The notes under the pieces were generated by a model that made no database searches, had not been told where the DNA came from, and was given only the letters and a program-made list of their open reading frames with translations. The position numbers and the translations under genes were made by a program. Positions 1 through 53,198 of a DNA stretch of 53,198 nucleotides are shown one piece after another. The DNA is from Candidatus Fermentithermobacillaceae bacterium (lineage in GTDB: Bacteria; Bacillota; Sulfobacillia; Fermentithermobacillales; Fermentithermobacillaceae). The first letter of the stretch is position 1; each line of letters begins with the position of its first letter. The stretch is from NCBI GenBank assembly GCA_012841375.1, contig DUUV01000157.1:1-53198 (forward strand). Direction: 5' to 3'.

Positions 1-2
1 GA

Positions 3-1295
3 GTGAATAGGCGAGGAGAAAGGAGAAGTGACACCGTGCCTCATGACGGCAATAGAGCGATGGAGTTCCTGAAGCGGATTTCCTTCCCCAGGCTGGGTGG
101 TTCTGAGGACGAGAAGAAGGCAGCTGAGATGATCGCTGATGAGCTCCGCGCCATGGGACTGGACCCGCGGATCGAGGAGTTTGAGATATGGTCCTTCGCG
201 AACCCCGTGGCGAAGGTCCAAGTCCTGGAGCCCTACACTGCGGACATCGAGGCTTCCGCGCTAGGGCTTAGCGGCTCCACGCCCCCTGAAGGCATCGAAG
301 CCCCCCTCAAGTACATAGAGACCGGTACCGTCGATTTTATCCACGACGTAGAGGGCTGCATCACCTTGGCTACCGGCAACGGCGGCGCCAAGGGCTACGA
401 GCGCAGCAAGAAGAAGGGTGTCGTGGGACGGCTCCTCATCGGGCGCCAGGGCGCGGGCCTCTTCAACCTCGCGGTCAACTCCTTCCAGTTCGAACGCTTC
501 GGCAAACTGCCGGGCGCGTGGATACGGTACGAAGACGGCCTTGACCTCATTCGGAAGGGCGCCACCAAGGTCCGTCTGTCCGTCTCACAAGACGAGTTCA
601 AGACCATGTCGCGGAACGTCGTTGTGGATATTCCGGGGACTTCAGAGCCCGAGGAGATCATACTGGTTGGTGCCCACTTCGACAGCGTGTATGACATAGA
701 CGGAGCCCACGACAACGCAGCCGGGTCGGTGACCATTTTGGAGATGGCCCGCCACTTTCAAGCGCATCCGGCCAAGCGTACCCTCCGGTTCGTGTGGTTC
801 GGCACCGAGGAACTTGGCCTTAAAGGGAGCTGGGCGTACATCGAGAAGTATGCCGAAGACCTCAAGAAGCATGTCTTCATGGTCAACGTGGACGTTGCCG
901 GCAGCATCATAGGAAGCAACAACGCCTCTGTGATGGCGTCGGACAAAGTGCTGAACTACCTGGACGCCATGGGGAAGGAATACGGGATCGGTCTCAATGC
1001 ACGGTCCTCCATCTACAGCGGTGACTGCATCCCTCTGGGACATAAGGGCGTGCCGTCGGTGACCTTCGCCCGCGGTGGAGGCGGACCGATCCACACCAAG
1101 GCCGACACGGTTCACGACATCGACGCCAAACACCTGGCCATGTTGGGTGATTTCGTCCTTGATTTCACCAAGAGGATGGCTAATGCAGTTTCCTTCCCGT
1201 TCCCCAGGGATATCCCAGAGAACATCAAGAGGCAGACAAAGGAATACATCGAAAACGCCGGCAAGAAACTGGAGGAGAACACAGAGAAGAAGTAA
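3..1295 (+). CDS. M28-family metallopeptidase (aminopeptidase-like), possibly 5'-truncated by the window edge
   Basis: This is a zinc aminopeptidase-type enzyme of family M28 with a probable protease-associated insert around residues 85-200. The di-zinc site is visible: H225 in AHFDS, D237 in AHDNAAG, the E269-E270 pair in FGTEELG, D297 in NVDVAG and H364 in GPIHTKAD. These five positions fit the family's metal and catalytic residues. No signal peptide is seen from the GTG at position 3, but the true start could lie upstream of the window, or be the ATG at 60. A 72-base gap separates it from the secreted glycosidase downstream on the same strand, so the two may be co-transcribed. The substrate is unknown. 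The family assignment is firm; the start is not. Confidence 0.85.
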   Translation: MNRRGERRSDTVPHDGNRAMEFLKRISFPRLGGSEDEKKAAEMIADELRAMGLDPRIEEFEIWSFANPVAKVQVLEPYTADIEASALGLSGSTPPEGIEAPLKYIETGTVDFIHDVEGCITLATGNGGAKGYERSKKKGVVGRLLIGRQGAGLFNLAVNSFQFERFGKLPGAWIRYEDGLDLIRKGATKVRLSVSQDEFKTMSRNVVVDIPGTSEPEEIILVGAHFDSVYDIDGAHDNAAGSVTILEMARHFQAHPAKRTLRFVWFGTEELGLKGSWAYIEKYAEDLKKHVFMVNVDVAGSIIGSNNASVMASDKVLNYLDAMGKEYGIGLNARSSIYSGDCIPLGHKGVPSVTFARGGGGPIHTKADTVHDIDAKHLAMLGDFVLDFTKRMANAVSFPFPRDIPENIKRQTKEYIENAGKKLEENTEKK

Positions 1296-1367
1296 AATGC
1301 TCTCGAACACCTCCGGTAGTGTTCGTAGGTGTCGAGTGACTCGGCACCCAGTGCGGAGTGATGACGA

Positions 1368-3083
1368 TTGGACTGGCTACGCGCTGCCTTACGGTGCAGG
1401 TTCCGGGGGGCAAGGCGGACTTCACTACATAGCGTTTGCTCGCTCCTTATACTGGTACTCGTATTCTCGGGCTTGAGCCTGGCCGGCGGCCCCGGTTGCA
1501 TGATTGGAGTCCGGCCTCCCCGAGCTCTCGGAGCCTACGATTCCATCGCTTACTACCAGGACGGCCTTCCGCTCACATCGTCCGAGACGCCTGCTTTCCG
1601 GCGTGACGTGAAGAGGATATCCTCCACACACGAATTGACTCAGCTGACTGACTATCCGAAAGGGTATGCCATCACCGTTCCGCAAGGCATGGAGTTCGAT
1701 TTCACGTGCAGTCCCGATTTTACCAGGATCTACGGCGAAGACCTGGAGATCCGGCTAGGGCGGGACTCCTCTCCGTATCTGGACGTCACCGGGTGGCTCA
1801 ACTCCCTACCCAATGAGTTCATAACCGATGAGGGGTACCGCAAGGCCAACGACATAACCGTCAACGAAGACGGCTGGACGGAGGTGGGCGGGCGTGAGAC
1901 CAGGATATTCAGCCTGATGAGAACCCCGAGCCCCGAGAGCAGGGTCTTCCACAACACATACACCTACGCCTACATAAAGACGGGCGGGCTCAGCTACTAC
2001 ACCGTCCACTTCCGGTACAAGTCGTTCGACGAGCAAAAGGACGTGGTCCGGGACATCTTGGACTCCCTTGTCTTCTTCCAGCCCACAGGCACCCCGGTCT
2101 ATAACCTCGACTGGAGGCCGGTGATTCCCGAGTGGAACGAAGAGACACAGGGTCTCTACGAGACCCTGAGGAGCTCAGATAACCTGAGTTGGGGCTTCTT
2201 CACGCCGAACCCGTTCACTCCGGAAGGCAAGGCCAAGATAAAGGAAGTTGAGGAGAAACTGGAATTCGAGTTCCCGGTGATCATGTGGTACCGCTACTTG
2301 GGACACGAGTTCCCTATTGAGGGGATGCGGGAGGCATACGAATCGGGCAAGATCGTCGAGATGACCTATCAGGTCGTAGGCGATATGTACGGCAGGAATC
2401 CAAACTTCGACGTGCTGGACGGGCGGATGGAAGAAGACATCCGCATGTTCGCACGGGGCGCCAAGGAGTTCGGGCACCCGTTCCTGATGCGCCTCAACAA
2501 CGAGATGAACTCGACTTGGGTCAGTTACTCCGGCCACCTGTGCTTAAACGACCCTGACGTCTTCAAGGCGGTCTGGAGGAAAGTCTACGATATCTTCCGG
2601 GAGGAAGGCGTCGACAACGCCATCTGGATCTTCAACCCCAACGACGTCAGTTTTCCGCCGTGTCGGTGGAACTCCCATGTGGCGTACTACCCGGGCAACG
2701 AATACGTGCAGATGATCGGGCTTACCGGATACAACACCGGGAACTACTTCCGCGACCTGACGGGCGAAGAGTGGCGGTCGTTCACTGAGATCTACGACAG
2801 GCTTTGGGATATGTACAAGGACCTCTATGCCGAGTTCCCCTGGATAATCACGGAGTTTGCCTGTAGTTCGGTAGGCGGCGATAAGAAGGCGTGGATCGAT
2901 GAGATGTTCGACAACATCTCCAAATACACGAACATCAAGATCGCCGTCTGGTGGAGCTACTACGATCCCGACCCGCGCGAGGCGACATACGGCACGCCCG
3001 CCCGCAGATATTGGCTGGATGAAAAACCCGACTATCTTGAGGCCTTCAGGAGGGGCCTGGAGCGGACCGGGCAGATTCAGTAG
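1368..3083 (+). CDS. Secreted GH26-like glycoside hydrolase with an uncharacterised N-terminal domain
   Basis: The protein (571 aa) starts at a TTG preceded by a GGAG about ten bases upstream. A hydrophobic stretch at residues 25-43 looks like a signal peptide. Residues about 50-240 form a domain I do not recognise. Residues about 260-565 look like a GH26-type (beta/alpha)8 barrel: the general acid/base candidate is E379 in RLNNEMNS and the nucleophile candidate is E496 in WIITEFACSS, 117 residues apart as is usual in clan GH-A. Known GH26 activities include beta-mannanase and mixed-linkage glucanase; I cannot choose the substrate. The protein is predicted to act outside the cytoplasm. No transport genes for sugars lie nearby, so context does not help. 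Confidence 0.75.
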   Translation: MDWLRAALRCRFRGARRTSLHSVCSLLILVLVFSGLSLAGGPGCMIGVRPPRALGAYDSIAYYQDGLPLTSSETPAFRRDVKRISSTHELTQLTDYPKGYAITVPQGMEFDFTCSPDFTRIYGEDLEIRLGRDSSPYLDVTGWLNSLPNEFITDEGYRKANDITVNEDGWTEVGGRETRIFSLMRTPSPESRVFHNTYTYAYIKTGGLSYYTVHFRYKSFDEQKDVVRDILDSLVFFQPTGTPVYNLDWRPVIPEWNEETQGLYETLRSSDNLSWGFFTPNPFTPEGKAKIKEVEEKLEFEFPVIMWYRYLGHEFPIEGMREAYESGKIVEMTYQVVGDMYGRNPNFDVLDGRMEEDIRMFARGAKEFGHPFLMRLNNEMNSTWVSYSGHLCLNDPDVFKAVWRKVYDIFREEGVDNAIWIFNPNDVSFPPCRWNSHVAYYPGNEYVQMIGLTGYNTGNYFRDLTGEEWRSFTEIYDRLWDMYKDLYAEFPWIITEFACSSVGGDKKAWIDEMFDNISKYTNIKIAVWWSYYDPDPREATYGTPARRYWLDEKPDYLEAFRRGLERTGQIQ

Positions 3084-3176
3084 GGCGAGGCCCTCTCTTC
3101 GAGATGGTCGCGAGTCTCAGGCTCTGGCTTTCTTTGAAGCCCCGGGTCACTTCTGTGTCTATCCGTTTCTTTCTGC

Positions 3177-3887
3177 CTACGCCGGCAAGAGATCGTTCAA
3201 GACCTGCGGGACGTCCACCAGTCTACCGCGGCTGTCAGGCTTGAGGTCCTCTCCCCTGTCGATCAGGAGGTCCTCCACCAAGAACGTCTTCATCCCGACT
3301 TTCTTGGCCACCATGTCTTCCTGCATGTCGTTGCCTATCATCACGCACCGCGACGCGTCGAGTCGCAGCATTTCGATTATCTCCCGGTAATACTCGGTGT
3401 GGGGCTTGCAGAAGTGCATGTTGTCCAACGTGGTGACCATCTCCCAGGGGAGGGAATCGATATGGCACCACTTCATACGTTCTCTCGTCGCTATTTCCGG
3501 GAAGAGCGGCTGGGTCGCCAAGACTATGCGCCAGCCATTTTCCACGCACTTCGTTACCGCGGCCTGGGCCGACGGGTTCTCCGGCACGTGCACCCGCAAT
3601 TTCGGATATCGCTCAACGTAGTACCGCTCGAAGATCGGCCACACGCCGTCCCACGGTAAGCCCGAAAGGCGCGTGAATGAAGCTGCGAAGGCCTCAAAGT
3701 TGCCCGTGGAGGGGTCGAGATTGTTAATGGTTTCATATGTAGCCTCAAGCAGTGCCTTCTGAAACGCCTCCGTGGACATGACTCCCTTGAAGCATTCCGC
3801 CAAAGCGTCCATGTAGTGCTTGAGAAAGAAGTCAGTCTCAACCGGGAGAAGAGTCCCGTCCAGGTCAAACAGCGCCGTCCTACTCAA
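3177..3887 (-). CDS. HAD-superfamily phosphatase
   Basis: A haloacid dehalogenase-type hydrolase of about 236 aa. Motif I is FDLDGTLLP with nucleophile D8 and acid/base D10. A helical cap follows at about residues 20-110, and motif IV is MIGNDMQEDM near the C-terminus, which supplies the magnesium-binding acids. The reading frame stays open further upstream, to 4013. I chose the TTG at 3887 because AGGGGGT lies six bases before it and because motif I then falls at the usual distance from the N-terminus. An ATG at 3938 is an alternative. Substrate is unknown; the family acts on small phosphorylated metabolites. It converges with the GH26 gene and is divergent from the ileS leader. Confidence 0.8.
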   Translation of the reverse strand: MSRTALFDLDGTLLPVETDFFLKHYMDALAECFKGVMSTEAFQKALLEATYETINNLDPSTGNFEAFAASFTRLSGLPWDGVWPIFERYYVERYPKLRVHVPENPSAQAAVTKCVENGWRIVLATQPLFPEIATRERMKWCHIDSLPWEMVTTLDNMHFCKPHTEYYREIIEMLRLDASRCVMIGNDMQEDMVAKKVGMKTFLVEDLLIDRGEDLKPDSRGRLVDVPQVLNDLLPA

Positions 3888-4038
3888 GATCGCACCCCCT
3901 GGAACCTTTTCCACATGGCTGATGATGATACCTTCCATCAGTCCCCCATGCCCGCTCCTTGAGGGAAGAGCCGGAGAATGATTCGGTGTATCGAGGGACT
4001 TTGACTCCGTCATTCTTCAGAGGAATGACGGGGTGGCG

Positions 4039-4184
4039 ATCGGCGACAAAAGGTAAGTGAGTCGGGGCCCATCGCCGACAAAAGGTAAGTGATCCGAGGG
4101 TCATCGCCGACGAAAGGTAAGTGAGTCGGGGTCCATCGGCGACAAAAGGTAAGTGATTCGAGGCGCATCGGCGACAAAAGGTAA
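4039..4184. repeat. 32-bp direct tandem repeat, four full copies and a partial fifth
   Basis: Full units begin at 4039, 4071, 4103 and 4135, and a partial unit runs from 4167 for about 18 bases. The shared core is ATCGGCGACAAAAGGTAAGT followed by a more variable GC-rich part. The 32-base period is not a multiple of three, so it is unlikely to be coding, and it is close to three helical turns, which would put every core on the same face. The array sits between the HAD gene and the ileS T-box leader. It may be the multi-repeat end of a lost insertion element or an array of protein-binding sites. The sequence alone does not decide. Confidence 0.9.
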
Positions 4185-4275
4185 CCCAGTTGGAGCTCAA
4201 GTGTAGCCTTCCCGTGCGCCAAGTGGTAGAATCTCGACAACGAGGGTCGGTATAGCCTATCCTCGATTCGCTCAG

Positions 4276-4281
4276 TATGAT
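4276..4281 (+). promoter_or_regulatory. Candidate -10 element for the ileS leader
   Basis: TATGAT lies about 20 bases before the start of the T-box stem I, a suitable position for transcription to begin at the leader. No convincing -35 hexamer is seen 16-18 bases upstream, so this is tentative. Confidence 0.35.
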
Positions 4282-4299
4282 GAGGAAACAGCAAACAGG

Positions 4300-4696
4300 C
4301 CATGACGGGGACGAGTAAGGAGTTTTCCGGGCCAAGAGAGCCGGCGGCCGGTGAGAGGCCGGTGCCCAGGATCTCCCGAATATCACCCCTGAGCCGGCAG
4401 CCGAAACGGCCAGAGAGACAGACTGTCAGGCGTCCGGTCCGGTGTTTGACCCGGAGCCAAGACCATCGCTTCTCTGCCAAGTAGACCTGCCCGTCTTGCC
4501 AACGTTAAGAGGCAGCAAAGTGAGCGCGGGAGAGTTGCCGCTCCGGTTAGGCTGAGCCACCGGAGAACAGATCCGGGAATTCTTCCTGTATCGCAGGACC
4601 GGTAGCAAGAACCGGTCGAATGCGATGGCACGCACCGCGCTAAGCTGGGTGGTACCGCGATTTTGAGTCGCCCCGTGCAGGGCGATTTTTGTTTCT
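4300..4696 (+). promoter_or_regulatory. Isoleucine T-box leader of ileS
   Basis: The leader is a tRNA-sensing riboswitch. Stem I begins near 4303 and carries the distal AGAGAG and GGTGAGAG elements at about 4335-4357. The specifier is ATC at 4382-4384, in the context GAATATCACC and followed by CTGAG, and reads isoleucine. The T-box sequence GGGTGGTACCGCG at 4647-4659 would pair with the uncharged tRNA acceptor end. A terminator follows directly. Uncharged tRNA-Ile would stabilise the antiterminator and allow ileS transcription. The specifier agrees with the gene downstream, which supports the reading. Confidence 0.95.
4668..4690 (+). terminator. T-box-controlled intrinsic terminator
   Basis: The stem TCGCCC/GGGCGA (4668-4673 with 4680-4685) is followed by five T residues and then GTTTCTT. 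It lies immediately after the T-box sequence, with which the antiterminator would compete. Confidence 0.9.
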
Positions 4697-4778
4697 TACG
4701 ATGAAGATGGTGTAGCCCCGAAAAGGCAGCCGGTTGAGGCAGCCCGGAGGGGGCACACTGGCCGAAGGAGGACTAAAT

Positions 4779-7700
4779 ATGGCTCTGTTCAAAGAAGTGG
4801 ACCCTAAGAGGCCGGTCAACGATGTAGAGACCCGGATCCTCCAATACTGGAAAGAGAATGACATAGCCAACAAGAGCGTTGCCGTACGCGAAGGCAGTCC
4901 CAGATGGATATTCTACGAAGGGCCTCCGACGGCCAACGGACGACCGGGCATCCACCACTTGATGTCCCGTACTCTAAAAGACATCGCTTGCCGCTACAAG
5001 ACCATGCAGGGCTACCAGGTCCACCGGAAGGCGGGCTGGGATACACATGGCCTTCCCGTTGAGATCGAGGTTGAGAAACACCTGGGGCTCACCTGCAAGC
5101 CCGAGATCGAGGCATTCGGGATAGAGAAGTTCAACCACGAGTGCCGGCAGTCGGTTCTCACCTACGAGAAGCTTTGGCGCGAGTTTACCGAACGCACGGC
5201 GTACTGGGTGGATCTGGACCATCCGTATATCACCATGGACAACGACTATGTGGAGACGGTCTGGTGGATCCTCAAACGCTACTTTGAGGAAGGTCTCATA
5301 TATGAAGGCCACAAGATCCTTCCCTATTGTCCGCGGTGCGGGACCCCCCTGGCGTCCCACGAAGTGGCGCAAGGCTATAAGGACGAGACCATCGATTCCA
5401 TCTATGTCCGGCTGAGGGTGAAAGGACGGCCGGGCAATGAGTATCTCATCATCTGGACCACGACGCCATGGACCTTGCCCTCCAACGTCACAGTGACGGT
5501 CAACCCCGAATCTACTTACGTCAGGGCGAAGTTGGGCGACGATATCTACTATTTGGTGAAGGAACGGGTGGAAGCGGTCCTCGGCAAGGATGCCGAGATC
5601 CTTGAGGAGTTCCCAGGCAAGGACCTTGAGTATCTCGAATACGAGCAGCTCTTCCCCTTCGTGGACGTCGGGAAACTCGGCGCCAAAGCCTTCTACGTCA
5701 CCCTCGCCGATTACGTCATGACGACCGAAGGGACAGGGTTGGTCCACACCGCGCCGGCCTACGGCGAGGACGACTACAAGACATGTCAGAAGTACGGCAT
5801 CCCCCTGGTCCACCTCGTGGACGAGCAAGGAAGGTTTGTCCCGGAGGTTACGGATTGGGCAGGTGAGTTCGTAAAGGATGCCGATCCCAAGATCATCCGC
5901 CGGCTCAAAGAAGAGGGCAAACTGTGGAAGAGGGAGCGGATGACCCACTCCTACCCCCACTGCTGGCGCTGCGATACGCCTCTCCTGTACTACGCGCGGA
6001 AGTCATGGTATATCGAGACAACCAAGTACAAGGACCGTCTCATCGCGGCCAACAACGCGGTCAAGTGGTATCCCGAGCACGTGGGTAAGGGCCGCTTCGG
6101 CGACTGGCTGGAGAACCTGGTCGACTGGTCTCTCTCCCGCAACAGATACTGGGGCACGCCTCTCAACATCTGGAGATGCGAGAAATGCGGAGAGCTCAGT
6201 TCGATAGGTTCGCGCCAGGAGCTGGCCCACAGGGCCGTCGAGTCCGTCGACGCCAAGACCATCGACCTCCACAGGCCGTTTGTTGATGACATTCACCTCC
6301 GGTGCTCCTGCGGCGGTCTCATGACCCGCACCCCCGAGGTCATCGACTGTTGGTTTGACTCAGGTTCGATGCCCTTCGGGCAGTGGCATTATCCCTTCGA
6401 GCACAAAGACGATTTCCACGAGCTCTTCCCTGCCGACTTTATCTGCGAAGGGCTCGATCAGACCAGGGGATGGTTCTATTCCCTGATGGCGATCTCGACG
6501 TTCCTCTTCGACCGGTCGTCGTTCAAGTCGGTTCTGGTTAACGATCTGGTCCTGGACAAAGATGGACAGAAGATGTCCAAGTCCAAGGGAAATGTGGTCG
6601 ACCCGTGGGAGATGATCGACAAGTTCGGCGTCGACGCCCTGCGCTGGTACTTGGTCGCCGTCTCGCCTCCTTGGGTCCCAACCAGGTTTGATGAGGACGG
6701 TGTCCGTGAGGTCGCCTCGCGGTTTTTTGGCACTCTCCTGAACGTGTACGCCTTTTTCACGCTCTATGCCAACATCGACGGGTTGAATCCGAACGAGATC
6801 TCTATCCCCCACAAGGACCGTCCGGAGATCGACAGGTGGATAATCTCGCGGATGAACTCTCTCGCAAAGACTGTCCGCCAGGAAATGGAGACATACGAAC
6901 TCACCAAAGCCGTGCGGGCTATCTCGGAGTTCTTGGTGGACGAAGTCTCCAACTGGTATGTCAGGCGAAATCGCGAGCGGTTCTGGTCCAACGAGTTTGA
7001 CCTTGATAAGAAAGCAGCGTATGTCACGCTGCACGAGGTTCTGCTCGGCGTCGCCAAGATGATGGCGCCTTTCGCACCGTACGTGGCCGAGGACATCTAC
7101 CTGAACCTCACTCAGGGGAAAGCCTTGGAGTCTGTCCACTTTGCCCTTTACCCCGAGCCCGACGAGACACTCATCGACAAGGCCTTGGAGGACAAGATGG
7201 GGCTGGTCATCCAAGTGGTTTCCTTGGGTCGAGCCGTCCGCAACAAGGTCCAGATCAAGACGCGGCAGCCCCTTGCCAAAGTGCTGGTCAACGGGAAGTC
7301 ACGATCGGTCCTCGGACCCGTTGAGGACTTGGTGAAGGAAGAACTCAACGTAAAGGCAGTTGAGTACGTGGACGATCTCGGTAAGTACGTGGATTACGAG
7401 GTGAAACCCAATCTCCCGGTGGCGGGGCCGAAGTATGGCAGACGGCTCCGGGCCATCACGGCTGCTCTTGCGTCAGGCGATGCCTCGAAGATGGCCGCTC
7501 AGCTGGAAAGCGAAAGCAGGGTCGTCATCGAGATAGAAAGCCCGGCCGACGTGAAAAGTAAGGACGGCGTCACCGGGGCAGTCGGGGCTGGGGAGCGAGA
7601 AGAGATAGTCCTGGCTCCCGATGATGTTCAGGTCCGCATCAGCGCCCGGGAGGGCTTCGCCGTAGAGACGGCCGGAGAAGCGTTCGCTATCCTGGATACC

Positions 7701-7997
7701 GAGATCACGCGAGACCTCATGCTTGAAGGGATCGCTCGAGAGATCGTATCCAAAGTCCAGACGACTAGGAAGAACAGGGGCTTCAACGTCACGGACCATA
7801 TCAGGATGTCAGTAGTCAGTGACGCCCTTGTAGTTGAGGCCATTGGGGCTCATAAGGACTACATCACCGGCGACACCCTGTGTGATGAGCTGGAGTTCAG
7901 CGAGGGACAAGTCACTTCTCCCGACGCTTGGGACCTGAACGGCCATCCGGCCCAGTTCACTATCGAGAACCTGGGCCGGACAAAGCAAGTCAAGTAG
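4779..7997 (+). CDS. ileS: Isoleucyl-tRNA synthetase, type 2
   Basis: Class I synthetase that charges tRNA-Ile in the cytoplasm (1072 aa). The HIGH-type signature is GRPGIHH with GIHH at residues 57-60, and KMSKS is at 598-602 in GQKMSKSKGN. The CP1 editing domain lies between them, and an anticodon-binding domain with a long C-terminal extension follows. The PTANGRPGIHH form of the first motif and the C-terminal region fit the type 2 (eukaryote-like) IleRS, a class known for natural mupirocin tolerance; that property is family knowledge, not shown here. The start ATG at 4779 has GAAGGAGG seven bases upstream, and the in-frame extension to 4734 lacks support. Expression should be controlled by the T-box leader. 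It converges with the M20D gene with only 15 bases between stop codons. Confidence 0.97.
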   Translation: MALFKEVDPKRPVNDVETRILQYWKENDIANKSVAVREGSPRWIFYEGPPTANGRPGIHHLMSRTLKDIACRYKTMQGYQVHRKAGWDTHGLPVEIEVEKHLGLTCKPEIEAFGIEKFNHECRQSVLTYEKLWREFTERTAYWVDLDHPYITMDNDYVETVWWILKRYFEEGLIYEGHKILPYCPRCGTPLASHEVAQGYKDETIDSIYVRLRVKGRPGNEYLIIWTTTPWTLPSNVTVTVNPESTYVRAKLGDDIYYLVKERVEAVLGKDAEILEEFPGKDLEYLEYEQLFPFVDVGKLGAKAFYVTLADYVMTTEGTGLVHTAPAYGEDDYKTCQKYGIPLVHLVDEQGRFVPEVTDWAGEFVKDADPKIIRRLKEEGKLWKRERMTHSYPHCWRCDTPLLYYARKSWYIETTKYKDRLIAANNAVKWYPEHVGKGRFGDWLENLVDWSLSRNRYWGTPLNIWRCEKCGELSSIGSRQELAHRAVESVDAKTIDLHRPFVDDIHLRCSCGGLMTRTPEVIDCWFDSGSMPFGQWHYPFEHKDDFHELFPADFICEGLDQTRGWFYSLMAISTFLFDRSSFKSVLVNDLVLDKDGQKMSKSKGNVVDPWEMIDKFGVDALRWYLVAVSPPWVPTRFDEDGVREVASRFFGTLLNVYAFFTLYANIDGLNPNEISIPHKDRPEIDRWIISRMNSLAKTVRQEMETYELTKAVRAISEFLVDEVSNWYVRRNRERFWSNEFDLDKKAAYVTLHEVLLGVAKMMAPFAPYVAEDIYLNLTQGKALESVHFALYPEPDETLIDKALEDKMGLVIQVVSLGRAVRNKVQIKTRQPLAKVLVNGKSRSVLGPVEDLVKEELNVKAVEYVDDLGKYVDYEVKPNLPVAGPKYGRRLRAITAALASGDASKMAAQLESESRVVIEIESPADVKSKDGVTGAVGAGEREEIVLAPDDVQVRISAREGFAVETAGEAFAILDTEITRDLMLEGIAREIVSKVQTTRKNRGFNVTDHIRMSVVSDALVVEAIGAHKDYITGDTLCDELEFSEGQVTSPDAWDLNGHPAQFTIENLGRTKQVK

Positions 7998-8012
7998 GTG
8001 CTTGGATAGAAG

Positions 8013-9434
8013 CTACCTCTTGAACTGATCGAACTTGGGTCTATGGTCTTTGGGTATGGCGCTGTAATAGGGGCGCTCGGCGGTGGTCCTCGTGAACTCT
8101 TCTTTTGCCGCCCGTAGCCGCGAAGGATTGGTCACGAGCTCAAAGCCTGCCTCGGCCAGGATTTTGGCCGCCGCGAGCATGCCCTTGTGGCCGATGCTCA
8201 TGCCAGCTTGGGCTGTGTACTGCCACGAATGACCGGGAGTCCCCAATGCGTGGCATGCCGTGCGGATCTGTCCCGTGGGGCAGCACCAGCTAACGTCGCC
8301 TACATCGGTGGATCCTTCGATGTCCTTCGGCACGGGAGGTCTCGGGATCCAGGTATCGTTAAGAACCTGCTTCCATACTTCTTGAGGCAGCCCTTCCTTC
8401 CGGAGGGACGCCTCTTTTTGCCCAGGCGCCAGGCTCTTCAGGATCTCTTGGGCAAACGCGATGTCATTTTCGTCGAACTGGGGAGCTCCAACCCTGAGGG
8501 CGCTCTCTTCCAGGACTTCCTCTAGTACGGTGTTGGGCAGGACGTTCCAGATCGCCTTGATGAGCTCGATCTCGCATCTGGTCTCCGTCATCATCGCCGC
8601 GCCTTCGGCACACTTCAGGACCCGCGCGTACAGTTCGTCTACCTCTTCCCTTCTCGGGGCCCTCACCAGGTACCATGCGCTTGCCTCCGCAGGGACTACG
8701 TTGGGCTGGCCGCCTCCTTTGGTGATCACGTAATGCACCCTGGCCTTGGGGGGCATATGTTCTCGAAGAAACTCCACTCCCATGTTCATGAGCTGGAGAG
8801 CGTCAAGGGCGCTGCGACCGTTGTAGGGGTCTCCAGCCGCATGTGCCGTCCGTCCGTAGAACGTCACGTTCATAGCGTTGTTGGCCAGAGAAGAACCGGT
8901 CCACACGCGGTTGATGGCACTTGCGTGCCAGGTCAGGCAGGCGTCGCACTCACTGAAGAGCCCGTCCCGAGCAATGAACGCCTTGCCGCTGAAGTTCTCC
9001 TCGGCGGGGCACCCGAAATACACGACGGTTCCCGGCATCCCCCGGGTCTCCAGCTCGTGCTTGAGGCCTATGGCCGCTCCGAAGGCGCCCGCTCCCAGGA
9101 GATTGTGGCCGCAGCCGTGGCCCGGCGCACCGGGCTCCAGCTCTTGCTTCACGGGTATCGCTTTTTGAGAGACACCCGGCAATGCGTCGTACTCACCCAG
9201 GAAACCAATGACCGGCTTTCCCGAACCCCACCTTGCCACGAAGGCGGTGGGCATGCCGGCCACCCCTTCTTCCACTGCGAACCCTTCCTTAGCCAAAGCC
9301 TCAACAAGGCATTTCGCCGACCTCTCCTCATGGAGACCCACTTCAGCGTAGCGCCAGATCTGGTCGGATATATCGGTGATGACGTCCCTTTTCTTGTCGA
9401 TATATGAGATGGCATGGGTGGCCTTTGCCTGCAT
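8013..9434 (-). CDS. M20D-family amidohydrolase, AbgB-like
   Basis: A 473-aa zinc amidase of the M20D/AbgB group, which cleaves N-acyl or p-aminobenzoyl-glutamate-type amides. The metal-binding HGCGH is at residues 106-110, and CPAEE with the catalytic glutamate pair is at 142-146. The dimerisation domain follows at about residues 190-310. The start was set at the second in-frame ATG (9434) because GGGGAG lies nine bases before it but touches the first ATG at 9443. The protein has no signal peptide and should be cytoplasmic. It lies 80 bases downstream of the CPBP protease gene on the same strand and could share its transcript. The exact substrate cannot be read from sequence. Confidence 0.85.
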   Translation of the reverse strand: MQAKATHAISYIDKKRDVITDISDQIWRYAEVGLHEERSAKCLVEALAKEGFAVEEGVAGMPTAFVARWGSGKPVIGFLGEYDALPGVSQKAIPVKQELEPGAPGHGCGHNLLGAGAFGAAIGLKHELETRGMPGTVVYFGCPAEENFSGKAFIARDGLFSECDACLTWHASAINRVWTGSSLANNAMNVTFYGRTAHAAGDPYNGRSALDALQLMNMGVEFLREHMPPKARVHYVITKGGGQPNVVPAEASAWYLVRAPRREEVDELYARVLKCAEGAAMMTETRCEIELIKAIWNVLPNTVLEEVLEESALRVGAPQFDENDIAFAQEILKSLAPGQKEASLRKEGLPQEVWKQVLNDTWIPRPPVPKDIEGSTDVGDVSWCCPTGQIRTACHALGTPGHSWQYTAQAGMSIGHKGMLAAAKILAEAGFELVTNPSRLRAAKEEFTRTTAERPYYSAIPKDHRPKFDQFKR

Positions 9435-9514
9435 AGAATGCATCTCCCCTCTTTGACTTATAGGTCTTACTTCTATTGGGTCTCTACGATTACCTTGGCC
9501 TGCCGGCCCAAAAC

Positions 9515-10426
9515 CTATATAGGCTTCGCTCTAGTCGTGGTCGCAACGATCCATACGATGGTAAGAGCGTTCTCGAGCGCGAGAAGGATGTAGGACCAGT
9601 GCCTGAACAAGAGTCTCGCCTTTGTCCCCAACTCCGGCCGCGACAGGAAGTCACGCAACGCCTGCCTTGCATCACCCCAGAGGCGCCGCAATTCAGGGCG
9701 GATCTTGATCGCCAGCAGCACGCCGGCGACAGTGATGGAGTAGTAGAGTACGTCACTTGCCCTTCCCTCGAAGCGATTGTGTACGGCGGTAAGCAGACAC
9801 ATATATGCGTTTCCGGTAGCGTGGAACACGATGGCGGGCAGTATTGAATCGTGTTTTGCCGTGAGTACCCCTGCCACCAAGGCAACAATGAAGGCCCCCC
9901 CGATGGCCACGGGGTGGTGGAACAAAGCGAATATGATCGCGGGGAAAACCACCGACCAGCCGGTACCGAGAGACCTGAGCGCCGTGGAGAAGAAGCCCCT
10001 GAAAAACATCTCCTCCGCTATAGGCACGATGACGCAGACGGACAAGACCTCCGAAAGCGGAAGTGATTGGTCCACAGGAGACGGAAACAGCTCCGCCCAC
10101 TGGCTAAAGCCACCGCGAGTGAGCCAGTCTGCGCCTTCTAGCACCAGAACCTCGGCCGATGACAGGATCAGAGCAATGGTGATGGGAAACGCCAGCGCGC
10201 CGGGGCTCACCTTATTAAGGCGGAATATCTCCCCGGGAGAAGCGCGTTTTTGGGAGATTATGACCCATGCCGCGATACAGAACCAGACAATATCCGGCAG
10301 CTGTCCTGCCAACCACGGGCTTATGAAGACCGTGAGGAACAGGAAGAGTAGGCCCAAGAGGTGTGCCTTGGGCGGATCAAAGGGGTCTATAGATCTCTGT
10401 TCCTCTCGTCGTGCCGTAGTCCCCAT
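9515..10426 (-). CDS. CPBP-family intramembrane metalloprotease
   Basis: A membrane protein of about 303 aa with several hydrophobic segments. It carries the CPBP (CAAX protease and bacteriocin-processing) motifs: EEMFFRG with E138, E139 and R143, then FALFHH with H170, and FHATGN with H202. These are the predicted metal-binding residues of Rce1/Abi-type glutamate proteases. The longer reading frame starts at 10474 inside the upstream ThiF-like gene; I prefer the ATG at 10426, four bases after that gene's stop. Members process prenylated proteins, bacteriocins or signalling peptides, but most bacterial members have no known substrate. The tight link to a ThiF-like gene is discussed as a finding. 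Confidence 0.85.
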   Translation of the reverse strand: MGTTARREEQRSIDPFDPPKAHLLGLLFLFLTVFISPWLAGQLPDIVWFCIAAWVIISQKRASPGEIFRLNKVSPGALAFPITIALILSSAEVLVLEGADWLTRGGFSQWAELFPSPVDQSLPLSEVLSVCVIVPIAEEMFFRGFFSTALRSLGTGWSVVFPAIIFALFHHPVAIGGAFIVALVAGVLTAKHDSILPAIVFHATGNAYMCLLTAVHNRFEGRASDVLYYSITVAGVLLAIKIRPELRRLWGDARQALRDFLSRPELGTKARLLFRHWSYILLALENALTIVWIVATTTRAKPI

Positions 10427-10430
10427 GGCG

Positions 10431-11177
10431 CTATGCCTCGCCACAGACGGGACAAGACGGGTTTCTCGCGGCATCGTAGAACATGATCTGGTTTGTCCAT
10501 GCGTCTAACCAAAGGACCTTAGTGAGTACGTCCTCTCGCCTGCCTGTCAGAACCTTAATGGCTTCAACCGCCTCATAACAACCGATGAGGTTTGCCAGAG
10601 GCCCGAGGATCCCCACCGTGTCGGCGGTGAACGATGCGTTCTTGTTCTTGGCGTCAGGCAGCAAGCACTCATAGCACGCCGTCTCTCCGGGCAACACTGT
10701 GTGGACCGTTCCGTAGGTTCCGACGCACGCTGCATGCACCCACGGTATTCCCATCTCAACGCAAGCACGATTAATCACTGACCTGGCCTGAAAGTTGTCC
10801 ATACCGTCGACAACGACAGTGGCGCCCTCGATCATCCGGCGCACCGTTGATTCGTTGACTTCTTGAACCAGGGGTTCGAGATTCACCCCTGCGTTCACGC
10901 GGGCAAGGCGTTCAGCCGCCGCCAAGGCCTTGGGACGACGCCGGGCAACATCCTGCTCATCGTAGAGAGTCTGTCTCTGAAGGTTGTGGGTCTCTACGAT
11001 ATCTCGATCGACCATCCTAAGGGTGCCAACCCCTGCCCGGCACAGGAGATTGGCAACGGCCGAGCCCAACCCTCCCAGGCCGAGGACAACCGCCGTACCC
11101 CCGGAGATGGCCCGTTGGCCTTGCTCTCCGATCGGTCGAAGGAGTATGTGTCTCATGTATCTGGAGGGAGAGTCCAC
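10431..11177 (-). CDS. ThiF/MoeB/HesA-family E1-like adenylyltransferase
   Basis: A 248-aa enzyme of the E1-like family, which uses ATP to adenylate the C-terminus of a small ubiquitin-fold protein or a peptide. Visible features are the N-terminal RYMRHILL segment, the nucleotide-binding loop GLGGLGS at residues 33-39, HNLQRQ, DGMDNFQAR, and zinc-type cysteine pairs CYEC and CPVC near the C-terminus. The start is a GTG with GGTGGTG six bases upstream. No thiS, moaD, thiG or moa gene lies nearby, so a thiamine or molybdopterin role has no local support. The gene is followed within four bases by a CPBP membrane protease. A hairpin terminator upstream separates it from the GntR unit, so it should have its own promoter in 11178-11243. 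Confidence 0.85.
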   Translation of the reverse strand: MDSPSRYMRHILLRPIGEQGQRAISGGTAVVLGLGGLGSAVANLLCRAGVGTLRMVDRDIVETHNLQRQTLYDEQDVARRRPKALAAAERLARVNAGVNLEPLVQEVNESTVRRMIEGATVVVDGMDNFQARSVINRACVEMGIPWVHAACVGTYGTVHTVLPGETACYECLLPDAKNKNASFTADTVGILGPLANLIGCYEAVEAIKVLTGRREDVLTKVLWLDAWTNQIMFYDAARNPSCPVCGEA

Positions 11178-11243
11178 TGAACACCACCACCAAAGGGATA
11201 TTCGACGGGCGGAGACCTGACATCCTCTTTGGAGTCCTCATCA

Positions 11244-11277
11244 CGAAAAAGGGGATGAGCAGCGTGAGCCCATCCCG
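11244..11277 (-). terminator. Intrinsic terminator after the GntR unit
   Basis: On the minus strand GGGATG and CATCCC pair around a 13-base loop, followed by CTTTTTTC. It lies between the truncated membrane-protein gene and the ThiF-like gene and would end the GntR transcript. The surrounding gap, 11178-11447, shows no other convincing feature. Confidence 0.65.
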
Positions 11278-11467
11278 TCGTCCTCCGGGTCTTCTCGCAT
11301 GGACTCGGAGAACCGTATAGGAGCGGTGAAGGAGCAGCCTGAGACACGACTTGTGATCGTGCCCACAGGCACAACCTCCTTACGCCAACCATATCACCCC
11401 GCGTCAGGAAGGGCAACTGTAATAAAACAACTGGCTTGCCGCTTGTGCTACTTCCGCCGCTGCCACG

Positions 11468-11818
11468 TCACCGTAATAGGCTCATAGTCCACTGGCGTGC
11501 AACGGTCGTAGTACTTGTCCGGGCCATAGCCACCGAAAGCCGGCGAAGCGTATACCCTGGTTTGCCACCAGGTGCATATCCTGTCCGCTGGAGCAGGATC
11601 GTCATGGCTAGAAAAGAGACACCGAAAGCGACAGGGACTCTGCTTTTCGTAAACGCATGCTCCAAGCCGATGAACACACGATCCGTTCCGACCTGGTTTG
11701 GGCCCAGAGCGAAGTGGAACAACAGGCCATCGACAACGGCCAGGATTAGAAACAAGCCAATGACCTTGTAGATTGTGCTACGCGCCACCAGCATCAGAAC
11801 TGACAAGTGTGGTTTCAT
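11468..11818 (-). pseudogene. Truncated two-segment membrane protein, partner of the GntR regulator
   Basis: The frame encodes about 116 aa with two hydrophobic segments (about residues 13-37 and 66-82) and a cytoplasmic GYTLRRLS stretch. YtrA-type GntR regulators usually sit before ABC-transporter membrane and ATPase genes, and this N-terminal part resembles such a membrane subunit, but it stops soon after RRLS. No ATPase gene follows. A different frame on the same strand stays open to a TAG at 11448 and reads GGYGPDKYYDRC then TWQRRK at its end, which looks protein-like, so a deletion or frameshift is possible. The start ATG at 11818 has GAGGTG six bases upstream. I read it as a decayed gene; a functional short protein is not excluded. 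Confidence 0.5.
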
Positions 11819-11828
11819 CCTTGCCACC

Positions 11829-12203
11829 TCACGACTCCCAGAACATGTCGATAACGGACAGCGCTTCGGCCTTTGAGATCCCCATCTGGCGCATGGCGTT
11901 TATGGCGCTTCTCGCATGGTACTCCAGAAGCTCTCTCCGGATCCGGTCTACTTTGGCCTTATCTAGAACCATGTAGCTCTTGGCCCCGGCACGCGACTGA
12001 ATCAGGCATTCTTCTTCCAGCAGGCGGTAAGCTTTTTGAACCGTGTTAGGGTTGACTCCCAAGAACGAGGAAAGGACTCGTCTTGACGGCAACTCGTCCC
12101 CATTTCGGATACAGCCCGCGACGATCCCGCGTTTCACAAACAGCAAGATCTGCAGGTAGATGGGGCTGCCGTCTTCTATACGAAAACCATCAAAAGAAAC
12201 CAT
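11829..12203 (-). CDS. GntR-family transcriptional regulator, YtrA-like
   Basis: A short regulator of about 124 aa. The N-terminal winged helix-turn-helix contains PIYLQI, GDELPSRR and LGVNPNTVQKAYRLLEEE, the typical GntR DNA-binding pattern. The C-terminal part of about 50 residues is too small for a FadR or HutC effector domain and fits the YtrA subgroup. The reading frame is open up to 12365, but homology begins at the ATG at 12203. A strong inverted repeat at 12261-12288 lies just upstream and is the likely operator, so the gene is probably autoregulated. It precedes a truncated membrane-protein gene by about ten bases. Confidence 0.85.
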   Translation of the reverse strand: MVSFDGFRIEDGSPIYLQILLFVKRGIVAGCIRNGDELPSRRVLSSFLGVNPNTVQKAYRLLEEECLIQSRAGAKSYMVLDKAKVDRIRRELLEYHARSAINAMRQMGISKAEALSVIDMFWES

Positions 12204-12260
12204 GGTGTATCCACGCTCTTCCCCGAAACCCGTACCGTGTTGATCGTGTATCACCGCGCA

Positions 12261-12288
12261 CAACTGTATTATATGAGTAATACGGTTG
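12261..12288. promoter_or_regulatory. Inverted-repeat operator of the GntR regulator
   Basis: CAACTGTATTA and TAATACGGTTG form 11-base arms with one mismatch around a six-base spacer. The palindrome is AT-rich against a GC-rich background, overlaps a TATAAT-like -10 (minus strand) and lies about 60 bases before the regulator's start. This is the arrangement expected for autorepression by a dimeric GntR protein. Confidence 0.75.
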
Positions 12289-12460
12289 TCTGTCACTACG
12301 CTTTGGGGTACTTGTCGATCCGACACATACATGAGGATTTCCGTGGAGAAGAGGCAGAGAGACAAGCAGCGATGGCGCAGGAGTGGCGCATCCGGTGGCG
12401 AAAAAGCGAGCGAGTGCTTAAGAGGTTGGGCATGCGTCGGGGCACCTTGGAGGGGCGTAG

Positions 12461-13243
12461 ATGAAGGCTGTATTCTTCGATCTGGGCGGGACCTTGTGGG
12501 CTCCCTTCGGGCATCTCACCAAGGAGGAAGTAGTTGAGTCTGCGGCCAGAAAGGCGGCTGAGAGGCTACCGGACTACCTTTTCGAAGGTTTGTCTCCGGG
12601 TGAGGCAGTCCGTCGGCGCCGGGAGTTCGAGTCGAGTCTCGTGTCGGGCATGTCTAGGGCGGTGCTTGACCGCAGCGAAGCCCTCAAGCGCGGAGATTTC
12701 ACCCATCCTTCCTTCGCGGAGGTAAGCGTCCACGTGCTCGTGAGGGAGGCCATCCGTCGTGTTTTCGGCAAAGAGGTGTCCGGTTCGCTGCTTGCCGACG
12801 AGTTCGGCCGCGACCTCACCAGGTACTCTACGCCTTACCCTGAATCCGAGGGAGTGCTCGCCGGGCTCAGGGCCGAGTTTCCGGGTATACGTGTGGGCAT
12901 TGTCTCCAACACGGCGATCCAGCCCCACGTGCTCGACGAGTTCTTGAGGGAGTGTCGGCTGTACCCTTACATCGGTTTCAGGGTGTACAGTTCGGCTGTC
13001 GGATGGCGCAAGCCGCATCCTGCCATCTATGAAGCCGCACTCAGAGAGGCAGGTGTGCTCCCGCATGAAGTCGTTTTCGTAGGCGACAGCATCTTCGAGG
13101 ACATCCGCGCACCGAAGCGCATGGGCATGAAGGCTATCTTCTGTCAAAGGCGGCCTGTGGATAAACACTCGGGCGCCGATGCTGTCGTCGCCAATCTCGC
13201 CTTGGTACCCAAATTGGTGAAGCGGTTCACCATAAGCCGGTAG
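12461..13243 (+). CDS. HAD-superfamily hydrolase (DLGGT variant)
   Basis: A 260-aa HAD-type phosphatase. Motif I is FFDLGGTLW with nucleophile D7; the second aspartate of the common DxD is replaced by glycine, a variant found in many HAD-IA proteins. A helical cap occupies about residues 20-115. Motif II is VSNT, motif III is the lysine in WRKPHP, and motif IV is VGDSIFEDIRAPKRMG. The start ATG at 12461 follows GGAGGGG by five to six bases. A short frame ending 12464 overlaps the start as ATGA but I do not consider it supported. Its substrate is unknown. It is divergent from the GntR unit. Confidence 0.85.
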   Translation: MKAVFFDLGGTLWAPFGHLTKEEVVESAARKAAERLPDYLFEGLSPGEAVRRRREFESSLVSGMSRAVLDRSEALKRGDFTHPSFAEVSVHVLVREAIRRVFGKEVSGSLLADEFGRDLTRYSTPYPESEGVLAGLRAEFPGIRVGIVSNTAIQPHVLDEFLRECRLYPYIGFRVYSSAVGWRKPHPAIYEAALREAGVLPHEVVFVGDSIFEDIRAPKRMGMKAIFCQRRPVDKHSGADAVVANLALVPKLVKRFTISR

Positions 13244-13330
13244 GCCGGCCACGCAGGCCGTTCTCTGGCAAGAGCGAACCATGCCCTGTCTGTGACCAAG
13301 AGCGACCGCTTTCGCACTATCAGCTAGAAA

Positions 13331-13355
13331 CAAAAAGCGGCCGTTTCGGCCCGTC
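13331..13355 (-). terminator. Second hairpin with T-tract downstream of tRNA-Leu(GAG)
   Basis: On the minus strand GGCCGAAACGGCC forms a short perfect stem followed by GCTTTTTG. It lies beyond the first terminator of the tRNA gene and may be a backup terminator that also faces the end of the HAD gene. Confidence 0.55.
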
Positions 13356-13376
13356 TATGTCAGGCGTTATGCATAC

Positions 13377-13408
13377 AAAAACGACGTCCCGATTCCTCGA
13401 AACGTCGT
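13377..13408 (-). terminator. Terminator of the tRNA-Leu(GAG) gene
   Basis: The minus-strand stem ACGACGT with ACGTCGT (13402-13408 with 13381-13387) is followed by TTTTTG. It lies 13 bases after the encoded CCA end of the tRNA. Confidence 0.8.
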
Positions 13409-13420
13409 CCGCACTCTTGT

Positions 13421-13506
13421 TGGTGTCGGGAGGGGGACTTGAACCCCCACGGTGTTCACCATACGCCCCTCAAACGTACGCGTCTGCCAGTTCCGCCATC
13501 CCGACA
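13421..13506 (-). tRNA. tRNA-Leu, anticodon GAG
   Basis: The acceptor arms TGTCGGG and CCCGACA pair fully and CCA is encoded. The D-arm contains AACTGGCAGACGC, the T-arm GGGGGTTCAAGTCCCCC, and a long variable arm marks a class II tRNA. The anticodon loop TTGAGGG gives GAG, which reads CTC and CTT leucine codons. Total length is 86 nt. Confidence 0.95.
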
Positions 13507-13524
13507 CTGAAGTCAGCAATAACC

Positions 13525-13553
13525 ATCATACTAGCCCGATAAGCAGGTGTCAA
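13525..13553 (-). promoter_or_regulatory. Sigma-A-type promoter of tRNA-Leu(GAG)
   Basis: On the minus strand TTGACA (13553-13548) is separated by 17 bases from TATGAT (13530-13525). The -10 lies 19 bases before the mature tRNA end. It is close to the consensus and is the best promoter in the window. Confidence 0.9.
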
Positions 13554-13629
13554 CAGGCGTTTCCCCGCCAGCGCCGGTAACAAGGCGCATTGGGCGGTCG
13601 GTTCAAGTCACCCGGGAACCCGCCTGCGC

Positions 13630-14460
13630 CTACAGCCCGCTCACCCTCGTGACTTCTATCCCCATTTCCTCCAGTCTCCAGATGAATGGGTTGATGCCGG
13701 CGACATCCGACGCGATGTGCCCCGAGATGACGAGGTTCTTGCCCTCAGGGAACTCCGCCGCGAGTTTGGGAATCTCCGCCGCGCCAATATGGATGTACAC
13801 CAATGTGTCCACGCCGTTTCGGAAGTAGACCCTTGCCAATGGAGCCCCTCCGTTGGTGCCCGCCCCGTGGGCCACGACCGTCTTCCCCGCCTTATTGGAG
13901 CCTTTGCCGAGCCGGAGTTCCACGTTGGTCGGGGCGTCCTTGATCTCCGGAATCGTGTTGAGGGCCGCCATTACATCGTCCACCGTCGCGTCCGGCCCGC
14001 ATTGAGCATCGATCGCGTCCTGCATCCGCTTCCTTCCTATCTCATCTAAGGGGTTGTGGATGTTGAGATAGGGCATGTTCAGAAGCCGCGCGAAGGAGGG
14101 CGCGTGGTCGTAGTTGGCCGAGTGCCTGACAAGGCGCTGGTTGCGCTTCATCGTCTCGATGACCGGGCGCACTTCGTCCTCTGGGACACCGTTTCGCACC
14201 GCGATGTCCACATGCAGGTCGAGCACTTCCGGAAATGTCTGAACGCTGGGATCGGGATGGTGCGCCATCACACAGTCATATCCCAGCTCCTTGCCCACCA
14301 GGAGTTCGGCCACTCCCATGTCGATTCCAAAGAGGATCTTCTTGATGTTCTTCCCCGGTACATGGATCCTCGAGTCCGCCGGAAACTTGGTCTGTCCGGC
14401 CATTTCCATCGCTATCTGCATGAGCTGTTCCGTTGTCACGCCGGGCCCGTTCTGAGACAT
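13630..14460 (-). CDS. NIF3-like dinuclear metal-centre protein (DUF34)
   Basis: A 276-aa protein of the widespread NIF3/DUF34 family. The N-terminal FGIDMGVAELL and AHHPDPS (H67, H68) and the C-terminal ISGHIASD supply the histidines and acids expected for the two-metal site. Family members form toroidal hexamers; their true activity is unsettled, and the old GTP cyclohydrolase I type 2 label is weakly based. The ATG at 14460 has GGAGGT seven bases upstream. It follows the patatin-like gene on the same strand after 77 bases and may be transcribed with it. Confidence 0.8.
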   Translation of the reverse strand: MSQNGPGVTTEQLMQIAMEMAGQTKFPADSRIHVPGKNIKKILFGIDMGVAELLVGKELGYDCVMAHHPDPSVQTFPEVLDLHVDIAVRNGVPEDEVRPVIETMKRNQRLVRHSANYDHAPSFARLLNMPYLNIHNPLDEIGRKRMQDAIDAQCGPDATVDDVMAALNTIPEIKDAPTNVELRLGKGSNKAGKTVVAHGAGTNGGAPLARVYFRNGVDTLVYIHIGAAEIPKLAAEFPEGKNLVISGHIASDVAGINPFIWRLEEMGIEVTRVSGL

Positions 14461-14537
14461 GTGGGGGACCTCCTCTGCCTGGATTCATTCGCGAGACGAA
14501 TTAGATATTAGCCGCCCCAGAGCGATATCCTCCATCC

Positions 14538-15413
14538 CTACATGAGTATCCTGCAGAGTCGGCCGAGGGCTTGCTCCGCGCAGACCCTTCCGGCGCTGAT
14601 CAGGCTTCTGATTTTCGCCGGCGTCATCATGCCGGTGACTGAAACTACATCGGGCTGTAGGGTCAGCGTGGCGTACTCCTCCAAATAGCGCTGAGTTGTG
14701 TCTCTGGCCGACAGTGAGAAGCTCCGAGATAGCACCGATAATAGGTTGCTCGGCCTGTGGGGGTGGTCCACGTGCAGCCCCAGGTCTACCCCCACCGCTT
14801 CCTCAGCACCCATGCGACGCACCTCAAAGACCGGCACCATATCCCGGACGCCTCCATCCACAAGCGTGAACTCTCCCAGCCTCTTGGGCACGAACACACC
14901 CGGTATCGATATGCTTGCCCTCACCGCCTCAGAGATCTTGGCCCCGGTAACATACACCCTCCCCCTCACTCCCAACGACTCAATGATAGCCTTCCTTCGC
15001 GGAGGATCGTTTGTGAAGACTACTAGAGCCCCGGACACGAGATCCACGGACGTAATGGCCAAAGGGATCCGGGCGTCTTTGAGGCACGCTCCTCCCGTAA
15101 GCCGGTCGATGGTGGATTCGATCAGCCCGCCTCCAACAAGCCCGCCGACACCCAGCCCGGTGACCTCCTGGGATCCGGATAGAGGTCTTATCTCCGGTTC
15201 GTAAGTTTCTTCACGCAACAGAACCTCGCCGGATTCTTTCTCTATTCTCGTGAGATCAACGCCCGACGCCCAAAGACCCGCCACCAAAGCCCCCGCGCTC
15301 GTCCCCGCGATGACATCGGGAACCAGACCGCACCTGTCAAGCACTTGCAGAACGCCGATGTGAGCGAGCCCGTATATCCCCCCGCCTCCAAGAGCCAGGC
15401 CCCACTTCCTCAT
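14538..15413 (-). CDS. Patatin-like phospholipase (RssA-type)
   Basis: A 291-aa serine lipase-fold protein. The oxyanion-hole glycine run GGGGIYGLAH is at residues 9-18, the nucleophile S39 lies in GTSAG (37-41), and the dyad aspartate D186 lies in VDGGVRD. All three elements of a patatin active site are present. It lacks a clear signal peptide and is likely cytoplasmic or loosely membrane-associated. Its lipid substrate is unknown. The start has GGAGGG six bases upstream. It is divergent from the MFS transporter gene with about 196 bases between start codons. Confidence 0.88.
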   Translation of the reverse strand: MRKWGLALGGGGIYGLAHIGVLQVLDRCGLVPDVIAGTSAGALVAGLWASGVDLTRIEKESGEVLLREETYEPEIRPLSGSQEVTGLGVGGLVGGGLIESTIDRLTGGACLKDARIPLAITSVDLVSGALVVFTNDPPRRKAIIESLGVRGRVYVTGAKISEAVRASISIPGVFVPKRLGEFTLVDGGVRDMVPVFEVRRMGAEEAVGVDLGLHVDHPHRPSNLLSVLSRSFSLSARDTTQRYLEEYATLTLQPDVVSVTGMMTPAKIRSLISAGRVCAEQALGRLCRILM

Positions 15414-15609
15414 GGCTCTCCCTCCACTAAGACTTCACAAGTACCGTATGCGTGGACATGGAGATGTGACATTTGAGAAGGGTTTTGTGCGGTATTATGG
15501 AATATGGTCTCTAGCGCATGAGTTGCGACGAGTGGCAGCCGCCGCAATTGTGACAACTGTCGAGATCGATGCTTGGAGACGAAATAAAGCGGCGCCTGGA
15601 GAGTCGGCA

Positions 15610-16884
15610 ATGCTCCTAGACAAGCTGAAGGTTTGCAGCTACATCACGGGTGAGGCCGAGAAGCGCAATGCGCGGATCAGCATCATTGACGGTATGCTTT
15701 TCTCGGTGATGTCCGGTCTGACCGGGCCTTTCTGGGGCGCCTTTGCGGTGAAACTCGGCGCCACCGACTATACCCTCGCCCTTCTCGCGTCACTTCCGGC
15801 GCTGGTGTCCCTCGTGGCCCAGGTCCCTTCGGCTCTGTTCGTGGAGCGCTATGAGAACCGCCTCAGACCCACAGTAATCGCCGCGGGGATCTCCAGATCG
15901 TTCTACATGTTGTTCGCGGTCCTCATCCTCCTGCCTCTCCCCGGCCCTACGAAGGCTCTGGTCTTCGTCCTTATGTACTCCCTCATGAACCTCCCCGGCA
16001 CCGTGTGCGGGGTGGCCTGGACATCCATGATGGGCGATATGTTCTCTTCTTCCATCCGCGGGCGCTTCTTCGGCGAGAGGAACATGCTCTGCACCTTCGT
16101 CTCTCTCATTGCCACCGTTCTGTCGGGTCCTTTCCTCGACAGCGTCCCCTGGCCTTTGAACTACGTCCTGCTGTATGTCGTGTCGTTCGGCACGGTCATG
16201 GGCTCGCTGTACTACCTGACGAAGCACGAGGACCCTCCTGTACCGAAAGACCGGGGCACACCGGCTACAGGGCTCTCTGCCTTCGGCCGTTCCATCGCCG
16301 ACAAGTCCTTCGTCCGGTTCCTGGTAGCCGTGTTCGCCATCCACACGGGGTTCCATATCCCCGCGAGTCTCTGGACCATCCTGTGGGTCAAAGAGATGGG
16401 CCTCAGCAACTCATGGTTGGGGGCCTTTTCCATAGGCGCCGGACTCATGAGCTTCCTTACATACAGGAGTTGGGGCCGGTGGTCGGAGCAATACGGGAAC
16501 ATGAAGGTCTTGGTTCTGACGGCCCTGGCCCACATGCCGTTCCCGCTCCTATACGCTCACCTGAGGTCGCCCTACGTGTACCTGGCCATCAATCTTGTCG
16601 GAGGGTTTGCCGGCGCGGGCATGAATCTCTCCCTGTTCAACGCGCTCTTGGACGTATCGCCTAAAGAAGGCAGGCCCGCCTACGTTGCCTTGTACAACAT
16701 CACTACGGGCTTTTCCGGCTTCGTCTGGCCCTTCTTTGGCGTGTGGATGTACAGGACAATGGGACTGACCTCGGCCTTGGATTTCAGCGCCGTGGCAAGG
16801 ATCATCGGGATGGGACTGGCATTCGTCCTGGTGAGCCGAGGCCAGAAGGTTCCTGATGAGAGCCGTCCCGAGCGGGCCTCTTAA
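15610..16884 (+). CDS. Major facilitator superfamily transporter
   Basis: A polytopic membrane protein of about 424 aa with roughly twelve hydrophobic segments. The first loop region ALFVERYENRLRPTV fits the loop 2-3 signature region of MFS proteins, and a second half begins near residue 220 after a cytoplasmic linker (KHEDPPVPKD). The frame is open from 15412, but the ATG at 15610 has GGAGAG eight bases upstream and places the first membrane segment normally, so I chose it. The substrate cannot be deduced; drug or metabolite efflux is common in this family. It converges on the carboxypeptidase gene, with three bases between stop codons. Confidence 0.85.
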   Translation: MLLDKLKVCSYITGEAEKRNARISIIDGMLFSVMSGLTGPFWGAFAVKLGATDYTLALLASLPALVSLVAQVPSALFVERYENRLRPTVIAAGISRSFYMLFAVLILLPLPGPTKALVFVLMYSLMNLPGTVCGVAWTSMMGDMFSSSIRGRFFGERNMLCTFVSLIATVLSGPFLDSVPWPLNYVLLYVVSFGTVMGSLYYLTKHEDPPVPKDRGTPATGLSAFGRSIADKSFVRFLVAVFAIHTGFHIPASLWTILWVKEMGLSNSWLGAFSIGAGLMSFLTYRSWGRWSEQYGNMKVLVLTALAHMPFPLLYAHLRSPYVYLAINLVGGFAGAGMNLSLFNALLDVSPKEGRPAYVALYNITTGFSGFVWPFFGVWMYRTMGLTSALDFSAVARIIGMGLAFVLVSRGQKVPDESRPERAS

Positions 16885-16887
16885 GCC

Positions 16888-18114
16888 CTACGTCGACCTC
16901 GAAAACGCCCGGCCTAGAGCCCTGACCAGCGAATCCCAGAACACTCTGAAGATGTTGCCCTTGGGGACATCGGTCCTGGCGACGACGCTTTCCCGTCCGA
17001 CTTCTTGACCGTCGACCGTAAAGATGACTTCGCCGATCTTGGCCCCTTTCATGACCGGGGCCTCCAAGTTGGAGTTCAGAATTACCGAGGCCACTACCTT
17101 GTCTTCCTGTCCCTTCTCCACTGTAGCTCCCAGGGCGCGCGGCGCGACTGCCTCCACTTTCCCGCCCTTGCCTTTCCACACGCGAGCCGTGCCGACTACC
17201 GTGTTGGCAGGCACGTTCTCCACATAGGAGTAGTTGCGGTAAGCCCAGTCTAAGAGCGAGATGACGATATCCGTCCGCTCGCGCTCACCGGCATCGATGG
17301 AGTATCCTCGCGCAGAGCCCAAGACTATGGCGACCAGGTCCAGACCTGACCTTTCCGCGAGGGCTATCATGTTGAACCCTGCCAGCGTGGTGAAGCCTGT
17401 CTTCAGACCATATGTGCCGGGATACGACCAAAGCAGCCGGTTCCTGTTGAACTGGGGGTCCTTCTCGGATTCACCCGGCGCGGTGTATGCGAATTCTTTG
17501 ATGGCGTGGTAAGGAAGTGCTTCGGGATGCATCCTCACGTATGAACGCACCAGAGCCAACAGGTCTCTGGCGGACACCCTGTTGTCGTCGGATAGACCGT
17601 GGGGGTCAACGAAATGGGTCTCGGTAAGTCCCAGCTCTTTCGCCTTGGCGTTCATCCGGTCCACGAATGACGTAACGTTCCCCGATATGTACTCGGCCAC
17701 GGCAACGCACGCGTCGTTTCCGGACATGACGGTTATACCCTTAACCAGGTCTTCCAACCGGACTTCGCTGCCGACAAGGATGTACATCTTGGACCCGCCC
17801 GTGGCCCAAGCTTTCTCGGACACGGGGACCATATCTTCGAGGCTGATGTTCCCCGCGGAGATCTCATCAAAAAGGATGTACAGAGTCATGATCTTCGTGA
17901 GACTTGCCGGGATGTGAGGGCTCTCGGCGTCCTTGGAAGCGAGAACTCTCCCTGTCCTGGAGTCGGCTATGAGATAGTTCTCGACCTTGACCTCGGGCGG
18001 AGCTTCGGCGGCGAGAGACACCTTCGTAGGACAAAAGGGCAGCAAGCCCTGAGTTATGAGGAGAGAAGCCAACAATACGACGATGAGTCTCGACCCGAGT
18101 TTCCGCGACAACAT
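16888..18114 (-). CDS. dacF: D-alanyl-D-alanine carboxypeptidase (PBP5/DacF type)
   Basis: A secreted low-molecular-weight penicillin-binding protein of 408 aa that trims the terminal D-Ala of peptidoglycan stem peptides. A signal peptide spans residues 1-36, ending near SLAAEA. The S11 active site is complete: SLTK with S71 and K74, SGN at 131-133, and KTG in GLKTGFT. The C-terminal beta domain (PBP5_C) follows from about residue 280, with a weakly amphipathic RAFSRST-like tail that may bind the membrane. The ATG at 18114 has GGAGGT seven bases upstream; the longer frame to 18213 is not supported. The gene is divergent from the DUF523 gene. DacB or DacF naming within the family is uncertain. 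Confidence 0.92.
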   Translation of the reverse strand: MLSRKLGSRLIVVLLASLLITQGLLPFCPTKVSLAAEAPPEVKVENYLIADSRTGRVLASKDAESPHIPASLTKIMTLYILFDEISAGNISLEDMVPVSEKAWATGGSKMYILVGSEVRLEDLVKGITVMSGNDACVAVAEYISGNVTSFVDRMNAKAKELGLTETHFVDPHGLSDDNRVSARDLLALVRSYVRMHPEALPYHAIKEFAYTAPGESEKDPQFNRNRLLWSYPGTYGLKTGFTTLAGFNMIALAERSGLDLVAIVLGSARGYSIDAGERERTDIVISLLDWAYRNYSYVENVPANTVVGTARVWKGKGGKVEAVAPRALGATVEKGQEDKVVASVILNSNLEAPVMKGAKIGEVIFTVDGQEVGRESVVARTDVPKGNIFRVFWDSLVRALGRAFSRST

Positions 18115-18194
18115 GGCAACGACCTCCGGCAATATGTATGATGCTACGTAGATGTGAGAGCTCTCAAGACCCATTGGAACGGGGTGCGGCCTCC

Positions 18195-18680
18195 ATGATT
18201 CTAGTTTCGTCATGCCTTATAGGTTTTCCCTGCAGGTACAACGCAGTAATCCAAAAGCATGCCGGGATATTTGACGCGTTCTTGCGCCTCGCGGTTCCGG
18301 TATGTCCTGAGACTCTGGGGGGGTTGGCAGTGCCCAGACCGCCCTCGGAGATCCAGGGCGGCGCAGGAGCCGACGCGCTCCTGGGGTCTGCCCGGGTCGT
18401 CACCCGTCTGGGCCAGGACGTGACCCGGCAATACATTGACGGTGCCCGAAGAGCCTTGTCCATTGGGATGCAGGCGGGCTGCACGGCGGCGATCCTGAAA
18501 GCCAGAAGTCCCGCCTGCGGTGCGGGCATCATCTACGACGGGAGTTTCACCGGCTCCCTAAGGCCCGGGGACGGCGTACTCGCCGCGCTCTTGCGCGCTC
18601 ACGGTTTCAGACTCTACTCCGAAGACGAGCTTGAGGAAGCACTACTCGCTCTCAATGGGTGCGTCACGGGCGCCGTTTGA
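18195..18680 (+). CDS. DUF523-family protein
   Basis: A small protein of about 161 aa beginning MILVSSCLIGFPCRYN, the conserved N-terminus of DUF523. Other conserved parts are PVCPETLGGLAVPRPP and ILKARSPACG. The recurring cysteines suggest metal or iron-sulfur binding, but no function is established. The frame is open from 18138; the ATG at 18195 fits the family start. Its 3' end overlaps a decayed Hsp20 fragment on the opposite strand. Confidence 0.85.
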   Translation: MILVSSCLIGFPCRYNAVIQKHAGIFDAFLRLAVPVCPETLGGLAVPRPPSEIQGGAGADALLGSARVVTRLGQDVTRQYIDGARRALSIGMQAGCTAAILKARSPACGAGIIYDGSFTGSLRPGDGVLAALLRAHGFRLYSEDELEEALLALNGCVTGAV

Positions 18681-18785
18681 GGTCTTGGTGACTTTCGGCG
18701 CAGTTATCTTTAGAACCCCGTCTTTGTACTTGGCGACTGCCCTGCTGCCGGCATGCACCGCGGTAGCGAGGCTAAGAAGCGCATA
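18642..18785 (-). pseudogene. C-terminal remnant of an Hsp20-type small heat shock protein
   Basis: Directly after the tRNA-Leu(CAG) gene the minus strand encodes about 45 residues containing AVAKYKDGVLKITAPKV. This matches the end of the alpha-crystallin domain (the common pattern is A-[SK]-[YF]-K-[DN]-G-V-L-x-[IV]-x-x-P-K). No upstream alpha-crystallin part, start codon or binding site exists; the frame runs into the tRNA gene. I read it as a leftover of a deleted hsp20 gene, perhaps lost by recombination at the tRNA. It overlaps the 3' end of the DUF523 gene. Confidence 0.6.
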
Positions 18786-18794
18786 AAAAAGAAA

Positions 18795-18882
18795 TGGTGC
18801 CGAAGGTGGGATTTGAACCCACACAGGCATTCGCCTACGGCGCCCTGAACACCGCGTGTCTGCCATTTCCACCACTTCGGCA
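18795..18882 (-). tRNA. tRNA-Leu, anticodon CAG
   Basis: The acceptor arms TGCCGAA and TTCGGCA pair fully, and CCA is encoded. The T-arm is GTGGGTTCAAATCCCAC and a long variable arm is present, as expected for a class II tRNA. The anticodon loop TTCAGGG gives CAG, which reads CTG codons. Length is 88 nt. No clear terminator is seen downstream apart from a run of six T residues soon after the gene. Confidence 0.95.
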
Positions 18883-18893
18883 CGGCAAGAGAC

Positions 18894-18923
18894 AGTTTAA
18901 CACAGAGAAGGCGGCCTTTTCAA
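18894..18923 (-). promoter_or_regulatory. Promoter of tRNA-Leu(CAG)
   Basis: On the minus strand TTGAAA is separated by 18 bases from TAAACT, which lies about 12 bases before the mature tRNA end. It is a plausible sigma-A promoter. Confidence 0.7.
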
Positions 18924-18974
18924 CAACCTGACAGATCTATTGCTGGTGAAATGATGCTCAGGGGACCGCTCTTT

Positions 18975-19240
18975 CAGAGGTTCACATCCTAAGGAGAAAG
19001 CCGCAAAGCTGCGTACCCCGCCATGCCGTGAACCCGGAGGGTGTTGAACCTGCCTAAGCAGGTGGGTGCCCTCCCGTAGCTTTGCGTTTCTGCCGACTGC
19101 GTGGCAGTCTACGCGCCGCTAAGCGGAGTCCAGGCTCCCTCTCACACGGTGTTGGCTCAAACTCACCGTGACCCACGCACACAGCAGGGTTAATGCTTAA
19201 CCGAGCGTGGCCGCCCGGCATGATCAATCTTATCATCGGG
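18975..19240. other. Highly structured intergenic region, candidate non-coding RNA (strand undetermined)
   Basis: This 390-base gap between tRNA-Leu(CAG) and the ECF gene has no plausible coding frame but many stems. CGCAAAGCT pairs perfectly with AGCTTTGCG (about 18991-19088). Inside it, GGAGGG pairs with CCCTCC and CCTGC with GCAGG, with a long unpaired stretch on one side. Further stems are CTGCC/GGCAG, CACGGTG/CACCGTG, GGTTAA/TTAACC and GCCCG..ATGAT/ATCAT..CGGGC (to about 19238). The density of perfect stems suggests a folded RNA of about 250 nt. I could not match it to tmRNA, RNase P, SRP or a known riboswitch. A 6S-type RNA is only a guess. Confidence 0.45.
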
Positions 19241-19274
19241 CCTCTCCCAATCGCAATTCTTTCCTCGACGAAAG

Positions 19275-19360
19275 ACGGTGCCAAATTATGGTGATTCCCT
19301 GTGCCGGTGCTTGTCCTTGTCGCGCGTAAGGCAGTTGGATATTATGAATGAGTGCACCGT
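19275..19360 (+). promoter_or_regulatory. Long-range leader hairpin upstream of the ECF S-component gene
   Basis: ACGGTGC (19275-19281) pairs perfectly with GCACCGT (19354-19360), enclosing a smaller CCTT/AAGG stem. After it, GTCAC can pair with GTGAT, which overlaps the GGAGGTGAT ribosome binding site of the ECF gene. This looks like a translation-controlling leader. FolT genes are often under a tetrahydrofolate riboswitch, but I could not fit this sequence to that consensus. Confidence 0.4.
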
Positions 19361-19391
19361 TAATGGGGTCACGAGTCCGGAGGTGATCTAC

Positions 19392-19940
19392 ATGAATAAA
19401 GCCAGACAAGTTGCTTTCACGGGACCTATCATAGCACTGTCTGTTGTTCTCACCCGGTTCGCGTCGCTCCGGATTGCCATAGGGGGAGTCGAGGGGATCA
19501 GGGTCGGTCTGGGTAGTCTACCCAATATCATGGCCGGGATGCTTATGGGTCCGCTGTACGGAGCAGTGTCAGGGGCCGCGGCGGACGTCATCGGCTTCAT
19601 CCTTAGCCCAATGGGCGGTGCCTACATGCCCCATTTCACGCTGGCCTCCGGCCTAATGGGGGCGCTCCCCGGCCTCGTCTTCAGAGCCATGCGCAAGAGC
19701 CGGGCGGCAAGCCGCATCCCCGAGCTGTATCAGATCGCCATATCTGTAGCCGCAGGGGTGGTCCTGGTCTCGTGGGGCCTCACTCCCTACTTCCTGAGCA
19801 CGCTTTTCGGGGTGCCGCGGGCAGTCACGATGCCTCCCAGGATCCTGGCGGCCATAGTCGAGGTTCCCGCGTACTCGGTCATCATTAAGGCGGTATCCTC
19901 GAGTTACGTGCGTTTGGTCGCGAGTCGACGGCCGGCATAG
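19392..19940 (+). CDS. folT: ECF transporter S component, FolT (folate) type
   Basis: A membrane protein of about 182 aa with some five to six hydrophobic segments, the size of an ECF substrate-binding S component. The stretches GLGSLPNIMAGMLMGPLYGA and DVIGFILSPMGGAYMPHFTL resemble the FolT group, which captures folates and works with a shared EcfT-EcfA module; those genes are not in the window. The start ATG at 19392 has GGAGGTGAT five bases upstream; the frame open from 19278 is not supported. The upstream leader can fold and may hide the ribosome binding site. Queuosine- or pantothenate-type S components are alternatives. It converges on polC with 13 bases between stop codons. Confidence 0.7.
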   Translation: MNKARQVAFTGPIIALSVVLTRFASLRIAIGGVEGIRVGLGSLPNIMAGMLMGPLYGAVSGAAADVIGFILSPMGGAYMPHFTLASGLMGALPGLVFRAMRKSRAASRIPELYQIAISVAAGVVLVSWGLTPYFLSTLFGVPRAVTMPPRILAAIVEVPAYSVIIKAVSSSYVRLVASRRPA

Positions 19941-19953
19941 GAGCGCCAGCCTC

Positions 19954-22900
19954 CTAGAACAGGGAGAGCTGGTCTCCCTCAGGCAGTCCTTCCAGAACTC
20001 CGGCCTTCTTGAGCGCCTCGCATACTCTCTTGCCGAGTTTGGTCCGCCTCCGGAAGTCTTCAACAGATGTGAACGTGTCCTCCTCCCTGGCGTTTACAAT
20101 GGCCATGGCAGCCTGGTTGCCGATCCCCGGCACCGACACAAACGGCGGCAAGAGGACTTCTCCCTCGGGGACATATTTGTGTGAATGCGACTTGTACAGC
20201 GAGGGTTTCCCAAACCTGACGCCGCGCCGGTACATGTCGAGGGCCACCTCCAACACGCCGGCGGTGTCCTGTTCCTTGGCGGTGGCGTTCGGAGAAGCGC
20301 CGATCTTGTCTATCTGTTCCCTCCAGAGATCCGGGTCGTTGTGCATGTGCTCCACCGTCATGGATGAACCGTGGAAGGTGAAGTAAGCCGCCGCGAACGC
20401 CTGCGGATGATGAACCTTGAAGTAAGCGATCCGGAAGGCATTGGTGACGTATGCGGCAGCGTGAGCCTTGGGGAACAGGTAAGATATCTTCTTGCAGGAA
20501 TCCACGTACCACTCGGGCACCGAGGCTTGTCGCATAGCCCCGATATCTTCTTCCGAGAGAGGCCTTCCCTTTCTCACTTTCTCGGCGATTCCAAAAGCCA
20601 CGGCGCTGTCCATGCCAATCTTCATGAGGTACAGGAAGATGTCCTCGCGGGTGGCGATGACCTCCCTGAACTTGGCGGTACCGTTCTTGATCAGGTCCCG
20701 GGCATTGTTTGCCCACACGTCGGTACCGTGGGAAAGGCCGGATATCCTGACAAGGTCTCCAAAGGATGACGGTTTGGTCTCAGTGAGCATGTTCCGGACA
20801 AATCTCGTTCCGAATTCGGGAATGCCTATGGCGTCATCGGGATTTGCTCCGGAAAACAAGGCCAGCGTATCGGGATCGTCCATCGGCACCTTGAGAGGGT
20901 CAATACCGGTCAGTTCGTGGAGCATCTTGATGACCGTCGGGTCATCATGCCCCAGGATGTCCACCTTCACCAGATGGCCGGAGATGGAGTTGTAATCGAA
21001 ATGGGTCGTAATGGCTCCTGCGGTACGATCGTCGGCAGGAAACTGGAGCGGTGTGAAGTCCAAAACATCCATTCCTGTAGGAATGACCATCACACCTCCG
21101 GGGTGCTGTCCGGTGGTTCTCTTTACCCCCTCAAGCCCTGTGGAGAGTCTGGTCTCCTCCGCCCTCCTGAGGGTCAGTCCCCTGTCTTCGGCGTAGTGTT
21201 TCACGAAGCCGTAAGCTGTCTTGCGGGCGATGGTCCCTATGGTACCGGCCCTGAAGACGTTGCCCTCGCCGAGAAGCTCCGAGGCGAACTTGAAGATCTC
21301 GGCCTGCTCTTCGCCTGAGAAGTTCAGGTCGATATCGGGGACCTTTTCGCCGTGGAAGCCCATGAATGTTTCGAAGGGGATGTCCTGTCCGTCCCGCCAA
21401 AGTTCGGCCCCGCACTCAGGACACTTCCCAGGCGCCAGGTCAAACCCCGAGTCTACCTGCTGGGCAGGCTCAAAATCGCTCCACCTGCACCCGGGACACA
21501 CATAATGCGGTTTCAGAGGGTTGACTTCCGTTATTCCCGTGCACGTCGCCACAAGCGACGACCCGACAGAGCCCCTGGATCCCACGAAATACCCGTCCGC
21601 CAGGGACTTCTCAACCATCCTGATGGCGATCATGTAGAGTGACGAGAACCCGTTGCCGATGATGGCACCCAGTTCCTTCTCAAGCCGTTCTTCCACCAGA
21701 GCCGGCAAGGGGTCTCCGTATATGCGTTTGGCCCCTTCTTCGGCAAGATGTCTGAGTTCCCGGTCTGCGTTTGGAAGAGAAGGGAAGTATGACCCCTCTG
21801 GAACAGGACGGAGGTTCTCGATCGAAGCTGCCAGCGTCACCGGGTTGGTGATGACGACTTCACAAGCGGCCTGAGCGCCCAGGTACTCGGTGGCCTCGAC
21901 CATCAGTTCGTCGGTCGACCTGAAGTGAAGTGGCACCGACCGTTCGCCCTCAACCATCCCCTTTCCCGACAGGAGGATAGTACGGTATATCTCATCTTCA
22001 GGGTCCAGGTAGTGGACGTCACCGGACATGACGCACATCCGCCCGGTCGCCTTGGCCAGATCGTAGATCCGCTTGTTCAGTAACCCCAGTGCCTCCTCGT
22101 CGACGATGGGTTCCTGACCGATGAGATGCCTGTTGTTGTCTATAGGTTGGATTTCCAGGTAATCGTAGAAGGACGCGATCTTTCTGAGGTCTTCATCGCT
22201 CGCCCCATTCAGCAGGGCTTGTACCAGCTCACCCGCCTCGCAGGCCGATCCCACGAGAAGCCCTTCCCGCTTTTCTTCCAGGAGCCTGCGAGGGATGCGC
22301 GGCGTCCGGTAGAAGTGCTTGAGATGGGACTCGGTCACGATTTCGTAGAGGTGCCGGAGGCCCGTCTTGTTTTTCGCCAGGAGGACCACATGGAACGCCC
22401 GGCCTTTCTCGTCGTCTTCAACCAGGTACCCCTCGAGACCGTAGATAATCTTTACACCGTGTTTCTTGCCCTCGGCGTAGGCCTCGGGAAAGGTCTGCAC
22501 CACGCCGTGGTCGGTTACTGCGATAGCCGGATGGCCCCATTCTTTCGCGCGCTCCACTGCCTTGCCTATGGAAAGGACCGAGTCCATCTGGCTCATCTTC
22601 GTGTGGAGGTGAAGCTCAACCCTCTTCTCCGGATACGGGTCTTTCCTGCACTCGGCCGGGCAGGGTACTATGTCACTCTCGTTGGTAGCCAGCATCGGCT
22701 CTGAATCGAAGCGGTCGATTCCGGACCGCCCCCGCAGGACCACCTGGGTTCCGCGCTCCAACCAGTCCATCTTCGCGTCCAGGTTGTGGATCCTCACCTT
22801 GACCGAGTCAGTCCTATCGGTCACCACAATCGTCCCGTCTACCTTGCCGAACCGGTTGGTTCTCCAGTCCACTTCCACTACCTCGCCCCAGACGGTGACC

Positions 22901-23379
22901 CTCCCTCTCTCGCCGCCTGTAAGCTCCTTTATGGGTACAGCCTGGCTGCGGTCAGGCGCTGCCCTGCGGGAAGTCCTCTGGGAAGCGCCCCTTGCGGTGT
23001 AACCGTTCCCGTACGGTCGCGACCCGTTGCTCACCGGCTCTCCCTCAGGCTTGGGTGGGGACTCTCTGAATGTCTGCGGCAAGTCCTCGGGTGTTATCCA
23101 CTTGACCTGGTCCAGCCCGGCTATCTTCTTGCGTAGCTCCTGCCTTGCGGTGGCAAGCAGCACCTCAAACTCGTCCAATGACACGTCTCGAGAGATACCG
23201 GACCATGCCTTCCTGTCAGGCACGTCCAACACAACGGTCCACGAACACTCCTGGGGGTCTACGTGAATGGATCTGACGACAAGGTGGGATAGCAGGTCCT
23301 TCCCGGCCCATTCACCGGGTTCAATAATGTCGGTAAGTCTCGGGCAGTCTGAAGACGGCTCTATGCTAACGCGGGACAA
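19954..23379 (-). CDS. polC: DNA polymerase III alpha subunit, PolC type, lacking the exonuclease domain
   Basis: The replicative polymerase of Bacillota (1141 aa; common PolC proteins have about 1400 or more). Domains in order are an N-terminal region (1-110), a linker, an OB fold (about 160-240), a PHP domain starting VELHLHT (H257, H259) with VTDHG (D290, H291), a four-cysteine zinc motif (C628, C631, C653, C656), the catalytic palm with D682 and D684 in PDIDLNFSGEE, fingers, and a C-terminal clamp-binding QLSLF. The usual DEDD exonuclease between the two PHP halves is absent: residues about 312-330 pass directly from IYGLEGYLVEDD to GRAFHVVLLAKN. The start is a TTG with GGAGGG eight bases upstream. 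It is the last gene of the long minus-strand block. Confidence 0.93.
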   Translation of the reverse strand: MSRVSIEPSSDCPRLTDIIEPGEWAGKDLLSHLVVRSIHVDPQECSWTVVLDVPDRKAWSGISRDVSLDEFEVLLATARQELRKKIAGLDQVKWITPEDLPQTFRESPPKPEGEPVSNGSRPYGNGYTARGASQRTSRRAAPDRSQAVPIKELTGGERGRVTVWGEVVEVDWRTNRFGKVDGTIVVTDRTDSVKVRIHNLDAKMDWLERGTQVVLRGRSGIDRFDSEPMLATNESDIVPCPAECRKDPYPEKRVELHLHTKMSQMDSVLSIGKAVERAKEWGHPAIAVTDHGVVQTFPEAYAEGKKHGVKIIYGLEGYLVEDDEKGRAFHVVLLAKNKTGLRHLYEIVTESHLKHFYRTPRIPRRLLEEKREGLLVGSACEAGELVQALLNGASDEDLRKIASFYDYLEIQPIDNNRHLIGQEPIVDEEALGLLNKRIYDLAKATGRMCVMSGDVHYLDPEDEIYRTILLSGKGMVEGERSVPLHFRSTDELMVEATEYLGAQAACEVVITNPVTLAASIENLRPVPEGSYFPSLPNADRELRHLAEEGAKRIYGDPLPALVEERLEKELGAIIGNGFSSLYMIAIRMVEKSLADGYFVGSRGSVGSSLVATCTGITEVNPLKPHYVCPGCRWSDFEPAQQVDSGFDLAPGKCPECGAELWRDGQDIPFETFMGFHGEKVPDIDLNFSGEEQAEIFKFASELLGEGNVFRAGTIGTIARKTAYGFVKHYAEDRGLTLRRAEETRLSTGLEGVKRTTGQHPGGVMVIPTGMDVLDFTPLQFPADDRTAGAITTHFDYNSISGHLVKVDILGHDDPTVIKMLHELTGIDPLKVPMDDPDTLALFSGANPDDAIGIPEFGTRFVRNMLTETKPSSFGDLVRISGLSHGTDVWANNARDLIKNGTAKFREVIATREDIFLYLMKIGMDSAVAFGIAEKVRKGRPLSEEDIGAMRQASVPEWYVDSCKKISYLFPKAHAAAYVTNAFRIAYFKVHHPQAFAAAYFTFHGSSMTVEHMHNDPDLWREQIDKIGASPNATAKEQDTAGVLEVALDMYRRGVRFGKPSLYKSHSHKYVPEGEVLLPPFVSVPGIGNQAAMAIVNAREEDTFTSVEDFRRRTKLGKRVCEALKKAGVLEGLPEGDQLSLF

Positions 23380-23398
23380 TATAGGTTCCCTCCGGCTC

Positions 23399-24478
23399 TT
23401 ATTTTGCTGCTTCGTGGGCCAGACGGACGAGAGCGTCGATCATCTCTTCCTCAGGAACCCTTCCCAGAACCTTTCCCCGCATAAAGAGGATTCCGCCGTC
23501 ACGGCCGCAGGCTACTCCAACATCCGCTTCTTTGGCTTCTCCGGGCCCGTTCACAGGACAACCCATGATTGCCACTTTCAGGGGGGCACGTATGTCACGG
23601 AGCCTTGCCGCTACTCCTTCGGCAACGGGTATGAGGTTTACCTGCGTTCTTCCGCAAGTCGGACACGATATTATCTCGGGACCGAAGAAAGCCACTTCGG
23701 CGGCCTGAAGGATGTCCCGGCCCGCCTTCACTTCATCAAGAGGTGAACCCGTCAAAGAAACCCGCAGAGTATCGCCCAGGCCCAGTGTCAGCAGCGACGA
23801 TATCCCTACCGCGGACTTGACGACGCCTCGAACGCCGGGTCCCGCTTCCGTTATCCCGATGTGGAACGGCCACCGGGTCTTCTCAGCCATGAGCGTGTAA
23901 GCCTTCACCGTCGCCCGCACGCCCGAGGACTTGAGGGAAATCACAAGGTTGCCGGTTCCGCTATCTTCCAGATATCCCAGGGCGCGTTCGGCGCTTTCAA
24001 CGAGAGCCTCGGGAACCGGACCTCCGTGCTTTTCAAGGATGTCCCTCTCAACCGAACCGCCGTTGATGCCTATCCTGATGGCAGTCCCTCTCTCCCGTGC
24101 CCTCTCTGCGACGGCGAGAAGTTTCTGGGGACCGCCGATGTTCCCGGGGTTGACTCTGATCTTGTCAGCACCCGCCAGAATGGCGGCAATGGCCAGGTTG
24201 TGGTCGAAGTGGATGTCCGCTACGATGGGACACATAGCTCCTGCTTTGATCTTCCGGAGGGCCTCGGCCGCTTCCATATCGGGGACGGCCACCCTGACGA
24301 TATCGGCGCCTGCTGCCGCGCACTCATTCACCTGCGCAAGAGTGGACCCTACGTCCCGGGTATCGGTCTTGGTCATGGTCTGGACCGAGACAGGACTGTC
24401 GCCGCCTATGACGACATTGCCGCAGCGGACCTGATGAGTCTCGCGACGCTTGAAGACCCGTTCCACGTCCCCGCACAT
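23399..24478 (-). CDS. ispG: 4-hydroxy-3-methylbut-2-enyl diphosphate synthase
   Basis: The MEP-pathway enzyme that reduces methylerythritol cyclodiphosphate to HMBPP using a [4Fe-4S] cluster (359 aa). The N-terminal TIM barrel begins GNVVIGGDSPVSVQTMTKTD. The cluster ligands are in SCPTCGR and in the C-terminal EADVGVACGRDGG and MGCPVNGPGE region. The length is usual for the bacterial short form. It begins immediately after the rseP stop with no strong ribosome binding site, so translation may depend on coupling. With dxr upstream it puts two MEP-pathway steps in one operon. Confidence 0.95.
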   Translation of the reverse strand: MCGDVERVFKRRETHQVRCGNVVIGGDSPVSVQTMTKTDTRDVGSTLAQVNECAAAGADIVRVAVPDMEAAEALRKIKAGAMCPIVADIHFDHNLAIAAILAGADKIRVNPGNIGGPQKLLAVAERARERGTAIRIGINGGSVERDILEKHGGPVPEALVESAERALGYLEDSGTGNLVISLKSSGVRATVKAYTLMAEKTRWPFHIGITEAGPGVRGVVKSAVGISSLLTLGLGDTLRVSLTGSPLDEVKAGRDILQAAEVAFFGPEIISCPTCGRTQVNLIPVAEGVAARLRDIRAPLKVAIMGCPVNGPGEAKEADVGVACGRDGGILFMRGKVLGRVPEEEMIDALVRLAHEAAK

Positions 24479-24480
24479 GG

Positions 24481-25515
24481 TTATCTCACTAGCCTCAGGA
24501 TGTCTTTATAGCTGATGAACACAAACAACGACATGAGCAGGAAGAACCCGACAAAGTGAACAAGGCTCTCCTTCTCCGGGTCGACGGGCTTCCCCCGAAC
24601 TCCTTCCGCCGCCAGGAATATGAGCCTGCTTCCATCCAGCGCCGGTATGGGCAGCAGGTTAATGAGCCCCAGGTTCGCAGACAGCGCTCCGAAGAGGTAG
24701 ACGAGCTCGCCAAGTCCTGTCCTGGCTGCTTCGCCGAGTATCTGGGTGATGCCGATGGGGCCGGTCACCTCTGGGGCGATCTTCCCGGCGATCATGCCGA
24801 TGATGCCCTGGATCCAGAGGACGCTCACAAGCAGGGTTTCCCTGATCCCTTGGTACAAACCTGCTATGAGGTTCATGCGTCTGGCTACGACTGTCGGGCG
24901 GACACCTATCAGTCCGGATCCTCCAACTTCCACCGGCACCATCTGGACGTCGAACTGCTCTCCGCCTCTCACCAAGGTGAGAGTCACCGTCTTTCCAGCG
25001 CTGGGCTGGATTCTACCGGTCAGTTCCTCCCACGATTGAATGGGGATGCCATCAATCGCGATCACTCTGTCACCCGCCTCCACCCCGGCAAGTTCTGCCG
25101 GGTAGCCGGGCATGATCTCGGAAAATGTCGTGGTCGGCGTGTTTATGCCCACCAACGAAAACACAACAAAGAACGCGACTGCGGCTATCAAGAGGTTTGC
25201 CAGAGGACCCGAGAAGATGATTGCCGCTCGCCTGCCGGGTGAAAGGCTGCTCAGAAGGCGATCACGCGGCAGGCCTGCGTCATCGTCGGCCGCCCGGGCG
25301 TCTTCTCCCGCGAAACGGTTGTAGCCTCCAAGCGGGATCAGGCGAAGTGAGTACTTGGTCTCGCCTTTCTGCCACGAAAAGACCTCCGGGCCCATGCCGA
25401 TGGCAAATTCGTGGATGTATACTCCTGTCCGTCTACCCGCAAGGAAGTGTCCCAGCTCGTGGAAAGTCACGAGGACCCCCAAGAGGACTACGGCGAGGAT
25501 GACCTCTGGCACCAT
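24481..25515 (-). CDS. rseP: RIP metalloprotease RseP (site-2 protease)
   Basis: A membrane-embedded zinc protease (344 aa) that cleaves transmembrane anti-sigma factors and other membrane peptides. HELGH (H19, E20, H23) lies in the first membrane segment, one PDZ domain occupies about residues 125-205, and the third metal ligand is in NLLPIPALDGSR. The ATG has AAGGAG six bases upstream. It lies between dxr and ispG, the usual order in Clostridia-like genomes. Confidence 0.95.
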   Translation of the reverse strand: MVPEVILAVVLLGVLVTFHELGHFLAGRRTGVYIHEFAIGMGPEVFSWQKGETKYSLRLIPLGGYNRFAGEDARAADDDAGLPRDRLLSSLSPGRRAAIIFSGPLANLLIAAVAFFVVFSLVGINTPTTTFSEIMPGYPAELAGVEAGDRVIAIDGIPIQSWEELTGRIQPSAGKTVTLTLVRGGEQFDVQMVPVEVGGSGLIGVRPTVVARRMNLIAGLYQGIRETLLVSVLWIQGIIGMIAGKIAPEVTGPIGITQILGEAARTGLGELVYLFGALSANLGLINLLPIPALDGSRLIFLAAEGVRGKPVDPEKESLVHFVGFFLLMSLFVFISYKDILRLVR

Positions 25516-25526
25516 ACATCGTCTCC

Positions 25527-26678
25527 TTAATGCAAGAGTTCTCTTACTTTCCGTCCGGCGCGAGCCGCTTCTTGGTATAGGATGTCCAGACCATCCACGG
25601 ATCTCGGTTTGTAGTCATCCAAGAGCCGGCAGAGAACTCTACAGATATCTAGAAATCCGATTCGCCCGGCCAGGAACTCGCGGACCAAGACCTCGTCGGC
25701 GTACGAAAGCGCGCACGGCGCCGTACCACCCATCTTTCCTGCCCTGTGTCCCAACGTTACGCCCGGAAATCTCGTAACGTCCGGTTCCTCAAAGGTAAGC
25801 GTCCCTTGATAGGGCGACAGAGACGGAACGACTCCCCCACGCCTTTCAGGATACGTTATGCCGTAACTAATCGCTAAACTCATGTCGGGCACCGAGGCTT
25901 GGGCTTTGGTTGAGCCGTCCACGAACGTCACCATAGAGTGTACGATACTCTGACGGTGAATGACGACTTTGAGTTTCTCATAGGGCACGCCGAAGAGAAA
26001 ATGGGCTTCCATGACCTCAAGCGACTTGTTGACGAGAGTGGCTGAGTCAACGGTGACCTTCTTGCCCATCTTCCAGGTGGGATGAGCCAGTACTTCGTCA
26101 GGCGTCACATGCCGGAGGCGCTCCGGTTCGTAATCCCGGAGGGCTCCTCCGGAAGCGGTAAGCACTACCTCGGCAACAGAGCCCGGATCTTCGCCCAAAA
26201 GACACTGGAACACGGCCGAATGCTCGGAATCGACGGGGACCAGCCGTCCCGGGTTGCCCCTAAGGAAAGGCTCAATCATATCTCCGGCCGACACCAGGGC
26301 CTCTTTCCCGGCGAACGCGACCCGCTTTCCGCTCTCCAAAGCGCCGAGGAGGGGCGCGATCCCGGCGAATCCGGGCACGGCATGGACAACCACCGTGGCG
26401 TCCTCTAGTGCGGCGCAGGCGGAGACGCCTTCCGGTCCGGAGAGAACCTTGACCCGGTCCAAACCGAAGGACCCTTTTTCTCGCTCGGCAGCCATTGCAG
26501 CGAGCGGATCTTCCAACGCGATCACGCTTGCGCCGAATTCTCTCGCCTGGGCGAGGATCTGCTCCCAGTTGGTGGCGGCGGCAAGAGCGACGACCTTAAG
26601 GCCCGGGTCGTTCTTGACGACATCGAGGGTCTGCAATCCGATGGAGCCTGTGGAACCTAGCACCGACAAGGATATCAG
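25527..26678 (-). CDS. dxr: 1-deoxy-D-xylulose 5-phosphate reductoisomerase
   Basis: The first committed MEP-pathway enzyme, converting DXP to MEP with NADPH (383 aa from the start chosen). The NADPH loop SVLGSTGSIG is at the N-terminus. The metal-binding and substrate region has DSEHSAVFQ, and the ALRDYEPERLRHVTPDEVLAHP and WKMGKKVTVDSATL blocks are intact. The only ATG/GTG/TTG choice is TTG at 26669. I prefer the CTG at 26678: it overlaps the preceding gene's TGA as CTGA, has GGTGGTG about six bases upstream, and restores the usual family length before LSVLGSTG. A stop codon just upstream (26684) prevents any longer protein. Confidence 0.93.
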   Translation of the reverse strand: MISLSVLGSTGSIGLQTLDVVKNDPGLKVVALAAATNWEQILAQAREFGASVIALEDPLAAMAAEREKGSFGLDRVKVLSGPEGVSACAALEDATVVVHAVPGFAGIAPLLGALESGKRVAFAGKEALVSAGDMIEPFLRGNPGRLVPVDSEHSAVFQCLLGEDPGSVAEVVLTASGGALRDYEPERLRHVTPDEVLAHPTWKMGKKVTVDSATLVNKSLEVMEAHFLFGVPYEKLKVVIHRQSIVHSMVTFVDGSTKAQASVPDMSLAISYGITYPERRGGVVPSLSPYQGTLTFEEPDVTRFPGVTLGHRAGKMGGTAPCALSYADEVLVREFLAGRIGFLDICRVLCRLLDDYKPRSVDGLDILYQEAARAGRKVRELLH

Positions 26679-27712
26679 CGGTTAGCACCACCTTCATGCG
26701 GGATAAGCCCAGATCCCCACATGCCCTTGACCAGCAGGGCGGTAAGTGGACCGTATATGAGACCCGGTCCACCGAAGAGCCTGAAGCCGGCGTAGATGGA
26801 TATCAGCGTCACAAGAGGATGAAGCCCCAGCTCGCGCCCCACCAGATGGGTTTGGGCCACTTGCCTGAAGGCAGAGACGACCCCGTACAGCACCAAGAGT
26901 CCCACGGCAAAGCCCGGTTCACCCCAAGCGAAATGATAGATAACCCAGGGAAGGTAGAAGAGGCCGGGCCCCAAGATAGGCAGCACGTCCAGGAGGGCCA
27001 AGACAAGTCCCAGGGCCACCGCGTAGCGGGATCCAAGGAGCGTCAGCCCGATGACGTTGGCTATCATCGTAAGGGTCACCAACAGCGCCTGGGCGCGTAT
27101 GAAACCGGCTATTCCACTCAAAATGTCCATCTCGATGTTCTTTATCTGTCCAAAGACTCTAGAAGGCACCACAGACCTAACGAAAGCGCCGATGATCGCC
27201 CTATCCCGCATAGCGAAGTAAGTCGACAGGAAGGTGAACAGCGTGGTCACTGCAAACCCGGGAACTCCCCAGAACACGCCTCCGGCGCCCGTCACGATCA
27301 CAGACAGGAGACTGTAGATCCTGTTCCACTGCTCCTGAGCCACTCTGGCCAAAGGTTCGGGCAACTGGGAGGAGATATCCCCCGCTATCCTGAGCAATTC
27401 CGAGAGGACCCGGTTGAAGTCGATGTAATAATGGGGCAACCCTTTGTAGAGATCGGTGAGCTCCGCCGCCACCCTCGTTATGCCCCAGGAAAGGAGAAGC
27501 GCCAAGACCGCGACGAGCCCGACCACCACCAAGGCCGCCGCCGGCGCCCTTCTTATTCTAAACTTGGCCGTCAGATAACTGACCACGGGCTCCAGTAGAA
27601 AAGCCACGGCTACTCCGATGACAAACGGCATCACATAGCCCATCAAGTACTTCAAGAAGAGGTAGATGGCCAGGAATAGGAACGCGAGATAGCCGACTGT
27701 CCTGGTCGTCAA
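26675..27712 (-). CDS. AI-2E family (PerM/TqsA-like) membrane protein
   Basis: A 345-aa polytopic membrane protein of the AI-2E family. Paired N-terminal helices (residues 8-45), a third helix (61-82), a soluble middle part (about 85-155) and a cluster of C-terminal helices containing LDVLPILGPGLFYLPW fit the family. Some members export autoinducer-2, others move sodium or serve in sporulation; the role here is open. It starts at a TTG with GGAGG seven bases upstream. Its place between cdsA and dxr breaks the common cdsA-dxr adjacency. Confidence 0.8.
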   Translation of the reverse strand: MTTRTVGYLAFLFLAIYLFLKYLMGYVMPFVIGVAVAFLLEPVVSYLTAKFRIRRAPAAALVVVGLVAVLALLLSWGITRVAAELTDLYKGLPHYYIDFNRVLSELLRIAGDISSQLPEPLARVAQEQWNRIYSLLSVIVTGAGGVFWGVPGFAVTTLFTFLSTYFAMRDRAIIGAFVRSVVPSRVFGQIKNIEMDILSGIAGFIRAQALLVTLTMIANVIGLTLLGSRYAVALGLVLALLDVLPILGPGLFYLPWVIYHFAWGEPGFAVGLLVLYGVVSAFRQVAQTHLVGRELGLHPLVTLISIYAGFRLFGGPGLIYGPLTALLVKGMWGSGLIPHEGGANR

Positions 27713-27755
27713 ATGCGAGCCTCCCCATTACCCATATATCGTCACTCTGAGGGTC

Positions 27756-28550
27756 CTATGAAGCCATGATCATCCCATACAGCACCCTGAGGATAAGACC
27801 GCCCGCGCCCGTAAAAAGCAGGCTGTCAAAACGGTCAAGCACGCCGCCGTGTCCGGGCATTACGTTGCCGGAATCCTTGACTTGTGCCCAACGCTTAAGA
27901 CGTGATTCCACAAGATCGCCGAGTTCGGCCAATACGCTCAAGACAAGCCCTGAGAACGCCCCGAACCAGAGGGGTATCTCGAAATACCTGGAAGCGACGA
28001 CCCCTACGACTAGAGACAGACACACGCCTGACACCGCGCCTTCCCAAGACTTGCCGGGGCTGATGGATGGGGCCAACTTGTGGCGTCCAAAAGCCATCCC
28101 TCCCAGGTAGGCGCCTACATCGGTCGCCCAGGTTGCCACGAGGACTATGAGCGCCCAAGCCCTTCCGTCTTCACCTGTCCTGAGGAGAGCCAGACAGCCC
28201 AGGAGCCCGCCTATGTACATCATGCCGGAGAGCGCGAACATCGCCGAAGGGAAGTTGCCCCGCCATAGAGACAGAGAGAGGACGATAAGCACTCCGCCCG
28301 CCAGAGCAGTGACCAGACTGAATGAGCCCCTGAGATACGTGGAAAACACCACTGCCGCGCAGACTGCGGCGAACATGGGGTCGAGTGCCACTCCCGCCGC
28401 GCCCAACAACTTCCGGTATTCCACGCCCGCCAGGAAAGCCACCAGAGCCAAGAACGCCAGGAAGTACCAGCCGCCGAAGTAGAATATAGAGAACACGAGA
28501 GGAGCGAAGACCAAAGAAGACAACGTCCTCTCCCTAAGCACCCGTATCAT
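27756..28550 (-). CDS. cdsA: Phosphatidate cytidylyltransferase (CDP-diglyceride synthase)
   Basis: A membrane enzyme (264 aa) that makes CDP-diacylglycerol from phosphatidate and CTP for phospholipid synthesis. Several hydrophobic segments precede the C-terminal signature, KRWAQVKDSGNVMPGHGGVL followed by DRFDSL, which contains the catalytic acids. The ATG overlaps the uppS stop as ATGA, implying translational coupling. Confidence 0.95.
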   Translation of the reverse strand: MIRVLRERTLSSLVFAPLVFSIFYFGGWYFLAFLALVAFLAGVEYRKLLGAAGVALDPMFAAVCAAVVFSTYLRGSFSLVTALAGGVLIVLSLSLWRGNFPSAMFALSGMMYIGGLLGCLALLRTGEDGRAWALIVLVATWATDVGAYLGGMAFGRHKLAPSISPGKSWEGAVSGVCLSLVVGVVASRYFEIPLWFGAFSGLVLSVLAELGDLVESRLKRWAQVKDSGNVMPGHGGVLDRFDSLLFTGAGGLILRVLYGMIMAS

Positions 28551-29341
28551 TCCCTTCTGACATCGCCGAACCGCCTATGCCTGCCTTGGTACTCTATGAT
28601 CGCCTTGTAAAGGTCCCGGGGCCCGAAATCGGGCCAGAGCACATCGGTGAACACCAATTCGGCGTACGCCGCCTCCCACAACAGAAAGTTTGAGAGGCGC
28701 ATTTCGCCTGAAGTCCTTATCACCAGATCTACGTCGGGAGCCGAAGGCTCGTATAGGAACCGCCTGAAATCTTCCTCATCGACGGTCGCCAGTTCCTTCT
28801 CTCTATCCTTATACGACGCCGCCAGCCTTTTGGCTGCGTCCACCATCTCCTGCCGCCCGCCGTAATTCACCGCCAGAAGCACTGACAGCTTGTCTCCCCG
28901 GGCAGTGTCGGCCACCAGTCTCTCGAGGGCTTGTACAACCTGACGGGGCAGATCTCTCCAACGTCCTACGGGCGTCACCCTGATCCCTTTCTTGATGAAG
29001 TCGCTCCTGTCCTCTTTGGCGTACTCCACCACAAGGTTCATGAGGAACTGGACTTCTTGCTTGGGACGCTTCCAGTTCTCGGTCGAAAAAACGTAGAACG
29101 TACAGAACTTCACGCCCAAACGAATCAGGGCGGGAAGGCATCGTTTGATGCTCTCTACTCCCGCCCTGTGGCCTTCATAGCGCTTCTTTCCCCTTGAGAG
29201 CGCCCATCTCCCGTTCCCGTCCATAACAATCCCCACATGAACGGGGATACTCCCCGAAAGGGCTCTCTCAAGGAGGACATCCTCAGAAAGGGCCTCCCCT
29301 TCTCCTGCAGCCACGCCTTGAGATGGTTCTCCGGCGCTCAA
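28547..29341 (-). CDS. uppS: Undecaprenyl diphosphate synthase
   Basis: The cis-prenyltransferase (264 aa) that makes the C55 lipid carrier for cell wall synthesis. The catalytic IVMDGNGRWA motif is at about residues 38-47, with RHRFGDV at the C-terminus and a conserved RTSGEMRLSNFLLWEAAYAE segment. An N-terminal extension of about 30 residues precedes the core. The frame starts at a TTG overlapping the frr stop; a GTG eleven codons further in is a possible alternative. Confidence 0.95.
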   Translation of the reverse strand: MSAGEPSQGVAAGEGEALSEDVLLERALSGSIPVHVGIVMDGNGRWALSRGKKRYEGHRAGVESIKRCLPALIRLGVKFCTFYVFSTENWKRPKQEVQFLMNLVVEYAKEDRSDFIKKGIRVTPVGRWRDLPRQVVQALERLVADTARGDKLSVLLAVNYGGRQEMVDAAKRLAASYKDREKELATVDEEDFRRFLYEPSAPDVDLVIRTSGEMRLSNFLLWEAAYAELVFTDVLWPDFGPRDLYKAIIEYQGRHRRFGDVRRE

Positions 29342-29898
29342 ACCTCCATTACTTCCTTTTCCTTGGCGGCGACTACCTCATCAACCGCCTTTATGTACTT
29401 GTCGGTCAGCTTCTGCACTTTGTCCTGGATCTTGCGGGATTGGTCCTCGGAGAATTGTTTATCCTTCTCGGCCTTCTTGATGACCTCGATGGTCTCACGC
29501 CTCAGGTTCCGCACGCTTACCTTCTCGGCTTCAGCCTGTTTGCGGATTCCCTTGACTATCTCCTGCCTCCGCTCGCCCGAGAGGGCGGGAATGTTCACTC
29601 TGATAACGTTGCCGTCGTTTACGGGCATGACGCCGAGGTCGGCCTTCTGGATCGCCTTTTCGATGGCTCCCAGCATCTTCTTGTCCCAAGCCTGCACTAC
29701 CAGGGTCCTTGGGGGCGTGACACCGATGGTGGCCACTTGGTTGACCGGCGTCGGCACTCCGTAGTAGTCAACCATGACCTTCTCAAGAAGGGCCGGGCTG
29801 GCTCTCCCTGCTCTCGTCGCGGCCAGTGTCTTCTTGAAAGCTTCGATGATCTTCTTCATCTTCTCCTCGGCTTCCTGAAGGATCGTCTTCTCGTCCAT
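29338..29898 (-). CDS. frr: Ribosome recycling factor
   Basis: A 186-aa factor that splits post-termination ribosomes with EF-G. The sequence spans the two-domain RRF fold with ATRAGRASPALLEKV near the start and NVIRVNIPALSGERRQEIVK in the middle. I chose the ATG at 29898, which has GGGGAGGG six bases upstream and yields the normal family length; the frame extends a further 12 codons upstream. One base separates it from the pyrH stop. Confidence 0.95.
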   Translation of the reverse strand: MDEKTILQEAEEKMKKIIEAFKKTLAATRAGRASPALLEKVMVDYYGVPTPVNQVATIGVTPPRTLVVQAWDKKMLGAIEKAIQKADLGVMPVNDGNVIRVNIPALSGERRQEIVKGIRKQAEAEKVSVRNLRRETIEVIKKAEKDKQFSEDQSRKIQDKVQKLTDKYIKAVDEVVAAKEKEVMEV

Positions 29899-29899
29899 C

Positions 29900-30628
29900 T
29901 CATTCCCTCCCCACAAAGGTTCCGACTTTTTCACCGCACACGGCCTTTTCTATGTTACCATAAACATCCAGATCAAATACGATAAGCGGTATACGGTTGT
30001 CCATACAGAGGGTAGTGGCAGTAGCGTCCATGACCTTGAGGCGCCTGCTCAAGAGCTCCATGTAATCCAGACGGTCGAATCGGACCGCGTCCGGATTCTG
30101 GTTGGGGTCCGAGTCGTAGACCCCATCGGTCCCCCGTTTCGCCATGAGGATGGCTTCGGCCCCGATCTCGGTCGCCCGTAGCGCGGCAGTGGTGTCCGTC
30201 GTGAAGTACGGGTTACCTGAACCTGCGCCGAAGATCACAATCCGGCGGTTCTTGAGGTGATGGATAGCTTTCCTCCGGATATACGGCTCGGCCACTTCCC
30301 TCATATCTATGGCCGTCATGAGCCTGGTTTCGACTCCAAGACGCTCCAAACCCACTTGAAGCGCCATACCGTTCATCACCGTGGCCAACATCCCCATATA
30401 ATCGGAGGTGGCCCTGTCGAGGCCTTGGGACTCGCCCTTTACGCCCCTCCAGAAGTTGCCACCTCCAACCACGACCGCTATCTCAACGTTCATGTTATGG
30501 ACGTTCACGACCTGTTCCGCCACACGACCTATGACCGACAGGTCGAGTCCGAATCCGGACGGACCCGCCATGGCTTCTCCTGAGAGTTTCAGTATCACCC
30601 GGCGATACTTCGGGGTCTTCCCACCCAC
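29900..30628 (-). CDS. pyrH: UMP kinase
   Basis: A 242-aa hexameric UMP kinase of the amino acid kinase fold. It starts [12 protein letters not shown], and carries GGGNFWRG and the acceptor-binding region [19 protein letters not shown]. The GTG start has GGAGGGATT about six bases upstream. It supplies UDP for nucleic acid and cell wall precursors and sits between tsf and frr as is common in bacteria. Confidence 0.96.
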
Positions 30629-30644
30629 GACAATCCCTCCGATT

Positions 30645-30680
30645 CGTTGTCTCTATTCCGTTCGTTGTCTCTACTCCGTT
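30645..30680. repeat. 18-bp tandem duplication between tsf and pyrH
   Basis: CGTTGTCTCTATTCCGTT is followed directly by CGTTGTCTCTACTCCGTT, with one mismatch. The pair fills most of the 59-base tsf-pyrH spacer just upstream of the pyrH ribosome binding site. No terminator is seen there. Confidence 0.85.
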
Positions 30681-30687
30681 ATCGAGC

Positions 30688-31281
30688 CTACTCTCCTATG
30701 GCCAGTCTGGCGAACTTGCCAATCACGATGTTCTCACCGAGCACGGCCACGGTGTTCGCGATGACATCCTTGACCTTCTTGGAATCGTCCCGGATGAACG
30801 GCTGTTCCAGAAGGCACACCCTCTCATAGAACTTGGCCAACCGGCCCTCGACGATCTTCTCTAGGACGGCCTCGGGCTTGCCTTCCTGCCTGGCCCGCTC
30901 TTTCTCCACTTCGATCTCGCGGTTCAGTTCGTCCTTGGGCACTTCCTCTTTTGAAACGAACTGGGGGTTTGCCCAGGCGATATGCATGGCTATCTCTGAA
31001 GCCAGTTTCTGAAACTGGTCGGTGCGGGCCACGAAGTCAGACTCGCACTTCATCTCCACAAGCACGCCTACTTTGTGATTGTGGTGGATGTAGGACGCGA
31101 CAATCCCTTCTTCGGCCGCGCGCCCGGCCTTCTTGGCGGCCGAGGCCAGGCCCTTCTTGCGGAGGAGGTCTATGGCTTTCTCCATGTCGCCCGTCTCCTG
31201 AAGGGCTCTCTTGCAGTCCATCATCCCGGCTCCGGTTCTCTGCCTGAGCTCTTTGATCATGTCAACAGTAATCTCGGGCAT
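30688..31281 (-). CDS. tsf: Translation elongation factor Ts, short form
   Basis: The nucleotide exchange factor of EF-Tu (197 aa). The N-terminal UBA-like part contains IKELRQRTGAGMMDCKRAL and the core holds the conserved HHNHKVGVLVEMKCESDFVAR. It is the short type found in thermophiles and many Bacillota, with one instead of two core subdomains compared with the about 280-aa E. coli protein. AGGAGG lies seven bases before the ATG and overlaps the end of rpsB. Confidence 0.96.
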   Translation of the reverse strand: MPEITVDMIKELRQRTGAGMMDCKRALQETGDMEKAIDLLRKKGLASAAKKAGRAAEEGIVASYIHHNHKVGVLVEMKCESDFVARTDQFQKLASEIAMHIAWANPQFVSKEEVPKDELNREIEVEKERARQEGKPEAVLEKIVEGRLAKFYERVCLLEQPFIRDDSKKVKDVIANTVAVLGENIVIGKFARLAIGE

Positions 31282-31283
31282 CT

Positions 31284-31985
31284 CTATTCCTCCTGAACTT
31301 GAGTTCCCTGCTTGCCCTCGAGGACCGAGTCGGCCATCTTGGACGAAATTAGTCTTACCGACCTTATGGCGTCATCGTTACCGGGGATGATGTAGTCCAC
31401 CTCGTCAGGGTCGCAGTTGGTGTCAACTATGGCGACCACGGGGATCCCCAGTCGTCGCGCTTCCAGAACGGCGATATGCTCTTTCCTCGGGTCAACGACA
31501 AACATCACGTCGGGAAGGTCCTGCATCCCCTTGATGCCCAGGAAGTACCTCTCCAGTTTGGCCTTGTCTTTCATGAGGAGGGCGGCTTCCTTCTTGGGGA
31601 GCCTCTCCAGATAGCCGCTGGTCTCCCATTCTTCCAGCTCCAAGAGGCGCTGGATGCGCTTCCTAATGGTCGAGAAGTTGGTGAGAGTGCCGCCCAGCCA
31701 CCTCTGGTTCACGTAGAACTCGCCGCACCTCTTGGCCTCGGTTTCCACCGCCTCTTGAGCCTGCTTCTTCGTGCCCACGAACAGCACGCGACCGCCTCCT
31801 TGAGCGGTAGAGCGCATAAAGTCATAGGCTTCTTCCAGCATGCGGACTGTTTTCTGGAGATCGATGATGTAGATGCCATTGCGTTCGATGAAGATGTAGG
31901 GCTTCATCTTCGGGTTCCACCTGCGGGTCTGGTGGCCGAAGTGGACTCCTGCTTCCAGGAGTTGCTTCATTGAAACTACGGACAA
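31284..31985 (-). CDS. rpsB: Small ribosomal subunit protein S2
   Basis: A 233-aa S2 protein with the typical start [20 protein letters not shown] and the conserved [18 protein letters not shown]. The frame begins at a TTG (31985) with GGAGGTG five bases upstream; this gives [10 protein letters not shown], which matches the family better than starting at the internal ATG six codons later. A 165-base leader precedes it. Confidence 0.95.
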
Positions 31986-32094
31986 ATTAACACCTCCACG
32001 GTTTTTCCGCCGCGCCTTCGACGGCCCTTGGGACTCGAGAACCGAGCACCGGCAAGGTGCCTCCGGCAGCGTGTGTAGTGTTGAAACCGGACGT

Positions 32095-32125
32095 AGTATA
32101 TCACAAGAAGGGGGCGTTAGCCCAA
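32095..32125 (-). promoter_or_regulatory. Candidate promoter and leader of rpsB-tsf
   Basis: On the minus strand TTGGGC is separated by 19 bases from TATACT at 32100-32095. The spacing is long, so this is moderate support. The leader that follows has a GCACC/GGTGC hairpin at about 32046-32060, before the strong rpsB ribosome binding site. S2 autoregulation through its leader is known in other bacteria. Confidence 0.45.
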
Positions 32126-32150
32126 ACTTGGATCCAAGAGAAGTATGTGT

Positions 32151-32468
32151 CTAGGTACCTCTTATGTCGAGGATCTTCCCTTTTGACGGGTGCAGCGTGG
32201 ACGACTCTTCCTTGTCGTCGCTCCTTCCCCCGTGTTGGGCATCGGCGTCGTAGAAGGCTCCGCCTCCGCCGGGGCTATCGGTATCGGTCTTGTTGTCGGT
32301 CCAGGTCTTGGTCGCCTCGCTCACTGTCTGGTTCCTGTGGGAGAGCTCTTTGGCGAAGCCGATCATCTGGCTCTGAGCCTGGGCCTCGCCCTGGCGCACC
32401 AAAGTAGACGCGTACCTCGCCACATCGGGCGAGCGCGGCAGTGAAGCCAAAGCATCCAACGGTTTCAT
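32151..32468 (-). CDS. Small conserved protein at the end of the flagellar block
   Basis: A hydrophilic 105-aa protein starting MKPLDALASLPRS and ending GKILDIRGT. Proteins with this kind of start and a C-terminal GxxxDIR tail occur at the same place, between the FapA-like gene and rpsB, in other Clostridia-like genomes, as I recall; the function is unknown. The middle is rich in glutamine, aspartate and glycine and probably disordered. Its ATG overlaps the previous stop as ATGA, so it is translationally coupled to the FapA-family gene. Confidence 0.65.
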   Translation of the reverse strand: MKPLDALASLPRSPDVARYASTLVRQGEAQAQSQMIGFAKELSHRNQTVSEATKTWTDNKTDTDSPGGGGAFYDADAQHGGRSDDKEESSTLHPSKGKILDIRGT

Positions 32469-33799
32469 GCTCTTCTCGCCCCCATGATGATCTTATCGAT
32501 GGGAGACGTGAACTCGTGAACGTCTATACCCATGACCAGACGGGTTCCCGGCAGGACCGATTCCGCCTCAAAACGCCCTTTCGGCATGGCGTCAAAACTC
32601 TTCTTTAGAAGATACAGACGTTCACGAACCGCCTTTTCGCGGTCCTGCAGGAGCTTTTTCACGCGGGTGAGGCGCATATTGTCCATCCGGGGCAGGCTAC
32701 CGACCGGTTTGGCGATCCTCTGGAGATCGGCCGTTATCTTCTCCAGTTCCCGCTCTAACCGGGAGACCTCTCTCCGGAGCCTTGGAGTGACCCCGAGTTC
32801 CACCACCGTAGGGATACCCATGGGCGACCCTACGACGTTGGCCCTGAGGCCGGTCACTGCCCGGACCAGACCTCCGACTATCCGGCCTCCGACTCCGGTG
32901 ACGTCCACCCGGTCTTCGGTTTCGACAACGCTGTGAATGAGGGCGCCCTCTACGGTGATGGGCCCACCTGATCTGATCATCGAGTTCTCGCAAAACTTGC
33001 AGGTGATCCCTGCCCCGGACTCAATGAACTCTCCCGGAGCCGTTATCCCTCCGGCGACGACGATCTTGCCTCTCGCAGTCGCCGAACCCCACAGATTACC
33101 GCTTACCAAGAGGTTGGAGGATGTGGAGACGGAAAAACCGCCTGCAATGCTCCCCTTCACCGAAATATCTCCGGGAAAAGAGATATTGCCTGTCTTGGGG
33201 CCGATGTCGCCTACGATGGTAATGTGGTCGAGCACACCGATGCCCGACTCGTCCTCGTATGGAATGCCGGGTCGCTCTGAGACAATCTTGAGCCCATCGG
33301 CGGACAGCGCGGTGTTGGGCCCCAGCTTGATGTCATTCCCCAGTTCTACGAACGGGACTTCGTCACCGGTCACCGTGACGGCCTTGGGCAGTCCGGACGG
33401 AGATCTCACAAACCCTAGGCTGGCCCCGGCATTCACCACTCCGCGACTCAGGAGACGCCTCCAAGAGCCGGCGAAATCCGCCCCAACCACTATGGCCTCG
33501 GGCGGCTTGCCTCTCGACTCGGGGTAGTTTAAGACGAAAGTGGCCCTCCCAAGAGACTCCATGCTGGACTCTGAAGGCGGGACCCCCCAAGCGACCTGGT
33601 AGGCGATCCCCCTCTCTCCGTTCACGGCTTCCTGGAGCGCCTTGGGCGATATCCCCTCGGTCACGCCTTCTCTCCTTAGAGCTACTCTAAGGTCTTCCAG
33701 CGTGACGTCGCACTCGGGCTCGAGAAGCACGAAAGCCCCCATCCTATCGTTCGATAAGACGACCTTGACCGGCGGCACAGCCCGCGTTTCACCTCGCAA
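32465..33799 (-). CDS. FapA family protein (DUF342)
   Basis: A 444-aa protein of the DUF342/FapA family. The N-terminal 150 residues form the FapA-type domain; residues about 165-335 form a right-handed beta-helix with repeating GDI, GNI, ISVKGSI, VSGNLWG and VAGGI strands; a coiled coil follows (about 345-405, LRREVSRLERELEKITADLQ). The family often sits in flagellar operons and is proposed to coordinate polymer or polysaccharide outputs with motility, but its biochemical role is unsettled. It begins at a TTG with AGAGGT four bases upstream and overlaps the sigma factor gene end. Confidence 0.85.
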   Translation of the reverse strand: MRGETRAVPPVKVVLSNDRMGAFVLLEPECDVTLEDLRVALRREGVTEGISPKALQEAVNGERGIAYQVAWGVPPSESSMESLGRATFVLNYPESRGKPPEAIVVGADFAGSWRRLLSRGVVNAGASLGFVRSPSGLPKAVTVTGDEVPFVELGNDIKLGPNTALSADGLKIVSERPGIPYEDESGIGVLDHITIVGDIGPKTGNISFPGDISVKGSIAGGFSVSTSSNLLVSGNLWGSATARGKIVVAGGITAPGEFIESGAGITCKFCENSMIRSGGPITVEGALIHSVVETEDRVDVTGVGGRIVGGLVRAVTGLRANVVGSPMGIPTVVELGVTPRLRREVSRLERELEKITADLQRIAKPVGSLPRMDNMRLTRVKKLLQDREKAVRERLYLLKKSFDAMPKGRFEAESVLPGTRLVMGIDVHEFTSPIDKIIMGARRA

Positions 33800-34562
33800 G
33801 AGAACCTCTCATCCTGAGCACCGCTTTTGTGTGAAGCTGCGAGACCCTGGAAGGCGACACCTTTAGGATATAGGCGATCTCTTTGACCGTGAGCCCTTCA
33901 AAATAGTAAAGCGTGATCACAAGACGCTCTCTCTCAGGAAGGGCAGTGATACACTCGGCCAAGGCATCCTTCCTAGACGACCATTCGGCCTCATCGAGAG
34001 GGTCTACAGCCCGCTCATCCCTCACTTCGGACATCCGGGTAGGGGCATCGCCCTCCTCAGGATTGCCCCAGACATCTTCAAGAGAGAGTATCGCGGAACC
34101 TGCCATATCCTGAATTCGTTGGTTGTACTCATCCATGGTGATGCCAAGCTCGTCCGCCACCTCCTGGTCGGTGGCCGAGCGGCCCAGCCGGTTCTCCAGG
34201 TCCTTTATGGCCGTCTCCATCTGCCGGTTTCTGTGCCTTACCGATACGGGCACCCAGTCCATGGCGCGGAGACCGTCGATCATGGAACCCCTTATGCGGG
34301 CGATGGCGTAGGTCTCAAACTTCACTCCTCGCCCCGGGTCGAAGCGCTCAATGGCATCTATGAGGCCTAGAGTCCCGTACCCCACAAGGTCCCCTTCGTC
34401 CACAGTCTTGGGCAGGTTGACCGCTACCCTTCCTGAAACGTATTTGACCAGCGGAGCGTACCGCGCGATCAATGCATCGCGGGCACTCTTTTGACCCCGT
34501 ACCTTGTACTCTCTCCACAGTTCGTCGGTATTCCTTTCGTCGGTCTCAGGCAGTGAGCTCAC
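33789..34562 (-). CDS. fliA: Flagellar sigma factor (sigma-28, FliA/WhiG family)
   Basis: A 257-aa alternative sigma factor. Region 2 has DLVGYGTLGLIDAIERFDP and FETYAIARIRGSMID, region 3 VSVRHRNRQME, and region 4 ends with TVKEIAYILKVSPSRVSQLH. It lacks region 1, as usual for sigma-28. It should direct RNA polymerase to late flagellar and chemotaxis promoters; no clear sigma-28 promoter was found in the window. No flgM (anti-sigma) gene is present here. The GTG start overlaps the PilZ gene stop as GTGA. Confidence 0.93.
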   Translation of the reverse strand: MSSLPETDERNTDELWREYKVRGQKSARDALIARYAPLVKYVSGRVAVNLPKTVDEGDLVGYGTLGLIDAIERFDPGRGVKFETYAIARIRGSMIDGLRAMDWVPVSVRHRNRQMETAIKDLENRLGRSATDQEVADELGITMDEYNQRIQDMAGSAILSLEDVWGNPEEGDAPTRMSEVRDERAVDPLDEAEWSSRKDALAECITALPERERLVITLYYFEGLTVKEIAYILKVSPSRVSQLHTKAVLRMRGSLAR

Positions 34563-34930
34563 CGGCCCTTCACTCCTTCGCTAAGGACAGTGCGGACGAT
34601 CCTATCCCGGTCCGGCGCGTCGATGGATGCGAACTTGACACCGGCGCACCAGGAACCTCTCTCGTCCTGGAAGACACGGACAACTTCGGCTATGGCAAAC
34701 ACAGGGGTCGGCGGAACTACGACTTGCAGTTCCAGAAGATCCCCGGGCTTTCGGGATACGGGCGGGCTATCGGGCATCTCGAAAGAGGCCCCGCCCCCCG
34801 ACAGATCCCGGCTCACGGAGTGGACCCAGTCTCCTTGAGACGTCATGTCTCGGAAATCCCGGTACCAAACCGGATAGGAGGCGCCGCTCCTGTAATGAAG
34901 TCTCTTCTGGCTCTCGTCAACTCTCGTCAA
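34559..34930 (-). CDS. PilZ-domain protein (c-di-GMP receptor candidate)
   Basis: A 123-aa single PilZ domain. The RxxxR motif is RLHYR at residues 10-14 and the DxSxxG motif is SRDLSGGGASF at about 40-50, so both c-di-GMP-contacting elements are intact. The missing YcgR-N domain means it may act alone. Its place between flhA and the sigma factor suggests control of motility by c-di-GMP. The TTG start has AAGGTGAT upstream and overlaps the flhA end within a 10-bp tandem duplication. Confidence 0.85.
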   Translation of the reverse strand: MTRVDESQKRLHYRSGASYPVWYRDFRDMTSQGDWVHSVSRDLSGGGASFEMPDSPPVSRKPGDLLELQVVVPPTPVFAIAEVVRVFQDERGSWCAGVKFASIDAPDRDRIVRTVLSEGVKGR

Positions 34931-36965
34931 TTCTGATCACCTTTATTGCCTCAACGTTGGCCCGGTCGTCCAGTTCTTCGTAGGCAACGACGGAAATCTC
35001 GGGCACGATCCGGGAGGCGATTTCGTACACCTGGCTCCGCGCCGCTGCCGACGTCAAGAGCACCGGCCTCCTTGCCTTTGAGGCAACTTCCGACATGCCC
35101 AAAGAGATCGCCTTCATCATCTCGGACAGCCGCTGGGCGGAAAGGGCTACATACGAGCCCCTGTCGCCCTTCTTGGTCGCCTCGACGATTTCTCTCTCAA
35201 AGGCTGGGTCGAGGGTGGCCACGGGGAAAGGCCCCTTATCCAACCCCACTTCCTTTGTGATGAGCCTCGAAAGGCCCTCGCGGACTCTCATGGTGAGATA
35301 GTCCACGTCTTTGGAGATCCGGGCGGCGTCGGCCATGCTCTCCATGATGGTCACCAGGTCGCGGATGGGCACGCCTTCCCTGACTAAGTTCTGCAAGACT
35401 TTCTGAACTTCACCCAGAGAGACCAGGTTCGGGACAGCTTCGTCAACACACGAGGCATCTTCCTGCTTTGTGAGGTCAAGAAGCCTCTGTACTTCCTGTC
35501 TGGTGAGCAAGAGATGAGCGTGCTTGCGGAGCACTTCCGTGAGATGTGTGGCTATAACCGCCGATGACTCGATGACGGTGTATCCACCGGTCTCAGCCTC
35601 GTCTCTCGCGCTCTTGGGGATCCATATCACGTCCAGCCCGAACGCAGGCTCTTTTCCGGGGATGCCCTGCATCTTGCGGGTGACTGCCGGCCCCTCCATG
35701 GCCATCAACCGGTCCGGGTACACTTCTCCGGAGCCGATATCGACCCCCCGTAGGTTGATGGAATAGCTGTTGGGGCCCATCCCGGCGATGTTGTCTCTGA
35801 CCCTTACGAAGGGGATAAGAATGCCTAGTTCAGAAGCAATCTGGCGCCGGACCATCACGATCCTGTCCATGAGGTCGCCCCCTTGGTGGGGATCGGCAAG
35901 TGGAAGAAGGGCCAGGCCGAACTCGATCTCCAGAGGGTCTACCTTGACGAGACTCTGGGCCGCCTCAGGCTTCTTGAGCTCCTCGGCCTCCCGTCTATAG
36001 GCTTCTTCACGCTTCTCTTTCTCGTGGGCCTCCCAGCTCTTGGAGACAGACGCTCCCGCCAGGATCCAGATGGCGCCGAGTACAAACATAGGGGCCTTAG
36101 GCAGGCCGGGGATGAGTCCCAATACTACGAGAGCGCCTCCGGTGATGGTAAGCACTCTTGGCGAGGCCATGAGCTGGCGGGTCACATCAACACCCAGGTT
36201 TTCCTTGGACGTCGTCCGGGTCACGATCATGCCTGCCGCGGCTGAGATGACCAGGGCAGGCAGCTGTGAGACCAAACCGTTGCCTACAGTGAGCAGGGCG
36301 AACTTGTGCCACGCTTCGGTGGCCGAGAGGCCATGCTGCAGCATCCCGATGGCGAAGCCACCTATCAGGTTAAGAACCGTAATGAACAGCGCCGCGACGG
36401 CGTCGCCCTTGACGAACTTCGAGGCCCCGTCCATTGCTCCGTAGAAGTCGGCCTCGGTCTCAATCTCCTTCCTCCGGCGCTTGGCTTCTTCTTCCGAAAT
36501 GAGTCCCGCGTTCAGATCGGCGTCGATGGACATCTGCTTTCCCGGCATGGCGTCGAGCGTGAACCTGGCGGCGACTTCGGCGACTCGTTCCGCTCCCTTC
36601 GTGATGACCACGAACTGTATGATCAACAGGATCACGAAGACCACGAAACCGACAACCTCATTGCCCCCCACCACGAACTGGCCGAAAGCCTGGATGATCC
36701 GGCCCGGGTCGCCGCTTAGGAGGATAAGTCTCGTCGCCGACACGTTGAGCCCCAGTCTCAGGAGGGTCATGACCAAGAGCAAGGAAGGGAACACCGAGAA
36801 CTCCAAAGGTTCCTTGGTGTACATCGTGAGAAGCATCATGCCGATGGATATGCTGAAGTTGGCGGCTATGAGTAGGTCCAGGAGGTACCAGGGCAGAGGC
36901 ACGACGAGCATCGCCACGATGAGTACGACAAATACGGGGATAAGTCGTTCGGTCACCTTCGTCAT
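34917..36965 (-). CDS. flhA: Flagellar export gate protein FlhA
   Basis: A 682-aa inner-membrane export gate component. The N-terminal half has about eight hydrophobic segments, including the FHIPEP-type region with RFTLDAMPGKQMSIDADLNAG. The C-terminal cytosolic domain (about 350-682) forms the ring that binds export chaperones and substrates. Its ATG overlaps the flhB stop as ATGA. flhF and flhG, often next, are not present; a PilZ gene follows instead. Confidence 0.97.
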   Translation of the reverse strand: MTKVTERLIPVFVVLIVAMLVVPLPWYLLDLLIAANFSISIGMMLLTMYTKEPLEFSVFPSLLLVMTLLRLGLNVSATRLILLSGDPGRIIQAFGQFVVGGNEVVGFVVFVILLIIQFVVITKGAERVAEVAARFTLDAMPGKQMSIDADLNAGLISEEEAKRRRKEIETEADFYGAMDGASKFVKGDAVAALFITVLNLIGGFAIGMLQHGLSATEAWHKFALLTVGNGLVSQLPALVISAAAGMIVTRTTSKENLGVDVTRQLMASPRVLTITGGALVVLGLIPGLPKAPMFVLGAIWILAGASVSKSWEAHEKEKREEAYRREAEELKKPEAAQSLVKVDPLEIEFGLALLPLADPHQGGDLMDRIVMVRRQIASELGILIPFVRVRDNIAGMGPNSYSINLRGVDIGSGEVYPDRLMAMEGPAVTRKMQGIPGKEPAFGLDVIWIPKSARDEAETGGYTVIESSAVIATHLTEVLRKHAHLLLTRQEVQRLLDLTKQEDASCVDEAVPNLVSLGEVQKVLQNLVREGVPIRDLVTIMESMADAARISKDVDYLTMRVREGLSRLITKEVGLDKGPFPVATLDPAFEREIVEATKKGDRGSYVALSAQRLSEMMKAISLGMSEVASKARRPVLLTSAAARSQVYEIASRIVPEISVVAYEELDDRANVEAIKVIRIDES

Positions 36966-38062
36966 ACCGCCCTCGCCTCCTCCGGGAATCTGCCTTTCAG
37001 CCTGTACACGTAAGCCAGCACCTCAGCCACCGCCTTGTAGAGCTCCTCCGGGATGACTTCTCCGATATCGGCCGCTTTGAACAGTGCGCGGGCCAGAGGC
37101 GCGTTCTCCACCACCGAGACCCCTGCCTCCTCGGCTATCTGCCTGATCCTGAGGGCTATCTCGTCAACTCCCTTGGCCGTCACCACAGGCGCGGGGCTTT
37201 CTTCCGCGTCATACTTGAGCGCGACGGCGTAGTGCGTGGGGTTGACGACCACCACGTCTGCCTGGGGCACATCCTGCATCATCCGCCTCTTGGCGGTCTG
37301 GCGCATCCTTGCCCTTATGGCCTGCTTGACTTCGGGTTTCACCTCGTTGTCCCGTATCTCGTCCCTGACTTCCTTTACCGTCATCCGCAAGCTCTTCTCG
37401 TGTTCCCACCACTGATACAGGTAGTCCAAGAGCCCGGCGGCCAACAGGAAGACCCCGCACTTGGTAACCAGCGATTCGATTGTCTTCTGGGTGATCTCAA
37501 GTGAGTTCGTAAGTTCTCTTACCGAGAGGCCGGCCATCTCAGGCATGACTCTCCGGAGGGTTGTCCAAGCCAGAAGCCCGACCAGACCGATCTTGACCAG
37601 TGACTTGAGGCAGTCTACAAACGCGCGCCTGGAAAAGAGCCGCGTTATGCCGCTCACAGGGTTTAGGCGGCCGAAGTCGGGCGTAAGGAGGCTCAACCGG
37701 AAGCTGAGCCCTGTCTGAATGATGGAAACCCCGGCCCCAAAGAGAAGCGATGCCGCCATAACCGGCGCGCATGCCAAGGCCGCATAAAGAAAAACGTTCC
37801 GGAGGACCTCTACTGCGTACGATACGCTGAACTCCGCCGGCAGCGCGGCCGACCAAATGAGAGCGGAACGAGCCATGATAAGCCGGATGACCGGCGCCGC
37901 TCCATAGCGGAGCGCAAGGACGGCAGCGAAAAAGCCGGCAGCCGAGACCAAATCCTGGCTGCGGGAAATTTGACCTTTCTCGCGCGCCATCTGCCTCCTT
38001 CTAGGCGTGGCAGGTTCGGTCTTGTCTGACGAAAACAGCTGTAGATCGATGACCCGCGTCAT
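36962..38062 (-). CDS. flhB: Flagellar export switch protein FlhB
   Basis: A 366-aa membrane protein that switches export specificity after autocleavage. Four hydrophobic segments precede the cytoplasmic domain, where the self-cleaving NPTH motif is at residues 274-277 in VVVNPTHYAVALKY. The N-terminus SDKTEPATPRRRQMAREKGQ is typical. The frame is open to 38272, but the ATG at 38062 overlaps the fliR stop as ATGA and fits the family. Confidence 0.96.
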   Translation of the reverse strand: MTRVIDLQLFSSDKTEPATPRRRQMAREKGQISRSQDLVSAAGFFAAVLALRYGAAPVIRLIMARSALIWSAALPAEFSVSYAVEVLRNVFLYAALACAPVMAASLLFGAGVSIIQTGLSFRLSLLTPDFGRLNPVSGITRLFSRRAFVDCLKSLVKIGLVGLLAWTTLRRVMPEMAGLSVRELTNSLEITQKTIESLVTKCGVFLLAAGLLDYLYQWWEHEKSLRMTVKEVRDEIRDNEVKPEVKQAIRARMRQTAKRRMMQDVPQADVVVVNPTHYAVALKYDAEESPAPVVTAKGVDEIALRIRQIAEEAGVSVVENAPLARALFKAADIGEVIPEELYKAVAEVLAYVYRLKGRFPEEARAV

Positions 38063-38826
38063 AGTGCACTGGCTCCAAGCAGGTTTTCCAAGAGATTCCT
38101 CAGTGTGACGGTGATTTCCTCCGTGAATACTCCGTAAAATCCGACAGATGCCGACAAGATCATGAAGCCGACCAGGGACTTCACGGGAAGTCCGATAACG
38201 AACACGTTCATCTGGGGCACCGCCCTGGCGATGACCCCCAGGCCTACGTCCGTAATGAGCATCGATGCCCAAACCGGCAATGAGAGGACAACTCCGATGA
38301 GGAGCATCCTGCCGACCGTCTCCACCGACAGGGCCGCCCAGAAAGACGCGATCGTCGCCCTGCCTGCCGGAATGACCTCGAATGACTGCGCCAGCCCTCT
38401 GATGAAGAGGTGGTGCCCGTCGAGTGCCATGAAAATGAGCGTCATGAGGAGGTACTTGAAGATGCCCATGAGGGGTGACGACGAGCCTTGCTCCGGGTCC
38501 AGGACATTGGAGAGCCCGAATCCCATCTGTACGTCCACGACCTGCCCCGCGACCTCAACGGCAGCCATCAGGGCCGCCGCAATGAATCCCGTGAGGAGGC
38601 CGTAGGCGATTTCGCCGAGAAAAGCCCCGGCCATGAGCGCGTACGAACCGGGCATTGCCGCTGCTTCAACAGAAGGCAAGAGGAAGAAGCTCATAATGAG
38701 AGAGAGGCCCACTTTGACGGCTGCGGGGACGAATCTCGCCGCCAGGACCGGAGCCGTCACAAAAACGCCCGTCGTCCTCAAGAATACGCACATGAACGGG
38801 AACATGGCTTCGCTCAAATCACCCAC
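38059..38826 (-). CDS. fliR: Flagellar export gate protein FliR
   Basis: A 255-aa membrane component of the export gate with about six hydrophobic segments. Conserved segments are GYALLTGFIAAALMAAVEVAG-like helix 3 and the FGLSNVLDPE loop; note that the visible text reads YGLLTGFIAAALMAAVEVAG. It forms the FliPQR core with the FliO-P fusion and FliQ encoded upstream. FlhB, encoded next with a four-base overlap, associates with this core. Confidence 0.93.
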   Translation of the reverse strand: MGDLSEAMFPFMCVFLRTTGVFVTAPVLAARFVPAAVKVGLSLIMSFFLLPSVEAAAMPGSYALMAGAFLGEIAYGLLTGFIAAALMAAVEVAGQVVDVQMGFGLSNVLDPEQGSSSPLMGIFKYLLMTLIFMALDGHHLFIRGLAQSFEVIPAGRATIASFWAALSVETVGRMLLIGVVLSLPVWASMLITDVGLGVIARAVPQMNVFVIGLPVKSLVGFMILSASVGFYGVFTEEITVTLRNLLENLLGASAL

Positions 38827-38866
38827 TTCTCTACCCTCCCCAACAGAAAGTACAAGCGCCGGGCCC

Positions 38867-39133
38867 CTAACTCAACCCTGGGAGACTCTCGATTATCCTT
38901 TGGGCGAAGCCGGCCAGAGTCCTAAGCATCCAGCCTCCAAACAAGAGGAGGCTCACGACAACTGCCAACACCTTGGGCACAAAGGTCAAGGTCTGGTCAT
39001 GTATCTGCGTAGTAGCCTGGAACACCGAGATCAGGAATCCGACGGCCATCGACACGCCGAGACACGGGGCAGCCACGAGCAACACAGTGGTGAGTGCTTC
39101 GCGCCCTATAGAAAGCGCCTGGTCTAGAGTCAT
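38867..39133 (-). CDS. fliQ: Flagellar export gate protein FliQ
   Basis: An 89-aa protein with two hydrophobic helices, beginning MTLDQALSIGREAL, the usual FliQ size and start. VGFLISVFQATTQIHDQTLTF includes the conserved QATTQI-type loop. The ATG at 39133 has GGAGGGGG eight bases upstream; the extra frame to 39193 is not supported. Confidence 0.95.
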   Translation of the reverse strand: MTLDQALSIGREALTTVLLVAAPCLGVSMAVGFLISVFQATTQIHDQTLTFVPKVLAVVVSLLLFGGWMLRTLAGFAQRIIESLPGLS

Positions 39134-39150
39134 GTCTTGGTCCCCCTCCC

Positions 39151-40311
39151 TTACGCGAAGCCGCCCAAGAGCGACTTGGTTATCAGGCTCCATCCATCGA
39201 CCAGCACAAACAGAAGGAGTTTAAACGGCAGCGATATGAGCACCGGGGGAAGCATCAACATTCCCATTGACATGAGAGTTGACGCCACCACCATGTCAAT
39301 CACCAAGAATGGCAGGTACAACAGGAACCCCATTTCGAACGCCGTTCTGAGCTCCGAGATGGCGAAAGCCGGAACCACCTGAAAGAGCGACATTTCCTCG
39401 GGGGTCTGCGGAGCCTCCCGCCCGCCCAAAGTGGCAAAGAGCGCCAGGTCCTTGTCGCGGGTCTCTCTCAACATGAACTCCTTCATAGGCCCGGAGGCAA
39501 GGTCGAAGGCTTCTTGACCGGTTATCTCCCCCGCTATGTAAGGTTCCAGCGAAACCGCGTAGACCTGCGACCAGGTAGGGGTCATGACAAAAAAGGTAAG
39601 TATGAGGGCCAGACCTATGAGGACTTGGTTTGGAGGTGTCTGCTGGGTCCCCAAACCCGACCGCAAGAAGGAGAAGACGATTACCATCCTTGTGAAAGAG
39701 GTGGTGAGCATCACGATGGCCGGGGCCAAGGAGAGCACCGTGAGAAGCCCCAGGATGCCAAGGGATGTCCCTAAGCCGCCCCCGGGAGTCTGGCCGTCAA
39801 TTGAGATGTCGATGTCGGGGATGGGTAGAGCCGCCGGGGCTCCGTGGCAAGGAGCAGGGCAGACGAACGCCGCTCCCAAAACCAAGAGGGCCATGAGACC
39901 CAGAGTGAACCTCTTGCCCGACAGTCTCTTCCCGATTTTCTTCACTTCGTCTGCCAACATCGTGGAGAACCGGGGGCCTTCAGCAGGAATGTCTTCCATA
40001 GCGTGGGCCGGGGCCTCTGAAACCTCCAACGGGGCAGAGTCGCCCGTGTCCCCGGACGGTCCCAGCTCTTTTATGAGGTTCACACTCTGGTCGGTTACAC
40101 CGAGGAGGAAATGGTTCCGCCCGGCGCGGACCAAACATACAAGCCTCGGGCCGCCAAGGCCCAGAGACTCGACGATTTCCAGAGTCTTGCCCGATTTCCC
40201 CGCGAAACGGGTCTTTCCGTATTTCCTGACCAGGAGGAGGCACCCAACCAACAGGAGCCCCATGAAACCCAGTATCTTGAGAAGTTCAGCAAAGAGCGAA
40301 TTTGAATACAT
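39151..40311 (-). CDS. fliP: FliO-FliP fusion protein
   Basis: A single 386-aa frame that joins two export genes normally separate. Residues about 1-100 look like FliO: one hydrophobic segment (8-28) and GKTLEIVESLGLGG with a following beta-rich part. Residues about 130-160 contain a second hydrophobic, signal-peptide-like stretch (LGLMALLVLGAAF then HGAPAAL), and the rest is a complete FliP with TSFTRMVIVFSFLR, RTAFEMGFLLYLPFLVIDMV and MSMGMLMLPP. FliP's own cleavable signal would be internal. No strong ribosome binding site is seen before the ATG at 40311 or the GTG at 40338. An internal start for FliP is possible but none has a good binding site. Confidence 0.9.
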   Translation of the reverse strand: MYSNSLFAELLKILGFMGLLLVGCLLLVRKYGKTRFAGKSGKTLEIVESLGLGGPRLVCLVRAGRNHFLLGVTDQSVNLIKELGPSGDTGDSAPLEVSEAPAHAMEDIPAEGPRFSTMLADEVKKIGKRLSGKRFTLGLMALLVLGAAFVCPAPCHGAPAALPIPDIDISIDGQTPGGGLGTSLGILGLLTVLSLAPAIVMLTTSFTRMVIVFSFLRSGLGTQQTPPNQVLIGLALILTFFVMTPTWSQVYAVSLEPYIAGEITGQEAFDLASGPMKEFMLRETRDKDLALFATLGGREAPQTPEEMSLFQVVPAFAISELRTAFEMGFLLYLPFLVIDMVVASTLMSMGMLMLPPVLISLPFKLLLFVLVDGWSLITKSLLGGFA

Positions 40312-40390
40312 GCTGTCGCCGGAGAAACCGGCGGGCACCCCCCTTATCTCTACCCCGCTTGGTTTCCGTGCCGTCTAGCCTACTGTCTCT

Positions 40391-40912
40391 CTACGATATC
40401 TTCCTGGCGCCCTTGTCGATGGCGCTCTTTGAGACTATGTCGGTCACTCTGACTCCAAAGTTCTCATCTACGACCACAACCTCGCCGTGGGCGAAGATCT
40501 TTCCGTTGACGAGCACATCGACGGTCTCTCCCGCGGCTTTGTCAAGTTCCACAACCGACCCGACAGACAGGTTCAGAAGGTCCTTTACACGGCACCTGGC
40601 TCTTCCCAGTTCCACGCTGACCGCGAGGGGTACATCCAGGAGAACCTCCATTCCGGCTACCGGTATCTCGCTCTCCTCGTGGCGCGAGAACTCTTCAAAG
40701 ACGGCGGGCTCGATTGCCGGGCCTGATTTCTCTGTCGTATCTTCCGGAACTCTTGCCTCTACCTGGGCCGAGATATCGCCCGCCGGTGGAAGAGCCGTCT
40801 CCTTGCGTCTCTCCGCTCTGGGGGCGGAAGCTTTTTCCTTGGCCGGCGCGCCTTTGCCGGCTTCCTCGTTCAGCAAGACCTCAATTTCCTCTTGGTTGAG
40901 ACGCTCGTTCAT
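40391..40912 (-). CDS. fliN: Flagellar motor switch protein FliN
   Basis: A 173-aa C-ring protein. The N-terminal [12 protein letters not shown] resembles the short peptide found on FliM/FliY-type proteins, a charged proline-rich linker occupies about 20-85, and the C-terminal SpoA domain reads [19 protein letters not shown] and [21 protein letters not shown]. There is no CheC-like phosphatase domain, so it is FliN rather than FliY. It overlaps the fliM stop as ATGA. Confidence 0.92.
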
Positions 40913-41907
40913 AGGATGGGGTCCTCCTCTCCGTTCTCCGCCACTGCCACAATGCGGGCAGCAAGCCTGGTGCCAATCCTTCCGACTTTGGCCAAAAACT
41001 TGGGTTTTCCGAAAACATAAATGATCGCGTAGCCGTCTTTCGGCGCGCTAAGGTCGATGGTATCTCCCGGCTCCAGAGACAGAAGGTCTTGGACTGCCAG
41101 GACCGTCCCGCCCAAGCGGCAGCTAAGGGGGACTTCGATGTCCTCCAAGGCCTCTGAAACCGTCTCCTCTCTGCCCTTGTCTTCCTCGACGTTTCCCCCC
41201 CGAGAGAACCAGCGGCTGGCAGATAGAGCGGGCAATACAGGCTCCAAAAGGGTGTAAGGCAGGCAGAACTCAACCGTGCCCGACTGGGAACCGAACCGGA
41301 TACCCACGCTCACAGACAAGACCATATCGTTGGGAGGCAGAGCCTGCTGAACGAAGAGCGGGTTGACCTCCATGCTCGAGACGAGAAGGTCTTTCGCGTC
41401 AATGCGGCATTCTCTGAGCGTATCCCTGAAAATGTCCACCATGGACTGGGCTACCCTCTTGCTCATGGCAAGTTCTATCTCTGTGAGCGATCTGCTTATG
41501 CCCGGCGGGTTGCCGCCGCCCCCGCAAAGCCGGTCCAGCATCGGAAGAGCTACCTTCATCCCGAGGCTGACCAGCATGTTGGACGGCAAGTCGCCCCAAG
41601 TGACCACGCCTACGCAACACGGGTTGGCCAAGCCCTTGGCAAACTCCTGATACGTTATCTGGTCGACCGAGTTCACGCCTACGTGAATCGCCATCCTGAA
41701 AAGCGCCGAGAAGTACGAGGTGAGCTGCCTTGAGAAGTTGTCAAACAAGAGCTGCGCGCCTCGCAGGTGGTCCTTGGAAAACTTGTCGGGCCTGCGAAAG
41801 TCGTAGACCCTCAACCTTGGCTTGGCTATCTGAGGCTTCATATCGGTCTCGCTCTTTTTGATTACCGAGTTTATGAGGTCCTCAATCTCTTTCTGTGATA
41901 GAGCCAA
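40909..41907 (-). CDS. fliM: Flagellar motor switch protein FliM
   Basis: A 332-aa switch protein. The N-terminal [13 protein letters not shown] is the CheY-binding segment, the middle CheC-like domain includes the GG-containing loop [17 protein letters not shown], and a C-terminal SpoA domain ends the protein. The TTG start has GGGGAG four bases upstream. It links rotor direction to chemotaxis signals although no che genes lie in this window. Confidence 0.95.
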
Positions 41908-41931
41908 GCCGCTCCCCCCTTTCCTTCGCTT

Positions 41932-42351
41932 CTACTGGATTACGAACTCCGAGAAAAACACGTTCTTCACAACATGGGGACACTTCAGTTCCATCCGGTC
42001 ACGGATCTCTTTCTGAAGCTCTCGGAGCCCTTCCTCACCGGACAGGTCGGCGTAAGTCTTGGACCTAAGGAGCGCGTATACGTCCGTCTTCAGCTCACTG
42101 GTCCTGTCGGTCACCAACTCTGCACGTTGCGCGTCGATCTCAAGATCCACAGTCACTCTGATGTAGCGTCCGCTGTCGGCCAGGTTGGTCAAGAACTGTC
42201 CGAGACTCAAGAGAGCGAATCTCATCTCAGACGCGGCACTCGCTTCTTGACGGTCTCCAAGCGTGGGGAAGCCCCATACTCTCGAAGCCGCCGCGTAGCC
42301 CACCCCAGCCGTGACCACCAAAGCCAGCACTACCAGCAGAACTCTCCGCAT
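41932..42351 (-). CDS. fliL: Flagellar basal body-associated protein FliL
   Basis: A 139-aa single-pass membrane protein with a hydrophobic segment at about residues 3-23 and a C-terminal domain containing SLGQFLTNLADSGRYIRVTVDLEI and a C-terminal KNVFFSEFVIQ. It associates with the stator and supports torque. The ATG at 42351 has GGAGGTG six bases upstream. Confidence 0.92.
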   Translation of the reverse strand: MRRVLLVVLALVVTAGVGYAAASRVWGFPTLGDRQEASAASEMRFALLSLGQFLTNLADSGRYIRVTVDLEIDAQRAELVTDRTSELKTDVYALLRSKTYADLSGEEGLRELQKEIRDRMELKCPHVVKNVFFSEFVIQ

Positions 42352-42384
42352 AGTCAACACCTCCGTCCACCCGTCTCAAGCATT

Positions 42385-43128
42385 CTAATGAATCGGGGGT
42401 TCGCCCCCGGCCAAGGAAGGCCTCAATATAACGACGTCGACTCTCCTGTTCCGCTGCCGGCCCTCTGCGGTTTCGTTGGTGTCGATAGGCCTGAATTCGG
42501 CGTAGCCAGCAACCTGGAGTTTCTTCTCTTGAATGCCGCATTCTTCAGTGAAGAACCTGACAACGCTTCCGGCCCTCCCACTCGAGAGCTCCCAGTTGGA
42601 TGGGAACTTCTCTGTGCTGATGGGCCAATCGTCGGTGTGCCCCTCAACCCTTATGGGGTTCTCCAGGTCTTTGATCATCTTGCCTACTGTGAGGAGAGCC
42701 ACCGTCGCCTCAGGTCTCAGCTGGGCGCTCCCTAGATCGAAGAGGACCGAATCGGCAAACCGCAGGATAAGCCCCCGCTCGTCCATTTCGATCGACACTT
42801 TGCCCTCCAATCCCGCTGCGGCAAGCTCCCGGGCGAAGGCCTCGCCCGTCAACCTGAGTTGCTCCAGTTCCGCTGCAGCCAGAGCCGCCAGCGGGTCCGG
42901 GAGAGGCGTCTGTCCCCCGTTCCCTGGGAGTATGGTGGTTCCGGCGGCGGGAGTCACGCCGACCGCGGACGAGTAGGACATCACCGCCGCGGAGAATTTC
43001 TCAGCGTTCAGGACCGATACAGCGAACAGCAGTATGAAAAACGTCAATAGAAGCGTGACCATATCGGCGTACGAGGTTATCCAGGTTTGGGTCCGTGGCG
43101 GGTCCTCACCGTGAGTCAAACGTGACAC
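42385..43128 (-). CDS. motB: Flagellar stator protein MotB
   Basis: A 247-aa stator subunit. The single membrane helix is at about 21-41 and carries the ion-binding D22 in YADMVTLLLTFF. The plug and linker follow, then an OmpA-like peptidoglycan-binding domain with EGHTDDWPI and NRRVDVVI. The GTG start overlaps the end of motA by 23 bases. Whether protons or sodium drive it cannot be stated from the sequence. Confidence 0.95.
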   Translation of the reverse strand: MSRLTHGEDPPRTQTWITSYADMVTLLLTFFILLFAVSVLNAEKFSAAVMSYSSAVGVTPAAGTTILPGNGGQTPLPDPLAALAAAELEQLRLTGEAFARELAAAGLEGKVSIEMDERGLILRFADSVLFDLGSAQLRPEATVALLTVGKMIKDLENPIRVEGHTDDWPISTEKFPSNWELSSGRAGSVVRFFTEECGIQEKKLQVAGYAEFRPIDTNETAEGRQRNRRVDVVILRPSLAGGEPPIH

Positions 43129-43915
43129 TGCCGGACGCCTCCCTCCTGGACGGCAAGGTGACGCGTTCCCGCTCTCTAGGCGACAGGAACGACTTCAGCT
43201 TTTCCTGCACGACCCTTGGATTGTCGCCTGCCTGGATGGACAAGACTCCTTCGACGATGGCTTCTTTCAGGAAGACCTCCCGCGCGCTGCGGTTCTTAAG
43301 TTTCGCAGCGATGGGGAGAAAGAGCATGTTGGCCAATACGGAACCGTAAAAAGTGGTGACCAAAGCGACGGCCATGCCTGGACCTATCTCTTCCGGGTTC
43401 TCAAGTTTGAGAAGCATCTGGATCAGTCCGATTAGGGTACCCAGCATTCCGAAGGCGGGAGCCATGGCACCCATGGTCTCAAAGACGGCCTGGCCGGTCT
43501 TGTGCCGGTCGGCCACAAACGCGATCTCGGTCTCCAGGATGTTCCTTACGAGTTCATGAGTTGTTCCATCAACCACAAGTCTGATGCCCTTCTGAAGGAA
43601 TGGATCCTCGAGGTCGTTGGCATCCTCGTCCAACGCCAAGAGGCCCTCTCTCCGGGCCTTGTCCGCGAACCTCACGAGGGTGTTGATTGTTTCGCCGATG
43701 TCCTCTTCCTTGGCAAGATAGGCTTGCTTGGTTATCTTCAGGACATCGAGAAACGTCTGAAGAGGAAAGCTCATGAGGGTCGTAAAGATAGTGCCCCCGA
43801 GCGTGATGAAGAGCGACGGCGGGTCCCAGAATGGCGGGAGCGGGCCGCTCAGCGTCATCCCGATGAGGACGACCGCAAATACGGCTATTGTTCCTATGAG
43901 CGTCGCCAGGTCCAT
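43106..43915 (-). CDS. motA: Flagellar stator protein MotA
   Basis: A 269-aa stator subunit with four hydrophobic segments. The cytoplasmic loop contains charged residues including the R in DKARREGLLALDE. The last two helices include GAMAPAFGMLGTLIGLIQML and PGMAVALVTTFYGSVLANML. It pairs with MotB, whose gene overlaps the 3' end. Confidence 0.95.
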   Translation of the reverse strand: MDLATLIGTIAVFAVVLIGMTLSGPLPPFWDPPSLFITLGGTIFTTLMSFPLQTFLDVLKITKQAYLAKEEDIGETINTLVRFADKARREGLLALDEDANDLEDPFLQKGIRLVVDGTTHELVRNILETEIAFVADRHKTGQAVFETMGAMAPAFGMLGTLIGLIQMLLKLENPEEIGPGMAVALVTTFYGSVLANMLFLPIAAKLKNRSAREVFLKEAIVEGVLSIQAGDNPRVVQEKLKSFLSPRERERVTLPSRREASGSVTFDSR

Positions 43916-43938
43916 TTCAACACCCCGTTTTCAGCCCC

Positions 43939-43973
43939 GGCCCCGGCAGACAGAGAAAATGTCCGCCGGGGCC
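43939..43973 (-). promoter_or_regulatory. Perfect GC-rich hairpin between flgE and motA
   Basis: GGCCCCGGC pairs with GCCGGGGCC (9 bp, no mismatch) with GAC/GTC pairing further in. No T-tract follows on the minus strand, so it is probably not a simple terminator. It may stabilise or process the mRNA between hook and stator genes. Confidence 0.7.
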
Positions 43974-43981
43974 GAGACCGA

Positions 43982-45253
43982 CTATCGCTTGAGATTTACG
44001 AGCTCCGCCAGGAGCTCATCGGAAACCGTGATGATCCTCGAGTTGGCCTGAAACCCTCTCTGAGTGATGATCATCTGGGTGAACTCCTCCGAAAGGTCTA
44101 CGTTTGACATTTCCAGGGAACTGGGCGCTACGGTCCCGCGCCCGGCTGTACCGGCCTCGCCTATATCGACGGTGCCCGAGTTATTGGACTCAACGTAGAG
44201 GTTCTTGCCCAAGGCCTGCAGCCCAGAAGGGTTAGGGAAACTGGCTATGGCCAGCTGCCCCAAAATGCGGGTCTGACCGTTGGAGTAGAACCCCGAGATG
44301 AGACCCTTGGAGTCAAAGGTGTAGGACTCCAGGGTACCCGTGGGATGCCCGTCGATGATGTCTGTATCGATTGTGCTGGGGCCTGCCACCTGAGTTACCT
44401 TGCTGAAGTCTAGGGTCAGGCTAATGGGGTCGACTCCGGCGGGGCTGAAAGATATCGAGTTCCCAGTCGAACCTGCACTGTCAAACTTCCCTTCGGTGTC
44501 GAACTTGATGGTCCCGGATCCTGCGATTCCTGCCGGCCCCGAAGCAGTCCAGCCCCAAGCGTTGAGGTTCGGGTCGGTGGGATCAGTCGGATCCGTGGGC
44601 GTCAATTTCTGGAATGTGATGATCACGGCGTGGGTACCGCCCTGAGAGTCATACACGGTAAAGGGAACTTCCTGCTGGGTGCCTGGCGGTGCCTCTGAGT
44701 TCAGATTTCTGTACCAGGTCACGGTGCTCGTGGCCTCGGCTCCCATCTCTGAGCCCAAGGCTATCTTGATCGGCTGTATCTGGTTATCGGGACGCTGGGG
44801 CGGCAGTTGTCCGGTGGCCGGATCCAATACCCAACCCAGAACCTTGCGGCCTTCGGGGTCTACCAGTATGCCGTCTCCGTCTGTACCGAAGGCGCCGACC
44901 CTGGTATATGCCTGCTGGACGCCATCCCGGACCACGAAATAACCCTTGCCCTCGATGGCCACGTCAGACATCCGCGAGGTAGGTTGAAGGTTTCCCGAGG
45001 AATGGTTGATGTCTATGCTGCCCACGGTCACGCCAAGACCTACCTGCATGGGGTTAGTGCCGCCCCGCACATCTATGTCTTCGCCGGAGGGCGAGCCGGC
45101 CCCGCGCAGGGTCTGGCTGAAAACCTCCTGAAACGTGACCCGCGACGACTTAAAGCCGGGCGTGTTCACGTTGGCCACGTTATTGCCTATTACGTCCATT
45201 CTGGTCTGGTGGGTCCTAAGACCCGACACAGCGCTGAACAGCGAACGCATCAT
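43982..45253 (-). CDS. flgE: Flagellar hook protein FlgE
   Basis: A 423-aa hook subunit. The N-terminal rod-type motif MRSLFSAVSGLRTHQTRMDV with GNNVANVNTPGFK and the C-terminal SNVDLSEEFTQMIITQRGFQ form the coiled-coil D0 domains; the middle is the variable D1/D2 part, including a short TDPTDPTDP run at about residues 217-225. It is secreted through the FliPQR-FlhAB gate. The frame begins with two consecutive ATG codons. Confidence 0.95.
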   Translation of the reverse strand: MMRSLFSAVSGLRTHQTRMDVIGNNVANVNTPGFKSSRVTFQEVFSQTLRGAGSPSGEDIDVRGGTNPMQVGLGVTVGSIDINHSSGNLQPTSRMSDVAIEGKGYFVVRDGVQQAYTRVGAFGTDGDGILVDPEGRKVLGWVLDPATGQLPPQRPDNQIQPIKIALGSEMGAEATSTVTWYRNLNSEAPPGTQQEVPFTVYDSQGGTHAVIITFQKLTPTDPTDPTDPNLNAWGWTASGPAGIAGSGTIKFDTEGKFDSAGSTGNSISFSPAGVDPISLTLDFSKVTQVAGPSTIDTDIIDGHPTGTLESYTFDSKGLISGFYSNGQTRILGQLAIASFPNPSGLQALGKNLYVESNNSGTVDIGEAGTAGRGTVAPSSLEMSNVDLSEEFTQMIITQRGFQANSRIITVSDELLAELVNLKR

Positions 45254-45291
45254 GGTTCTTCAAAAACCCCTTTCGTTTCTCGGATCCCCCG

Positions 45292-45317
45292 GCTCTCCTT
45301 CATTCGTTCCGGAGAGC
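45292..45317 (-). promoter_or_regulatory. Hairpin in the flgE upstream gap
   Basis: On the minus strand GCTCTCC (45317-45311) pairs with GGAGAGC (45298-45292) around a 12-base loop, followed by a G-rich run. It sits in the 119-base gap before flgE. No clear promoter is visible there. Confidence 0.5.
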
Positions 45318-45372
45318 TTGGCCTCCCAGAAAGGGTCCGGCCCGGGTACCGATGATGTGTCACTTTCGTCTC

Positions 45373-45768
45373 TTACCTGTCGACCAATACCGCGCTGTCT
45401 ATGGAGGTGAACACATTCTCCTTCATGCGTTCTTCAGGGATGACTGTGACCACCGTCCTCGTCTGGGGGGCCACCACAAATGCGACCCCTTTCATGAGCA
45501 CCAGGGTAGACCTGGCGCCTTTGGCTGAAGCCGTGTCAACCGCGTCCTGGAGTTTCGCCAGCTTTTCGGCGTCCATGCCCTCCCCCCACGTCCGGAGGCG
45601 TTCCTCGGCGTGTTTCGAGAAGGTAACCTCATGGTCTCTCCTGACCTCGCCCAGTACCTCCGCAAAGGACTTGGCGCCTGAAGCCTTCGTACTCTCTCCC
45701 GGTCGCCCCCCTCGTACCGGGACCGGCGACCTTACTTCCACTCGTGGATCGATTACCTTAAGCTGCAT
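45373..45768 (-). CDS. Flagellar operon protein of the TIGR02530 type
   Basis: A 131-aa protein with VTFSKHAEERLRTWG and LVLMKGVAFVVAPQTRTVVT, typical of the small protein found between flgD and flgE in Bacillota flagellar operons. Function is unknown; it may assist hook assembly. It overlaps the flgD end by 11 bases. The usual flbD gene after flgE is absent here. Confidence 0.85.
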   Translation of the reverse strand: MQLKVIDPRVEVRSPVPVRGGRPGESTKASGAKSFAEVLGEVRRDHEVTFSKHAEERLRTWGEGMDAEKLAKLQDAVDTASAKGARSTLVLMKGVAFVVAPQTRTVVTVIPEERMKENVFTSIDSAVLVDR

Positions 45769-46270
45769 CTCCCTGTACCTGCCCCTCTGAATCCACCGTT
45801 GGGTCCGCCTCAGGCGCTTCCTGCTCCAAGGCAGGCGGCTCCGGCGCCGGACCTACGTATACCAGACTGTCTATGGGTACCAGGTAGTCTCCGGACTTGA
45901 CCATGATCGCTCCGTGCGCGAAACAGACCGATTCGACCACTCCGTCAACCACGCCGTCCACTGTTTCAGCCATGAACGTCTTGCCGATGAGGTTCGCGGC
46001 AGAGAGAAGGCTCTGGTTCGCCTGGGCAACGATCAGGTACTCAAGGGTTGCCTGAACCGTCCGGTTCAGCTCTCCTATCTGCGTCGCGCTTGAAAACTGG
46101 GCCATCTGCGCCAGGAACTCCTGTTCCTTTATGGGTTCCATCGGGTCTTGGTACCGGAGCTGGGTCAGCATGATCTTCATGAACTGGTCCTGCAGCTCTC
46201 CGGTCTTGCCGAACCCGAAACCGTAGGAAACCGGACTTCCGTTTGTTCCGCTCACACCATCTATCGCCAA
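45758..46270 (-). CDS. flgD: Flagellar hook assembly (cap) protein FlgD
   Basis: A 170-aa hook scaffold. The N-terminal signature is FMKIMLTQLRYQDPMEP followed by EFLAQMAQFSSATQ, and a small beta-domain with VCFAHGAIMVKSGDYLVPID follows. The C-terminal 25 residues are acidic and proline-rich. It begins at a TTG preceded by GGAGG. Confidence 0.93.
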   Translation of the reverse strand: MAIDGVSGTNGSPVSYGFGFGKTGELQDQFMKIMLTQLRYQDPMEPIKEQEFLAQMAQFSSATQIGELNRTVQATLEYLIVAQANQSLLSAANLIGKTFMAETVDGVVDGVVESVCFAHGAIMVKSGDYLVPIDSLVYVGPAPEPPALEQEAPEADPTVDSEGQVQGDAA

Positions 46271-46294
46271 ATCCTCAGCCTCCTTTCACTCTCT

Positions 46295-47704
46295 CTACAC
46301 GATGTAATCAAGGTGGCCGCCGTAGCGCGCCGCGGAGTACGGCGCCGTCACTGACTGGCCCGTAACCGCCTCATGCCCCGGTATGCGCCTTTCCCGCCTC
46401 CAACCGGAAGCGGCGCTTCGGCCCCGTTCCCCCCGGGGGGCTTCCCCCTGGGGATCACCGTGGTCTACGGAAAACCCGGCCAGAGTCAGTCCCAGGTCGT
46501 TCAAAGCCTCGGCCAGCTCTTGGGCAGATGCGTCCAGTGCGCGGCCGGCCTCTAAAGACCCGGACACGAACTTCACGGCGATATTCTGGCCCCTGGCCGA
46601 TAGGATCGCCGTGACGCTGCCGAGATGGGGCGGGTCAAGCCTGAGCTCCACGCTCCTCGGAAGCTTCTTGAGGGCTTCCGCCCTGAGGTGCTCCGCCAAC
46701 GCCCGCGTGTCTCTGAGAGACACCTCGCCCTGCGCAGGAACCGGTTCCTCTCTGGTGCCTCCGGTGAAGGCCGTTTCCACGTGTTCGGCCCGGGTGAGGG
46801 CCTTCGCGGAGGCCGTTACGCCGGTCAGCGGCTCTTCTTCGTCTTCATGGGACTCCCGGTAAACGCGCTCCTCTGTGACTTCGGCGGTGGTGCCGATTTC
46901 CTCGGGCGGTTCAAACCCGGCTTCCCGTGACGGGAATTGGGCTTCTTCGCCGGTCTCCGGAGGTCCGGCGACTTCTTCCCCTGACACGATGGCTCCCGTT
47001 CTCTCCCCCGCGTCAGGCAGTCTCACTGCGAGTCTTGCCCGGGCCATAGAACTACCGGCCGGTGCTTCCGGCAGGACATGGTCACGCTTGACCTCATACT
47101 GAGTGAGGATCACGGACTCTTCTTCCCGGGGAAGCTCAGGGACCGTGGCATCTACCGGCTGCTCCAGTTGGCCGCCCTCCATCATCTGAGTGCCGGAAAC
47201 GGCCGGCGGGAATACCGTGTCTCCGGGGATAACGGTAGGCTTCGCGACCGTGACAGGCGTGTCCCGGCCCCCTGCCGCCTCATACGGTGTGAAGACCGTT
47301 GGGACCGGAGTTCGCGGAGCTGGGGACTGTGAAGGCTCCGCCGTTCCGGCTGTCGCCGCGAAGGCATCGCCTGCCTCCCACAGGGATTCGCCGTGACGAT
47401 CTCCTGTTTGAGCCGGGGAGATGTCAACGAGTCCCGCCATCACCGCCTGCGCTTGCCCCATTGGTTCCGTTGGCTCCGTTGGCTCCGTTGGTTCCATTGG
47501 GTCCGTTCGTCCCGCCCATTGAGAACCGTAAGGCGTCAAGACGGCCGGCGGCACGATACCCATGGCGACCGCCATGGCCGACGCGAACGTCTCAGCCGAC
47601 ATGCGTTTCCCGGCGGAGTGTTTCAGAGCCGCCGCGGCTTTTGCCAGTGGCAGCGCCTGATTGCCGGTGACCACATCCAGTGCTGCTTGCAGTCCAGGAA
47701 ACAT
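46295..47704 (-). CDS. fliK: Flagellar hook-length control protein FliK
   Basis: A 469-aa secreted ruler protein. The long N-terminal part (about 1-320) is proline-, glutamate- and alanine-rich and low in complexity, including a TEPTEPTEP run. The C-terminal conserved domain has LPRSVELRLDPPHLGSVTA and ALNDLGLTLAGFSVDHGD and would contact FlhB to switch export specificity. The start ATG has a weak binding site, so the true start is uncertain. Confidence 0.88.
   Translation of the reverse strand: MFPGLQAALDVVTGNQALPLAKAAAALKHSAGKRMSAETFASAMAVAMGIVPPAVLTPYGSQWAGRTDPMEPTEPTEPTEPMGQAQAVMAGLVDISPAQTGDRHGESLWEAGDAFAATAGTAEPSQSPAPRTPVPTVFTPYEAAGGRDTPVTVAKPTVIPGDTVFPPAVSGTQMMEGGQLEQPVDATVPELPREEESVILTQYEVKRDHVLPEAPAGSSMARARLAVRLPDAGERTGAIVSGEEVAGPPETGEEAQFPSREAGFEPPEEIGTTAEVTEERVYRESHEDEEEPLTGVTASAKALTRAEHVETAFTGGTREEPVPAQGEVSLRDTRALAEHLRAEALKKLPRSVELRLDPPHLGSVTAILSARGQNIAVKFVSGSLEAGRALDASAQELAEALNDLGLTLAGFSVDHGDPQGEAPRGERGRSAASGWRRERRIPGHEAVTGQSVTAPYSAARYGGHLDYIV
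47461..47505. repeat. 9-bp tandem repeat inside fliK
   Basis: Five units of TTGG(C/T)TCCG or near variants lie in a row and encode the minus-strand run EPTEPTEPTEP. Because the unit is nine bases, gain or loss of units keeps the frame. Confidence 0.8.
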
Positions 47705-47716
47705 CTTCTTGCTTTC

Positions 47717-48196
47717 TCACCTCTCTTTCGATCTCAAGAATCGGTCCGCTCCGATGTCGTCCATCTTCTTGGCTTGATCCCACCAATAGGCATCAATGTA
47801 CTCGCTAAGCTTGTTCTCTCTGTACCGCTCAAGGGCTCTTTCCTCTTGCGTCCGCCGGATCGCGGCCTCCCTCGCCTTTCTGGTGATCTCACGCTTCATC
47901 TTGAGGTCGGCTGTGTGACGGAAAATCTCGTTTTCCAGCGACTCCCCGTGCCTCAACATACGCCTCAAGAGCCTCAAGTCGAGCCGGCCCGTCACGGCGT
48001 CCCTGAACTCGCGCTGGAGAGACACTCTCGCCTCACGGGCGGTATCAAGCCTGGACTTCACCACGCTCTCATCTCTCAGGGCCTGTCCGAGCTTCTCTTC
48101 GGCAAGCAATCTGTGTAACCGGCGTATATCCAGCGCTCTCTCCAAAGGAAACTCGAATCTTCTCAAACCCCGTCCCCGTCCTTTATCGACAATCAA
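47717..48196 (-). CDS. fliJ: Flagellar export chaperone/stalk protein FliJ
   Basis: A 159-aa mainly helical protein with a coiled-coil character throughout, and the common RFEFPLERALDIRRL start after a short basic segment. It forms the central stalk of the FliI ATPase and recycles chaperones. It starts at a TTG with a weak ribosome binding site; a second TTG ten codons in is an alternative. Confidence 0.85.
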   Translation of the reverse strand: MIVDKGRGRGLRRFEFPLERALDIRRLHRLLAEEKLGQALRDESVVKSRLDTAREARVSLQREFRDAVTGRLDLRLLRRMLRHGESLENEIFRHTADLKMKREITRKAREAAIRRTQEERALERYRENKLSEYIDAYWWDQAKKMDDIGADRFLRSKER

Positions 48197-48216
48197 CCGA
48201 ATTTGCTAAACACCGC

Positions 48217-49533
48217 TCAACTCTGGGAGAAGAGTCCTGTCAAGATGGAAACCGTTTCATCAAAGGAGTGGTTGTCGTTGACGCCCTGCCTGAGAAACTG
48301 GTTAACCCGATCAACGTAGGCCAGAGCGTGATCGATGCGGTCATTGGATCCTTTGACGTAGGCCCCGATGTTGATAAGGTCCTCCGCCTTTTTGTAGGTC
48401 GCCAGGACCGACCGCAGCTCTGTCGCCGCCTCCCTCTGCGCCTCGCTTGTGACGGCAGGCATCAGCCTCGACACTGAAGCGAGGACGTCAATGGAGGGAT
48501 AGTGTCCGAGCTGGGCCAGGTCCCTGGACAGCACTATATGGCCATCCAAGATGCCCCTGGCGGCATCCGCTATAGGTTCGTCCATGTCGTCGCCCTCGAC
48601 CAGGACCGTGTAGATCCCCGTGATGCTTCCCACGTGGTTCTTTCCGGCCCGCTCCAGGAGTTTAGGCAGGTTGGCGAATACGGAAGGCGTATATCCTCTC
48701 GTGGTGGGAGGTTCTCCGATGGCCAGCCCCACTTCCCTTAAGGCCATACACCACCTGGTCAAGGAGTCCATCATGAGCAAGACCGACAGCCCCCGGTCCC
48801 GGAAGTACTCGGCGATGGCGGTTGCGACCCAAGAGGCTTTGATCCTCATGAGCGCAGGTTCGTCAGAGGTGGCCACCACGACCACTGATCTCTTCAGCCC
48901 CTCTGGGCCCAAGTCGCGTTCAATGAATTCTTTGACCTCGCGTCCGCGCTCGCCGATCAGCGCGATGACGTTCATGTCGCCCGACGTATTCCGGGCGATC
49001 ATTCCCATGAGTGTCGACTTCCCTACTCCGGAGCCGGAGAATATGCCGATCCTCTGGCCTTCGCCCAGTGTGAGCAAGCCGTCAATGGCCTTTACGCCGG
49101 TGGCCAGCGGTTCCTCGATCCTGCCTCTCTCCAGCGGCGCGGGAGGACGCTCGGCGGTCGGGTAATGCTTGTCCACGGTCCACCAAGGCTTCTTGTCGAT
49201 CGGGAACCCCAAAGCGTCCACCACCCGGCCGAGCATGCCCTCTCCGACCGAGACCTTGAGCTGCCTGCCTGTTGCTTCCACAGACGTTCCCGGCGCCACG
49301 CCGTCCAGTTCGCCGTAGGGCATGAGGAGGACACGGCCGTTCTTGAAACCGACCGCCTCGCTCAGGACCGGCGCTCCCGATCCGGGCAACAGGTAGCACA
49401 TCTCGCCCATCCTAACCTTTGGCCCTGAGGACTCTATGAGGAGCCCGACCACATCCCGGACTATCCCGCCGTAGGTCAGCGGCTGGGCCGTCTTGACCGT
49501 CTCCTCGTACGCTTGGAAGGACACGTCGTTCAT
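48217..49533 (-). CDS. fliI: Flagellar export ATPase FliI
   Basis: A 438-aa F1-type hexameric ATPase. Walker A is FSGSGVGKST at residues 165-174, a Walker B-like LLMMDSLTRW follows, and the DxxxxR-type VALIGERGREVKEF segment and the C-terminal helical domain complete it. It energises delivery of subunits to the FlhA-FlhB gate. The start overlaps the fliH stop as ATGA. Confidence 0.97.
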   Translation of the reverse strand: MNDVSFQAYEETVKTAQPLTYGGIVRDVVGLLIESSGPKVRMGEMCYLLPGSGAPVLSEAVGFKNGRVLLMPYGELDGVAPGTSVEATGRQLKVSVGEGMLGRVVDALGFPIDKKPWWTVDKHYPTAERPPAPLERGRIEEPLATGVKAIDGLLTLGEGQRIGIFSGSGVGKSTLMGMIARNTSGDMNVIALIGERGREVKEFIERDLGPEGLKRSVVVVATSDEPALMRIKASWVATAIAEYFRDRGLSVLLMMDSLTRWCMALREVGLAIGEPPTTRGYTPSVFANLPKLLERAGKNHVGSITGIYTVLVEGDDMDEPIADAARGILDGHIVLSRDLAQLGHYPSIDVLASVSRLMPAVTSEAQREAATELRSVLATYKKAEDLINIGAYVKGSNDRIDHALAYVDRVNQFLRQGVNDNHSFDETVSILTGLFSQS

Positions 49534-50258
49534 TGGACTTCCATCCCTACGACCTTTTTTCGGGCTTCCGCCAACGCAGTGGCTATGGCCCGTATCTGAG
49601 ACTCAATCGTCACGTCCACGTAACCGTGGGGCGTTAGGACAATGGCTCCCCCCGTAACTTCCGGATCTCCTACCACGTCCATTGACCTCACGCCGTACTC
49701 CCTCCTGAGAGCGGGCGTCTCTCCTTCCACAAGAGAAACAAGTTCGGGCGGGACCTTGAGGCAAAACTCTCTCTCGTCCCGGAGGGCGGCTATGCCCTTC
49801 TTTATGAGCTCCACTATTACGCCGGGGTCTTCTGAAAACGCGTCCCCCAGCACCTTTCGGCTGATCTCGATCACCAGGGCCAAGAGGCGAGGTTCCGATT
49901 CGGCCAGCATCTGCCCGTAAGCCTCTCTGGCCGACTGGAGGGCGGCCTCCGCTTCTTCCAAAAGCCCCTGTGCCTCGGCCAGACCTTTGGCATGTCCGTC
50001 CAGGTAACCGTCGTTCCTGCCGGTCTCTCGTGCCTCGGTCGCTATCCGGCCGGCTTCTTCCTGAGCGCGGCTCACAATGGATTCGGCTTCTCGTGCCGCC
50101 TCCTCCAGAATTGCCTCGGCCTCTTTTCTGGCCCGGGCTACGATCTCCTGAGGGTCAGGCAGCCGCACGGGTTCGCCGGTTTCCGCCGCTGGCGTGTGTA
50201 GCCGGACCGGCCGCCGGAGGGCGACCGGCTGCGAACGAAAGACTCTAGACAATGACAT
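49530..50258 (-). CDS. fliH: Flagellar assembly protein FliH
   Basis: A 242-aa regulator of FliI. Residues about 35-110 form a long alanine- and glutamate-rich helix (ARKEAEAILEEAAREAESIV), the peripheral-stalk part, and the C-terminal domain resembles V/F-ATPase delta-type subunits, with GGAIVLTPHGYVDVTIESQI. I chose the ATG at 50258, which has GGAGG five bases upstream and overlaps the fliG end. Confidence 0.88.
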   Translation of the reverse strand: MSLSRVFRSQPVALRRPVRLHTPAAETGEPVRLPDPQEIVARARKEAEAILEEAAREAESIVSRAQEEAGRIATEARETGRNDGYLDGHAKGLAEAQGLLEEAEAALQSAREAYGQMLAESEPRLLALVIEISRKVLGDAFSEDPGVIVELIKKGIAALRDEREFCLKVPPELVSLVEGETPALRREYGVRSMDVVGDPEVTGGAIVLTPHGYVDVTIESQIRAIATALAEARKKVVGMEVQ

Positions 50259-51261
50259 CGTCTCCTCCCCCGCGACCCACAACGATCTCACCCTGGTCCT
50301 CAAGCCGCCTTATCAAGGCGACAATCCTCTGCTGGGCGTCTTCCACGTCGCGCATGCGCACCGGACCCAGATAGTCGATGCTTTCCTTGAGGGTCTCGAC
50401 GGCTCGAGACGAAAGGTTCCTGTAGATCTTTTCTTTCACTTCATCAGAAGCAGCCTTGAGGGCCAACGGGAGATCCTTGGACATGTCAACCTCCCGCAGG
50501 AAGCGCTGAACAGCCCTGTCGTCGAGGTAGATGATATCCTCGAACAAGAACATTCTCCGCTTTATCTCTTCGGAGAGTTCCGGGGCTTCCACATCGAGGG
50601 CGTTCAAAATGGTCTTCTCGGTCTGCCTGTCCACGTTGTTCAGGATGTCGACAATGGACGCCACGCCGCCCGTCCGGTTGTAGTCCTGGCCGACCACGTT
50701 GACCAGTTTCCGCTCGAGGATACGCTCTATCTCTTTGATGACTTCGGGGCTCGTGCCCTCCATGGCGGCTATCCTACGGGCCACTTCAACCTGCAGGTCC
50801 GGAGCGAGGGCAGCGAGAATGGATCCCGCTTGGTTCGGCGCCAAATAGCTCAATATGAGGGCGATGGTCTGGGGAGACTCGGACTCCAGGAAGTTCAAGA
50901 GCTGGCCCGGTTCCGCCTTCCTCGCGAAATCAAAGGGCCTCACCTGCAGCGACATAGTGAGGCGGGCCATCACATCGCCGGCCTTCTCCTTTCCCAAAGC
51001 CTTTTCCAGGAGCACCTTGGCGTACTCGATGCCACCTTCGTCAATGTACTGCTGCGCGATGGCCATATCCGCGAACTCGCTCAAGACCTGCTCTCGAATG
51101 TCCTGATCGACCCTCTTGGTCCCCGCGATCTCCAGGGTCAAGATATCGATGTCTTCTTCCTTCATATGCTTCATGACCTGAGATGAAAGGTCCGGCCCCA
51201 GGGTGATTAGGAGGATCGCGGCCTTCTCCCGTCCTGACAGCACGCCTCGATGGGTAGACAT
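50245..51261 (-). CDS. fliG: Flagellar motor switch protein FliG
   Basis: A 338-aa rotor protein with three domains: FliF-binding N-terminal, a middle ARM domain and the C-terminal torque domain with LDDRAVQRFLREVD and KIYRNLSSRAVETLKESIDYLG, which carries the charged residues that contact MotA. Its ATG shares one base with the fliF stop (TGATG). Confidence 0.96.
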   Translation of the reverse strand: MSTHRGVLSGREKAAILLITLGPDLSSQVMKHMKEEDIDILTLEIAGTKRVDQDIREQVLSEFADMAIAQQYIDEGGIEYAKVLLEKALGKEKAGDVMARLTMSLQVRPFDFARKAEPGQLLNFLESESPQTIALILSYLAPNQAGSILAALAPDLQVEVARRIAAMEGTSPEVIKEIERILERKLVNVVGQDYNRTGGVASIVDILNNVDRQTEKTILNALDVEAPELSEEIKRRMFLFEDIIYLDDRAVQRFLREVDMSKDLPLALKAASDEVKEKIYRNLSSRAVETLKESIDYLGPVRMRDVEDAQQRIVALIRRLEDQGEIVVGRGGGDDVIV

Positions 51262-52793
51262 CAGTAATCATCCTCCAATAGCCACGTCTTAAGGAGCGCA
51301 GCAAGACCAGACGGGTTCACCCGCGCCAGCCTCTCAATGTCTTCCCTAAGCTGCTGCCTGTTCAGTAAGTCCGGAGACAAAGTCGGCCTCTCGTCCTCCA
51401 TTGGGAGGGGTTCGAGTTCGGGTTCGGGTTCCAGGGCTCTGGCCCTCCGGCGCCGGAGGATAAAGAGGATGATTGTGCCTATCACAAGCGCAGCGGCCAC
51501 TGCGATGGCGTAGGCATATATCCTCGGGAAAGGTTCGGACGCCGGCGTCATGCCGGCCTGAATCGCGTCGGCAAGGCTGGTATCGAAGGCTATCCCGATG
51601 ACGCTTATCTTGTCCTCCCTCAGGGGATCCAGACCTAGAGCAGCGGTAACCCCCTCGGTGATGACGCCCTTCTCGTCGTCGTCCAGTTCCTTGTTGACCA
51701 TGACGGCAACGGAGAGGTTCTTGATGCCGCCGGGCATAACAACTGTCTCTCTAGTCGTCCGGTTCACTTCGTAGTTGGTGATGGTCTCAGTACGTTGGTA
51801 CTGGGATTGTCCCTGGCCTCCCGTGGCGTAGGTGGGTACGTCGAGCCCGCCCGCCACTCCTCCCGCGGGAGTGCCCGTCCCCTGATAGCTCTCGGTCACC
51901 TGCTGGGTGCTGCGTAGAGTTCCCTGGGGGTCGCTGGCGTACTCGTCGTCAACGATCCTCACCTGATCAAGGTTGAGGACGGCACGAACTTGGCAGACGA
52001 CGTTTCCCGGACCCAGCACAGGCGTGAGGGTTGACAAGAGGCGCGCTTCCAGCTCGCGCTCAACCCTTGAGGTCATCTCGAACGCGGCTGCAGAGACTTG
52101 GCCCCCGAAGGAATCGCTCCGGTAGTCTTGTGAAAGTAGCTTCCCCGAGGTATCCATGACCGTGACGTCATCGGGAGACAGACCTTCCACCGATCTCGCC
52201 ACCAAATTCACAATGCCCTTCACCGTGGGAGGAGTAAGCTCCATGCCCGGCGTGAGATCCAAGAGCACTGCGGCGGTAGCGGGAGTCTTGTGCGCGGCGA
52301 AAACCGTGTTCTCGGGAAGGACGATGTGGACCCTGGCGTCCCTCACGCCCGAGATGGACTTGACGGTCCTGGTCAGTTCTCCCGAGAGGGCCCTTGTATA
52401 ATGGACCTTTCGCTCGAAATCCGTCGCCCAGATTGAGTTTCCTTGAATGCTTTCAAAGCCCACAATACCCGACGAAGGGAGTCCCTGGGTGGCGAGGGAA
52501 AGCCTCGTCCTGTGGACATCCGCGGCAGGTATCTTCACGGTGCGTCCGCTGTCGGCAAGTTCGTAGGGAATACCCTGTCTCTCCAGTTCGCTTACGATGG
52601 CTCCGGCGTCTCGAGGGTCCAGGTTAGACCAAAGGGTCTCGTATTGGCTTCCCCGCGCCGAAAACGCCAGCGCAATCGCGGACGCGACGAACACTACCGC
52701 GACACTGGACAAGATGATTAGCCTTGGGGTCTTCCCCAGTTTGGACCAGGTATCCCTTAACCCCTTAGTGAGATGAGCCACGCTGGTTCCCAT
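51261..52793 (-). CDS. fliF: Flagellar MS-ring protein FliF
   Basis: A 510-aa ring protein with two membrane helices (about 25-45 and 430-450), RBM domains between, including KIPAADVHRTRLSLATQGLP and KSISGVRDARVHIVLPE, and a C-terminal cytoplasmic tail that binds FliG. It anchors the basal body. The ATG follows GGTGAGATGA closely. Confidence 0.96.
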   Translation of the reverse strand: MGTSVAHLTKGLRDTWSKLGKTPRLIILSSVAVVFVASAIALAFSARGSQYETLWSNLDPRDAGAIVSELERQGIPYELADSGRTVKIPAADVHRTRLSLATQGLPSSGIVGFESIQGNSIWATDFERKVHYTRALSGELTRTVKSISGVRDARVHIVLPENTVFAAHKTPATAAVLLDLTPGMELTPPTVKGIVNLVARSVEGLSPDDVTVMDTSGKLLSQDYRSDSFGGQVSAAAFEMTSRVERELEARLLSTLTPVLGPGNVVCQVRAVLNLDQVRIVDDEYASDPQGTLRSTQQVTESYQGTGTPAGGVAGGLDVPTYATGGQGQSQYQRTETITNYEVNRTTRETVVMPGGIKNLSVAVMVNKELDDDEKGVITEGVTAALGLDPLREDKISVIGIAFDTSLADAIQAGMTPASEPFPRIYAYAIAVAAALVIGTIILFILRRRRARALEPEPELEPLPMEDERPTLSPDLLNRQQLREDIERLARVNPSGLAALLKTWLLEDDY

Positions 52794-52805
52794 TCATCTC
52801 ACCCG

Positions 52806-53111
52806 CTATATAGGCATCCTCATGATCTCCTGGTAGGCCTCTAGGGCCTTGTTGCGCACAGAGATCACGAGGTCAAGTGCCAGACTCGCCTTTTCGGCGG
52901 AAAGCACGGCAGTGTGCATGTCGCGGGCATTGCCGGTGATAAGGTCTACCTGTGCTTCTGTCATTTCGCGGTCAAGGGACGCCAAGTTTTCGGATACCTT
53001 TTGAAGCACGCTGGAAAAGGGTGCTTCCCTGGCGACTGAATCGGAAGAGTGTGTCGCAGGTTTTTCAACCAGGGGACCCAGCCCCGGTATAGAGACAGGC
53101 CTAAGATACAT
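52806..53111 (-). CDS. fliE: Flagellar hook-basal body protein FliE
   Basis: A 101-aa rod-MS ring junction protein with FSSVLQKVSENLASLDRE and the C-terminal LALDLVISVRNKALEAYQEIMRMPI, typical of FliE. The start has GGGGAGGAA about six to eight bases upstream. Confidence 0.94.
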   Translation of the reverse strand: MYLRPVSIPGLGPLVEKPATHSSDSVAREAPFSSVLQKVSENLASLDREMTEAQVDLITGNARDMHTAVLSAEKASLALDLVISVRNKALEAYQEIMRMPI

Positions 53112-53170
53112 CGAATTTCCTCCCCCCGAGATGCCGGCGGCCTTGAGGCGCCGGTCTTAAGTGCTCGGCT

Positions 53171-53198
53171 TTATGTCCGAAGCAGCTCGAGCGCGCGC
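53171..53198 (-). CDS. flgC: 3' end of a flagellar rod gene, probably flgC (partial)
   Basis: The last bases, read on the minus strand, end ALELLRT then TAA. This looks like the C-terminal helix of a FlgB/FlgC rod protein, and flgC normally precedes fliE. Only eight codons are visible, so the call rests mainly on gene order. Confidence 0.5.

Follow-up and report, generated by a model that had tools for sequence, protein, structure and literature searches.

A PolC-type polymerase without a DEDDh exonuclease and with a complete PHP metal site in a Fermentithermobacillaceae bacterium

Introduction

What corrects the errors of a replicative polymerase that carries no proofreading exonuclease domain? 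The question is raised by a polC gene in a 53,198-nucleotide stretch of DNA (the window; contig DUUV01000157.1, assembly GCA_012841375.1) from a Candidatus Fermentithermobacillaceae bacterium. A first-pass annotation, made from the sequence alone, described a PolC without its DEDD exonuclease, in which the two halves of the PHP domain are joined directly around residues 312–330 and the polymerase, zinc and clamp-binding motifs are intact. If this is real, it reasoned, either another subunit must do the proofreading or the function is gone.

A PolC-type polymerase without the exonuclease insertion

The features of the gene and its upstream neighbours are as follows.

19954–23379, minus strand: polC, encoding a 1141-residue PolC-type DNA polymerase III alpha subunit that lacks the DEDDh exonuclease insertion
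23065–23379, minus strand: N-terminal region, residues 1–105 (AlphaFold2 model)
22648–22944, minus strand: OB domain, residues 146–244 (structure alignment)
21820–22623, minus strand: PHP domain, about residues 253–520 (Pfam, alignments and structure comparison)
22393–22431, minus strand: junction loop, residues 317–329, between two PHP strands (alignments and model)
21412–21498, minus strand: zinc Cys4, C628, C631, C653 and C656, intact
21328–21336, minus strand: polymerase catalytic motif D682-I-D684 (PDIDLNF), aspartates intact
19957–19971, minus strand: C-terminal clamp-binding motif QLSLF, residues 1137–1141, intact
23399–24478, minus strand: ispG, upstream neighbour of polC
24481–25515, minus strand: rseP, part of the order dxr-rseP-ispG-polC
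25527–26669, minus strand: dxr, part of the same order

The open reading frame begins with a TTG codon. Its product scores above the curated cut-offs of two NCBIfam PolC models (TIGR01405, 1220.6 bits against 1043; NF001688, 1317.5 against 873), and Pfam finds a contiguous PHP domain (residues 255–405), the polymerase core, the fingers and the HhH domain. The OB domain before PHP and the clamp motif at the C-terminus are also as in the PolC type, and all the motifs that the first-pass annotation called intact are indeed so. The order dxr-rseP-ispG-polC, which we take to be close to that around polC in B. subtilis, also supports orthology. On the plus strand, convergent to polC, lies a gene for a folate-family ECF transporter S component (19278–19940; TIGR04518 over its cut-off).

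The AlphaFold2 model, built without metals, has a mean pLDDT of 83.5. Its best matches are PolC structures, among them those of G. kaustophilus (3f2b, Z 42.9) and E. faecium (9qpc, Z 49.0), which share the OB, PHP, polymerase core and HhH regions. The crystallized 3f2b construct had its exonuclease artificially removed; the natural PolCs of both species carry the domain. The OB domain of the model aligns with the OB folds of RPA and AspRS, and with the PolC structures from residue 140 onward. Residues 1–105 match no family; they are conserved within the order and folded in the model, mostly with pLDDT 70–89, and likely correspond to the PolC NTD.

In canonical PolC of the B. subtilis architecture, a DEDDh exonuclease lies within the PHP domain. 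In the window PolC, Pfam finds no exonuclease family at E ≤ 1 in the 1141 residues. Aligned with E. faecium PolC, residues 147–323 correspond to 253–432 of the 9qpc chain and residues 324–1141 to 635–1471, leaving about 202 residues of the E. faecium protein without a counterpart. The gap falls exactly at 323/324 (nucleotide ~22,410), inside the span where the PHP halves had been proposed to meet. In the model, the junction sits between PHP strands 310–320 and 329–335, in agreement with the published insertion site of the PolC exonuclease between the third and fourth PHP strands (PMC12592400). Where other PolCs hold a 211–219-residue stretch with the DEDDh exonuclease, this protein has a loop of 13 residues. 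A degenerate exonuclease remnant is ruled out, as only these 13 residues separate E316 from H330.

The window genome is a draft of 157 contigs, and the first-pass annotation had allowed that an exonuclease-coding insertion might have been deleted in assembly. Within the order, 15 further genomes were searched, from two families and including one that is a single contig. All of them align colinearly through the junction and none has an insertion there; 14 cover most of the gene, and G003, at a contig end, covers residues 1–425 only. Across the phylum, at least 107 genomes match without a break at this point. These matches leave an assembly or annotation artefact with practically no probability. 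Throughout the order, PolC lacks the DEDDh exonuclease and has a whole PHP domain with nine metal ligands.

Distribution of the exonuclease-less form

PolCs without the Exo insertion (hereafter exo-less) were reported in 2013 by Timinskas et al. In its account of this form, the survey counts them as 6% of PolCs then known and places all but one, a copy from Thermotogae, in the Clostridia and Negativicutes (PMC3919608). As described there, the domain order is that of PolC, the Exo insertion is absent from PHP, and the genome pairs the enzyme with DnaE1. The same combination is found here, so that the window PolC adds one member to a known form; named relatives with an exo-less PolC include Moorella, Desulfosporosinus, Anaerospora, Selenomonas, Veillonella and Syntrophomonas. 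Two differences from that account are the order, which is related to Ca. Fermentithermobacillia and is not among the lineages named in it, and a third, error-prone-type polymerase in the window genome. The closest named PolCs, from Ca. Fermentithermobacillaceae (L076, L077 and L105), are about 60% identical to the window PolC. Our literature searches on Veillonella and on the window's lineage found nothing relevant.

A strong PolC match was obtained in 214 of 299 sampled genomes of the phylum. Among the 150 matches listed, 107 are unbroken across the junction, in frames of 1092–1350 residues. No fewer than half of the sampled genomes with PolC thus have the exo-less form; as the count covers the 150 listed, higher-scoring rows, the true share may be higher. 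The architecture is not unusual. One genome with a long PolC frame, G084, encodes an exo-less protein in which an 84-residue linker of low complexity occupies the insertion site. In the window's class, four genomes (G016–G019) gave only DnaE-like partial matches and may lack PolC altogether.

The PHP metal site

The PHP-exonuclease polymerases of the M. tuberculosis DnaE1 and Thermus type have a nine-ligand pattern, HHDHEH[C/H]DH. The window PolC has every one of these ligands: H257, H259, D266, H291, E316, H330, C380, D454 and H456 (HHDHEHCDH). By motif position, D266 and D454 correspond to D23 and D226 of M. tuberculosis DnaE1, both of which are required for exonuclease activity; D226N abolishes the activity and leaves expression and metal content unaffected (PMC5636811). 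The two proteins have the same zinc ligands and neither carries a DEDD exonuclease. They differ in that the window enzyme is of the PolC and not the DnaE type, in that a PHP exonuclease is known there and only predicted here, and in the loop at the site, which has 13 residues here and 29 in the M. tuberculosis enzyme, whose loop lines the path of the DNA. In G. kaustophilus PolC one ligand is altered, unlike in the window PolC, and the enzyme shows no PHP exonuclease (PMC5636811).

In the alignment, the nine ligands are intact in 86 of the 87 exo-less PolC rows that cover all nine positions (84 rows without known duplicates); the exo-less PolC of Moorella thermoacetica (L104) has all nine. Among exo-containing rows, 16 of 34 are intact and 18 have D454N; all 18 are from Bacilli, a contrast drawn from one clade and phylogenetically non-independent. 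Clostridial and Halanaerobial exo-containing PolCs likewise keep the nine ligands, so an intact PHP site is not specific to the exo-less form. A strict rule, by which PHP is intact where the exonuclease is absent and broken where it is present, is rejected by the exo-containing Clostridia and by Veillonella.

In all six genomes recovered by a genus search around Veillonella sp. 3310 (L184–L189), PolC is exo-less and carries both D266N and D454N; V. montpellierensis (L099) keeps all nine ligands. Four Veillonella genomes were checked for DnaE1, and in each its PHP site is intact. Two genomes checked encode stand-alone DEDDh proteins (L179 and L180) of 209–216 residues ending in QMSFF and QDTFF, tails that by sequence resemble clamp-binding motifs. 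The Veillonella with both substitutions may proofread in trans.

A PHP-domain substitution in PolC1, E587K, was found in methanol-adapted Sporomusa ovata, and its authors suggested that it might raise the mutation rate (PMC4632017); its bearing on proofreading by the PolC PHP domain is suggestive only.

Decay of the exonuclease and direction of change

One family (f29) holds several stages of exonuclease loss. Five genomes of three sister genera of g101 (G282, G038, G080, G240 and G171) have a complete DEDDh motif. In two genomes of genus g101 (G261 and G146) the 198-residue insertion is kept and all five catalytic residues are replaced (AGGGE and AAGGE); in G261, the one tested, Pfam no longer recognises the exonuclease. 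In a third genome of the genus, G117, the insertion is deleted, and PolC is 89% identical to that of G261 outside it. PHP is intact in all these PolCs, those of g101 (L210/L211, L212 and L173/L213) included. Genus g101 thus shows decay and then deletion of the exonuclease within one lineage; this is not evidence for the history of the window's order. A recent paper states that in Pol III alpha subunits it is the PHP site, and not DnaQ, that is inactivated (PMC12926913). With a dead, then deleted exonuclease and an intact PHP, this genus is an exception to that statement.

On a tree of 104 PolCs, the exonuclease state requires at least four changes, and four to six over the trees considered. 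A single clade of exo-containing PolCs is rejected on 36 rows (p-AU 5e-10). In a tree rooted with DnaE1, the first branches are exo-less with modest support; this tree has a long root branch and includes neither Thermotogae nor Fusobacteria. The tree of the exonuclease domain is too weakly resolved to separate regain from retention. The exo-less first branches and the rejection of one exo-containing clade would fit a history in which PolC at first proofread through a zinc-dependent PHP site, with no DEDD exonuclease, then acquired the insertion and lost it again several times; we regard this history as doubtful.

Other polymerases and exonucleases

The window genome, which is 97.8% complete, was surveyed by family and protein searches. 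It encodes three C-family polymerases: PolC, DnaE1 (contig C126; NF005298 over its cut-off) and an error-prone-type DnaE (contig C118). The second polymerase for which the first-pass annotation advised a search is therefore present. The search for a stand-alone DnaQ, which it also suggested, found none in this genome. PF00929 matches a single protein, an 898-residue frame related to DinG-type exonuclease-helicases, with a complete DEDDh motif. No Pol I-type 3'-5' exonuclease domain (PF01612) was found, and MutS is present.

Most genomes of the order have the same single DinG-length DEDDh frame; G007 and G008 have one further, shorter DEDDh frame. No DEDDh protein was found in G005, of the same family and 92% complete. 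Of 30 exo-less genomes sampled from other parts of the phylum, nine likewise gave none (94–100% complete; G147, G280, G259, G036, G304, G126, G121, G043 and G039). In the 20 genomes with long PolC frames, a DEDDh match was found in 19, within PolC itself; the twentieth is G084.

In the window genome, as in most genomes checked, DnaE1 has an intact PHP site. The third, error-prone-type polymerase (L002, L202–L205 and L207) has a D-to-N change at the position equivalent to D454, both here and in five of the six other genomes checked, so that intact PHP sites go with the replicative enzymes. In G259, one of the genomes with no DEDDh match, both DnaE-type polymerases (L201 and L206) have a degenerate PHP site and that of PolC is intact.

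Discussion

We consider the window protein to be a genuine, orthologous replicative PolC of a natural exo-less form that probably proofreads in cis with its own zinc-dependent PHP exonuclease, and assign this reading a probability of about 0.72. Ligand conservation, the absence of alternatives in several genomes and the precedent of the Mycobacterium enzyme make the PHP exonuclease, we infer, the likeliest proofreader, ahead of a separate subunit or loss. The choice between those two in the first-pass annotation is not supported as it stood: no stand-alone DnaQ was found in the window genome, and the nine PHP ligands kept by PolC offer a third route. On this reading, a 3' end carrying a mismatch would move from the polymerase site to the PHP site of the same chain, where a water molecule activated by D454, the counterpart of M. 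tuberculosis D226, would cut it. DnaE1, with its own PHP site intact, may contribute, and MutS would remove remaining errors.

Several observations count against PHP proofreading in PolC: the short loop, the intact ligands of clostridial exo-containing enzymes, the origin of the D454N contrast in a single clade, and Veillonella, which has lost both exonuclease sites of PolC and evidently survives. Our literature search found no report of exonuclease activity for any PolC PHP domain.

A separate exonuclease acting in trans, either the DinG-like DEDDh protein or the PHP site of DnaE1 on errors made by PolC, seems to us unlikely. The DinG-like protein keeps its full motif and is found in most relatives; its architecture, however, is not known as that of a replicative proofreader, and DEDDh matches are absent from G005 and from the nine exo-less genomes listed above. 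The intact DnaE1 site makes that enzyme a candidate here, but in G259 both DnaE sites are broken. Correction in trans has a parallel in B. subtilis, where the PolC exonuclease is reported to complement DnaE3 in trans (PMC12926913), and perhaps another in the stand-alone Veillonella proteins with their clamp-motif-like tails.

Loss or weakening of replicative proofreading, with fidelity left to base selection and mismatch repair, is more improbable still. The presence of MutS and the double loss in Veillonella PolC are compatible with it; strict conservation of nine ligands through the order and in most exo-less PolCs would be unexpected for a useless site, although fold stability may need the metals.

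If PolC does proofread through its PHP domain, a large share of the phylum would depend for replication fidelity on a zinc exonuclease inside PolC. The exo-less genomes, and especially those in which no DEDDh protein was found, are a natural test of PHP proofreading by PolC.
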